Positions 1 to 38,822 of a DNA stretch of 38,822 bases are shown one piece after another. The stretch is from NCBI GenBank assembly GCA_003152995.1, contig PMBR01000089.1:1-38822 (forward strand). The letters are read 5' to 3'. Below the pieces are notes generated by a model. It made no database searches. It was given only the letters and a program-made list of their open reading frames with translations, and was not told where the DNA came from. This stretch comes from Chloroflexota bacterium. GTDB taxonomy: Bacteria; Chloroflexota; Limnocylindria; Limnocylindrales; CSP1-4. Each line of letters opens with the position of its first letter. Position 1 is the first letter of the stretch. Position numbers and translations under genes: made by a program.

Positions 1-1563
1 GGCACGGCCCACGGCAACAACCTCGATAACCTGATGCTGAACCCGACTCTCACGGACCTGATCGGCGGCATCCAGACGGTGACCCTCGGCGACGAAGAAG
101 CCCGGCGTCGCCGCTCGCAAAAGAGCGTCCTCGAGCGCAAGGCTCCGCCCACGTTCGACGTCATCGTCGAGATCCTCGATCGCGAGAAGGTCACGGTCCA
201 CGCGGACGTGGCCGAGACGGTCGACTCGCTGCTGCGGGGCGACCCGATCTCCTCCGAGTTGCGCTGGCGCGACGAAGGCGGCGTCCACCGTTCGCAATCC
301 CGGCCCAAGCCGTCGCCGCGCGAAGCCCTGACCGGCGGCGATCGCTTCGGCAGCGATCGATTCGCGGGCCTCGTAGGCGCGGGGCCGGGCTGGCGCACGG
401 AGCCGGGCTGGCGTGGCTCGGGCTCGTACCACTCCCCGTCCGACTGGCGTGAGGTCGACCGTGGAGCGGCCCGACCGGGCTATCGACCCGGAACCGGAGG
501 CGGCTGGCGGACGCCCACTCGCGGCGCACGCGAAGTTCGCGACCCGGCGCGCCGGAGTCGGAGCGGCGATGGGTCGGGCGGCACCGGCGGCGCGCCAGGC
601 GGAGGGCCTGGCTGGCCTGGCGGAGAGACCGGCTGGCCAGGCGGAGAGCCCGGCGCAGGGCCGGATGCGAGTGCGCGGACGATCCCAGGAGAGCGGTTCG
701 CGGCGTCGCCGCGCGGCCCGGGCCGCGACGCGCCGGCGTCGCCGTTCAAATCCGGCGAGATCGCGGATCGCGGCCCAATCGAGCGGCCGGCGCTGCCCTT
801 GCCGGAGCCGAGGGCTCGCGAAATGCGGGAGCTGGAGCGCCAGCGTTCCTGGACGCAGCAGGCTACGCGCGCCCTGAACGACTACCGCGCCGATGGCGTG
901 GACGAAGACGATGCGGCGGGTGCCGCGCGACGTGCCTCCGCCTCTCCCACCGTCCTGCCGCCCGAAACCGATGAAGACCGCGAGGACATGTTCGACGAGC
1001 TCGGCGAGGACGACGAGTCGCTCGCCGATGTGGTTCGAGCTCGGGCCGGGGCCGAGGCATCGGACGAGGAAGACGGCTCGCCCGTTCTGCGCGTCCGAGA
1101 TTCGGGTTCCATCTTGCCGACGCTTCGGGTCCTGCCGCACGGCATCAGCCGCAAGCGTCTCGAGCAGGCCATCAAGGAGCTGCAGCTGCCGGTCATCATC
1201 GCTCGCGACCCGGGTGAGGCCGACGTCGCGATGACCATCAAGAGTGAATACCGCCAGAAGACGGCGGGCCTGCGCGAGGCCGAAGAACGTGGCCTGCCCA
1301 TCTATGTGCTGAAGAGCAACACCATCGTTCAAATGGAGGCCAGCCTGACCTCGATCTTCTCGCTCGAGATCGACCCTCGGGAGGCGGCGCTCCGCGAAGC
1401 CGAAGAGGCGATCGGCCTGGTCATCCACCAGTCGGAGCCGGTCGAATTATCGCCCCAGAATTCCTACATTCGTCGACTGCAGCACCAGATGGCCGAGCGC
1501 GCGAACCTCGTCTCGCGCTCACGCGGCCGTGAGCCTTACCGCCGCGTCCGCCTGTATCCGTGA
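1..1563 (+). CDS. R3H-domain P-loop ATPase (SpoIIIAA/Ycf45-like), C-terminal part
   Basis: The frame is open from base 1, so the 5' end, including the Walker ATPase core, lies outside the window. The visible protein is about 520 residues. It begins with the ATPase tail (GTAHGNNLDNL, then a TLGDEEARRRR segment and a VLERKAPPTFDVIVEI strand) typical of single-stranded nucleic acid-binding R3H ATPases related to SpoIIIAA. A Gly/Pro/Arg-rich, probably disordered linker of about 200 residues follows, then an acidic stretch. The C-terminal domain ends in an R3H motif (RRLQH) and a basic tail (REPYRRVRLYP). The role is probably nucleic-acid binding and remodelling. The linker is unusually long and low in complexity. 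The tmk gene follows after about 100 bp. Confidence 0.8.
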   Translation, partial: GTAHGNNLDNLMLNPTLTDLIGGIQTVTLGDEEARRRRSQKSVLERKAPPTFDVIVEILDREKVTVHADVAETVDSLLRGDPISSELRWRDEGGVHRSQSRPKPSPREALTGGDRFGSDRFAGLVGAGPGWRTEPGWRGSGSYHSPSDWREVDRGAARPGYRPGTGGGWRTPTRGAREVRDPARRSRSGDGSGGTGGAPGGGPGWPGGETGWPGGEPGAGPDASARTIPGERFAASPRGPGRDAPASPFKSGEIADRGPIERPALPLPEPRAREMRELERQRSWTQQATRALNDYRADGVDEDDAAGAARRASASPTVLPPETDEDREDMFDELGEDDESLADVVRARAGAEASDEEDGSPVLRVRDSGSILPTLRVLPHGISRKRLEQAIKELQLPVIIARDPGEADVAMTIKSEYRQKTAGLREAEERGLPIYVLKSNTIVQMEASLTSIFSLEIDPREAALREAEEAIGLVIHQSEPVELSPQNSYIRRLQHQMAERANLVSRSRGREPYRRVRLYP

Positions 1564-1657
1564 ACTGAGCCGCAGGCGCATGCCCACGAGGACGATGCAG
1601 TCGCTGCCGCGGGTCGCGCCGCCCACCACAGGCCCGTTCGGCGGGCCACGGCTCGGC

Positions 1658-1663
1658 TAGACT
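1658..1663 (+). promoter_or_regulatory. Candidate -10 element giving a leaderless tmk mRNA
   Basis: TAGACT ends 6 bases before the tmk ATG, and no Shine-Dalgarno sequence lies between. That spacing would place transcription initiation at or next to the start codon. A small inverted repeat (GGCCCG, TTCGG, CGGGCC; 1631-1647) occupies the place of a -35 box, and no good -35 hexamer is visible. The assignment is inferred. Confidence 0.35.
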
Positions 1664-1669
1664 CGTCGA

Positions 1670-2410
1670 ATGCATCTCGATGGCGGCCGCCGACGCGGCT
1701 TCTTCCTGACGCTGGAGGGGCCCGAGGGTTCCGGCAAGTCGACCCAGGCCCAGCGATTAGCTGCTCGGTTGACGGCCGCCGGCCTCTCCTGCGTGGTGAC
1801 CCGCGAGCCGGGCGGGACGGCCCTGGGAGAGGCCGTGCGCCAGATCCTGCTCCACGCCCCCGAGCCGTCGCCCGTGCCCGCCGCGGATGCCCTGCTCTTC
1901 AGCGCGGCCCGAGCCCAGCTCGCGGCCGAGGTCATCGAGCCGGCCCTCGCGCGCGGCGAATTCGTGATCTGCGACCGATTCGGCGATTCGACGCTCGCCT
2001 ACCAGGGGTTCGGCGCCGGCCAGCCACTCGAGGATCTGCGTTCTCTCCAGCGGTTCGCCGTCGGCGATCTTCATCCGGATCTCACCGTGCTGATCGATCT
2101 GCCCGTCGAGGCCGGCCTGGCGCGCAAGCAGGCCGACGAGATCACCCGCTTCGAGGAGCGCGCCGGCGTGGAGTTCCATCAACGAGTGCGCGACGGGTTT
2201 CTGGCGCTGGCCGCCTCCGAGCCCGAGCGTTTCGTAGTCGTCGACGGCCTCGGAACGGCGGACGAAATCGAAGAATCCGTCTTCGGGGCTCTCCGATCGA
2301 AGGCCGGAGTCCGTCTCGAGGTGCCTTCTCGCACCACCGCCGGCTCGGCTGACGCATCTTCGTTCGACCGGAGTGAACCGGATCGCAATTCGCTGCGAAT
2401 GGACAGATGA
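1670..2410 (+). CDS. tmk: Thymidylate kinase (dTMP kinase)
   Basis: The enzyme phosphorylates dTMP to dTDP with ATP in the cytoplasm, a required step for dTTP. The 246-residue protein shows the P-loop GPEGSGKST near residue 18, the TREPGGT dTMP-binding segment, the CDRFGDST DR(Y/F) motif near residue 100, and the LID/helix region RFEERAGVEFHQRVRDGF. Members are usually 205-215 residues long, so the last 30 or so (Ser/Thr/Asp/Arg-rich) are an extension of no recognised function. The ATG sits directly behind a possible -10 box, so the mRNA may be leaderless. The stop overlaps the next gene's ATG (ATGA), so the sigma factor gene is probably co-transcribed and translationally coupled. Confidence 0.95.
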   Translation: MHLDGGRRRGFFLTLEGPEGSGKSTQAQRLAARLTAAGLSCVVTREPGGTALGEAVRQILLHAPEPSPVPAADALLFSAARAQLAAEVIEPALARGEFVICDRFGDSTLAYQGFGAGQPLEDLRSLQRFAVGDLHPDLTVLIDLPVEAGLARKQADEITRFEERAGVEFHQRVRDGFLALAASEPERFVVVDGLGTADEIEESVFGALRSKAGVRLEVPSRTTAGSADASSFDRSEPDRNSLRMDR

Positions 2411-3042
2411 AGGACCCGTTGGTCGTGGCCCCGCCCCTGGTCATGCCTGAGGGATCTTCGGAGGGCCAATCGGAGGCTGAATTGATGCGCCAGGTCGCCG
2501 CCGGTCAAATCGGCGGACTAGAGACGCTATACGACCGCTACCGCGGGATGGCGTATGCGCTCGCCCTGCGCATCACGACGGAGACCGGGATGGCGGAAGA
2601 CGTCGTCCAGGATTCGTTCATGGGACTCTGGCGCAACGCCGGGCGCTATGCCGAAGACAAGGGCAGCGTCAAGGGCTGGCTGCTTGCCATCGTCCGTCAC
2701 CGAGCCATCGATTCGATGCGCCGCCGCAGGAATGGCGTCGCGATTGCCGATGAAACGGAGGAGCCGCTCCCTGCGGCCCTGACGCTCCCCGATATCTGGC
2801 CCGAGGTGGCCGGACGTCTCGATGCACTGCAGATCCGGGTCGCGCTGGCGAAATTGCCGGAGGCGCAGCGCGACGCGATCGAGCTGGCCTATTACGACGG
2901 CCTGACTCAGCGGGAGATCGCCACCCGGACCGGCGCCCCTCTCGGCACGGTCAAGAGCAGGATGCGGCTGGGGCTCGTCTCTCTGCGCCGCGAGCTGATG
3001 GATATGGCCGAGGGGTTCGCCGGCCCGAAAGGCGAGGGCTGA
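2407..3042 (+). CDS. ECF-type RNA polymerase sigma factor (paired with RskA-type anti-sigma)
   Basis: This is a sigma-70 family protein of the extracytoplasmic-function class, 211 residues long. Region 2 is visible around residues 40-100 (LYDRYRGMAYALALRI, then EDVVQDSFMGLWRNAGRY, then GWLLAIVRHRAIDSMRRRRN). Region 4 lies around residues 145-195 (LPEAQRDAIELAYYDGLTQREIA and GTVKSRMRLGL, the helix-turn-helix). The start overlaps the tmk stop by four bases. An anti-sigma gene follows after one base, the classic signal-responsive module. The resemblance is to the SigK/SigL group paired with RskA-type regulators. The signal and regulon cannot be read from the sequence. Confidence 0.92.
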   Translation: MKDPLVVAPPLVMPEGSSEGQSEAELMRQVAAGQIGGLETLYDRYRGMAYALALRITTETGMAEDVVQDSFMGLWRNAGRYAEDKGSVKGWLLAIVRHRAIDSMRRRRNGVAIADETEEPLPAALTLPDIWPEVAGRLDALQIRVALAKLPEAQRDAIELAYYDGLTQREIATRTGAPLGTVKSRMRLGLVSLRRELMDMAEGFAGPKGEG

Positions 3043-3043
3043 G

Positions 3044-3919
3044 ATGGCCATCGGATGCGATCAAGTTCGTGACCTGGCCCCCGGGTTCGTCATGGGGGCG
3101 CTGGACGCGGCCGAAATGGCCGCCGTGCGGGCACACATGAGCACCTGCGCGAAGCCTCACCCGGAGCTGCGCGAGATGGGCGGCATACTGCCGTACCTCG
3201 GAGGCTCGCTCGATCCCGTCGAGCCGGCGAAACACCTGCGCGCTGCCGTCATGGCGGCGGCGCTGGCCGATCTGCAGGCTCGTTCGGTTGAAAAGGAAGC
3301 GCCGGCTGGGCCGGTCGCAGTCGCGCCGGAAACCGCGCCCGTGTTGACGGTTCTGGAATCGGGCCGGTCCGCCGGCCTGGTTTCGCTGGCCCGCGTTCGC
3401 GCTCTCCGCACCCGCCGCGCCGCCACGTGGCTGACCCGCGTGGCCGCCGCCGTCGTCATCGTCGGCCTGGTAGGCCATGCCGTGGCCGTGCAGGGCGATC
3501 TGAACCACGCTCACGACGCGCAGGCCACCGCCAACAACTTCTACGACAACCTCGGCCAGCCTGGGGCTCGCTCCGCGGTTCTGATTCCGGAGGCCGGGCG
3601 CAAGGGCGCCGGTGACGCGGTCCTGCTGCCGAGCGGCCACGTCGAAGTGCTCCTGCATGCCCTGACGCCGACGACGGGCGACGAGGTCTACATGGTCTGG
3701 TCGAGCGTCGACGGCGGCAGCGTCGTCAAGGCCGGCGCGTTCACGGTGGACGACACGGGCGTGGGCTACCTGAAGATGGACAACGTTCCGCCCACAGACT
3801 CGCTGTGGCTGATGGTGTGCCGCGAGCCCAACGGCCAGGTGCAGAAGCCCACCGGCCCCGCGATCGTCACCGGGACGATCTGGGTCTACTCGACGCCCGA
3901 GCCAGCTTCGACGTTCTGA
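3044..3919 (+). CDS. Membrane-anchored anti-sigma factor, RskA type
   Basis: The 291-residue protein should hold the preceding sigma factor at the membrane. The N-terminal domain (CDQVRDLAPGFVMGALDAAE, then AVRAHMSTCAKPH) matches the anti-sigma zinc-binding helix. The usual H-x3-C-x2-C is replaced by H31-x3-C35-x3-H39. A single membrane segment lies near residues 127-148 (TWLTRVAAAVVIVGLVGHAV). The extracytoplasmic part (about 175-285) is an RskA C-terminal domain with the strand pattern EVYMVWSSVDGG and SLWLMVCREP. Release of the sigma factor would normally need regulated proteolysis. The gene starts one base after the sigma stop codon. The gene that follows is convergent. Confidence 0.88.
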   Translation: MAIGCDQVRDLAPGFVMGALDAAEMAAVRAHMSTCAKPHPELREMGGILPYLGGSLDPVEPAKHLRAAVMAAALADLQARSVEKEAPAGPVAVAPETAPVLTVLESGRSAGLVSLARVRALRTRRAATWLTRVAAAVVIVGLVGHAVAVQGDLNHAHDAQATANNFYDNLGQPGARSAVLIPEAGRKGAGDAVLLPSGHVEVLLHALTPTTGDEVYMVWSSVDGGSVVKAGAFTVDDTGVGYLKMDNVPPTDSLWLMVCREPNGQVQKPTGPAIVTGTIWVYSTPEPASTF

Positions 3920-4013
3920 GTCGGACTCTTCGGCGCGTCTCCCGACCCGGCGCCCTCGACGGGAAACGGCCGCCGGTCGATGTCTCGGCAGCCAACCCGC
4001 AGCTAATGCGCAG

Positions 4014-5048
4014 CTAGCCTGCCGCGGGCGTCTCGGCGACGACCCGACCGCCGCCCGCCTGGCGAGCCGCCGCCATTGCCCGCGTCGCGACCTCGAGCAG
4101 TTCGTCGGACGTCCGCCCGTCCATCGGGAAGCTGGCGATCCCGGCCGACACGGTCACGGTCTTGCCGCCCACCGGCGCGAGAGCGGCGATGCCACGCACC
4201 AGCCGTTCCGCCACGATCAAGCCATCCGGCCCCGGGGCAATCAACATGAACTGGTCTTCCGCGTAGCGCGCCACGGTATCCACCAGCCGGACAGACTCGG
4301 CGAGGATCTGAGCCACGAGGCGCAGCGCTTCGTCGCCGGCCGCGTTGCCGCCTGCTCGCTGGATCTCATCGAACCGATCCACCTCGAACAGGGCGACAGA
4401 AAGTGCCACTCCCTGGCGGCCGGCGCGAGCGACTTCGAGTTCCAGGAGCCGATCGACGGTGCGGCGGTTGGCCAGCCCGGTCAGCGGATCGGTATGGGCC
4501 AGACGATCGAACCACTCGGCGCGTTCGGAGCCGAGCGAAACGGCCAGCGCGCGTTCCACGGCGACGGCCGCCAGATCGGCGAGCGGCTCCGCGCCTCGAA
4601 GAGTTGCGGCCTTCGGCAGCGGGCCCGCGAATCCCAACGCCATCGAACCGAGCGCGATTTCGATGCCGTCGCGCCGCACCACCAGCGGCAGAACGTAGGC
4701 CGTCTTCGCACCCCGAAGCACCGGCACGTGACCGGCGTCGTCGACCGCGAGCGGATGACGCGACCGCGTGGCGCTGGCCAGTGGGTCGTGGCTCTCGGAC
4801 ACGGACTTGACCGAACCTGCGTCGTCGGCGACTTCCGCCGCCGCACCGAACGTGACCGCCAGCCCGAGCTCGTCTTGATCCGCGTCGAGCATGTATATGG
4901 CTCCGACGCTGGCCCCGATATGCTCGCCGGCGAGGCCCAGCAGCTCGGCCAGGGCGTCGTCGAGATCGTCGCTGCGCGCGACTGCGGCGGCAGCGGCCGC
5001 GAAGAGAGCGCTGTCCGATCGTTCGTGGAGTGGCCGTTCGCTCGGCAC
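4014..5048 (-). CDS. GAF-like plus degenerate GGDEF domain protein
   Basis: The start is GTG at 5048, preceded by GGGGAGA at good spacing; the frame stays open far upstream, but that part is antisense to other genes. The product is 344 residues. Residues of roughly 15-170 resemble a GAF-type sensor (SVGAIYMLDADQDELGLAVTFG). A GGDEF domain follows from DPLTGLANRRTVDRLLELE. The signature that should read GGDEF is AEDQF (residues 263-267), so diguanylate cyclase activity is unlikely; the FEVDRFDEIQ metal-site strand is retained. It may bind nucleotide or act as a scaffold or receiver. It lies divergent from the c-di-AMP receptor gene, with 93 bp between the starts. Confidence 0.8.
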   Translation of the reverse strand: MPSERPLHERSDSALFAAAAAAVARSDDLDDALAELLGLAGEHIGASVGAIYMLDADQDELGLAVTFGAAAEVADDAGSVKSVSESHDPLASATRSRHPLAVDDAGHVPVLRGAKTAYVLPLVVRRDGIEIALGSMALGFAGPLPKAATLRGAEPLADLAAVAVERALAVSLGSERAEWFDRLAHTDPLTGLANRRTVDRLLELEVARAGRQGVALSVALFEVDRFDEIQRAGGNAAGDEALRLVAQILAESVRLVDTVARYAEDQFMLIAPGPDGLIVAERLVRGIAALAPVGGKTVTVSAGIASFPMDGRTSDELLEVATRAMAAARQAGGGRVVAETPAAG

Positions 5049-5128
5049 TGACTCTCCCCTGCGGCGGCGACGTAGAACTCTCGCGATTGTACGGCCCCGC
5101 ACCGGCCCGCGCGACACGCCACTCCGCC

Positions 5129-5134
5129 TATACT
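5129..5134 (+). promoter_or_regulatory. Candidate -10 element, leaderless start of the c-di-AMP receptor gene
   Basis: TATACT ends 7 bases before the GTG start, and no Shine-Dalgarno sequence lies between. As with tmk, this spacing suggests a leaderless transcript. No convincing -35 hexamer is present. Confidence 0.45.
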
Positions 5135-5141
5135 CGGGCCC

Positions 5142-5471
5142 GTGAAGCTCGTCGTAGTGGTTGTTCACAACGAGGACGCCAAAGTCCTCATCGACGCGCT
5201 GCTCAAGCGCGAGCATCGGGCCACATGGCTGCACAGTTCGGGCGGTTTTCTCAAGCAGTCGAACGCGACGGTGCTGCTCGGCGTCGAGGACGACAAGGTC
5301 GACGAGATCGTGAGCATCGTGCGCGAGAACTGCCACTCCCGCACGCAGACCGTGAGCCCCATCCCGCCGATCATGGAGCCGGGTGAGTTCTTCCTGCCCT
5401 ACCCGCTCGAGGTCGAAGTCGGTGGCGCGGTCGTCTTCGTCCTCCCGGTCGATCGGTTCGAGCGGATCTAG
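5142..5471 (+). CDS. darA: Cyclic-di-AMP receptor, DarA/PstA type (PII-like fold)
   Basis: The 109-residue protein has the conserved layout of this trimeric PII-like family. There is an N-terminal beta strand (KLVVVVVHNEDAKVLIDALL), the T-loop/ligand segment ATWLHSSGGFLKQSNATVLLG (T, GGFL, N-x-T), then a helix (DKVDEIVSIVREN) and a C-terminal strand ending in VFVLPVDRFERI. Family members bind c-di-AMP and signal on osmolyte or cell-wall state. In Bacillus the orthologue lies just downstream of tmk. Here tmk is 2.7 kb away, with a sigma module and the GGDEF gene between them. The Nudix gene follows 24 bp downstream and may be co-transcribed. Confidence 0.9.
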   Translation: MKLVVVVVHNEDAKVLIDALLKREHRATWLHSSGGFLKQSNATVLLGVEDDKVDEIVSIVRENCHSRTQTVSPIPPIMEPGEFFLPYPLEVEVGGAVVFVLPVDRFERI

Positions 5472-5495
5472 CTGGCCCACGGGCCGGGGGAATCG

Positions 5496-6098
5496 GTGAG
5501 CCCATTTCAGCCGGACCTGGTGGACGTCTGGATCTTTCGGACCAAGAAGCCCGGCCTCCGGATGGGCTTTGGGTCGGTACCGGGGCCGATTGATCGTCGC
5601 CCGGGGTCTGCCATGGCCGGCGATGCGGCCGCTGCGGCGCCCGGATTTGCGGGCGCGGTGTCCGGAACCGAGATCCTGCTGCTGCGCCGCTCTCCCGGCC
5701 GCATCCTGCCGGGACTGTGGCAGTGCGTCTCGGGTTCGCTCGAAGCGGGCGAGTCGGTCACGGACGGCGCGCTGCGTGAGCTGAGCGAGGAGACGGGATT
5801 CGGCGCGACCGAGATCGAGGGCTTCTTCGACCTGGACCAGGTGAACCAGTTCCACGAGCCTTCGGTGGGCGCGATCGTCACGAGCGCCGTCTTCGCCGTG
5901 CGCGTCGGCGCCGGCTCTGAGCCTGTGCTCTCACACGAGCACAACGCCATGCGCTGGGTCTCGCCCGCGGCCGCGCTGGAGACCGTGGTCTGGCCCGCTT
6001 ACCGCGAGTCGATCCGCCGCATCGAAGAGAATCTGTTGGACGCAGAGCGGGCGATCTGGTTCGAGCTGACGCTCGAGGGGTGGCGCGCGCGGCGGTAA
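5496..6098 (+). CDS. Nudix hydrolase
   Basis: The 200-residue protein starts at GTG behind GGGGGA. It contains a perfect Nudix box near residues 83-105 (GSLEAGESVTDGALRELSEE followed by TGF), fitting G-x5-E-x7-R-E-U-x-E-E-x-G-U. The preceding LLLRRSPGRILPGLWQCVSG is typical of MutT/dihydroneopterin-triphosphate-type Nudix enzymes, and the VNQFHEPS segment recalls the dATP/NTP pyrophosphohydrolase NudB group. The insert at residues 35-50 (Ala/Gly-rich, AGDAAAAAPGFAGAVSG) is unusual. The substrate cannot be assigned. An ECF sigma gene follows, probably as a separate unit. Confidence 0.88.
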   Translation: MSPFQPDLVDVWIFRTKKPGLRMGFGSVPGPIDRRPGSAMAGDAAAAAPGFAGAVSGTEILLLRRSPGRILPGLWQCVSGSLEAGESVTDGALRELSEETGFGATEIEGFFDLDQVNQFHEPSVGAIVTSAVFAVRVGAGSEPVLSHEHNAMRWVSPAAALETVVWPAYRESIRRIEENLLDAERAIWFELTLEGWRARR

Positions 6099-6171
6099 AG
6101 GTGCGCGGATGCCTGATCCGCGCCAGACTGAGGCGAGCCGATACCCGTTTCGGTCGGCTGGAGCCTCTTAT

Positions 6172-6190
6172 GTGATGTGAGGGTCATCAC
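6172..6190. promoter_or_regulatory. Inverted repeat at the start of the second sigma gene
   Basis: Perfect arms GTGATG and CATCAC are separated by 7 bases. The repeat overlaps the most upstream GTG start (6177) of the sigma gene. If translation really begins at ATG 6249, this repeat is promoter-proximal and could be an operator. Confidence 0.3.
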
Positions 6191-6731
6191 GCAGCCGCTC
6201 GATGGGAACCAGAAGGACCGGGCCGCCGCAGGGCGGCTCTCGCGGGCCATGCCGGCGGCGCCGACACCCGAGTGGGTCGCCACGCTGCACGTTCACGGTC
6301 CGCTGCTTCTGGCCGCGGCCCGGGCAATCACCCGGGACGAAGCCGAAGCGGAGGATCTGGTCCAGACGACCTTCGAGCGGGCGCTTCGTGCGGCGCCGAC
6401 GATTCGGGACTCGCGCGCAATTCGCGCCTGGCTCCTGACCGTCCAGACGCGCGAGGCGCTGCGAGTCGTTCGGCGGCTTCGTCGAACGCTCCGGCTCGAC
6501 CCGGAGGTCCACGAGCTGCCGATCGGCGGCCCCGACGCCTCCGAATCGATCGAGCTCGACGAGGCGCTTGGGCGTCTCTCGCGGCCGATCCGAGCCGCCG
6601 TGGTCCTCCACCACATGGTTGGACTCTCCGTGCGCGAAACGGCGGATGCGCTGGGCGTCACTGAGAACACAGCAAAGGGACGGCTCAAGACCGGCCTGGC
6701 GCGACTCCGGGAGTTGCTCGATGAAGACTGA
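6177..6731 (+). CDS. ECF-type sigma factor (second module)
   Basis: This sigma-70 family protein is 184 residues from GTG 6177, or 160 from ATG 6249; neither start has a strong RBS. Region 2 is visible at HGPLLLAAARAITRDEAEAEDL, then VQTTFERALRAAP and IRAWLLTVQTREALRVVRRL. Region 4 is at LSRPIRAAVVLHHMVGLSVRE and LGVTENTAKGRLKTGLARLR. The linker between them is short, as in minimal ECF factors. The 3' end overlaps the ATG of a large membrane protein gene by 11 bases, so the two are translationally coupled. That partner would be expected to regulate the sigma factor. Confidence 0.88.
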   Translation: MRVITQPLDGNQKDRAAAGRLSRAMPAAPTPEWVATLHVHGPLLLAAARAITRDEAEAEDLVQTTFERALRAAPTIRDSRAIRAWLLTVQTREALRVVRRLRRTLRLDPEVHELPIGGPDASESIELDEALGRLSRPIRAAVVLHHMVGLSVRETADALGVTENTAKGRLKTGLARLRELLDED

Positions 6732-8664
6732 CATGCGTGGCGGCGCACCCGCCGAAGACGAAGCCACCGACAGGCTCGAAGAGCGGCTCGCCGGCCGCTT
6801 TGCGATCGAGTTGGGCCGCGCCGAGCGCGACTACCCGGCACTGCGTGCGGGGCGTCTCCGGACGCCGGAGCCTCGCCGCCGCGGCATCTGGCCGCGGTTG
6901 GCGGTTTCCGTCACGACGATCGGAGTGCTGGCCGCCCTCGTCGTGGTGGGCGTCGGTCTGGCCTGGCAGCCGGCCGCGCCGCCCGTGGCGCCAGCGCGCT
7001 CGGGCGCCGTATTGGGCGCGGACGGCATTCCGGACCAGATCGACGGCCAGCACGTCTACCGCCTCGCCGCGCAAGGCGACTGGCAGGATCTCAGCGGCAG
7101 CTTCCTGTTGGGCGCCTATGCGGTCGACGCGCCCATCCCGTGCGCGCCTCCGCTGCCGAGCGCTCAACCTCAGGGGTCGTCCGAAAACGCCTTCGTGCCG
7201 CAGTGCGGCACGGTCGAGCTGGTGCCACAGGCGCAGGACAACAGCGAATGGTTCTTCAACCTGGCGCCGCGCGGGTTGGATGTCCTCACGAAGTGGCTAA
7301 ACGGACCCGCGATCGTCATGCGCGTCCATACGCACGACCCCGGTGCGTCCGGCTGCTCGGCGGACCAGAAGACCGCATGCGAGGCCGCGGTCGTGGTCGA
7401 GGCGGTTGTCTGGTCGGGGTCAAATTCGCCGTCGCCAACGCCTACGGACGCGGTCCTCGCCGCAGACGGCATCCCGGCGCAGATCGGTGGGGAGCACGTG
7501 TACCGGTTGAGTGAAGCCTTGCCCAACGGCAGCGGCAGCTTCCTGCTCGGCGGGTACCCGGTCAATTACCCGATCTCGTGCCCGTCAGCCCGGCCGCTGC
7601 CCACGGCCGAGGCGGATCTCGTCGGCCAGTGCGGTGGGACACACCTGGCCTCGAGCGCCGGCCAGAGCCCCGGCTCCGGCCTCTTCACGCTGGCGCCCCG
7701 AGGATCGGACTTGCTCACGCCCTGGCTCGGCGGGCCGGCAGTCGTCATCCGGGCCCACACCCATGACGCGGCCGCGGCCAGCTGCTCCGCCGATACGAAG
7801 GCCGCCTGCGAAGCCGCTGTGGTCGTCGAGTCGGTCGTCTGGCCCGAGGTGCCGACCCAGATCGCCGGCGAGCGCGTCTACCGCGCCGCGGATCAAGCCT
7901 CGTTCCCCACCTCGGGCAGCTTCCTGCTCGGTGGCCCGGTGACAATGCCGGAATTCATGCCGCCCTGCCCGATGCCGATCGATCACACCACCGCCGAGAA
8001 TGACCTGATCCCGTACTGCTACTGGGAGGCCATCGACGGCATTCACGTCGCTCCGAAGGTCGATGCGCTGGCGAATCTCAGTGGCCGCATCGTCGTGGCG
8101 CGAGTCCACATCGGCGACGCCGAGGCGGCCTCATGCCCGATCTCGATCCAGCTTCAGTGCAAGACGGCCGTCGTGGTCGAAGAGGTGGTCTGGACCGGCG
8201 GTGCGGCATCCTCCAGCCCGAATCCGAACCCGACCCCGCAGACGACGCCGAATTCGGCCTCCTCGGAGGCCATCGGACCGGCCGCGACCGACCAGATCGG
8301 GCCGGACGGCGTGCCGATCACACTGGACGGCCAGCCCGTGTACCGGGCCGCTAATCTGCCTGCCAAGCCGATCTTCTTCCTCGGCGGCAAGCTGACGAGC
8401 GACACCGCCTGCGCGGCTCCGGCCACGCCCGCGGCACAGCCGTCTGCCTGCGGCTACTGGATGATCGACGGCGTCCGCGCGGTCGGCACCAGTAATGTCG
8501 TGGAGCCTTATCTCACGGGTCAGGCAATCGTGGCCCAGGTCGAGGTCGGCCGGGCCCTGGCCATCTGCCCGGGCGGATCCTGCACCAAGGACACGTACGT
8601 GATCCTGTCGATTGTCTGGCCTTTGCCCCCTGTCGCGACTCCCCCGGCGCCGCTGACTCCGTAG
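6721..8664 (+). CDS. Single-pass membrane protein with four extracellular repeats, putative non-canonical anti-sigma/sensor
   Basis: From the ATG that overlaps the sigma stop, the product is 647 residues. A cytoplasmic N-terminus of about 57 residues is charged and helical (ATDRLEERLAGRFAIELGRA) but has no zinc-binding H-C-C motif. One membrane segment spans about 60-82 (LAVSVTTIGVLAALVVVGVG). The rest is outside and consists of four repeats of 100-135 residues. Each opens with a (G)xPxxIxGxxVYR signature, has SGSFLLGG-like and Cys-pair elements, and closes with VVVExVVW. Proline/threonine linkers separate some of them. By position and topology it should be the anti-sigma or sensor for the preceding sigma factor. 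The repeat family is not one I recognise. Confidence 0.72.
   Translation: MKTDMRGGAPAEDEATDRLEERLAGRFAIELGRAERDYPALRAGRLRTPEPRRRGIWPRLAVSVTTIGVLAALVVVGVGLAWQPAAPPVAPARSGAVLGADGIPDQIDGQHVYRLAAQGDWQDLSGSFLLGAYAVDAPIPCAPPLPSAQPQGSSENAFVPQCGTVELVPQAQDNSEWFFNLAPRGLDVLTKWLNGPAIVMRVHTHDPGASGCSADQKTACEAAVVVEAVVWSGSNSPSPTPTDAVLAADGIPAQIGGEHVYRLSEALPNGSGSFLLGGYPVNYPISCPSARPLPTAEADLVGQCGGTHLASSAGQSPGSGLFTLAPRGSDLLTPWLGGPAVVIRAHTHDAAAASCSADTKAACEAAVVVESVVWPEVPTQIAGERVYRAADQASFPTSGSFLLGGPVTMPEFMPPCPMPIDHTTAENDLIPYCYWEAIDGIHVAPKVDALANLSGRIVVARVHIGDAEAASCPISIQLQCKTAVVVEEVVWTGGAASSSPNPNPTPQTTPNSASSEAIGPAATDQIGPDGVPITLDGQPVYRAANLPAKPIFFLGGKLTSDTACAAPATPAAQPSACGYWMIDGVRAVGTSNVVEPYLTGQAIVAQVEVGRALAICPGGSCTKDTYVILSIVWPLPPVATPPAPLTP
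7009..8619 (+). repeat. Four in-gene protein-domain repeats
   Basis: The coding sequence holds four related units at about 7009-7413, 7453-7842, 7849-8193 and 8311-8619. Units 1 and 2 are the most alike (ADGIP-x-QI-x-G-x-HVYRL, LAPRG-x-D-x-LT-x-WL-x-GPA, RAHTHD-like, CSAD-x-K-x-ACEAAVVVE). Units 3 and 4 have diverged but keep VYRAA, FFLGG/SFLLGG and the terminal VVW or IVW. This points to tandem domain duplication. Confidence 0.8.
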
Positions 8665-8726
8665 GCGGGCGGCGGCGACGGGGCAGGCCGCCTCCGAAGC
8701 CGCTTCTCGACCGATGCCCGATGATG

Positions 8727-8750
8727 GGCGCGCAGCAAACGCCGCGCGCC
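8727..8750. other. Hairpin in the leader of the monooxygenase-fold gene
   Basis: GGCGCGC and GCGCGCC pair across 10 bases, ending 16 bases before the ATG and just upstream of the GGGAGGAG ribosome-binding site. A shorter GCCC/GGGC pair precedes it. It could be a terminator-like or leader structure; there is no T-run. Confidence 0.35.
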
Positions 8751-8766
8751 AACGCCGGGAGGAGCC

Positions 8767-9078
8767 ATGTTCGTAACCGTGGTCTACGTCCACGTCAAGC
8801 CCGAGCACGTGGCCGACTTCATCGAGTCGATACGCGTGAACCACGAGAACTCGATCCGGGAGCCGGGCAACCTCCGCTTCGACATTCTGCAATCGGTCGA
8901 GGACCCGACCCGGTTCATCGCCTACGAGGCCTACAGGGACGAGGCTTCGGCGAAAGCCCACAAGGAGACCTCCCACTACCTGGCGTGGCGGGACAAGGCG
9001 GCCGATTGGATGGCGGAGCCCCGGCTGGGGGTCCGGTACGACGGCCTCTTCCCCGTCGTTCCCGAGACGGGCGAGTAG
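8767..9078 (+). CDS. Antibiotic biosynthesis monooxygenase (ABM)-fold protein, LsrG/YgiN-like
   Basis: The 103-residue protein is a single ABM ferredoxin-like domain: strand FVTVVYVHVKPEHVADFIES, helix, EPGNLRFDILQSVEDPTRF, FIAYEAYRDEASAKAHKETS with the typical H-x-x-S/T-x-H-Y element, then a closing strand. Family members include quinol monooxygenases and the AI-2-phosphate-processing LsrG. Which reaction applies here is open. A strong RBS (GGGAGGAG) precedes the ATG. The alcohol dehydrogenase gene begins 7 bases after the stop, so the two are an operon and may act on the same small carbonyl or alcohol compound. Confidence 0.85.
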   Translation: MFVTVVYVHVKPEHVADFIESIRVNHENSIREPGNLRFDILQSVEDPTRFIAYEAYRDEASAKAHKETSHYLAWRDKAADWMAEPRLGVRYDGLFPVVPETGE

Positions 9079-9085
9079 CGGGCCG

Positions 9086-10318
9086 GTGGAAGGCTTCGAG
9101 TACGTCTCCACACTGAGGCTGCCGGAGATAGTCTCCGGTCCCGGCAAGGTCGCCGAGCTGCCGGAGGTAATCCTTCGCTTCGGGCGGCGGGTGCTGCTGG
9201 TCGTTCGGCAGCCGGGCTTCACCGAAACCCAAGACTGGGCTCGCATCGAAGCCAGCCTTTCGACCGCCCGTGTCGAATTCGAGGTCGAAGGCGTGGCGGG
9301 CGAGCCGTCGCCGGCGCTGGTGGACGCGATCGTCGCGCGCGTCCGAGAGCGCGGACCCGTGGAGGTTGTCGTCGGCATCGGCGGCGGGAGCGTGCTCGAC
9401 ACGGCCAAGGCGGTTGCCGGCCTGCTGATTCCGGGCAACTCGGTCATGGATCACCTCGAGGGGATCGGGCCGGGGCTGCCGTACCAGGGCCCCGCGGTGC
9501 CGTTCGTGGCCGTCCCCACGACCGCCGGCACGGGCAGCGAGGCGACCAAGAACGCGGTCCTCAGCGTTCGGGGCGCGGGCGGTTTCAAGCGTTCATTTCG
9601 CGACGAGGCGCTGATCGCGCGGGTCGCGATCGTGGACCCGGAGCTGCTGGCGAGCTGCCCGCCGGCCCTGATCGCGGCCAACGGCATGGACGCGCTGACC
9701 CAGCTGCTCGAGTCCTACCTCTCGACCCGGGCCAATCCCGTGGCGGACAGACTGGCGCTGCGGGGGCTCGCGGCGGCCCGCGACGGACTGCTGGTGTGGC
9801 ACGAACTGGCAGTTGCGGGGCTCGGTGGTGCGGCCGCTTCCGCCGGCCCTCGCGCCGCGATGGCTACGGCGGCGCTCTGCTCGGGGATCTGCCTGGCGCA
9901 GACCGGACTCGGGGCCGTGCACGGCGTGGCGTCGCCGCTCGGCGCGCTCTTCCCGATTCCGCACGGCGTGGCCTGCGGCTCCACCCTGGCCGCGGCCACT
10001 CGTTTGAACGTGGCCGCACTGGAGCTGCGCGGGCCGGAGAACCCGGCGCTGGCCCGGTACGCGGAGTTGGGCAGGCTGCTCGCGGGGACCGGCAAGGCGC
10101 CCGCCACGTTCCCACACGATGGGGAGGCGCGCGCGGCGCTGGTCCAGGTTCTGGATGACTGGCGTGCCCGCCTTGCCGTTCCGCGGCTATCCGCTTACGG
10201 CATAACCGCGGCCGACATCCCGGCCATCGTCGCCGACTCGCGCGGCAGCAGCATGAAGACGAACCCGATCGTGCTCACCGACTCGGAGATCGCCGCGATC
10301 CTGGCGGAGTCGCTCTAG
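9086..10318 (+). CDS. Iron-containing (group III) alcohol dehydrogenase
   Basis: The 410-residue protein is an NAD(P)-dependent, metal-containing dehydrogenase of the Fe-ADH superfamily. The cofactor motif GIGGGSVLDTAKAVAG lies near residues 97-112 and PTTAGTGSEAT near 146. The metal site includes D202 (NGMDALTQ), H279 (AVHGVASP) and H293 (IPHG). The second canonical ligand, His in DALTH, is Gln206 here, a substitution I recall in some members but not in classic butanol dehydrogenases. The start is GTG just after the ABM gene. The stop TAG shares the CTAG tetranucleotide with the stop of the convergent gene. The substrate is unknown. Confidence 0.88.
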   Translation: MEGFEYVSTLRLPEIVSGPGKVAELPEVILRFGRRVLLVVRQPGFTETQDWARIEASLSTARVEFEVEGVAGEPSPALVDAIVARVRERGPVEVVVGIGGGSVLDTAKAVAGLLIPGNSVMDHLEGIGPGLPYQGPAVPFVAVPTTAGTGSEATKNAVLSVRGAGGFKRSFRDEALIARVAIVDPELLASCPPALIAANGMDALTQLLESYLSTRANPVADRLALRGLAAARDGLLVWHELAVAGLGGAAASAGPRAAMATAALCSGICLAQTGLGAVHGVASPLGALFPIPHGVACGSTLAAATRLNVAALELRGPENPALARYAELGRLLAGTGKAPATFPHDGEARAALVQVLDDWRARLAVPRLSAYGITAADIPAIVADSRGSSMKTNPIVLTDSEIAAILAESL

Positions 10319-10963
10319 CGCTTTCGCGGAGCGTAGGTTTGCGGCGGGGAGCCTCGCGAGGCGCCAAAGAGGCTGGCCGCAGCGAGCGACAGCAGTGGCA
10401 GATAAAGCGCGTCCGGCCAGCCCCGATCTTTGACGACTTGACTGCCCAGCACTGCGGCCACGTACACGAGAAAAGAGACCCCAGCGAGCCAGCGACCAGA
10501 GGCGATGAGCCTGCTCCCAGGCTCCCTTCTCGTCGTCGACGACCAGGCCGGCCTCGTCGATCGCCCGTCGAAGACGTCTCTGTTCCCACCAGGCCACACG
10601 CGGGGCGAATGCGACCCCGTCGAGCAGCCACAGGCCGTCCGGCATGAGTGTGATGGGCCGCCCCGGCGTCGGCCGGAAGGTAGTCGCCGGAAGCCCATTT
10701 GCGATCGCGAACCAGCTTCGACGGGAGATGGCTTCTGAGCCGACGCGGACCTCACAAGTCATCAAGGCGTTCCAGAAAAGCAGAACGAAAAGCCCCACGG
10801 CGATGAAAGCCAGGGACGCATTGATCCCAACGCCGATTCCAAAGATCACCAGCCATGCGGTCAACAGTACGCCCCGCTCGGCGACCATGAAGATCACGTT
10901 GCGTCCGTTCGGTGAGCCGACCGGCGCGACGGTTTCCGACCCGACACCTTCAGCCACTGCCAC
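10315..10963 (-). pseudogene. Membrane protein, PH-like, with an apparent frameshift
   Basis: The minus-strand gene starts at GTG 10963 (or GTG 10957, better spaced from GAGGAGGGG). The first frame encodes two membrane helices (VLLTAWLVIFGIGVGINASL and AFIAVGLFVLLFWNALM), then a soluble domain ending WEQRRLRRAIDEAGLVVDDEKGAWEQ. After about 10500 the sensible reading moves to another frame: GRWLAGVSFLVYVAAVLGSQ, then LYLPLLSLAAASLFGA and a basic tail, stopping at the CTAG shared with the alcohol dehydrogenase gene. The shifted frame restores the TM-domain-TM layout of the upstream neighbour. Either the gene is broken or there is an indel error in the sequence. Confidence 0.65.
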
Positions 10964-10976
10964 CCCCTCCTCTCCG

Positions 10977-11612
10977 CTACAAACCGTGCATCTCGACCAG
11001 CGCCACCGCGGCGACCGCCATGGCTACGGCCGCAACAGCCACGACGGAGAACAGTGCGAACGGGGCGCGAACCCGCCAGCGGGACGGCGCGTGATTGCAC
11101 TCGTCGTGGACCTCGAAGCCGGCGGTCTGAAAGGCGCGCACCAGCGCCGAGAACTGCCAGCGGTAGATGCGTAGCTCGACCAGTTTGCCGGTCACACAGT
11201 CGATGACGCCGACGTTTCGAACCAACCTGCTGTCGGGCCCGAGGGCGACCGTCTTGCCTTGTGATCGAAACAGCAGCAACCACCAGCTCCGGACGTCGAG
11301 GCTGTACGCGGCGCGCCCCGACACGGGGTCGGCTCGCCGCTCGAGAGTGACCTGGTGCGGGTTGCGGATGGCAGCCTCGACGGCCGACCAGACCAGCACG
11401 AACGCCAGCCACATGCGCGGGTCCAGTCGCTGGGTCAAGAGAGCCACCGCGACCGCTACGGCCGTCGGCCAGGGCAACAGCGACACCGCGAACACGGCCA
11501 CGTTCCGAGGCGTCGGCGCGTTGATCCGCGCCGGCCTGGCCTCCGATGCTTCCACCGCACGCGGAAGCGCCTTTACCGTGACTCGTTCTCCGATCTCCGT
11601 CGGTCGACTCAC
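10977..11612 (-). CDS. Membrane protein with PH-like domain, paralogue of the next gene
   Basis: The start is GTG 11612 with AGAGG upstream; the product is 211 residues. Two membrane helices come first (VAVFAVSLLPWPTAVAVAVA and MWLAFVLVWSAVEAAI). A beta-rich domain follows (TLERRADPVSGRAAYSLDVR, then VALGPDSRLVRNVGV), ending in a helix (FSALVRAFQTAGFEV), and then a C-terminal membrane helix (APFALFSVVAVAAVAMAVAA). This layout resembles bacterial PH-domain membrane proteins, but no diagnostic motif makes it certain. The frameshifted gene follows after 13 bp with the same architecture, so the pair looks like a tandem duplication. Function unknown. Confidence 0.65.
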   Translation of the reverse strand: MSRPTEIGERVTVKALPRAVEASEARPARINAPTPRNVAVFAVSLLPWPTAVAVAVALLTQRLDPRMWLAFVLVWSAVEAAIRNPHQVTLERRADPVSGRAAYSLDVRSWWLLLFRSQGKTVALGPDSRLVRNVGVIDCVTGKLVELRIYRWQFSALVRAFQTAGFEVHDECNHAPSRWRVRAPFALFSVVAVAAVAMAVAAVALVEMHGL

Positions 11613-11737
11613 TCGCGCCTCTTCATAGCGCCAGTTGCCACAACACGGGCCAGAACGGCCAAGAGCGTAGCAGCAGGGCGGGTCCAGCGAACGCCGATTT
11701 CGATGGCTCGATGTGGAGAACCGGCGCGGCGCAGCCG

Positions 11738-12715
11738 CTACCTGAACGCCGGCAATACCTCGGCGGCCAGGTATTCGAGGACGTCGATCTTCGCCAGCCC
11801 CGGCAGGTCCGAGATGACGATGTAGTCCATGCCGGCGTCGATCAGGCGGCCGTAGGTGTCGATGACTTCCTGCGGGCCGCCGACGATGGCATGCGTCTTG
11901 TACTCCGCCAGCGACTGGTCTCGCCGGTACCGTTTGGTGAGTTCCTCCGGGTCGTCTCCGGCCCGCAAAAGAGTGGTCTCGACGTTCGTGGAGTGAGTGA
12001 GCGTGGCCGGGTCGCGACCCAACTCCTCGCAGTGGCCGCGGATCACGTCGAGCTTGTGCGTGTACCAGGACATGTCGTCGAGGTGGCCGCCGAAGTTCGT
12101 GGCGTCGCCGTACTGCGCCGCGATCTTGAGCGTGACCTTCTCGCCGCTGCCGCCAATCCAGATCGGCGGATGTGGTTTCTGCACTCCCTTGGGTTCGTTG
12201 ATGGCGCCGGAGATCTTGTAGTACGCGCCATCGAATGAGGCGTAGGGCTCCTTCCACATGGCGTGGATCACCTGGAGCGCCTCCCTCAGCATCCGCAGCC
12301 GCTCGCCGGGAGTCTCGGGATAGGCGTAGCCGTAGGCGAGGTATTCGTGCTCGTACCAGCCCGCGCCGATCCCGAAGTTGAGCCGGCCGTGGCTCAGGAC
12401 GTCCACCGTCGACGCCATCTTCGCCATCAGCGCCGGGTTCCGGTAACCGTTGCAGGTGACCATCTGGCCGAGCCGGATCGTCCTGGTGTCGCGGGCCAGC
12501 GCCGCCGTCGAGGTCCAGCACTCGAAGGTCGTCTCGAGCACCGGCTTGAAGTACGTGTGGAAGTGGTCGAAGAGCCAGATCGAATCGAAGCCGAGCCGCT
12601 CGGCCGTCTGAGCGACGCGGCTCATCGTCTCGTATTGCTCGATCGGATCCTCGATGTCGATGAGGTCGAGGATCCAGCCCTGGGGCACGAAAAGACCGAA
12701 CCGAACCGGCTTCAT
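11738..12715 (-). CDS. LLM-class (luciferase-like) flavin/F420-dependent oxidoreductase
   Basis: The 325-residue protein is a TIM-barrel luciferase-like monooxygenase-family enzyme. Visible elements are RFGLFVPQGW at the N-terminus, ERLGFDSIWLFDHF near residue 39, the cofactor-binding strand segment TIRLGQMVTCNGYRNPALMA, VDVLSHGRLNFGIGAGWYEH, the PHPPIWIGGSGEK phosphate-binding loop near 172, and VGGPQEVIDTYGRLIDAG near the end. This subgroup is commonly annotated as F420-dependent, but FMN cannot be excluded and the substrate is unknown. The ATG is preceded by GGAGGAG. It stands alone upstream of the two membrane-protein genes on the same strand, with a gap of about 125 bp. Confidence 0.88.
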   Translation of the reverse strand: MKPVRFGLFVPQGWILDLIDIEDPIEQYETMSRVAQTAERLGFDSIWLFDHFHTYFKPVLETTFECWTSTAALARDTRTIRLGQMVTCNGYRNPALMAKMASTVDVLSHGRLNFGIGAGWYEHEYLAYGYAYPETPGERLRMLREALQVIHAMWKEPYASFDGAYYKISGAINEPKGVQKPHPPIWIGGSGEKVTLKIAAQYGDATNFGGHLDDMSWYTHKLDVIRGHCEELGRDPATLTHSTNVETTLLRAGDDPEELTKRYRRDQSLAEYKTHAIVGGPQEVIDTYGRLIDAGMDYIVISDLPGLAKIDVLEYLAAEVLPAFR

Positions 12716-12799
12716 GAGTGAACTCCTCCTTCGTCGCAGAGCACCACTCTAGCTCCTTGCCCGGCCGTCGCGGTTCCGACCCAAGGAGCGATCGGGTCT

Positions 12800-12826
12800 G
12801 AGGTCGCCGAGGTCGCCGAGGTCGCT
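12800..12826. repeat. Three tandem 9-bp units
   Basis: GAGGTCGCC occurs three times in a row (last unit GAGGTCGCT) in the gap between the LLM gene and the lipoprotein gene. It is a short simple-sequence repeat with no evident function. Confidence 0.6.
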
Positions 12827-12836
12827 GGTGACGGAA

Positions 12837-12865
12837 ACGCCGGGGCCACGAACGGACCCCGGCGT
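12837..12865 (-). terminator. Intrinsic terminator of the lipoprotein gene
   Basis: ACGCCGGGG and CCCCGGCGT form a perfect 9-bp stem with an 11-base loop, 22 bases past the lipoprotein stop. On the minus strand the stem is followed by TTTCC. The T-run is short, so efficiency is uncertain. Confidence 0.6.
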
Positions 12866-12887
12866 CTTCCCGGTTCGGGAGAGTTGG

Positions 12888-13565
12888 CTAGACGGTCAGC
12901 TGGAAGTCGGAGAGGAAGGTGTCGATCAGGCCGGGGTCGACCGACGAGGTGAACGACACATAAACCATGTACATGACGTCGCCCGCGATCCAGACCCCAC
13001 CCTTCAGGGAGCCGAGTGCGCTGGTGAGAAGGAACAACCGACCGGCATGCCCGCCGAGCGTCAGGTCCGTCTCGCCCGCCAGCGTCAGCTGCGACGTGCC
13101 TCCGGTCATGCTCTGGATCGCGGCGTCATAGAGGGTCACCGGGTTGGCGGATGCCAGAGAGCCCGTCGGGTAGTTGGTGACCTGCACGTAGTAGGCAAGG
13201 TTGCCGCCCTGCTCGTACGTCCACAACGACGCGCGAGCGTCGCCGACAGCGGTGGTCGCGGTCTGGGTCGTCAACGTCGGCATGACGGGGAACTTGGCGG
13301 TGAACCCGGCCGCGGCTGGCGCGAGCGTGACCCAGTCGCCATCGACTCCGGCGTTGATTGGAGCAACGAGCACGACCGGGGTTGAGGTCTCCACGACAGT
13401 AGGAGCGTCGGTCGGAGTTGCACCCGGTGTGGCCGTTGTGGCCTGGGTCGCCGGCGTGGCCGGTGTGGCCGGCGCCGGGGTCGCCGGGGCCGGAGTGGCC
13501 TTGGACGAGCCACAGGCCGAGAGAAGAACCGCGCTGCCGAACAGGACAAGCAACAAGCGACGCAC
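12888..13565 (-). CDS. Secreted lipoprotein of unknown function
   Basis: The start is GTG 13565 with AGGAG six bases upstream; the product is 225 residues. A signal peptide ends in a lipobox (LLLVLFGSAVLLSAC), so Cys18 should be lipidated. A Thr/Pro/Ala-rich spacer runs to about residue 70 (repeated ATPAPATP-like units). The folded domain (WVTLAPAAAGFTAKFPVMPT, then ASLWTYEQGGNLAYYVQVTN and a C-terminal FLSDFQLTV) resembles bacterial domains that begin by describing a protein-level or feature value, but I do not recognise a named family. It lies divergent from the cobalamin-riboswitch operon, with about 200 bp between the gene start and the riboswitch. Confidence 0.7.
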   Translation of the reverse strand: MRRLLLVLFGSAVLLSACGSSKATPAPATPAPATPATPATQATTATPGATPTDAPTVVETSTPVVLVAPINAGVDGDWVTLAPAAAGFTAKFPVMPTLTTQTATTAVGDARASLWTYEQGGNLAYYVQVTNYPTGSLASANPVTLYDAAIQSMTGGTSQLTLAGETDLTLGGHAGRLFLLTSALGSLKGGVWIAGDVMYMVYVSFTSSVDPGLIDTFLSDFQLTV

Positions 13566-13691
13566 TGAATACTCCTAAGCAGTTGTTGGTTGGTTACTGG
13601 CTGCCACGCGGCCTCCGCCGCCGACCCCCGAGGGGAGCCTATCAGCCGAATCGGTGTCATGGAGGGGCCATTCGGCATCGACCCCGGCGAC

Positions 13692-13725
13692 ACCGCCTGG
13701 CGGCGGGACGATACCGCCTGGCGGC
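13692..13725. repeat. Two 13-bp copies, each an odd palindrome, 21 bp apart
   Basis: ACCGCCTGGCGGC occurs at 13692-13704 and 13713-13725. Each copy contains CCGCC-T-GGCGG, a 1-base-centred palindrome. The 21-bp spacing is two helical turns, so a protein would meet both on the same face. They lie between the divergent lipoprotein gene and the riboswitch and are operator candidates. Confidence 0.55.
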
Positions 13726-13749
13726 AGGGCTCGCGGCGCTGTAACCTCC

Positions 13750-13990
13750 CCATGCCATCACGAATAGAGCCGCTCGTTTCAGGGAAGCCGGTGCGAAACC
13801 GGCGCTGTCGCGCAACTGTGAGCGAGGAGCGGCTGGCAAGGAGCCAATTGGCGGGAGCCAATTGGTTTTGGCGATTGGGCGAAAGCTCAATCGCAGCCAC
13901 TGGGCGAAGGCCTGGGAAGGCAGCCAGCAGCAAAGTCATCGGCGGAAGCTGATGACTCACGATCGCAAGCCAGGAGACCTGACCGAGCGG
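13750..13990 (+). promoter_or_regulatory. Cobalamin (AdoCbl-type) riboswitch
   Basis: Conserved core segments are present in order. CAGGGAAGCCGGTGCGAAAC (about 13782-13801) is followed by CCGGCGCTGTCGCGCAACTGTG, and the B12 box AGCCAGGAGACCTGACC lies at 13968-13984. GCCGCTC and GAGCGGC arms flank the first core part. A variable middle arm contains two GCCAATTGG copies, and AGTCATC/GATGACT form another stem. The aptamer lies upstream of a surface-protein and ECF-transporter operon, fitting repression of B12 uptake by its product. The exact ends are approximate. Confidence 0.92.
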
Positions 13991-14025
13991 CGCAAGTCAC
14001 CCACCTGCGCGGATCGGATGGGAGG

Positions 14026-14072
14026 CCTCCGGCGGCGAGGTCCCCTCCGGCAGGCGGGTATGCCGCCGGAGG
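14026..14072 (+). promoter_or_regulatory. Riboswitch expression platform: RBS-sequestering hairpin
   Basis: CCTCCGGCGGC (14026-14036) is perfectly complementary to GCCGCCGGAGG (14062-14072), which contains the Shine-Dalgarno GGAGG five bases before the ATG at 14077. A second CCTCCGGC (14044-14051) could also mask the RBS. GGGAGG at 14020-14025 could pair with CCCTCC at 14043-14048 in the alternative state. The layout indicates translational control. Confidence 0.7.
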
Positions 14073-14076
14073 AAGA

Positions 14077-15552
14077 ATGCGAAGACTGGTCGTCGCCAGC
14101 GCGATACTGGCGACTCTCCTGGCCGCGCCGCTTGGCCTGGCGGCGGCGCTTTCCACTTCGGCATCCGTGCCCACCGATTCGGGACGGGCAACTGCCGCTG
14201 TCGAGTACCTCTGGGCCGCGCAGTGGGCCGACGGTTCGCTCGACGGCTCCATCGGCGAGACGGCCGACTTCGTGATCGGGACCGCGGCCGCGGGCTACGA
14301 CCCGGCCAAGCTCAAGACCTGCGCACAGACGGCCACCGCCCTGGGCTTCCTCGCGACCGCGTCGGATGCGGCGGCGGGCGACGCGGCGAAGACGGGCAAG
14401 ACGGTTCTGGCGGTCGTCGCCGCCGGCGGGAATCCGGCCAAGTTCGCAGGGCGCGATCTGCTCGCACGACTTGCTTCGCTTTATCACTCGGCCGGCGGCA
14501 CTTACGGCGACGGGTCGACGTTCGGACAGTCGTTCGCGATTCTTGCGGTCGAGGCGGCCGGCGGCTCCGTGCCGGGAGCGGCTCTCGCCGAATTGAAGGC
14601 ACTCCAGGACGCCGACGGCAGCTGGAGCTACGGGACGGCCCCCGTCGCGGCGGGCCAGGGCGACACGAACTCAACGGCGATCGCGCTCATGGCCCTGGAC
14701 TCGGCGGGAGACCACTCGGCCGACGCGCCGGCTCTCGCATACCTGCACACCCAGCAGCTCGCCGACGGCGGATTCCCATATCAGAACTCGTCCGTGTACG
14801 GGCCTCCGGCAAGCGATCCGGACTCGGATGCCATCGTTCTCCAGGCGCTGGTAGCGACCGGCCAGAACCCCGAAGGATCGAGCTGGCGACAGGGAACGCA
14901 CTCGGTGCTGACGCATCTGCGGTCGATCCAGACGGCCAAAGGTGGCTTCGCATACCCGGCCCAGGCGCCCAACGCCTTCACCACCAGCCAGGTTCCGGCG
15001 GCGCTCGTCCGCATTCCCTATGCCGGTGCGGTGAACTGGACGATCGGCCGAGTCCCGCCACGTCAATGTATCGGGACGGCCGAGACGGCCACGCCGGGTG
15101 CTAGATCGAGCCCAAGTGCGACCCCGTACATGAGCCTCGTCCCACCTGCAACTGCAACGCCCCATCCGACCCCTCGACCCACCGCCCGCCCGACGGCCAG
15201 GCCGACGGTTCGACCTACGGTTCGACCTACGGCGAAGCCAACCGTCCGACCGACCGAGGTCCTCGGCACCGCGGCGCCGACCGACACCGCGGTGCCGACC
15301 GCTACAGTGCCGCCGGCACCGGCAACCGCCGCCGCAACCTCAACCGAGGCGCTCGCGGACGCCGGCACGTCTGCCCCGGCGGAACAGGTCGAGGGCGTCA
15401 CCTTCGCCCCGGTCGACTCCACCGCCGGCCCGTCGCAACCTTCGGATCCGTCGGCGCCTTCGGCGCTGCTCTATGGCGCGGTCGCCGTCCTGGGGTTGAT
15501 CGCGGTGCTGGGCGGGGGCTGGCTCTTCATGACACGGCCGTGGACTCGGTGA
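14077..15552 (+). CDS. Surface-anchored alpha/alpha-barrel repeat protein, intrinsic-factor alpha-domain-like, putative B12-binding
   Basis: The 491-residue protein has a signal peptide (residues 1-24, LVVASAILATLLAAPLGLAA). An alpha/alpha-toroid domain of about residues 35-310 has prenyltransferase/squalene-cyclase-type repeats (AAQWADGSLDGS, LQDADGSWSYG, HTQQLADGGFPYQ, RSIQTAKGGFAYP). A Pro/Thr stalk with four-residue RPT repeats follows (about 365-395), then a Thr/Ala/Pro-rich stretch and a C-terminal membrane helix (LLYGAVAVLGLIAVLGGGWL) with a basic tail. The same fold forms the alpha domain of intrinsic factor and transcobalamin. The cobalamin riboswitch directly upstream makes B12 or corrinoid capture at the cell surface the best guess. 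Its stop overlaps the next gene by 13 bases. Confidence 0.78.
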   Translation: MRRLVVASAILATLLAAPLGLAAALSTSASVPTDSGRATAAVEYLWAAQWADGSLDGSIGETADFVIGTAAAGYDPAKLKTCAQTATALGFLATASDAAAGDAAKTGKTVLAVVAAGGNPAKFAGRDLLARLASLYHSAGGTYGDGSTFGQSFAILAVEAAGGSVPGAALAELKALQDADGSWSYGTAPVAAGQGDTNSTAIALMALDSAGDHSADAPALAYLHTQQLADGGFPYQNSSVYGPPASDPDSDAIVLQALVATGQNPEGSSWRQGTHSVLTHLRSIQTAKGGFAYPAQAPNAFTTSQVPAALVRIPYAGAVNWTIGRVPPRQCIGTAETATPGARSSPSATPYMSLVPPATATPHPTPRPTARPTARPTVRPTVRPTAKPTVRPTEVLGTAAPTDTAVPTATVPPAPATAAATSTEALADAGTSAPAEQVEGVTFAPVDSTAGPSQPSDPSAPSALLYGAVAVLGLIAVLGGGWLFMTRPWTR

Positions 15553-16331
15553 TCCGTCTAGTCACTCTGGTCCCGGCCTCAGTGCTCCTGGCGGTGCTCG
15601 CTTCGTTCGCGCCCGTGGCGCCGTCGGTGCCCGAGTGCGCCGCCGCGGGTTCGCACCACGCGGCTCTGGTAGTGGAGCATGGCGACGGCTCGGTCGTGAG
15701 CCGCTGTGTCGCCTTCGCCACGGACTCCATCTCGGGAGAGCAGCTGCTGAACCTGTCCGGAGTGTCCTGGTCCAGCCGGACGTTCGGCGGTTTCGGCGAC
15801 GCAGTCTGCGCGCTCGACGGAGAGCCGTCGCGGTATGTCGATTGCCCAGGCAAGGACAACTACTGGGCCGTCTTCGTGGCTAATGGCGGAGGATCGTGGC
15901 AGCTCGCCAACGTGGGCATCTCGACCCTGGTGCTGCATGACGGTGACGCGGAAGGCGTCCGCTTCGTGCCCGCCTCCGGCGTCCCGGCCGCGCCCGTTTC
16001 GGCGTCTGGCGTGTGCGCCGCGGCAGCGACGCCGGCCCCTCGCCGGTCCGCGGAGAGTGGCATCGTATCGGCCCCGCCGACGGCCGCGGCTGCCACTCCG
16101 ACGATGGCGGCGGAGGCCACGACCGCCGCTACGGAATCGCCGGCGCCGGTTGCCGTGGCGGCCGTCGCAACCGGGAGGGCGGCAGTCGCCGCCGGCCCGC
16201 CGTACCAGGCTCCCACCCAGCCGCCGCCCGCCGGCCTCGATCTCGGCCTGCTCCTGGCCGCCCTTGTGGGCGGCGGGCTGGCCGGACTCGCAATCCTGCG
16301 GCTCGTAGCCGGCAGGCGTCCGGGTCCGTGA
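15540..16331 (+). CDS. DUF4430 (transcobalamin beta-domain-like) membrane-anchored protein
   Basis: The start is GTG 15540, inside the end of the preceding gene; the product is 263 residues. A signal peptide (VTLVPASVLLAVLASFAPVA) leads to a compact domain of about residues 35-145. Its pattern fits DUF4430: ALVVEHGDGSVVSRCVAFAT, then GEQLLNLSG, GFGDAVCALDGEP, DNYWAVFVANGGGSWQLANV and GDAEGVRFVP. A Pro/Ala/Thr-rich stalk and a C-terminal membrane helix (GLLLAALVGGGLAGLAILRL) follow. DUF4430 corresponds to the C-terminal beta domain that closes over cobalamin in intrinsic factor. With the preceding alpha-barrel protein it could form a two-chain B12-binding clamp. The stop overlaps the next start (GTGA). 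Confidence 0.78.
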   Translation: MDSVIRLVTLVPASVLLAVLASFAPVAPSVPECAAAGSHHAALVVEHGDGSVVSRCVAFATDSISGEQLLNLSGVSWSSRTFGGFGDAVCALDGEPSRYVDCPGKDNYWAVFVANGGGSWQLANVGISTLVLHDGDAEGVRFVPASGVPAAPVSASGVCAAAATPAPRRSAESGIVSAPPTAAAATPTMAAEATTAATESPAPVAVAAVATGRAAVAAGPPYQAPTQPPPAGLDLGLLLAALVGGGLAGLAILRLVAGRRPGP

Positions 16332-17296
16332 CCGCCGCGTCCGGCCCGCGCGCCGGAGTCGGCGCGCCCAAGTCGCCGCGTGCCGGATCCGGCGCGTCCG
16401 AGCTGTCACCGGTCGGCCCGGCGCTCGCCTCGCCGCCCGCCGGTCGTCCCACCCTCGCGCCGCGGGCCTGGCTCGTGTGGTCGCTCTGCGCGGTCACCGT
16501 CGCCCTCATCAGCGACAATCCCGTATATCGCGGGCTGGTCGCTCTTGTGGCGCTCAACGTCGTGCTGACGTGGCTGCCGCCGCGGCGCCGGCTGTGGCCG
16601 CTGGCGGTGGCGGTGACGCTGGCCGCAGCGCTGGCCGCGCTCATCAACCTGCTCGCGAGCCACACCGGAGCCGACGTGATCGCTCGCCTGCCCGATTGGA
16701 TGCCGCTCGTCGGCGGGCCGCTGACACTCGAATCGCTGGCCTTCGGCGGCGCGCTCGGGCTCGGCCTTGTGGCGGCACTACTGGCGGTCGCGCCGCTATC
16801 GCTGGTTCTCGAGCCGCACGACGTCGTCGACGCCATGCCCGGCTCGCTGGAACGGACGGGGATCGCCGTCGCCACATCGCTCAACCTCGTCTCGGGTTTC
16901 GGGCGGACCTTCACCGAGATCCGGGACGCGCAGCGGATGCGCGGCTGGCGTCCGCGCGGGCTTCGCTCCTGGAACGAGGTTCTGGTCCCGGTCGTCCTGA
17001 CGGCCATCGAGGATTCGGTCCTGCTCGCCGAGGCGATGGAGGCTCGCGCGTTCGGCTCGGGGCGGCGCACGAGCTACGCCGGTTCGACCTTCGGTCCGCG
17101 AGATTTCCTCGTCGTCGGCGCGGCTATCGCGGCCGCGATCCTGTTCGTCGGTCTGCGAGTGGCGGGGGCGCCTCTGGACTGGTACCCATACCCGACCTTC
17201 TCGTTCCCGCCGATCAACCCGCTCGCCGTCGTCGGGTGCCTGGGACTGACGATACCTGTGCTCACGCTGCCGGCGGCGCGGAGACGGTCGAGATGA
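16328..17296 (+). CDS. ecfT: ECF transporter transmembrane T component
   Basis: The start is GTG 16328, overlapping the previous stop as GTGA; the product is 322 residues. An Ala/Pro-rich N-terminus of about 40 residues precedes several membrane helices (AWLVWSLCAVTVALISDNPV, AVAVTLAAALAALINLLASH, SLAFGGALGLGLVAALLAVA). The cytoplasmic coupling region contains the diagnostic EIRDAQRMRGWRPRG and VVLTAIEDSVLLAEAMEARAFG, the two Ala-Arg-Gly-type coupling helices that contact the ATPases. More helices end the protein. It is the scaffold that joins the S component to the ATPase. The neighbours assign the transporter to cobalamin; the protein itself carries no substrate specificity. Confidence 0.9.
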   Translation: MTAASGPRAGVGAPKSPRAGSGASELSPVGPALASPPAGRPTLAPRAWLVWSLCAVTVALISDNPVYRGLVALVALNVVLTWLPPRRRLWPLAVAVTLAAALAALINLLASHTGADVIARLPDWMPLVGGPLTLESLAFGGALGLGLVAALLAVAPLSLVLEPHDVVDAMPGSLERTGIAVATSLNLVSGFGRTFTEIRDAQRMRGWRPRGLRSWNEVLVPVVLTAIEDSVLLAEAMEARAFGSGRRTSYAGSTFGPRDFLVVGAAIAAAILFVGLRVAGAPLDWYPYPTFSFPPINPLAVVGCLGLTIPVLTLPAARRRSR

Positions 17297-18684
17297 CGGC
17301 GCCGATCGGGAGCGCCGTCGCCCGGTTGGACCGTGTCTCCTACTGGTATCCGAACCAGGCCGAGCCGTCGTTGCGCGCGGTCGATCTGGCGATCGAGCCC
17401 GGGCTGACGCTCGTCGCCGGAGATTCCGGCGGTGGCAAGTCCACGCTACTGCGCGTGTTCAACGGTCTCGTGCCCCAGTTTCACGGTGGGCGTGTCTCCG
17501 GCCGCGCGGATGTCGCCGGCCTCGACCCGTTCCGAACGCCGATCCCGCGGCTTGCCGAGCGCGTCGGGCTCGTCTTCCAGGACGTCGAGACTCAGTCGGT
17601 CTACGGCTCCGTGGAGCGCGAGATCGCATTCGGCCTCGAGAACCTCGGAGTTGCCCGAGCCGAAATGCGCGATCGGGTGGACGAGACGATGGTCGCGCTC
17701 GGGATCGAGGCGCTGCGCGGACGGCGGCTGGCGACCCTCTCCGGCGGGGAGCGGCAGCGGGTGCAGCTGGCCGCCGTCCTGGTCCTTCGGCCGCTGCTCG
17801 TGGCCCTGGACGAGCCCACTTCGCAGCTCGATCCGGAGGGCGCGGCCGCAGTCCTGGAGGCGTGTCGCGGGCTCGCGGCGGAGGGACGGGCGATCGTCGT
17901 CGCGGAGCATCGACTCGAGACGCTGGCGCCGGCTGCGGACCGAACGATGATCGTGGAGGGCGGCCGGGTCACGGCCGTAGTCGACGGCCCGTGGCCACGG
18001 CCGTGGGCCGTCGACGTCCGGCAATCACGGGCCACGGGCGGCGATCTCGCGTGGGAGCTGCGGGGAGTCGCCGCGGGCCCCGCGGGACGGGCCGGCGAAC
18101 CGGTCCTTCATGACCTCTCTCTGGCGGGCGGCCGCGGCGAGGTCGTGGCCCTGCTCGGCCCCAACGGTTCCGGCAAGACGACGCTGTTGCGGACGCTGGC
18201 GGGTCTGCTCCCTCCGCTGGCGGGCGCGGTGCTGCGGCCCGCCGGCCGGACCGCCTACCTGCCGCAGAACCCCGGCGCGCTCCTTCACCTGCCGACGGTC
18301 CGCGCGGAAGTGGCCCTGACCCTTCGCCGCACCGGCAGCGCCGACCGCCCGGAGACGATGCTCGCCGCCTTCGGCCTGGACGATCTCGCCGATCGCTACC
18401 CGCGCGACCTGAGTTCTGGGCAGCGGCAGCGGGCCGCGCTGGCTGCGACCCTGGCCGGCTCGCCGGCCCTCGCCCTCCTCGACGAGCCGACACGGGGCAT
18501 GGACGCGGCCGCTCGCCGCTCACTGGCCGCCGCGGTGAGAGCCCTGACCGACCGGGGCTCCGCCGTCGTCCTTGCCACTCATGACACGGAGCTCGCTGCG
18601 GAGCTGGCGGATCGAACGGTCGAACTTCGCGACGGCCGCGCCACGGAGTTGGCGGCGGCGCCACGGAGCGAGAGCTCCTCATGA
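17293..18684 (+). CDS. ECF transporter ATPase, fused A1-A2 domains
   Basis: The 463-residue protein contains two complete ABC ATPase domains in one chain. The first (about 1-235) has Walker A GDSGGGKST (K49), a Q-loop LVFQDVETQ, the signature LSGGERQRVQLA and Walker B LLVALDEPTSQLD. The second (about 250-460) has GPNGSGKTT (K295), Q-loop AYLPQNP, signature LSSGQRQRAALA, Walker B LALLDEPTRGMD and the switch His in ATHD. Such fusions power ECF vitamin importers in place of separate EcfA1 and EcfA2. The ATG overlaps the stop of the T-component gene (ATGA), and its own stop overlaps the S-component start the same way. Confidence 0.93.
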   Translation: MTAPIGSAVARLDRVSYWYPNQAEPSLRAVDLAIEPGLTLVAGDSGGGKSTLLRVFNGLVPQFHGGRVSGRADVAGLDPFRTPIPRLAERVGLVFQDVETQSVYGSVEREIAFGLENLGVARAEMRDRVDETMVALGIEALRGRRLATLSGGERQRVQLAAVLVLRPLLVALDEPTSQLDPEGAAAVLEACRGLAAEGRAIVVAEHRLETLAPAADRTMIVEGGRVTAVVDGPWPRPWAVDVRQSRATGGDLAWELRGVAAGPAGRAGEPVLHDLSLAGGRGEVVALLGPNGSGKTTLLRTLAGLLPPLAGAVLRPAGRTAYLPQNPGALLHLPTVRAEVALTLRRTGSADRPETMLAAFGLDDLADRYPRDLSSGQRQRAALAATLAGSPALALLDEPTRGMDAAARRSLAAAVRALTDRGSAVVLATHDTELAAELADRTVELRDGRATELAAAPRSESSS

Positions 18685-19451
18685 GCATCGCCGCCGTTTC
18701 GATTGCCGGCATCGTCCTCTTCATCTGGCCGTTCCTGGGACTTGGGCTGCCGCCGGAAGTGCCCGCGCTGGCGATCACCCTCGGCGCGGTCGCGTCGCTT
18801 GGGCTGATGGAAGCCGGCACCCGCCGCCTCGATTCGGGAAGGCTCGCGCTCCTGGCCGCACTCGCCGCGATCGACGCCGCCCTCCGACTGGCACTGGTCA
18901 ACGGTGTCGGCGGTTTCAGCCCGATCTTCTTCCTGGTCCTGTGCGCGGGTTACGAATTCGGCGCCTCATACGGCTTCCTCGTAGGCGCCTTTTCGCTGCT
19001 GGTCTCCGGCCTGGTGACGGGCGGGATCGGGCCGTGGCTGCCGTACGAGACTTTCGCCGTCGGTTGGGTCGGCGCTTCCGCCGGCCTGGCCGGTTCGCTG
19101 GTGCGCCGTTTCGGCCCCGGGCGGCAAACATGGCTGCCGGATCGGTTGGATCTGGCCGTCCTGATCGTCGTGGCGATGGTCACCGGCTTCGCCTACGGCG
19201 CCCTGACCGACATCTGGGGTTGGGTCGCGTTCTATCGCGGCGTCGAGAACATCGGCTGGATTCCCGGGCTGTCGGCTGCCGACACGCTGGCCCAATTCGG
19301 CCGCTACTACGTGGTCACTTCGTTCGCCTGGGATGCCTTCCGCGCCGTCGGCGACTCGGTCGCGATCGTGGTTCTGGGTACGCCGGTCCTGATGGCTCTG
19401 GGCAGGTTGCGGGCGCGCCTCGGCTACGAGATCGTGGCGAACGGCACCTAG
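18681..19451 (+). CDS. ECF transporter substrate-binding S component, putative cobalamin-specific
   Basis: This hydrophobic 256-residue protein has about six membrane helices (SIAGIVLFIWPFLGLGL, LAITLGAVASLGLMEAG, LALLAALAAIDAALRLALVN, LVGAFSLLVSGLVTGGIGPW, VLIVVAMVTGFAYGALTDIW and a C-terminal DSVAIVVLGTPVLMALG). The gene order T-A-S and the segment FLVGAFSLLVSGLVTGGIGP, facing the A[ST]-x-x-x-A interaction region, identify an S component. Cobalamin is inferred from the riboswitch and the two intrinsic-factor-like neighbours; a CbrT-type role is likely but cobinamide or another corrinoid cannot be excluded. Its TAG shares a CTAG with the stop of the convergent glycosyltransferase gene. Confidence 0.82.
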   Translation: MSIAAVSIAGIVLFIWPFLGLGLPPEVPALAITLGAVASLGLMEAGTRRLDSGRLALLAALAAIDAALRLALVNGVGGFSPIFFLVLCAGYEFGASYGFLVGAFSLLVSGLVTGGIGPWLPYETFAVGWVGASAGLAGSLVRRFGPGRQTWLPDRLDLAVLIVVAMVTGFAYGALTDIWGWVAFYRGVENIGWIPGLSAADTLAQFGRYYVVTSFAWDAFRAVGDSVAIVVLGTPVLMALGRLRARLGYEIVANGT

Positions 19452-20827
19452 ACCGAGGCCGTGCCCAACTCGGAGGCCACCGGCCGCGCCTCGCTCATCG
19501 CCGTGGCGACGGTGGGCACCAGTGCCAGACGACGAGCCATGACGAGCCACAGGGCCAGCAGCCCGTACAGCCCCGACGATTGCAGGAGAGTGACCACGAC
19601 CGGCAGCCCCGTCTTCGACGGTGGAGACAGCCACAGCACTGTCCAGACGAAGGCGCCGGCCAGCCAGAAGCCCAGCAGGATCAGATCGGTGCGACCCAGG
19701 CTGCGCAAGCGCAGGTCGGCGGCGTCGAATGCCAGCAGAAGCCCGGCCGCCGGCAGGGCCATTGCCCCGTTCCAGAAGCTGTTCTTGGGCGCCCCGATGA
19801 CGCCCGCCACGAGTGCCAGCGCCAGACCCAGCGCCAGGCCCCGCGGGGTGGTCATCCGATCCCTGGCCCGCCACAGCACCGCCAGCGTCACCAGGCCGAA
19901 CGCGACCGTCAGCGCGAGCATCGGCAGGCGAGGATCGAAGGCGTGCTCGAACGGGGGCAGCGTCCGTTCCGACGGGTTCACGAGCCGGGTCACGAAGCCG
20001 TTGAACGACTGGTTCGTGAAGTACGAGTCCGGCTCGAACAGCTTGGTGAGGCCGCCGTTGTCGGCCGCCCACGGAGCGACGAGAGTGGCCGCAACGAGGG
20101 CCCCAAGGGCGGCGGCGATTGTCCCGGCGGCCGCGCCCCAGCGCCGGCCGATGACGAATGGCACGACGACAATGCCCGGGACGAGCTTGACGATGGCCGC
20201 AAACCCGAGCAGGACGCCGCCCATCGCCCGCCGTCCGGCCTCTCCGGAGAGTGCCAGGACCAGGCCGCCCGCCAGCATCGGCATCAGTATCAGATTCGCC
20301 TGGCCGCTGGCGACCGAGCCGAAGACCGGTGGATACAGGCCCGCGGCCAGGGCCAGCGCCAGGCGGCGTCTCGCAAGAGCGGGCTCCCAGCCGTGGGCCC
20401 AACCGATCCAGATCGCCACGGTCAGCCCAAAAACAGCGATCGAGATGCCCATGAAGAGGTTCAGGCTTACCGAGAACGGCAACATGGCGAACGGAACCAT
20501 GAAGATCGCGAACGGCAGCGGATACGAGTAGCCCGAGCCGACAAGGAAGTGCAGATTCTCGGACCGGGCGAGATCGCGCAACGCCTGGATATCAAACGGG
20601 GACTGGCCCGCCAGGAGCAGCTTGCCCGCCAGCCAGTAGTCGTGGAAGTCGTTGAAACTGCCGTAGGCGCTCGTCCAGGCCCACTGGATCAGCGGCATGA
20701 GCATCGCCGCGGTCGCCAGGATCAGGACCTCGCGCCGGTGCGTCATCACGGCCGAGATCGCCTCTGAGCCGTGGAACCGCCTCAAGCCACCCCTCCCGGA
20801 TTGGTCGACAGGGACGGAGCCTAGCAC
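19448..20827 (-). CDS. GT87-type polytopic mannosyl/glycosyltransferase (DUF2029)
   Basis: The protein is 459 residues from GTG 20827, or 432 from ATG 20746 (MTHRREVLILATAAML); neither start has a strong RBS, and the shorter one gives a cleaner first membrane helix. About ten membrane helices are visible. The acidic FNDFHDYWLAGKLLLAG loop after helix 1 is the expected catalytic Asp region of GT-C enzymes of family 87, which use polyprenyl-phosphate sugars. The SGYSYPLPFAIFMVPFAMLP, ASGQANLILMPMLAGG and IVKLVPGIVVVPF motifs also fit. It probably transfers a sugar to a lipid or glycan outside the membrane. The acceptor is unknown. Confidence 0.8.
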   Translation of the reverse strand: MLGSVPVDQSGRGGLRRFHGSEAISAVMTHRREVLILATAAMLMPLIQWAWTSAYGSFNDFHDYWLAGKLLLAGQSPFDIQALRDLARSENLHFLVGSGYSYPLPFAIFMVPFAMLPFSVSLNLFMGISIAVFGLTVAIWIGWAHGWEPALARRRLALALAAGLYPPVFGSVASGQANLILMPMLAGGLVLALSGEAGRRAMGGVLLGFAAIVKLVPGIVVVPFVIGRRWGAAAGTIAAALGALVAATLVAPWAADNGGLTKLFEPDSYFTNQSFNGFVTRLVNPSERTLPPFEHAFDPRLPMLALTVAFGLVTLAVLWRARDRMTTPRGLALGLALALVAGVIGAPKNSFWNGAMALPAAGLLLAFDAADLRLRSLGRTDLILLGFWLAGAFVWTVLWLSPPSKTGLPVVVTLLQSSGLYGLLALWLVMARRLALVPTVATAMSEARPVASELGTASV

Positions 20828-20866
20828 AGCGCCGCCCTGCGAAGTCGCCGGGCGAAGTCGCCTCGG

Positions 20867-22528
20867 TCAGCTCGCCCCGCCGCTCCCCATCACTGCCCGT
20901 TCTGCCAGCCCGAGCGGCAGCGACCCGCTGGCGGCGAGGCTGTCGTGGAAGCCGCGCAGGACCGCCACCGGAGCCGTGGCCGCCGACCCGGCCGGCAGCC
21001 CACGCGATTCGAGATAGCGGTCGCGGATGCGCAGGATCTCGAGGCAGCCGGTCAGATACGCGGACGCTTGCGTCGGCCACCAGCAGTAGCGCCCAACCTC
21101 GGCTCGGGCGGTCGGTTCGGGCGTGGCGGTCTTCTCGACCATGAAGCGGACCGCTTCGTCGTAGGACATCTCGCCCAGGTGGAGGCTGGTATCGACGACG
21201 ATGCGCGCCGCCCGGAATAGCGTCGCCTTGAGGTGGTTCAGCTCCTGGATCGGCTCGGTGAAGAAGCCACGCTCGCGCATCAGACGCTCGGCATATAGCC
21301 CCCAGCCCTCGTTGAAGTAGGGCGTGCCCAGGACCCGGCGCAGCCGGCGGGCGCGGGTCTTTCGAACGACGAGGTGCCAGTGGTGGCCGGGATACGCCTC
21401 GTGGACCGTGGTCGTGGGGATGTGCCCGAAGCTGTTGGCCGCGAGCCGCTTCTGGATCTCGGCCGCCGAAGCGCCCTCGGGCGCGAACGGGACGAAGAAA
21501 TGGCCGAGCAGCGACGGCGCGAAGGCCGGCGGCGACATGTACGAAGCCACGCCGAGGAGAGGGCGCTGGAACGGCGGCGACGGCAGGACGTCGCACGACT
21601 CGCCTTGCGAAATCGTGATCAGACCCGTTTCGGCCAGGAACTTCCGGGCCCGAACGGTCCAGTCAGCGTACGCCTGGCGCATCGCCTCCTCTGTCGCCGG
21701 ATGGTCTTCGTTCGACCGTTCCAGGACGGCGCTCCAATCGTCCGTGCCCCAGGCCGAGCGCGAGAGGTCGCGCATCTCGGCGGAGAGTCTGTCGTACTCG
21801 GCCCGGCCGCGGTCGCGCAGGGAACGAGCGTCGTAGCTGAGCGCCTCGCGCTCGCGCAGGAGCCGCGTGTAGCGCTCCTCGCCGAGCTGCCACGATCCAG
21901 TTGCGATGCGGCTCATCTCGTCGAGGTGCGCGGCCCACTCGTCCAGCGCGCGAGCGGCCTCGGCGCCGGCGTCGGCCAGCCTCGCCCGGTTCCGTTCCGA
22001 CGCCGCCTCCGTGGGCAGCATCTCGCGAACGTACCGCGCCGTCCCGCGGGCCGCGTCCCGGCCGCGCTCCAGGATCAGCGGATGGGCGAGCCTGCGGTCC
22101 AGATTCGCACGCCCCTGCTCCAGTACGCGGGAGGCCTGACCGAGGCGTTTCACCGCGGCATCCACCAGCTCCACTTCGGGCCGCAACCGGTGCAGGAACA
22201 GGCCGAACAGGCCGTTGGCGATCGGGCCGCTGTAGGCGACGGGGTCGCGCCGCCAGGGCATCCATTCGGCCATGATCGAACGCCCGGCCATCATAGCCAC
22301 GGCCAGATCGCGATCGATCCGCTCCTCATGGTCCAGATCGGCATCCGGCAGGTCGGCGAACCGGCGGCCCCATTCCGCGGCCCGAGTCTGTCGGCGGCCA
22401 AACGCATCGGCGGAGAGGTCGTCGATACGGTCGTCGTATTCGGTCAGGCCCAACCCGCTCGCGCCGACCGGCGATTCTTCGAACTCCTCGTTGAGGAACT
22501 CGCCTACCAGCTGATCGAAGCCGGCCAT
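20867..22528 (-). CDS. DUF885 family protein, putative zinc metallopeptidase-like
   Basis: The 553-residue protein belongs to the DUF885 family by length and motifs. HEAYPGHH (H376 to H383) matches an HExxx-type metal site extended to HEAYPGHH, and NEGWGLYAERL carries Glu407, the usual third ligand. ATPEPTARAEVGRYCWWPTQ and SAYLTGCLEILRIRDRYLES near the C-terminus are also characteristic. No signal peptide is seen, so it should be cytoplasmic. Family members are widespread, are structurally gluzincin-like, and mostly lack an assigned substrate. It lies 39 bases upstream of the GT87 gene on the same strand, so the two may be co-transcribed, though no functional link is obvious. Confidence 0.85.
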   Translation of the reverse strand: MAGFDQLVGEFLNEEFEESPVGASGLGLTEYDDRIDDLSADAFGRRQTRAAEWGRRFADLPDADLDHEERIDRDLAVAMMAGRSIMAEWMPWRRDPVAYSGPIANGLFGLFLHRLRPEVELVDAAVKRLGQASRVLEQGRANLDRRLAHPLILERGRDAARGTARYVREMLPTEAASERNRARLADAGAEAARALDEWAAHLDEMSRIATGSWQLGEERYTRLLREREALSYDARSLRDRGRAEYDRLSAEMRDLSRSAWGTDDWSAVLERSNEDHPATEEAMRQAYADWTVRARKFLAETGLITISQGESCDVLPSPPFQRPLLGVASYMSPPAFAPSLLGHFFVPFAPEGASAAEIQKRLAANSFGHIPTTTVHEAYPGHHWHLVVRKTRARRLRRVLGTPYFNEGWGLYAERLMRERGFFTEPIQELNHLKATLFRAARIVVDTSLHLGEMSYDEAVRFMVEKTATPEPTARAEVGRYCWWPTQASAYLTGCLEILRIRDRYLESRGLPAGSAATAPVAVLRGFHDSLAASGSLPLGLAERAVMGSGGAS

Positions 22529-22633
22529 CGAAACCTCCCTTCCGGACTGCCGTCCATCCTGCCATCATCGGGCCGAAGCGTCTGTGCGATCAAGCGGCGA
22601 ATGCCGCGTCTCAGGCCTACGAGGAGACGAGCG

Positions 22634-22987
22634 ATGGCGTTGCGAGATTTGGTGGGTGGGATCGCGGACAGCTCGTCCGTGCGACGGGTCTTCGGCGAGC
22701 CGATAGAGAAGGACGGCATGATCGTCATCCCCGCGGCCAGCATCCGCGGCGCGTTCGGCGGCGGCGACGGGTCGCCGATCGAGGCCGGGTCGCCACAGCT
22801 GTCGGGATCGGGCGGCGGGGGCGTCTTCTCGGCCACTCCCGCGGGGGCCTACGTCCTCAAGAACGGCGAGGTGAGCTGGATTCCCGCGGTGGACGCAAAC
22901 CGATCCCTCCTGCTCGGCTGCGTCACCGGGATCGTCTCGCTGCTCGTGCTCCGAAGCATCGTCCGCACGATCGTCAAGCGGGGCTGA
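22634..22987 (+). CDS. YtfJ/GerW-family protein
   Basis: The 117-residue protein starts at ATG with GAGGAG seven bases upstream. It has the family layout: a short helix (LRDLVGGIADSSSVRRVFGE), VIPAASIRGAFGGGDG with the Gly-rich turn, a Gly-rich insertion (LSGSGGGGVFSATPAGAYVL), and a strand VSWIPAVDANR. A final hydrophobic segment (LLLGCVTGIVSLLVLRSIVR) looks like a membrane anchor. GerW-type YtfJ proteins are spore-associated in Bacillus, but homologues are common in non-sporulating bacteria, so sporulation should not be inferred. The stop region overlaps an antisense remnant by 14 bases. Confidence 0.82.
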   Translation: MALRDLVGGIADSSSVRRVFGEPIEKDGMIVIPAASIRGAFGGGDGSPIEAGSPQLSGSGGGGVFSATPAGAYVLKNGEVSWIPAVDANRSLLLGCVTGIVSLLVLRSIVRTIVKRG

Positions 22988-23069
22988 GTCGGGAATCGGA
23001 CGGCCGGCGAAGCAGCCGCACGAATAGCCACCAGATCGCCAGCAGCCCGAACAGGAACGAAGATTCCAG
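22974..23069 (-). pseudogene. 3' remnant of a membrane-transporter-like gene
   Basis: Minus-strand frame of 31 codons with no ATG, GTG or TTG start, ending at TGA 22974-22976. It reads as one membrane helix with a basic tail: LESSFLFGLLAIWWLFVRLL, then RRPSDSRLSPA. This resembles the last helix and cytoplasmic tail of a multi-pass transporter. It ends where the tetR-like C-terminal frame begins on the other strand. The match is to general membrane-protein character, not to a named family. Confidence 0.4.
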
Positions 23070-23073
23070 GATC

Positions 23074-23409
23074 GTGGAGAAGCGGTGGGTTGTGCTGGCC
23101 GTCGAGTTCTGGCTTCACGCCATGCGCGACGAGCGGGCGCGGCTCCTGATGGCGGAGCAGTACGAGCGCGCCAGGACCGTCACCGGCGAGTTGATCGCGT
23201 CGATCTACGGGAAAGCCGGCCGGCAGCCACCATTCGCCCCCCGCGATCTGGCGATCGTCATCGAGGCCCTCAGCGTGGGCCTTGCGTTCCAGGCCGCTCT
23301 CGATCCCGCGCACGTCAGGATGAGTCTCCAGGCCGAGGTTCTCGCCAGGCTGCTCGGACTCCCGACGCCGGGCATTGCAGCGACGCCAACCGAGCCAGCG
23401 ACCTCCTAG
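23074..23409 (+). pseudogene. TetR-family regulator, C-terminal ligand-binding fragment without HTH
   Basis: The 111 residues from GTG 23074 match the C-terminal, effector-binding half of TetR regulators: VVLAVEFWLHAMRDERARLL, MAEQYERARTVTGELIASIY, then FAPRDLAIVIEALSVGLAFQ and a final helix. The helix-turn-helix half is absent. The in-frame sequence upstream (back to 22981) does not encode it, and only 87 bases separate the fragment from the YtfJ gene. No RBS is evident. It is most easily explained as the relic of a deletion; expression as a free effector-binding domain is possible but unsupported. Confidence 0.6.
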
Positions 23410-23445
23410 CTCTCCGAAGCACCGGCTTCGAACGACCGAAAAGCC

Positions 23446-23478
23446 AACGCCCTCCCGGAGGGAGATCGGGAGGGCGTT
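23446..23478 (+). terminator. Hairpin A, terminator-like
   Basis: AACGCCCTCCC and GGGAGGGCGTT form a perfect 11-bp stem with an 11-base loop, followed by TC. It lies 37 bases after the TetR fragment stop. Hairpin B (23700-23736) is a close sequence relative. Confidence 0.5.
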
Positions 23479-23567
23479 TCGGAGCGGCGGAACCTCTTCC
23501 AAGGTTGTGGACGCAGCGCGGAGGAGGCCACGTTGCGTCTTGCAGGCATATTCATCTCATGCGCAAC

Positions 23568-23584
23568 CTCAAGGAATCCTGAAA
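23568..23584. repeat. 17-mer, copy 1
   Basis: CTCAAGGAATCCTGAAA, identical to 24924-24940. This copy sits in the loop of a TGCGCAA (23560-23566) / TTGCGCA (23586-23592) inverted repeat. The AGGA..TCCT core makes it a partial palindrome, and 11-base periodicity (TCAAGGAATCC, TGAAAATTGCG) would suit an OmpR-type regulator. The binding role is inferred. Confidence 0.5.
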
Positions 23585-23669
23585 ATTGCGCAGGCTGGAT
23601 GGCAGTCGAGAACTGGACGCGAGTCGGCAGCCGTCCTGGAGGAGCAACCGCCGTGGGGGCCGGCTGACT

Positions 23670-23693
23670 GTCGACCGCCGACCGGCGGTCGAC
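23670..23693. other. Perfect 10-bp inverted repeat
   Basis: GTCGACCGCC and GGCGGTCGAC flank a GACC loop. It lies directly before hairpin B, in the non-coding gap. It could be an extra hairpin or a protein-binding palindrome. Confidence 0.5.
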
Positions 23694-23699
23694 ACGACG

Positions 23700-23736
23700 C
23701 CGACGCCCTCCCGGTGGGGGATCGGGAGGGCGTCGG
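23700..23736 (-). terminator. Hairpin B, relative of hairpin A
   Basis: CCGACGCCCTCCC and GGGAGGGCGTCGG form a perfect 13-bp stem with an 11-base loop. It lies 55 bases beyond the DUF5666 stop on the minus strand and could end that transcript, although no T-run follows. Confidence 0.4.
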
Positions 23737-23791
23737 GGAGCGGGGGAACCTGGTTTGGTGCGCCGGGCTTCGCCGGTGATCTCGTGGAGGT

Positions 23792-24820
23792 CTAGGCCGT
23801 CGGCCCGGACGCGCCGGCCGATGGAGCGGGGATCGGCAGGCCGTTCCGGCCGCCTCCCCCGAAGCCGCCCCTGCCGAAGCCGCCGGGACCGTGCCCGCCG
23901 GGACCGAACCCGCCTCCGCCGAACCCGCCGAAGCCGGGCTGATCGTTCGGGGCCGCCTGCACCATCGTCGCAGCGAGCGAGCCATCGGAGTTGAGCGTTC
24001 CCTGGGCGGCGATCCGGTCACCCGCGGCCACGTCGGCGAGCGTCGCCGACGTCACTCCGCGGACCGAGTACTTCGTGGCCGAGGAGACGTCGATCGTGAC
24101 CGTCTTGCCGGCCGACGTGGTCACGACGATCGTGGCGGCCGTCTTGCTGGCGACCGTTCCTTCGACTGACGACGGCGCGATCGTCACTGCGCTGGCAGTG
24201 AAGTTGCCGGCCGAGTCGACCGTGCCCTGAGCCGAGATCCTGTCGCCGACAACGATCGCGGAAATGGAAACCGTGGCGCCGGCCGCCGCGTAAGTTGTCG
24301 ACCCGGTCAGCGCGAGCGTCTTCGATGAGCCATCGAACTGGGTGATGGTCACCGACGCGGAGCCGACGGCCGTGACCGTGCCGGACGCGGTCGGAAGCAG
24401 TACCTGGATCGTCGTGATCTTGTACGTCCCATCCGATTGGAGGGACTCACGGAAGCTGATCTGATCGCCGACCTTGAGGTCCGCCGTTGCGATCGTCTGC
24501 CCACCCTTGGAGATCGTGGCGCCGGTCGCGTCGATCGTCCTGGTCCAGCCGTCGGTCGTCTGGAGCGTGAGCTTCGTGCCATTGATGTTCGTAATCGTGA
24601 TCGCAATCGAGGCCTGGCCGGACGGGCCGCGCATCCCACCGGGAGCCGTCCAACCGGTCCCGAGCTCGGGATGAGACGGAATGGTCGTCGCCTGCGCGGC
24701 GAGGGCAGTGTGCGAGCCCTCAGAGGCAACGCCCAACGCAAACGCGACAGATGCCACGCCCGCGAAGAGAAGCACGCCGACCGGCATCAGCAGGCGCAAG
24801 CGTGAATGAGAGACCGTCAT
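23792..24820 (-). CDS. DUF5666-repeat secreted/membrane-anchored protein
   Basis: The 342-residue protein starts at ATG with AGGTAGG upstream. A signal anchor (LLMPVGVLLFAGVASVAFAL) is followed by three OB-like DUF5666 units. They are recognisable by the recurring IT-x-x-x-GT-x-LTLQTTDG / ASVTITQFDGSSKTLAL / TIVVTTSAGKTVTIDV strand, and by (L/I)KVGDQI, IVVGDRISAQGTVDSAGNFT and DVAAGDRIAAQGTLNSDGSL. The tail is Gly/Phe-rich (FGGFGGGGFGPGGHGPGGFG), like a disordered low-complexity region. DUF5666 proteins are extracytoplasmic, often beside two-component genes, as here, but their role is unknown. A 17-mer that recurs downstream lies 104 bases before the start. Confidence 0.82.
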   Translation of the reverse strand: MTVSHSRLRLLMPVGVLLFAGVASVAFALGVASEGSHTALAAQATTIPSHPELGTGWTAPGGMRGPSGQASIAITITNINGTKLTLQTTDGWTRTIDATGATISKGGQTIATADLKVGDQISFRESLQSDGTYKITTIQVLLPTASGTVTAVGSASVTITQFDGSSKTLALTGSTTYAAAGATVSISAIVVGDRISAQGTVDSAGNFTASAVTIAPSSVEGTVASKTAATIVVTTSAGKTVTIDVSSATKYSVRGVTSATLADVAAGDRIAAQGTLNSDGSLAATMVQAAPNDQPGFGGFGGGGFGPGGHGPGGFGRGGFGGGGRNGLPIPAPSAGASGPTA

Positions 24821-24923
24821 CAGACCTACCTCTTGTTGTCGCCCGTACTTCGACGGGAGTCGCCAGGGCGCAGAGCCGCCGATGGGCGACCACCCGCATG
24901 TAGACCCTTATGACACGGGGGCA

Positions 24924-24940
24924 CTCAAGGAATCCTGAAA
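24924..24940. promoter_or_regulatory. 17-mer, copy 2, between DUF5666 and kinase genes
   Basis: CTCAAGGAATCCTGAAA is repeated exactly at 23568-23584. Read on the minus strand it ends in TTGAG, which could be a -35 region for the DUF5666 gene. A response-regulator site is plausible but unproven. Confidence 0.4.
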
Positions 24941-25067
24941 TTCGCGCGTGGTGGGGCGCCGGCGCGGGGCTGGACACGGATCGACCGTTTGGTCATGCTC
25001 AAATTCGACGTTTGCGGCGGTACCTGAAGCGGGGTTCGTCCTTGTCCGAGGTGAGCGGCGCATCGCA

Positions 25068-27206
25068 ATGACCACCCAGAATCCCGACCGACCGGACGAG
25101 GCCACGCGCCGAGCCGCTCGCCGGCTCGCGATCGTCTGGTGCGTCTTCACGATTCCGATGACCGTCGCCGAGGTTCTCTACGTTCCACCGGGAACTCGCG
25201 AGGTCGCGGTCCCGCTCAGCGCGGCGATTGTTCTCGCGATGCTGGCTTCGCTGTGGACGATCCAGGCCGGAGGTCCCTGGCGGATCGTCATCGCCCCTGC
25301 CGTGATCGTTCTCGACCTCGGCGCGGTGCTTTCGGGGGCACTGCTGCCGACCGGCTCTGACATCGCCGTCGTTCTGCCACTGATGAGCGCAATCCTCCTG
25401 GTGGCGACGCTCGGCGGCGGGTGGTTGAAAGCCGGTCTCTTCGCCGGATGGGTGGCCGGAGTGGCCGGCTCGGCACTCGCCCGGACGGGTCCCGGTCTGG
25501 CTGCCGTGCCACACGTCACCCCGCCGGCGATAGTCGTGGGCTTCCTCGCGGTCGGCACTGGAGTCGGCTACATCGTGCTGTCCTGGGCCGCCACGCACTG
25601 GCACGCCATCGCGGCCGAAGCGCAGACAGCGGCAGAGCAGGCGCGCGTCGCCGAGATCGCCCAGAAGCGGAGCACCGAGCGATTCCGCGCGCTGGTCGAT
25701 CACTCGCCTCTGCCCACGCTGGCCTTCGACACTGAGGGACTTATCCAGGCATGGAACCCTGCGGCGGAGAGCTATCTGGGCTGGACGCCGGGCGAGGTGC
25801 TCGGCCAGCCGGTTTCGAATCTGGTACCACAGGAACTCCGAGGCGAGGTGCAGACGCGAATCAAGGCGACCATCGCAACAGAGCGGGTTGCCGGTCTCAG
25901 ACAGAGCAGGTTCCGAGCCGCGGACGGCAGCGAGCCACGGGCCGAGGTTCACGACGCCATCGAATGGGGTCCCGGCGGGCATCCCGCAGGCGTGGTCGTC
26001 CAGTTCATCGACGTGACCGAGCGCGAAGCGATCGCCGAGCGGCTGGTCGAAGCCCAGCGTCTGGAGGCCGTAGGCCAGCTGGCCGGCGGCGTGGCGCACG
26101 ATTTCAACAACAGCCTGACTGCGATAGCTGGCTTTGCATCGCTGATCGCGTCCGGCGAGAGCCCCGATCCACGTGACGACGCGCGGACGATTCTCGGTGC
26201 GGCAGACCACGCGGCCATCCTCACCCGGCAGCTGCTGGCATTCTCGCGGCGGGTTCCCCTTCAGCCCCGACCGATCGATCTCCGGGACTTCCTGACGGGA
26301 GTGGAGCCGCTGGTGCGGAGTCTCATCGGGGAGACCGTCGTCCTCCGGCACGAGAGTGACGGCCGGCCGGCGCCGGTGGAAGTCGACGCCGCGACGCTCG
26401 AGCAGGCGATCCTCAACCTGGCGGCAAACGCCCGAGACGCGATGCCCCTGGGCGGCGAGCTGACGCTGGCAATCAGGTCCTATCCCGGCTGCATCGGCGG
26501 CGCATCGGGGGAGCCTGAAGATCACATCGCAGTGGTCGTGTCGGATACGGGCGCGGGCATTCCACCGTCGATAATCAACCGCGTATTCGAGCCGTTCTTC
26601 ACGACCAAGCCGTTGGGAAAGGGCACCGGGCTGGGTCTGCCGATGGTCCACGGTTTCCTGGCTCAATCGGGCGGGCACGTGGTAGTCAGCTCGCCACCCG
26701 GCCAGGGCGCGACCCTGGAGCTGCACTTTCGCCGAAGCGATGCAACCATTCCCCCCGCCGAAGTCCCAGCCCAGCCGACAGGCGGCAGCGAGACGGTGCT
26801 GTTCGTGGAAGACGACCCGGGCGTCGCCTCGTTCGGGCTCGCCTGCCTGCGCCGACTCGGCTACGACGTGACGCCGGCCATGAACGGCACGGAAGCGGTG
26901 GCTCTGGCCGCGGCTCGTCCCGAACCGTTCGACCTGCTCTTCACCGACGTCGTGATTCCCGGCATGTCGGGCTCCGAGCTGGCGGCGCTGGTTCATCGCC
27001 ACCACCCCACCACCGCGATCCTGTACGCGTCGGGGTATAGCGCCGAGCACGTCGACTCGCTGGTGATGGGACCGCAGGCGCCCCTGCTCGAGAAGCCGTA
27101 TTCGCTGGAGCAGCTGGCCGGCAAGGTCCGCACGGTCCTGGATGCTCGACGCAGACAGCGAGATTCGTCGTTTCTCTCGGATACCCGGCCCGGGAGCGGC
27201 AGGTAG
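25068..27206 (+). CDS. Hybrid sensor histidine kinase (MASE-like membrane domain, PAS, HisKA, HATPase, REC)
   Basis: The 712-residue protein starts at ATG 25068. Residues of about 20-180 carry five or six membrane helices (AIVLAMLASLWTIQAGGPW, VIVLDLGAVLSGALL, AIVVGFLAVGTGVGYIVLS). A PAS domain follows (FRALVDHSPLPTLAFDTEGL, then IQAWNPAAESYLGWTPGEVL). The HisKA domain has the H-box GGVAHDFNNSLTAIAGF with H344. The ATPase has NLAANARDAM, DTGAGIPP, FEPFFTTK and GTGLGLPMVHG. A C-terminal receiver holds Asp627 in LLFTDVVIPGMSG. The family is NtrB-like (HDFNN type) with an attached receiver. No output regulator lies next to it. It is divergent from the DUF5666 gene. Confidence 0.92.
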   Translation: MTTQNPDRPDEATRRAARRLAIVWCVFTIPMTVAEVLYVPPGTREVAVPLSAAIVLAMLASLWTIQAGGPWRIVIAPAVIVLDLGAVLSGALLPTGSDIAVVLPLMSAILLVATLGGGWLKAGLFAGWVAGVAGSALARTGPGLAAVPHVTPPAIVVGFLAVGTGVGYIVLSWAATHWHAIAAEAQTAAEQARVAEIAQKRSTERFRALVDHSPLPTLAFDTEGLIQAWNPAAESYLGWTPGEVLGQPVSNLVPQELRGEVQTRIKATIATERVAGLRQSRFRAADGSEPRAEVHDAIEWGPGGHPAGVVVQFIDVTEREAIAERLVEAQRLEAVGQLAGGVAHDFNNSLTAIAGFASLIASGESPDPRDDARTILGAADHAAILTRQLLAFSRRVPLQPRPIDLRDFLTGVEPLVRSLIGETVVLRHESDGRPAPVEVDAATLEQAILNLAANARDAMPLGGELTLAIRSYPGCIGGASGEPEDHIAVVVSDTGAGIPPSIINRVFEPFFTTKPLGKGTGLGLPMVHGFLAQSGGHVVVSSPPGQGATLELHFRRSDATIPPAEVPAQPTGGSETVLFVEDDPGVASFGLACLRRLGYDVTPAMNGTEAVALAAARPEPFDLLFTDVVIPGMSGSELAALVHRHHPTTAILYASGYSAEHVDSLVMGPQAPLLEKPYSLEQLAGKVRTVLDARRRQRDSSFLSDTRPGSGR

Positions 27207-27394
27207 GACTGAGCGTCGCCACGACCTCTCATGCTGTGCGAGCCAGCGACAGAAACGGGGCCCCGCCGGGGGTACGCCCTGCCGGCGGCGAGGGCCGCCA
27301 CAGCAGACCCGCCGGTCTGTCGACGCCCAATCGTCGCCTTACCTGTACAGTTTCACGCTGTCACCACCGCCACCCAGTACCAAGGACTGTCCTC

Positions 27395-28597
27395 GTGGCT
27401 CTGCCGCTTCGCTCCCTGACACCGGCGCCGCCGGACCCGATCCTCGGCCTGACCGAAACCTTCCGCGCCGACCCGCGCCCGGAGAAGGTCAACCTCGCCG
27501 TAGGCGTATACGTGGACGACACCGGAGTGACGCCGATCATTCCGTCCGTGCTGGAGGCGGAACGGCGCTTGCTCGAGAAGGCCGGCTCGAAGAGCTACCT
27601 TCCGATTGACGGACGCCCCGGCTACAAGAAGGCGGTCCGTGATCTCATCTTCGGAGCGGACCACGAGATCGTGGAGAGCGGCCGATCTGCCACCGCCCAG
27701 ACGCCCGGGGGCACCGGCGCTCTACGCGTGGCCGCCGACTTCCTGCTCCAGACGGGATCTTCGAAGACCATCTGGCTGAGCGAGCCCACCTGGCCGAATC
27801 ACCCCCAGCTTTTCTCGCTGGCCGGATTCGCACTCAGGACCTATCCATACCTCGATGGGTCGGGTCGCTCCGTCGACGTAGCCGGGATGCTGGGCGCGCT
27901 CCGGTCTGCGATCCCCGGCGACGTGGTTCTCCTGCACGGTTCCTGCCACAACCCGAGCGGCGTAGATCCAGACGCGGACACCTGGGCGGCCATCGCCGAC
28001 ACAGTCACTCAGCGCGAGTTGATCCCGGTGGTGGACTTCGCCTACCAGGGCTTTGGCTTCGGCCTGCGCGAGGACGCAGACTGGCTGGTCGGTCTGGCGC
28101 GGCCGGGCCTCGAGTTCCTGATCTGCTCGAGCTTCTCGAAGAACTTCGCCCTCTACAACGAACGCGTCGGAGCGCTGACCATCGTCGCGGCCGACTCGAC
28201 GCGGGCCGCTTCGGCGCTCAGCCACCTCAAGATCGCGATCCGGTCGAACTACTCGAATCCGCCCGCTCACGGGGGCGACATCGTGGAGACGATCCTCAAC
28301 GATCCCGCTCTGCGGGCTCAGTGGGAAGTGGATCTGGCCGGCATGCGCAATCGCATCCTTGGCAATCGCACTGCGCTCGTGAAGGCTCTGACCGACGCCG
28401 CCGTCCCGGGCAACTGGGATCCGATCCGTCGCCAGCGCGGCATGTTCGCGCTGCTCGGGCTCTCCGCCGACCAGGTCGCGAGGCTCCGCGATGAGTTCGC
28501 GGTTTACGTCGTCGGCAAGGGCCGGATCAACGTGGCCGGGCTGACCGCAACCAACCTGCCGCACGTCGTCACTGCGGTGAAGGCGGTCATCGGCTAG
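27395..28597 (+). CDS. Aspartate/aromatic amino acid aminotransferase (AspC/TyrB type)
   Basis: The start is GTG 27395, with AAGGA eight bases upstream; the frame is open further upstream, but the sequence there is not protein-like. The 400-residue length fits the class I fold-type I enzymes (about 396). Characteristic segments are DPILGLTETFRADPRPEKVN, LAVGVYVDDTG, KSYLPIDGRPGYKKAV, QTPGGTGALRVAADFL, SEPTWPNHPQLFSLAGF, LLHGSCHNPSGVDPD, PVVDFAYQGFGFGLREDA and SSFSKNFALYNERVGAL with the PLP lysine K249. It exchanges amino groups between aspartate or aromatic amino acids and 2-oxoglutarate. A GC-rich terminator follows at once. Confidence 0.93.
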   Translation: MALPLRSLTPAPPDPILGLTETFRADPRPEKVNLAVGVYVDDTGVTPIIPSVLEAERRLLEKAGSKSYLPIDGRPGYKKAVRDLIFGADHEIVESGRSATAQTPGGTGALRVAADFLLQTGSSKTIWLSEPTWPNHPQLFSLAGFALRTYPYLDGSGRSVDVAGMLGALRSAIPGDVVLLHGSCHNPSGVDPDADTWAAIADTVTQRELIPVVDFAYQGFGFGLREDADWLVGLARPGLEFLICSSFSKNFALYNERVGALTIVAADSTRAASALSHLKIAIRSNYSNPPAHGGDIVETILNDPALRAQWEVDLAGMRNRILGNRTALVKALTDAAVPGNWDPIRRQRGMFALLGLSADQVARLRDEFAVYVVGKGRINVAGLTATNLPHVVTAVKAVIG

Positions 28598-28600
28598 AGC

Positions 28601-28643
28601 GCGGCGCGGCGCGGCTCGGCTCGGCGCGGCGCCGCGCCGCTTT
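28601..28643 (+). terminator. Terminator of the aminotransferase gene
   Basis: GCGGCGCGGC (28601-28610) and GCCGCGCCGC (28631-28640) pair and are followed by TTT. The tail half also holds an 18-bp perfect palindrome (28622-28639), so two folds compete. The stretch is built from GGCGC- and GGCTC-type units. Confidence 0.6.
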
Positions 28644-28700
28644 CCGGCCAGCTCGGAGAACGTTCCTGCCTGCTGTGACGTCAGTCGAAGTGGAGGGCTG

Positions 28701-29306
28701 ATGAAGGCCCCACGAGGCGACGAGCGAGAGAAAGATGGGCAGGGTGTGGCCGCGGACATTGCGGCGGAACGGGGACGCGTCGACGCGGCCGCCGAGTTCT
28801 CGCGGCTGGCCGATCGCTACCTCGACACCGCGTATCGGCTGGCCAGCGTCATCCTCGGCGACCCGACCGAGGCCGAAGACGCGGCTCACGACGCCGCGGT
28901 CCTGGCCTGGCGGCGGTTCGACACGCTCCGCGACCGCGACCGATTCGAGCAGTGGTTCTGCCGCATCGTCGTCAACGTCTGCCGCGACCGGCTCCGCCAT
29001 CGACGCCGCCATCCGATCGTCGAGCTGCCGTCCGAGGACGACGAACGCGGCGGCTTGGCGGCGCCCGAAGGAGCCGGCCAGTTGCTGGCGCGCGACGCCC
29101 TCGATCGAGCCTTTGTCCGTCTCGATCCCGACCACCAGATCGTGGTCGCTCTGCGCTTCTACCGCGATCTGACCGTGGACGACATAGCGCGCCGACTGGA
29201 GATCCCCGCCGGAACGGTGAAGTCGCGGTTGCACCAGGCGATAGCGCGGTTGCGGGCCGAGCTGGAACGCCAGGGCTGGCGTGAGGAATTCCCCGATGAA
29301 GCCTGA
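28701..29306 (+). CDS. ECF-type sigma factor (third module)
   Basis: The 201-residue protein starts at ATG behind GGAGGGCTG. Region 2 is visible at FSRLADRYLDTAYRLASVIL, PTEAEDAAHDAAVLAWRRFD and FCRIVVNVCRDRLRHRRRH. Region 4 is at LDPDHQIVVALRFYRDLTVD and LEIPAGTVKSRLHQAIARLR. Acidic linker residues (LPSEDDERGG) separate the regions. The stop overlaps the ATG of the next gene by 11 bases, the same overlap length as in the 6.7-kb module. Two related membrane proteins follow and may hold or sense for this sigma factor. Confidence 0.9.
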   Translation: MKAPRGDEREKDGQGVAADIAAERGRVDAAAEFSRLADRYLDTAYRLASVILGDPTEAEDAAHDAAVLAWRRFDTLRDRDRFEQWFCRIVVNVCRDRLRHRRRHPIVELPSEDDERGGLAAPEGAGQLLARDALDRAFVRLDPDHQIVVALRFYRDLTVDDIARRLEIPAGTVKSRLHQAIARLRAELERQGWREEFPDEA

Positions 29307-30483
29307 GCGCAAAGCCCCGATTGGGGGGCGGGTCGAGGACGAACTCCGGACCTGGCTGCGGGGGCGTGACGCCGGGCCTGCGCCGGACCGTCTGCGCTTC
29401 CGCGTGGGCCGCGTCACCCGCGTGGCCGAACAGACGGCGCCTCGGCGCATCTGGGCTCTTCTCCGACCGATCGCTGCGGTCGGCGGCGTTGTCGCCGTAG
29501 CGGTGCTGGTGCTCCTCGCGGCGACTCTGCGCGGCCCGGCCGGGCCCCTGGCAAGCGGACCTATCCCAACCACGAGCCCTTCGCCGACGATCCCGCCCGG
29601 CCTGCCGTTCCCGAACGGCCTGTGGCCCAGGACGGGTGCCGTTCTCGCGGTGCCGCTGGACGGGCCACTTCTCGCGGTGCTCACCTTGGTCCCACTCCTG
29701 CTGGCGGTTCTGCTGCTCGCCCACCTGGCCAAACGCTCCTTCTCGGACGCGCACCGCTCCGTGGCTGACGACTCGGACGCGCGCCGCTCCGTCGCTGATG
29801 ATCCGCCCGGCGCCGGTCTCCGGCGGATGCGGTCGCGCAGATCCTCGGTGCTGCGGATGCTGGGTGTCCTGCTGGCTGCGGCCCTCATCGTCGTCAGCTG
29901 GGACCTGCTCCAGTTCACCCAGATCGCGCCGCTCCAATACGGAAGCGGCTTTGGTTCAGACCCGACACACACGCTCGGTTCCAGGATGAGTGCGGGTGGC
30001 GGGCCTGAAGAGACATACATGGCATTCGTCCCGGGCGGCCAGCTTCGACTCACACTGACTCTGGCCAATAGCGGCCAGCTGCCGTTGACGGTCACCTCGT
30101 TCGACACGCAGCGTTTCCGGGTCGATCAACCAGCAGGCGCCTTCGTCTCCTCAGTGGAGATCCTTCTGCCAGCGGGCGCGACCTTCAGCGGCTGGTCCCC
30201 GACGGACTACCACACCGAGGCTTTCCATCCTTTCGAACTACAGCCTCAGAGCGAGACTGAGTTCGCGCTCGTTCTTCACTTGAAGGTTTGCGGGTCCGTG
30301 GCACCGGGCCCCACTCCGGCGCCGGACGCCGCGCGGAACGACCCGTACCTGCCCACAACCGGCTACGTCACCATCGGCGAACTCCCCTTCCGGTACAGCG
30401 TTCTGGGTGTCGAGCGTGAGATCGATGTTCCGCTGAGCGAAGCGATAGGCCTCGTATTCGGCTCGAAGGCGGTGACCTGCTGA
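29296..30483 (+). CDS. Three-helix membrane protein with extracytoplasmic beta domain, putative anti-sigma partner
   Basis: From ATG 29296, inside the sigma gene, the product is 395 residues. The first 50 residues are charged and lie before membrane helix 1 (54-77, LLRPIAAVGGVVAVAVLVLL). Helix 2 (125-144) and helix 3 (about 185-205, VLRMLGVLLAAALIVVSWDL) flank a cytoplasmic or extracytoplasmic loop with a 10-residue duplication (SDAHRSVADD twice). The C-terminal domain is beta-rich (GQLRLTLTLANSGQLPLTVT, then EFALVLHLKVCG), like an Ig-type or DUF11-like fold. The N-terminus has no zinc finger. The position after the sigma gene suggests anti-sigma or sensor function. The stop overlaps the next start (TGATG). 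Confidence 0.7.
   Translation: MKPERKAPIGGRVEDELRTWLRGRDAGPAPDRLRFRVGRVTRVAEQTAPRRIWALLRPIAAVGGVVAVAVLVLLAATLRGPAGPLASGPIPTTSPSPTIPPGLPFPNGLWPRTGAVLAVPLDGPLLAVLTLVPLLLAVLLLAHLAKRSFSDAHRSVADDSDARRSVADDPPGAGLRRMRSRRSSVLRMLGVLLAAALIVVSWDLLQFTQIAPLQYGSGFGSDPTHTLGSRMSAGGGPEETYMAFVPGGQLRLTLTLANSGQLPLTVTSFDTQRFRVDQPAGAFVSSVEILLPAGATFSGWSPTDYHTEAFHPFELQPQSETEFALVLHLKVCGSVAPGPTPAPDAARNDPYLPTTGYVTIGELPFRYSVLGVEREIDVPLSEAIGLVFGSKAVTC
29743..29802 (+). repeat. Two tandem 30-bp units within the coding sequence
   Basis: The units encode SDAHRSVADD and SDARRSVADD. They differ at only a few bases, so the duplication is recent or maintained. They lie in the loop between helices 2 and 3. Confidence 0.7.
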
Positions 30484-31289
30484 TGCCAGACTTCGTCGTG
30501 GATTCGATCGTGGTCGCAATGGCGATTGCCGTGGCCATCGCCATTGGACTCGTGCTTCTCGACAGATTCGCCACGGACTTCTACGCGCGGTCCGCGCTTC
30601 CGGAGGCGCCGCATCAGGGCGTCCCCCGGCGCGGGGGGCGCCGCCGGCTGGCAGTCGGAGCAGCGGTCCTGGTCGTCGTGGCCCTGGCCGGGGCGGGTAT
30701 CGCCGTCGCCAGGGTGACCTCCGATCCGCTCCGCGCCGCCGGGCCCGCGACGGGTTCGGGTGCGCTGTATCTCGGAACCGCGCCGGCGACCTACGGTGGG
30801 ACCGACGACGTCGTCTTCTCGGCCGCGCCCGGCGGCGACATCCGGTTGGAGTTCAGCCTGGAGAACACGGGCGAGTTTCCGCTGACGATTACCGGGCTGA
30901 ACGAACCGCTGAACGGCAGCCCGATGTGGCAAGTGGACGGTTACTTCGAGTCGGGCTCGCTGGTGCCCGCCGGCCAGGGGAGCGACGGGGCATTCCGCCG
31001 CTTCGAGATCCAGGCACACGCCAGCGTCAGGGTGGTGGCTCGTCTCCACCTCCGGCAATGCGCCGCTTCGGCTCCGGGGCCGACGCTGGCACCCGGGCAA
31101 TCGCCGTCGGCATGGGCGGCAGTGGCGGCCCAAGGAGGCGGGTTCACGTACTTCGCGAATCTGACGATCGCATATGAAATGCTCGGTCTGGCGCGCACCT
31201 CGGCCGTGGCGTTGCCGGCCAGCCTCGTCCTGATAAACGGGAACTCGGTCTTCTGCGATGCCACGGGAAGTCCTGCGCCGGCGACGTAG
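30483..31289 (+). CDS. Two-helix membrane protein, paralogue of the preceding C-terminal domain
   Basis: The ATG overlaps the previous stop (TGATG). The 268-residue protein has membrane helix 1 at residues 8-26 (SIVVAMAIAVAIAIGLVLLD) and helix 2 near 60-80 (LAVGAAVLVVVALAGAGIAV), then an extracytoplasmic domain. Its core, DIRLEFSLENTGEFPLTITG, is clearly related to QLRLTLTLANSGQLPLTVTS in the preceding protein. Both have a Cys strand (LHLRQC here, LHLKVC there), a Pro/Gly linker (APGPTLAPG here, APGPTPAPD there) and a Cys near the C-terminus. The pair therefore arose by duplication and probably works together with the sigma factor. Confidence 0.72.
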   Translation: MPDFVVDSIVVAMAIAVAIAIGLVLLDRFATDFYARSALPEAPHQGVPRRGGRRRLAVGAAVLVVVALAGAGIAVARVTSDPLRAAGPATGSGALYLGTAPATYGGTDDVVFSAAPGGDIRLEFSLENTGEFPLTITGLNEPLNGSPMWQVDGYFESGSLVPAGQGSDGAFRRFEIQAHASVRVVARLHLRQCAASAPGPTLAPGQSPSAWAAVAAQGGGFTYFANLTIAYEMLGLARTSAVALPASLVLINGNSVFCDATGSPAPAT

Positions 31290-31426
31290 CCCGGACCCAC
31301 CGGATCGCCGCCTGCGTCCCGTTCCCGTGCAGATCGATCCCGGGCGTACCCTTGAGTCGTGGAACCGGGATGTGTGTGGTTACGTCTGGGAGGCGTTCAC
31401 AACCTGCTGCCGATTTGGGGAGTTCG

Positions 31427-32353
31427 ATGATGTCGCAAACTGACCGCCCCGCGCGAGATCTAGCGCGCTGGTTTGGGGCCACCAGCGTGGTCCTGCTTCT
31501 GGTTGCCGGGTGCGTTGCGTCCGGCAGCGTCGCCAGCCCCAAGACTCCGGGCGGCTCGTCCTCACCGTCGGCACCGGCGCCGAGCAGCTCGCCTTCGACG
31601 AGCGCACCCTCTTCTGCCAAGGGCTTCTACTTGCGAGCCTGGCAGACCCAGGCACTTGCGGTCCAGCACACATTCGGCTGGCTGCCGATCGTGACCATCT
31701 CGAACGGGCAGTACATCGACGGCATGGTCGCGGTGCCGGCGATCTACCCCGGGCCGCTGTGGGTCGGACCCTCAGCGCAGACGATCAGCGCCACGGGCAT
31801 CGACACGATCGTGGCCGAGGCGCGCAAGCAGGGCCTGCTCGGAACGAAGTCCGACTTCACCGGCACTCCGATGCCGGGCGCGATCGCAGGCCACATCGAG
31901 CTGATCGTCGACGGCACGACGTATGACTTGACCGGCTCGCCGGATGCCATTGTCGATCAGGGCTCCACCGCGGCCGCCGGAACTCCGGCAGCCTTTGCCG
32001 CGTTCTGGCAGAAACTCACCGGGCTGGCCGCGTGGCTTCCGACCGAACTCGGCCAGTCGGCCTCGTACGAGCCCGATCACCTGGCCGTGCTCGCACTCCC
32101 GCCGACCGACGCAGGCAGCGGCATCACCCCGACCGAAGTGGCGTGGCCTCTGGCGACGCCGTTCTCGAAGTTCGGGACCGCTCTGGGCAACGACACGTAC
32201 CGTTGCGCGGTCGTCACCGGCGCGGATCTGGCCAAACTGGAACCTGTGGTCAAGCAGGCGAACCAGCTGACCCGCTTCGTCGACAGCGCGAACGTCAAGG
32301 ACTCGCTACTGGTCCGGGTCCTGGTGCCCGGCGAGCCGAGCCCCTGCCTGTAG
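31427..32353 (+). CDS. Secreted lipoprotein of unknown function
   Basis: ATG 31427 (or the adjacent ATG 31430) follows GGGGAG; the product is 308 residues. A signal peptide ends in a lipobox-like LLLVAGC, so the mature protein should start at the Cys near residue 28. A Ser/Pro/Thr-rich spacer follows (SSSPSAPAPSSSPSTSAPSS), then a folded domain of about 240 residues (GFYLRAWQTQALAVQHTFGW, VTISNGQYIDGMVAVPAIYP, AGHIELIVDGTTYDLTG, LVRVLVPGEPSPCL at the end). No family is recognised. A good terminator lies 32 bases downstream. It is probably a separate unit from the sigma module. Confidence 0.7.
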   Translation: MMSQTDRPARDLARWFGATSVVLLLVAGCVASGSVASPKTPGGSSSPSAPAPSSSPSTSAPSSAKGFYLRAWQTQALAVQHTFGWLPIVTISNGQYIDGMVAVPAIYPGPLWVGPSAQTISATGIDTIVAEARKQGLLGTKSDFTGTPMPGAIAGHIELIVDGTTYDLTGSPDAIVDQGSTAAAGTPAAFAAFWQKLTGLAAWLPTELGQSASYEPDHLAVLALPPTDAGSGITPTEVAWPLATPFSKFGTALGNDTYRCAVVTGADLAKLEPVVKQANQLTRFVDSANVKDSLLVRVLVPGEPSPCL

Positions 32354-32385
32354 CCGGCCTCCGCCGCAAGAAACACGATGCAATT

Positions 32386-32412
32386 GGGGCCGGCGAGCGA
32401 GCCGGCCCCTTT
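32386..32412 (+). terminator. Rho-independent terminator after the lipoprotein gene
   Basis: GGGGCCGGC (32386-32394) and GCCGGCCCC (32401-32409) form a perfect 9-bp stem with loop GAGCGA, followed by TTTC. Confidence 0.75.
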
Positions 32413-32500
32413 CACGTCTCGCGGCGGCCGAGCTTCACGGCCCGCCGGAAGGGCCGAAAGGGGTATTGCGCGGGCAGGTCGGCCGGTTGATGCTGGCGGA

Positions 32501-34252
32501 ATGAGACAGCTTCCCCGTTCAGTCAGGAGCCTTCGTCCGGGCGGAATCGTGCAGGTTCAACAGGCCGGCGCGGAACTCCTCGAGAAGCCTCTTCTCAACA
32601 AGGACACCGGTTTCGATGAGACCGAGCGCGACGTCTTCGGCCTGCGCGGCCTGCTGCCGCCGCGAGTGGCCTCGATCGACGAGCAGGTCTCCCTCGAGCT
32701 CGAACACATCCGCCGCAAGAGCGACGATCTCGAACGATTCATCGGCCTGTCATCACTTCAGGACCGCAACGAGACTCTTTTCTATCGCGTCCTGCTCGAG
32801 AACCTCGAAGAGTTCCTGCCGATCATCTACACGCCCACGGTCGGCCGTGCGTGCCAGACCTTCAGCCACATCATGAGGCGGCCCCGCGGCTTGTGGATCA
32901 CTCCGGCCGACCGGGATCGCATCCCCGATCTGCTGCGCAACGCCCGGCCGGACTCCTCGTCCACCGGCGTTGGCGTGGCCGACGTTCGCCTGATCGTCGC
33001 CACCGACAATGAGCGGATCCTGGGCCTGGGCGACCAGGGCGCGGGCGGCATGGGCATCCCGGTCGGCAAGCTGGCCCTCTACACCGCCGGCGCGGGCATA
33101 TACCCGGCTCATACGCTGCCGGTGTCGCTCGACGTGGGCACCGACAACGAGGACTTGCTGTCCGATCCCGCGTACGTAGGCTACCGCCAGCACCGCCTTC
33201 GCGGCGGCGAGTACGACGACTTCCTGGAGGCCTTCGTCGCCGCCATCCTCGACGTCTGCCCGCGGGCAGTCCTTCAGTGGGAGGACTTCAAGCAGCACAA
33301 CGCCATCAGGATCCTCGATCGATACCGCCACCGGATCACGAGCTTCAACGACGACATCCAGGGCACCGGCGCCGTGGTGCTGGCCGGAATCCTGGCCGCC
33401 GTGCGCGCAACGGGCCGCCCCTTGACCGAGCAACGTTTCGTCTTCCTGGGCGCCGGCGCCGCCGGCACGGGCATCGCCCGCCTCATTCGCACCGCATTGG
33501 TGGCCGATGGCCTGGACGCCGCGAGCGCCAAACGCGCGATCGTCACAGTCGACACGAAGGGTCTGGTTTTCGCCGATCGCGATCAACTCGACGAAGACAA
33601 ACGCGAGTTCGCCCTCACGTCTGCCGAACTGACGTCCTACGGGTTCACGGGCCTGGCCCCGGCGAATCGGGTCGATCTGGTGGCCGTGATTGCCGGAGTG
33701 CAGCCGACGGTGCTGATCGGCACCAGCGGCGTGCCCGGCGCCTTCACCGAAGCGGCGATCCGCGAGATGGCCGCCCACACCGAGCGCCCGGTCGTCTTCC
33801 CGCTCTCGAATCCGACGGCCAAGACCGAGGCGATCCCGGCCGACATCCTGGCATGGACCGAAGGGCGCGCCCTCATCGCCACCGGCAGCCCATTCGAGCC
33901 GGTCCGAGTGAACGGTGTCGATCACCTGATCGGCCAGGCCAACAACGTCTTCATCTTCCCGGGCATGGGTCTCGGGGCGATCGTGGCCGAAGCGCGGGAG
34001 ATCACCGACGAGATGTTCCTCCTGGCGGCTCGGACCCTGGCCGAGATGGTCTCGCCCGACCGGCTCGCCGCGGGCGCCCTCTACCCGGCCATCTCGGAGT
34101 TGCGGCAGGTCTCCCGCCAGATCGCGGCAAAGGTCGTGTGCCAGAGCCGCGACTGCGGCGTGGGCCGCCTCTATCGCGACGACGAGGTATTCGACGCGGT
34201 GGATTCGGCCGTGTGGTACCCGGATTACCTGCCCTACCTGCCGGCGCAATAG
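32501..34252 (+). CDS. NAD(P)-dependent malic enzyme, large (eukaryote-like) form
   Basis: ATG 32501 with GGCGGA just upstream gives 583 residues, the length of the large malic enzyme class. Malate is oxidatively decarboxylated to pyruvate and CO2. Motifs are visible in order: NKDTGFDETERDVFGLRGLL, EEFLPIIYTPTVG with the catalytic Tyr region, ATDNERILGLGDQGAGGMGI (malate/metal region), KLALYTAGAGI, ITSFNDDIQGTGAVVLAGIL (divalent-metal Asp pair), FVFLGAGAAGTGIARLI (nucleotide fold), PVVFPLSNPTAKTEAIPADI, ATGSPFEPV and NNVFIFPGMGLGAIV. Whether NAD or NADP is preferred cannot be read safely. It stands alone. Confidence 0.95.
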   Translation: MRQLPRSVRSLRPGGIVQVQQAGAELLEKPLLNKDTGFDETERDVFGLRGLLPPRVASIDEQVSLELEHIRRKSDDLERFIGLSSLQDRNETLFYRVLLENLEEFLPIIYTPTVGRACQTFSHIMRRPRGLWITPADRDRIPDLLRNARPDSSSTGVGVADVRLIVATDNERILGLGDQGAGGMGIPVGKLALYTAGAGIYPAHTLPVSLDVGTDNEDLLSDPAYVGYRQHRLRGGEYDDFLEAFVAAILDVCPRAVLQWEDFKQHNAIRILDRYRHRITSFNDDIQGTGAVVLAGILAAVRATGRPLTEQRFVFLGAGAAGTGIARLIRTALVADGLDAASAKRAIVTVDTKGLVFADRDQLDEDKREFALTSAELTSYGFTGLAPANRVDLVAVIAGVQPTVLIGTSGVPGAFTEAAIREMAAHTERPVVFPLSNPTAKTEAIPADILAWTEGRALIATGSPFEPVRVNGVDHLIGQANNVFIFPGMGLGAIVAEAREITDEMFLLAARTLAEMVSPDRLAAGALYPAISELRQVSRQIAAKVVCQSRDCGVGRLYRDDEVFDAVDSAVWYPDYLPYLPAQ

Positions 34253-34526
34253 CAGGCCACGAGGCGGCCGGCCGGTCGATTGAGTGTCGCGCACGTCCAG
34301 AAGTCGCGGGTTCTTGCGTATGTTGTATGACCGCACCACTAACGCCTGACTGGGGCAGGACCTCCGACTGATGCACGGATGGGCCGGAATTCGTCAAGTT
34401 GACATCAATAGGCGCCGAAACCTCGTCAGGACCCGTCCTGAATAGCTTCGCAATGCCCCAACTCCGCTCGGACGTCCCGGCCCGATCTGCCGCGACAGGC
34501 CGTCAGCGGGCGCAAAGGAGACAGCA

Positions 34527-35087
34527 ATGGCCGTCGGCACATTCACCCCAGGATCAGGGGGCAACGGGATTGTTGTAACCAGAAGGCGCCCCGGCCATTT
34601 CGTCGCGCTCACCGAGGACGGTCGAATCGACGCGATTCTCGCCCAGGGCGGAGTCAAGCTCCCCGACGCACTGGAGAAGCGCGCCGCCATCAACGTCACC
34701 AACGCGCAACAGTGCCCCAACGATCTGTCGAAACCTCTCGCACCGGCCCCCGGCGTAAAGAGCGTGGATCCGTACGACATCTCGATCGTCATGCCGGCCG
34801 AAGACGGCGAGCCGGTAGTCAGCGACGCAGACCGGGACGCGTGGGCCAAGTTCCGGGTCGCTTACGACGTCACACTCGAGGCCACGCCGTTCAAGGTGTC
34901 GGGTGTGCTGCTGCTGCTTCCGTCGCAGGATCCGCTCTCCCTTACCGAGCGCGGCACGGAACTATTCCTGCCGGTCTTCTCACCGGTCGTGCAGCTGGGC
35001 ACGTTGACGCTGCGAGACACGCCCCGCGACGCGATCCTGGTGAACCGATCCCACATGAGACGAGTCAACGCGACCCGGCGACGCTAA
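34527..35087 (+). CDS. Conserved-looking protein of unknown function
   Basis: The start ATG has a strong AAAGGAG seven bases upstream. The 186-residue product has no signal peptide or membrane helix. Its composition is unlike an antisense shadow: hydrophobic beta-like runs (VTLEATPFKVSGVLLLLPSQ, TELFLPVFSPVVQLGTLTLR) and a basic tail (SHMRRVNATRRR). The N-terminus (FTPGSGGNGIVVTRRRPGHF, VALTEDGRID) suggests a small all-beta protein. No family is recognised. It is flanked by long non-coding gaps, 274 bases upstream and 356 downstream, so it is a single-gene unit. Confidence 0.6.
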   Translation: MAVGTFTPGSGGNGIVVTRRRPGHFVALTEDGRIDAILAQGGVKLPDALEKRAAINVTNAQQCPNDLSKPLAPAPGVKSVDPYDISIVMPAEDGEPVVSDADRDAWAKFRVAYDVTLEATPFKVSGVLLLLPSQDPLSLTERGTELFLPVFSPVVQLGTLTLRDTPRDAILVNRSHMRRVNATRRR

Positions 35088-35192
35088 CCGCTGTCGCTCT
35101 CTCGACGCTCGTACCTCCCGCCGACTTGTAGCGCACCGCGCGGGGCAAGCCAGACCCGCGTCCCCCGCTGAACGCCGCCCGCTTCCCGCCTC

Positions 35193-35396
35193 CCGCTCAC
35201 TGAGCGGTGCTCACGGCATGCCGCGAGCCGCCGCCCGCCGCCCACCGGGCGCCGGGCAGTATCTTCGGCAAGTGGGAGAATGCTGCAAACGGCCCCAGGA
35301 GAGCCGCGCTCGCATGATCTCGACGACCGTGGACGTGTTCTCCGCGGACTGACCCTCATTCGAGCGTCGCTCGAATTGGCGCGTGCACAGCGCGCC
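35193..35396. promoter_or_regulatory. Palindrome-rich upstream region of the alanine dehydrogenase gene
   Basis: The 356-base gap 35088-35443 has no convincing gene. CCGCTCA-C-TGAGCGG lies at 35193-35207. ATTCGAGCG-T-CGCTCGAAT lies at 35358-35376 (1-base centre, 9-bp arms). GGCGCG, seven bases, CGCGCC lies at 35378-35396. The last two are side by side, 47-86 bases before the ATG, and are operator candidates. A TTGACA at 35407-35412 has no matching -10 at normal spacing. Confidence 0.4.
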
Positions 35397-35443
35397 TCCT
35401 GAGTGTTTGACATCGGGTGGCGAGACCGCCCGGAGAGGTCGAG

Positions 35444-36562
35444 ATGCTTGTCGGTGTTCCCCGAGAGATCAAGGACAACGAGTTCCGAGTCGGTCTGACG
35501 CCGAGCGCAGTGCGGGAGCTCGTCTCTCACGGCCACAAGGTCGTCGTTGAGGCCGGCGCCGGTGAGGTCATCGACCTCGACGACGAGCACTACCAGGCCG
35601 CCGGAGCTGAGATCGTCCCGACTGCGGTCGAGGTGTTCGGTCGCGCCGAGCTCGTGGTCAAGGTCAAGGAGCCACAGCCGCAAGAGATCGGGATGCTGCG
35701 CGAGGGCCAGGTCCTGTTCACGTATCTGCACCTCGCGCCGGACGCGGCGCAGACCCGGGGGCTACTGAATGCCGGCTGCGTGGCGATCGCCTACGAGACG
35801 GTCACAGACGAGCGGGGTGGCCTGCCACTGCTCGCTCCGATGAGCGAGGTTGCGGGCCGGATGTCGGTACAAGCGGGTGCCCATGCGCTCGAGAAGGAAG
35901 CGGGCGGGCGCGGGGTTCTGTTGGGAGGCGTCCCCGGGGTGCCGCCCGCCAAGGTTGTCGTGCTTGGCGGAGGAGTCGTGGGCATGAATGCCCTACGCAT
36001 GGCCCTGGGTCTCGAGGCCGACGTGACGGTGATCGACCGGTCGCTGCCGCGGCTCAAAGAGCTGGACCTGGCTTTCGCCCCTGCTCTCAAGACCCGATAC
36101 GCAACCGTCGACGCCATCGAGGAGAGCGTTCTGACCGCCGACCTGGTGATCGGCGCGGTGCTGCTGCCCGGCGGTACGGCGCCGCGTCTGGTCACCCGAG
36201 AGATGGTCCGCGCCATGCGGAGAGGCTCCGTTGTCGTGGACGTTTCGATCGATCAGGGCGGATGCTTCGAGACATCGCGGCCCACGACGCACTCGCACCC
36301 GACCTACGTGGTCGACGATGTGGTCCATTACTGCGTCACCAACATGCCGGGAGCGGTGGCGCGAACCTCGACGTTCGCTCTCAACAACGCCACCCTGCCG
36401 TTCACCCTGGCGCTCGCGGACAAGGGCTGGCGTAAAGCGCTCGAGGAGGACTGCCATCTGCGGGACGGGCTCAACATCTGCAGCGGACACGTCACCTACG
36501 ACGCCGTAGCCCGGGCCCACGGCCTCGAGTATGTGGCGCCCGAGGCCGTTCTCGGGATCTAG
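35444..36562 (+). CDS. ald: Alanine dehydrogenase
   Basis: The enzyme interconverts L-alanine and pyruvate plus ammonia with NAD+/NADH. ATG 35444, with GGAGAGG upstream, gives 372 residues, the normal length. Diagnostic segments are [32 protein letters not shown] with the pyruvate-binding Lys, [10 protein letters not shown] with the catalytic His, [40 protein letters not shown] (Rossmann NAD site), [20 protein letters not shown] and [20 protein letters not shown]. The next gene starts 4 bases after the stop, so it is co-transcribed. It could assimilate ammonia or allow growth on alanine. Confidence 0.96.
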
Positions 36563-36566
36563 CGGC

Positions 36567-37262
36567 ATGCAGTTTGACCTGTACCTGGAATCCGGGCCGC
36601 AGCACAAACGGACCTGGGTCTATGTGCCGGCTCTGCCCGGCTGCGTGGCCTTCGGACCGACGACCGATCAGGCGATCGAGAACACGCGGCCCGCTATTCG
36701 CGAGCGTCTCGACTTCCTGCGCCGCCACGGCGAGAGCCAGCCCGACCCGGAGCCCATCGAGCTATCCGTTGCCGAACACATCATCGAGCGCAGGTTCCTC
36801 GGCTTCGGGCAGCAGGTCTTCGCCACTGATCGTGAGCCATTGGATGCCCAAGAGGCCGCTCGCCAGCTGCTCTGGGCGGAGTGGTCTCGCGAGGAGCTCG
36901 TGGCCGTGGCGCGAGCCCAGACTCTTCCCCTTTCCGAAGCCCCGGCGTCAGGCGGCCGATCGACGGCGGCGATCCTCTCTCACGTCGCCGGGTCGGAGTG
37001 GTCGTACGTCAGTTCCACGCTGGGGACACTGCCCGGATACTCGGCCGCGATCGCCGCGATTGAAGGCGCAGGCAACGAACCGTGGGCCGCCCTCGAAGCC
37101 GAGCGCGAGGCCGTCATGACGCGCCTCCACTCGATGACCGCCCAGGAATTGACGCATGTCGTTGAGCGGTTGGACAGGCCACCGCGCACCGCACGGCGCA
37201 TGCTGCGGCGCATGCTCGAACACGAATGGGAACACGTCCTGGAGCTTCGGGCCCGACTCTAG
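36567..37262 (+). CDS. HicB-like N-terminus fused to a DinB-like domain
   Basis: The 231-residue protein begins 4 bases after ald. Residues 1-55 resemble the HicB antitoxin-like/partial RNase H fold (FDLYLESGPQHKRTWVYVPA, LPGCVAFGPTTDQAIENTRP, AIRERLDFLRRHG). The rest is a DinB-type four-helix domain, with candidate metal His in ILSHVAGSEWSYVSS and an H-x3-H at the C-terminus (MLEHEWEHVLELR). DinB proteins often bind a divalent metal and small thiols, and usually have unknown function. No HicA toxin gene is adjacent. A link to alanine metabolism is not evident beyond the shared transcript. Confidence 0.75.
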   Translation: MQFDLYLESGPQHKRTWVYVPALPGCVAFGPTTDQAIENTRPAIRERLDFLRRHGESQPDPEPIELSVAEHIIERRFLGFGQQVFATDREPLDAQEAARQLLWAEWSREELVAVARAQTLPLSEAPASGGRSTAAILSHVAGSEWSYVSSTLGTLPGYSAAIAAIEGAGNEPWAALEAEREAVMTRLHSMTAQELTHVVERLDRPPRTARRMLRRMLEHEWEHVLELRARL

Positions 37263-37321
37263 ATCGGATCCAGCGTCCCGCACCACAACGGGTGAAACGG
37301 CCTGAACCCGGCCGGGCCGGG

Positions 37322-37837
37322 TCAGACGCCCAGCACGACCCGAGCGATCTCCGCGTCAACCTCTTCGGCGAGCAGTCCGGCCAGACGATCCGCGGCCCGT
37401 TGTGCCAGCGGGCTGCCCCAGGTGAAGCGCGTGTTGTTCGAGTCCGGGTCGTAGTCCTCGATGCGGGACTGGCTGAACCGGGCACGATGGCGCTCGCAGC
37501 AATTGACCGTCAGATCGTCCTCGTTCTCGATGCCATGGCCAGTGATGTAGTACTTGCCGACCCTCGCCACGATCTCGACCGGCCCGGTACCGTTGGCGAA
37601 GAAGCCCATCGGCTGGACCGCGTCGCGTCCCAGCCATGCGCCGATGGCATCGACCAGCACCGCTGACGCCTTGGCTTCATGCCAACCGTCGCCGCGGACG
37701 ATCTGGGCGATGGTCCGCCCGATATTGGCCGCCTCCTCGGACACGAGGACAGCCCTGAACTCGCGATTGAGCGAAGTGACCGCCTGGTTCGGGCCTTTGG
37801 CGGGTGCCCCACTCTGACGCTGACTCTGATCCACCAT
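37322..37837 (-). CDS. Soluble protein of unknown function
   Basis: From ATG 37837 the product is 171 residues; the frame is open further upstream, but that part lies beyond a better promoter candidate and reads as basic, Cys-rich shadow. Segments such as FRAVLVSEEAANIGRTIAQI, VARVGKYYITGHGIENEDDL and RIEDYDPDSNNTRFTWGSPL are well balanced and protein-like. A CCERHRA motif near residue 115 could bind metal, but only one Cys pair is present. No family is recognised. A -35/-10 pair lies about 45-65 bases upstream. It is convergent with the DinB-like gene, 59 bases apart. Confidence 0.6.
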   Translation of the reverse strand: MVDQSQRQSGAPAKGPNQAVTSLNREFRAVLVSEEAANIGRTIAQIVRGDGWHEAKASAVLVDAIGAWLGRDAVQPMGFFANGTGPVEIVARVGKYYITGHGIENEDDLTVNCCERHRARFSQSRIEDYDPDSNNTRFTWGSPLAQRAADRLAGLLAEEVDAEIARVVLGV

Positions 37838-37875
37838 TGCACTCTTCGTTAAGATGCGGAACCGTGTGCGGGTAC

Positions 37876-37903
37876 ACGTTAGACGAGCCACCGGGCCCGT
37901 CAA
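37876..37903 (-). promoter_or_regulatory. Candidate sigma-70-type promoter
   Basis: On the minus strand TTGACG (37898-37903) and TAACGT (37876-37881) are 16 bases apart, about 40 bases before the ATG at 37837. The -35 is good and the -10 is weak (3 of 6). Confidence 0.4.
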
Positions 37904-38034
37904 GTACAGCCTTCCGACGCAACCATACGGTACTTTTGGGTCGAGGCCGGTGGCTCTCCGGTCGCATGCCCGGTGTTGCCTGCCCGCAACTCGCCTGTGT
38001 GGCCTCACGAGAGGGCGCGGGCGCCACCCGCCAG

Positions 38035-38055
38035 GTTGCGGTGACGAACCGCAAC
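38035..38055 (-). other. Hairpin downstream of phosphoglucomutase
   Basis: GTTGCGGT and ACCGCAAC form a perfect 8-bp stem with loop GACGA, 22 bases past the pgm stop on the minus strand. No T-run follows, so a terminator role is uncertain. Confidence 0.4.
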
Positions 38056-38076
38056 TGCCCCCAGGACTGCTAGATA

Positions 38077-38822
38077 TTAGCTCCCGGCGGCCGGTTTGGA
38101 AGCCCCAAATGCGTTTGTCACAACCACCTGGGCCTCGCCGATGATGCGCTCCAAATGTTCCTGGCCGAGGAAGCTCTCGGCATAAATCTTGTAGACATCT
38201 TCTGTCCCGGAGGGGCGCGCCGCGAACCAGCCGTGCTCGGTCGAAACCTTGACCCCGCCGATGGGCGCGTCGTTTCCGGGGGCTCGGGTCAAGACGGCCA
38301 CGATCGGCTCGCCGGCGAGCTGCGCGGCGGAGATCTGGTCTGGTGAAAGCTTAGAGAGGATCGCCTTCTGCTCGCGAGTCGCCGGGGCGTCGATGCGTTG
38401 ATAGGCCGGCGCGCCGTACACAGCCGTCAGCTTGTCGTAGGCGGCAGCCGGGTCGTGCCCGGTTCGCGCGGTGAGCTCCGCCGCCAGGAGGCAGGCGATC
38501 AGTCCGTCCTTGTCGGTCGTCCACACGGTTCCGTCGCGGCGCAAAAACGATGCTCCGGCGCTCTCCTCGCCGCCGAAACCCAGCGACCCATCAACCAGTC
38601 CGGCCACGAACCACTTGAAGCCCACCGGGACCTCGAGCAGTCTGCGCCCGAGCTCGGTGGCGACGCGGTCGATCATGCTCGTGGAGACGAGAGTCTTTCC
38701 GATAGCGACATCGGGCCGCCAGTCGCGGTTCCGATAGATGTATTCGATCGCGGCCGACAGGAAGTGGTTGGGGTTCATTAGCCCCGCCGCTCCGGACACG
38801 ATCCCGTGGCGGTCGGCGTCGG
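38077..38822 (-). CDS. pgm: Phosphoglucomutase, C-terminal part
   Basis: The frame runs off the right edge: the 23 bases before 38799 stay open and read [10 protein letters not shown], the metal-binding-loop side of the active site. About 248 residues are visible. [15 protein letters not shown] is the sugar-binding loop, and [15 protein letters not shown] is the C-terminal phosphate-binding loop. Other typical parts are [37 protein letters not shown] and [20 protein letters not shown]. This is the alpha-D-glucose-phosphate-specific class (about 545 residues in full), interconverting glucose-1- and glucose-6-phosphate for glycogen and envelope sugar metabolism. Confidence 0.95.

Follow-up and report, generated by a model that had tools for sequence, protein, structure and literature searches.

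The external signals to which an ECF sigma factor responds are determined by anti-sigma factors. Class I anti-sigma domains have been matched to only about one in three ECF sigma factors (PMC7406223). The locus described here lies at 6177-8664 in a Chloroflexota contig of 38,822 nucleotides (hereafter, the window), and it raises the question of how an ECF sigma factor might be controlled by a neighbor that carries no recognizable anti-sigma domain. The overlapping downstream gene encodes a membrane protein, which a first-pass annotation of the sequence had assigned, from its position, to the control of the sigma factor. Here, we describe the gene pair, its exported repeats, and its N-terminal helix, and then weigh this assignment against the alternatives.

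The gene pair and its domains

The upstream gene encodes an ECF sigma factor. Its product contains region 2 and region 4_2 only, both above the curated Pfam cutoffs (Sigma70_r2, E = 6.9e-15, 55 bits with a cutoff of 24; Sigma70_r4_2, E = 1.3e-9, 38 bits with a cutoff of 25.7), and it scores 63.8 bits against the NCBIfam sigma70-ECF model TIGR02937 (cutoff 42.9). The best NCBIfam subfamily model, SigE family TIGR02983, gave 91.5 bits, below its cutoff of 141.55. The coordinates, lengths, and overlap given for the two genes in the first-pass annotation are all correct (Table 1); the overlap is 11 bp, and the -11 overlapping start of the partner is retained in most syntenic orthologs.

Table 1. 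Features of the sigma factor locus, with positions in the window.
Feature	Position	Strand	Basis
Conserved block ATACCC-N18-CTCTTA, candidate sigma-operon promoter, leaderless-like	6141..6170	+	10/10 syntenic loci
Inverted repeat GTGATG-N7-CATCAC, overlapping the sigma start	6172..6190	+	0.04 expected in window
ECF sigma factor gene, 184 aa, GTG start	6177..6731	+	Sigma70_r2, Sigma70_r4_2; above TIGR02937 cutoff
Proposed anti-sigma factor gene, single-pass membrane protein, 647 aa, ATG start	6721..8664	+	11 bp overlap with sigma stop
Predicted cytoplasmic helix, residues 16-44, motif ExxxAxxD, candidate sigma-binding element	6766..6852	+	AF2 model, conservation, profile matches behind sigma genes
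Single membrane helix, residues 60-82	6898..6966	+	Hydropathy 2.5; model helix 62-81
Repeat 1, residues 104-231, four Cys	7030..7413	+	Repeat profile
Repeat 2, residues 252-374, four Cys, predicted OB-like barrel	7474..7842	+	Repeat profile, structure model
Repeat 3, residues 378-491, four Cys	7852..8193	+	Repeat profile
Repeat 4, residues 532-633, divergent, four Cys, ends IVW	8314..8619	+	Repeat profile

As in membrane anti-sigma factors, the partner gene lies directly behind the sigma gene, and its product has one membrane helix; hydropathy gave a single hydrophobic segment at residues ~60-82, with which the structure model agrees. The charges and the paired cysteines suggest that the N-terminus is cytoplasmic and the C-terminus extracytoplasmic. 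Pfam gave no match to the partner at E values up to 1, and no NCBIfam model reached its cutoff, which bears out the earlier remark that the partner fits no recognized anti-sigma family. Its short N-terminus was also described correctly: residues 1-59 include no His and no Cys, so the HxxxCxxC motif is absent. With no zf-HC2 match either, the partner falls outside the zinc-binding class I (ZAS) proteins, which carry that motif in a helical N-terminal domain of ~100 residues. The window provides a positive control, as another ECF sigma gene 3 kb upstream (2407-3042) is also directly followed by its partner gene (3044-3919), an RskA-type zinc anti-sigma factor in which the same Pfam scan found the zf-HC2 and RskA_C domains that the 647-residue protein lacks. 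An ordinary zinc anti-sigma domain in the latter would thus have shown.

The predicted extracytoplasmic repeats

The single membrane helix and four repeats reported for the 647-residue partner were all found again, by hydropathy and by a repeat profile that matched repeats 1 to 4 with E values of 3e-35, 6e-35, 4e-35, and 1e-17 in a genome scan. The repeats had been described as all ending in VVW, which is true of three, the divergent fourth being the exception. Together they contain 16 cysteines, four each, and these four are invariant among 37 diverse repeats; in repeat 2 they are Cys287, Cys304, Cys355, and Cys363. Searching the class with the same profile (A1) placed the domain in 67 of 177 genomes; among 400 genomes sampled across the phylum, 23 carried it, and every one of these belongs to the same class.

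The AlphaFold model of repeat 2, built on a 34-sequence alignment, has a mean pLDDT of 89 and a pTM of 0.84. In an OB fold, five strands form a barrel and a helix lies between the third and fourth of them; the strand order of the model fits such a barrel. OB domains are numerous among the Foldseek and VIA neighbors listed for repeat 2 (Pol delta, RPA, CST, MCM, CcmE, YgiW, 3f1z), and these include extracytoplasmic bacterial proteins (YgiW, CcmE, and the lipoprotein 3f1z). As the structural scores are low (best VIA Z of 5.5, no Foldseek E below 0.001), the OB assignment rests on weak structural matches, and we refer to repeat 2 as a predicted "OB-like" barrel. The full-length partner model is poor (pLDDT 57), and the domain arrangement is unreadable from it.

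The repeat sequences had no curated match in Pfam, the repeat profile had no match, and thus no convincing one, among PDB sequences, and a search of a viral fold library found nothing; this suggests that the repeat family is undescribed. Sister species carry between 2 and 5 repeats at the syntenic locus, a natural series on sensor length versus signaling.

Co-occurrence with ECF sigma genes

Across the class (177 genomes), 57 of the 99 repeat-bearing ORFs examined have an ECF sigma gene directly upstream on the same strand. Eight ORFs were dropped because they had too little upstream DNA or were cut off, which leaves 57 of 91 evaluable repeat proteins with a sigma gene and 34 without. Repeat proteins therefore do not occur mostly apart from sigma genes, in line with the pairing proposed at first. 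Sigma region 4 matches number ~50 in the 3.05 Mb of this genome, roughly one per 60 kb, so adjacency by chance is negligible. The genome has three sigma/repeat-protein pairs, the two further ones on contigs C74 and C33, and homologs occur in 20 of 61 near genomes, so the observation is not due to chance. The gap from sigma stop to partner start has a median of -4 nt in 54 pairs, a value that is partly by construction, because starts were chosen by nearness to the sigma stop; the recurring ATGA-type, -8, and -11 overlaps are not. The gene order is syntenic genus-wide (GGDEF, c-di-AMP receptor, NUDIX, sigma, partner, ABM, Fe-ADH), and the sigma factors of these loci share 78-94% identity over the aligned part. 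The hosts of the pairs are soil and fen Chloroflexota, and relatives include Chloroflexi MAGs from fen samples. Judged from these relatives and the pattern of kinship, the class is most likely Limnocylindria and the family CSP1-4 (compare PMC13212565). At one locus, L044 (G006:C76), a frameshift or an assembly error divides the sigma gene into two frames.

A lipobox is present in 11 of the 34 repeat proteins without a sigma gene vs 2 of the 57 with one (Fisher p = 2.5e-4). The orphans L039 and L042 (= L163, L168) have three repeats behind an N-terminus of another kind that lacks the helix, and neither has a sigma gene; in L039, the three OB-like repeats are followed by a long Kelch-like region. 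Given the sigma-less proteins and the lipoproteins among them, we ruled out the repeats themselves as a marker of anti-sigma function. Since sigma-less repeat proteins are often lipoproteins that lack the helix, the repeats make up a general module of exported proteins, and the mark of the sigma partner is the N-terminal helix.

The N-terminal helix

The AlphaFold model of the partner places one helix at residues 16-44 (pLDDT ~70, in a model that is poor overall at 57), where Pfam is silent. The N-terminus at this locus (type A) follows the pattern R-h-xxx-F-xx-E-h-xx-A-E-x-D, and conservation of E30, A34, and D37 reaches 90% or more across 30 sequences; a type B N-terminus reads W-D-D-E-R-L-xx-A-Y ... 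A-P-xx-L. No partner N-terminus had a curated Pfam match, and the N-terminal profile had no meaningful match to any solved chain in the PDB sequences, the single one being meaningless (E = 3.8).

Rather than a new element, the N-terminus could be a class I domain that diverged and lost its zinc site, with the mechanism otherwise as proposed below. Around 44% of class I domains do lack the zinc motif, but they average 101 residues (PMC7406223), against 41-75 residues before the membrane helix in 54 pairs here. The single helix predicted in the poor full-length model, where class I domains without zinc (RskA, RseA type) have a four-helix fold, may also speak against this origin, as does the lack of a Pfam match for the partner when the class I protein at 3044-3919 was recognized. 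Altogether, we consider such a derivation unlikely, and the helix appears instead to be an undescribed minimal element whose family is absent from Pfam and NCBIfam.

Distances between sigma factors correlate with those between their partners' N-termini (rho 0.56, 0 of 2000 permutations), and also with those between first repeats (rho 0.52), so the N-terminus correlation by itself indicates co-inheritance only; part of it appears to be shared ancestry. More informative are the relatives of this sigma factor, behind which lie genes for membrane proteins that share this type of N-terminus but differ in ectodomain: some have OB-like repeats, others Kelch-like or propeller-like sequence (by eye), and others unassigned regions. 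Related N-termini joined to Kelch-like ectodomains were seen behind the sigma relatives at L201, L203, L204, and L208.

We trained an N-terminal profile on 23 repeat-bearing N-termini and searched 6767 ORFs, a set enriched for sigma loci. The profile recovered several held-out partners with other ectodomains (E values of 9e-7 to 4e-4). By an automatic check, every new match below 1e-3 has an upstream sigma gene except L076 (the G020 ortholog), where the N-terminus is broken by a run of unknown bases, on the far side of which the sigma gene is located. Among the 6767 ORFs, there was no convincing match away from sigma genes. Because this set is enriched for sigma loci, a scan of the phylum was added: all 12 matches below 1e-9, largely training members, have a sigma gene upstream, and the same holds for a weak match in a different family of this phylum (G430, E = 1e-3). 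The remaining weak matches mostly lack a sigma gene and look like chance. The helix thus appears to occur essentially only behind sigma genes and to be common to partners with unrelated outer domains. Together with co-inheritance and the gene overlap, this supports, beyond position, the original proposal that the partner controls the sigma factor.

The window includes a third ECF sigma gene (28701-29306), which overlaps a gene (29281-30483) for a 400-residue protein without a Pfam match; the N-terminus of this protein (VEDELRTWLRGRDAGPAPDRLRFRV) resembles the type B zinc-less kind.

Comparison with known anti-sigma systems

In class II anti-sigma domains (CnrY, NepR), two short helices wrap the sigma factor and bind sigma4 and sigma2. 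To our knowledge, the class III protein RsbN, the partner of the ECF sigma factor BldN, has no zinc site. The sigma-binding region of CnrY and NepR resembles the candidate one of our partner in being short, zinc-free, and made of few helices, and CnrY is membrane-bound and the anti-sigma factor of an ECF sigma factor; however, CnrY uses two helices (PMC7406223) where one is predicted here, and the ectodomains differ. RsbN is also membrane-anchored, but contacts its sigma factor with three helices (PMC7406223). In size, the candidate sigma-binding element seems to come closest to the domains of class II, of which CnrY is an example (PMC7406223).

In its way of working, the partner may be likened to RsgI for its exchangeable sensors and to RsiV for a direct extracellular signal. 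RsgI of Clostridium thermocellum, which has many paralogs paired with sigma genes, has the layout proposed for the partner, with a cytoplasmic N-terminus, a single membrane helix, and exchangeable extracellular sensor domains (PMC12203970). In contrast to the partner, RsgI pairs with sigma-I rather than an ECF sigma factor, has its own N-terminal domain, and carries a periplasmic autocleavage domain and no OB repeats; the ECF neighbor and the lack of any Pfam match show that the partner is not an RsgI. The ectodomain of RsiV from Bacillus subtilis differs too and is not known to be made of tandem repeats. RsiV is an ECF anti-sigma factor that responds to the extracellular protein lysozyme and undergoes regulated intramembrane proteolysis (PMC6066255).

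These precedents also bear on whether the partner could be a positive regulator or co-sensor that tethers or activates the sigma factor instead of inhibiting it. The evidence linking the two proteins is association, and the helix fits no Pfam anti-sigma domain, both of which would be compatible with activation; yet established short-N-terminus membrane neighbors of ECF sigma factors, such as CnrY, RsbN, RskA, and RsiV, are inhibitors (PMC7406223, PMC8103513, PMC6066255), which makes a positive role quite improbable.

Proposed mechanism and expression

We therefore consider it highly probable that the locus encodes a unit of an ECF sigma factor and a zinc-less membrane anti-sigma factor with a minimal helix and an outer sensor that can be exchanged, in this case a tandem array of OB-like barrels. 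Membrane anti-sigma systems are known; what appears new is an undescribed minimal helix joined to an undescribed OB-like repeat. If the helix marks anti-sigma partners, many unannotated Chloroflexota ECF systems could be paired.

In such a unit, the cytoplasmic helix (residues ~16-44) would bind the sigma factor and hold it off RNA polymerase, and translational coupling of the overlapping genes would give matched amounts of the two proteins. Outside the membrane, the OB-like repeats, each with two predicted disulfides, would bind a ligand or partner, and this binding would release the sigma factor, most plausibly by regulated proteolysis including a site-2 protease. This genome includes a full-length Peptidase_M50 match, which is compatible with, and permits, the proteolytic step; site-2-type (Peptidase_M50) proteases are near universal. 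Once free, the sigma factor would drive its own operon through the conserved element upstream, along with other genes, perhaps a small set.

The upstream block ends 6 nt before the GTG start of the sigma gene, and it is present in all syntenic loci examined, divergent ones included, with CTCCTA in one. A sigma-70 promoter scan and an Rfam search found nothing, and this genome has no second copy of the block, even with 1 mismatch, so that no regulon is visible. The spacing fits a leaderless promoter, and autoregulation is plausible. Operon autoregulation, which the conserved block suggests, would also suit a partner that simply belongs to the sigma regulon and is an exported protein with OB repeats and an ordinary signal anchor. 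So would the finding that the same repeats occur in exported proteins, lipoproteins among them, that have no sigma gene. But a signal anchor would not need the ExxxAxxD motif or its retention across unrelated ectodomains essentially only behind sigma genes, and we regard this reading as very unlikely.

Returning to the proposed anti-sigma locus, the inverted repeat over the sigma start is largely retained in orthologs; its right arm is also coding. Just upstream of the sigma gene are a minus-strand GGDEF diguanylate cyclase gene (within 4014-5471) and a cyclic-di-AMP receptor gene (5142-5471), in an order that is conserved across the genus.
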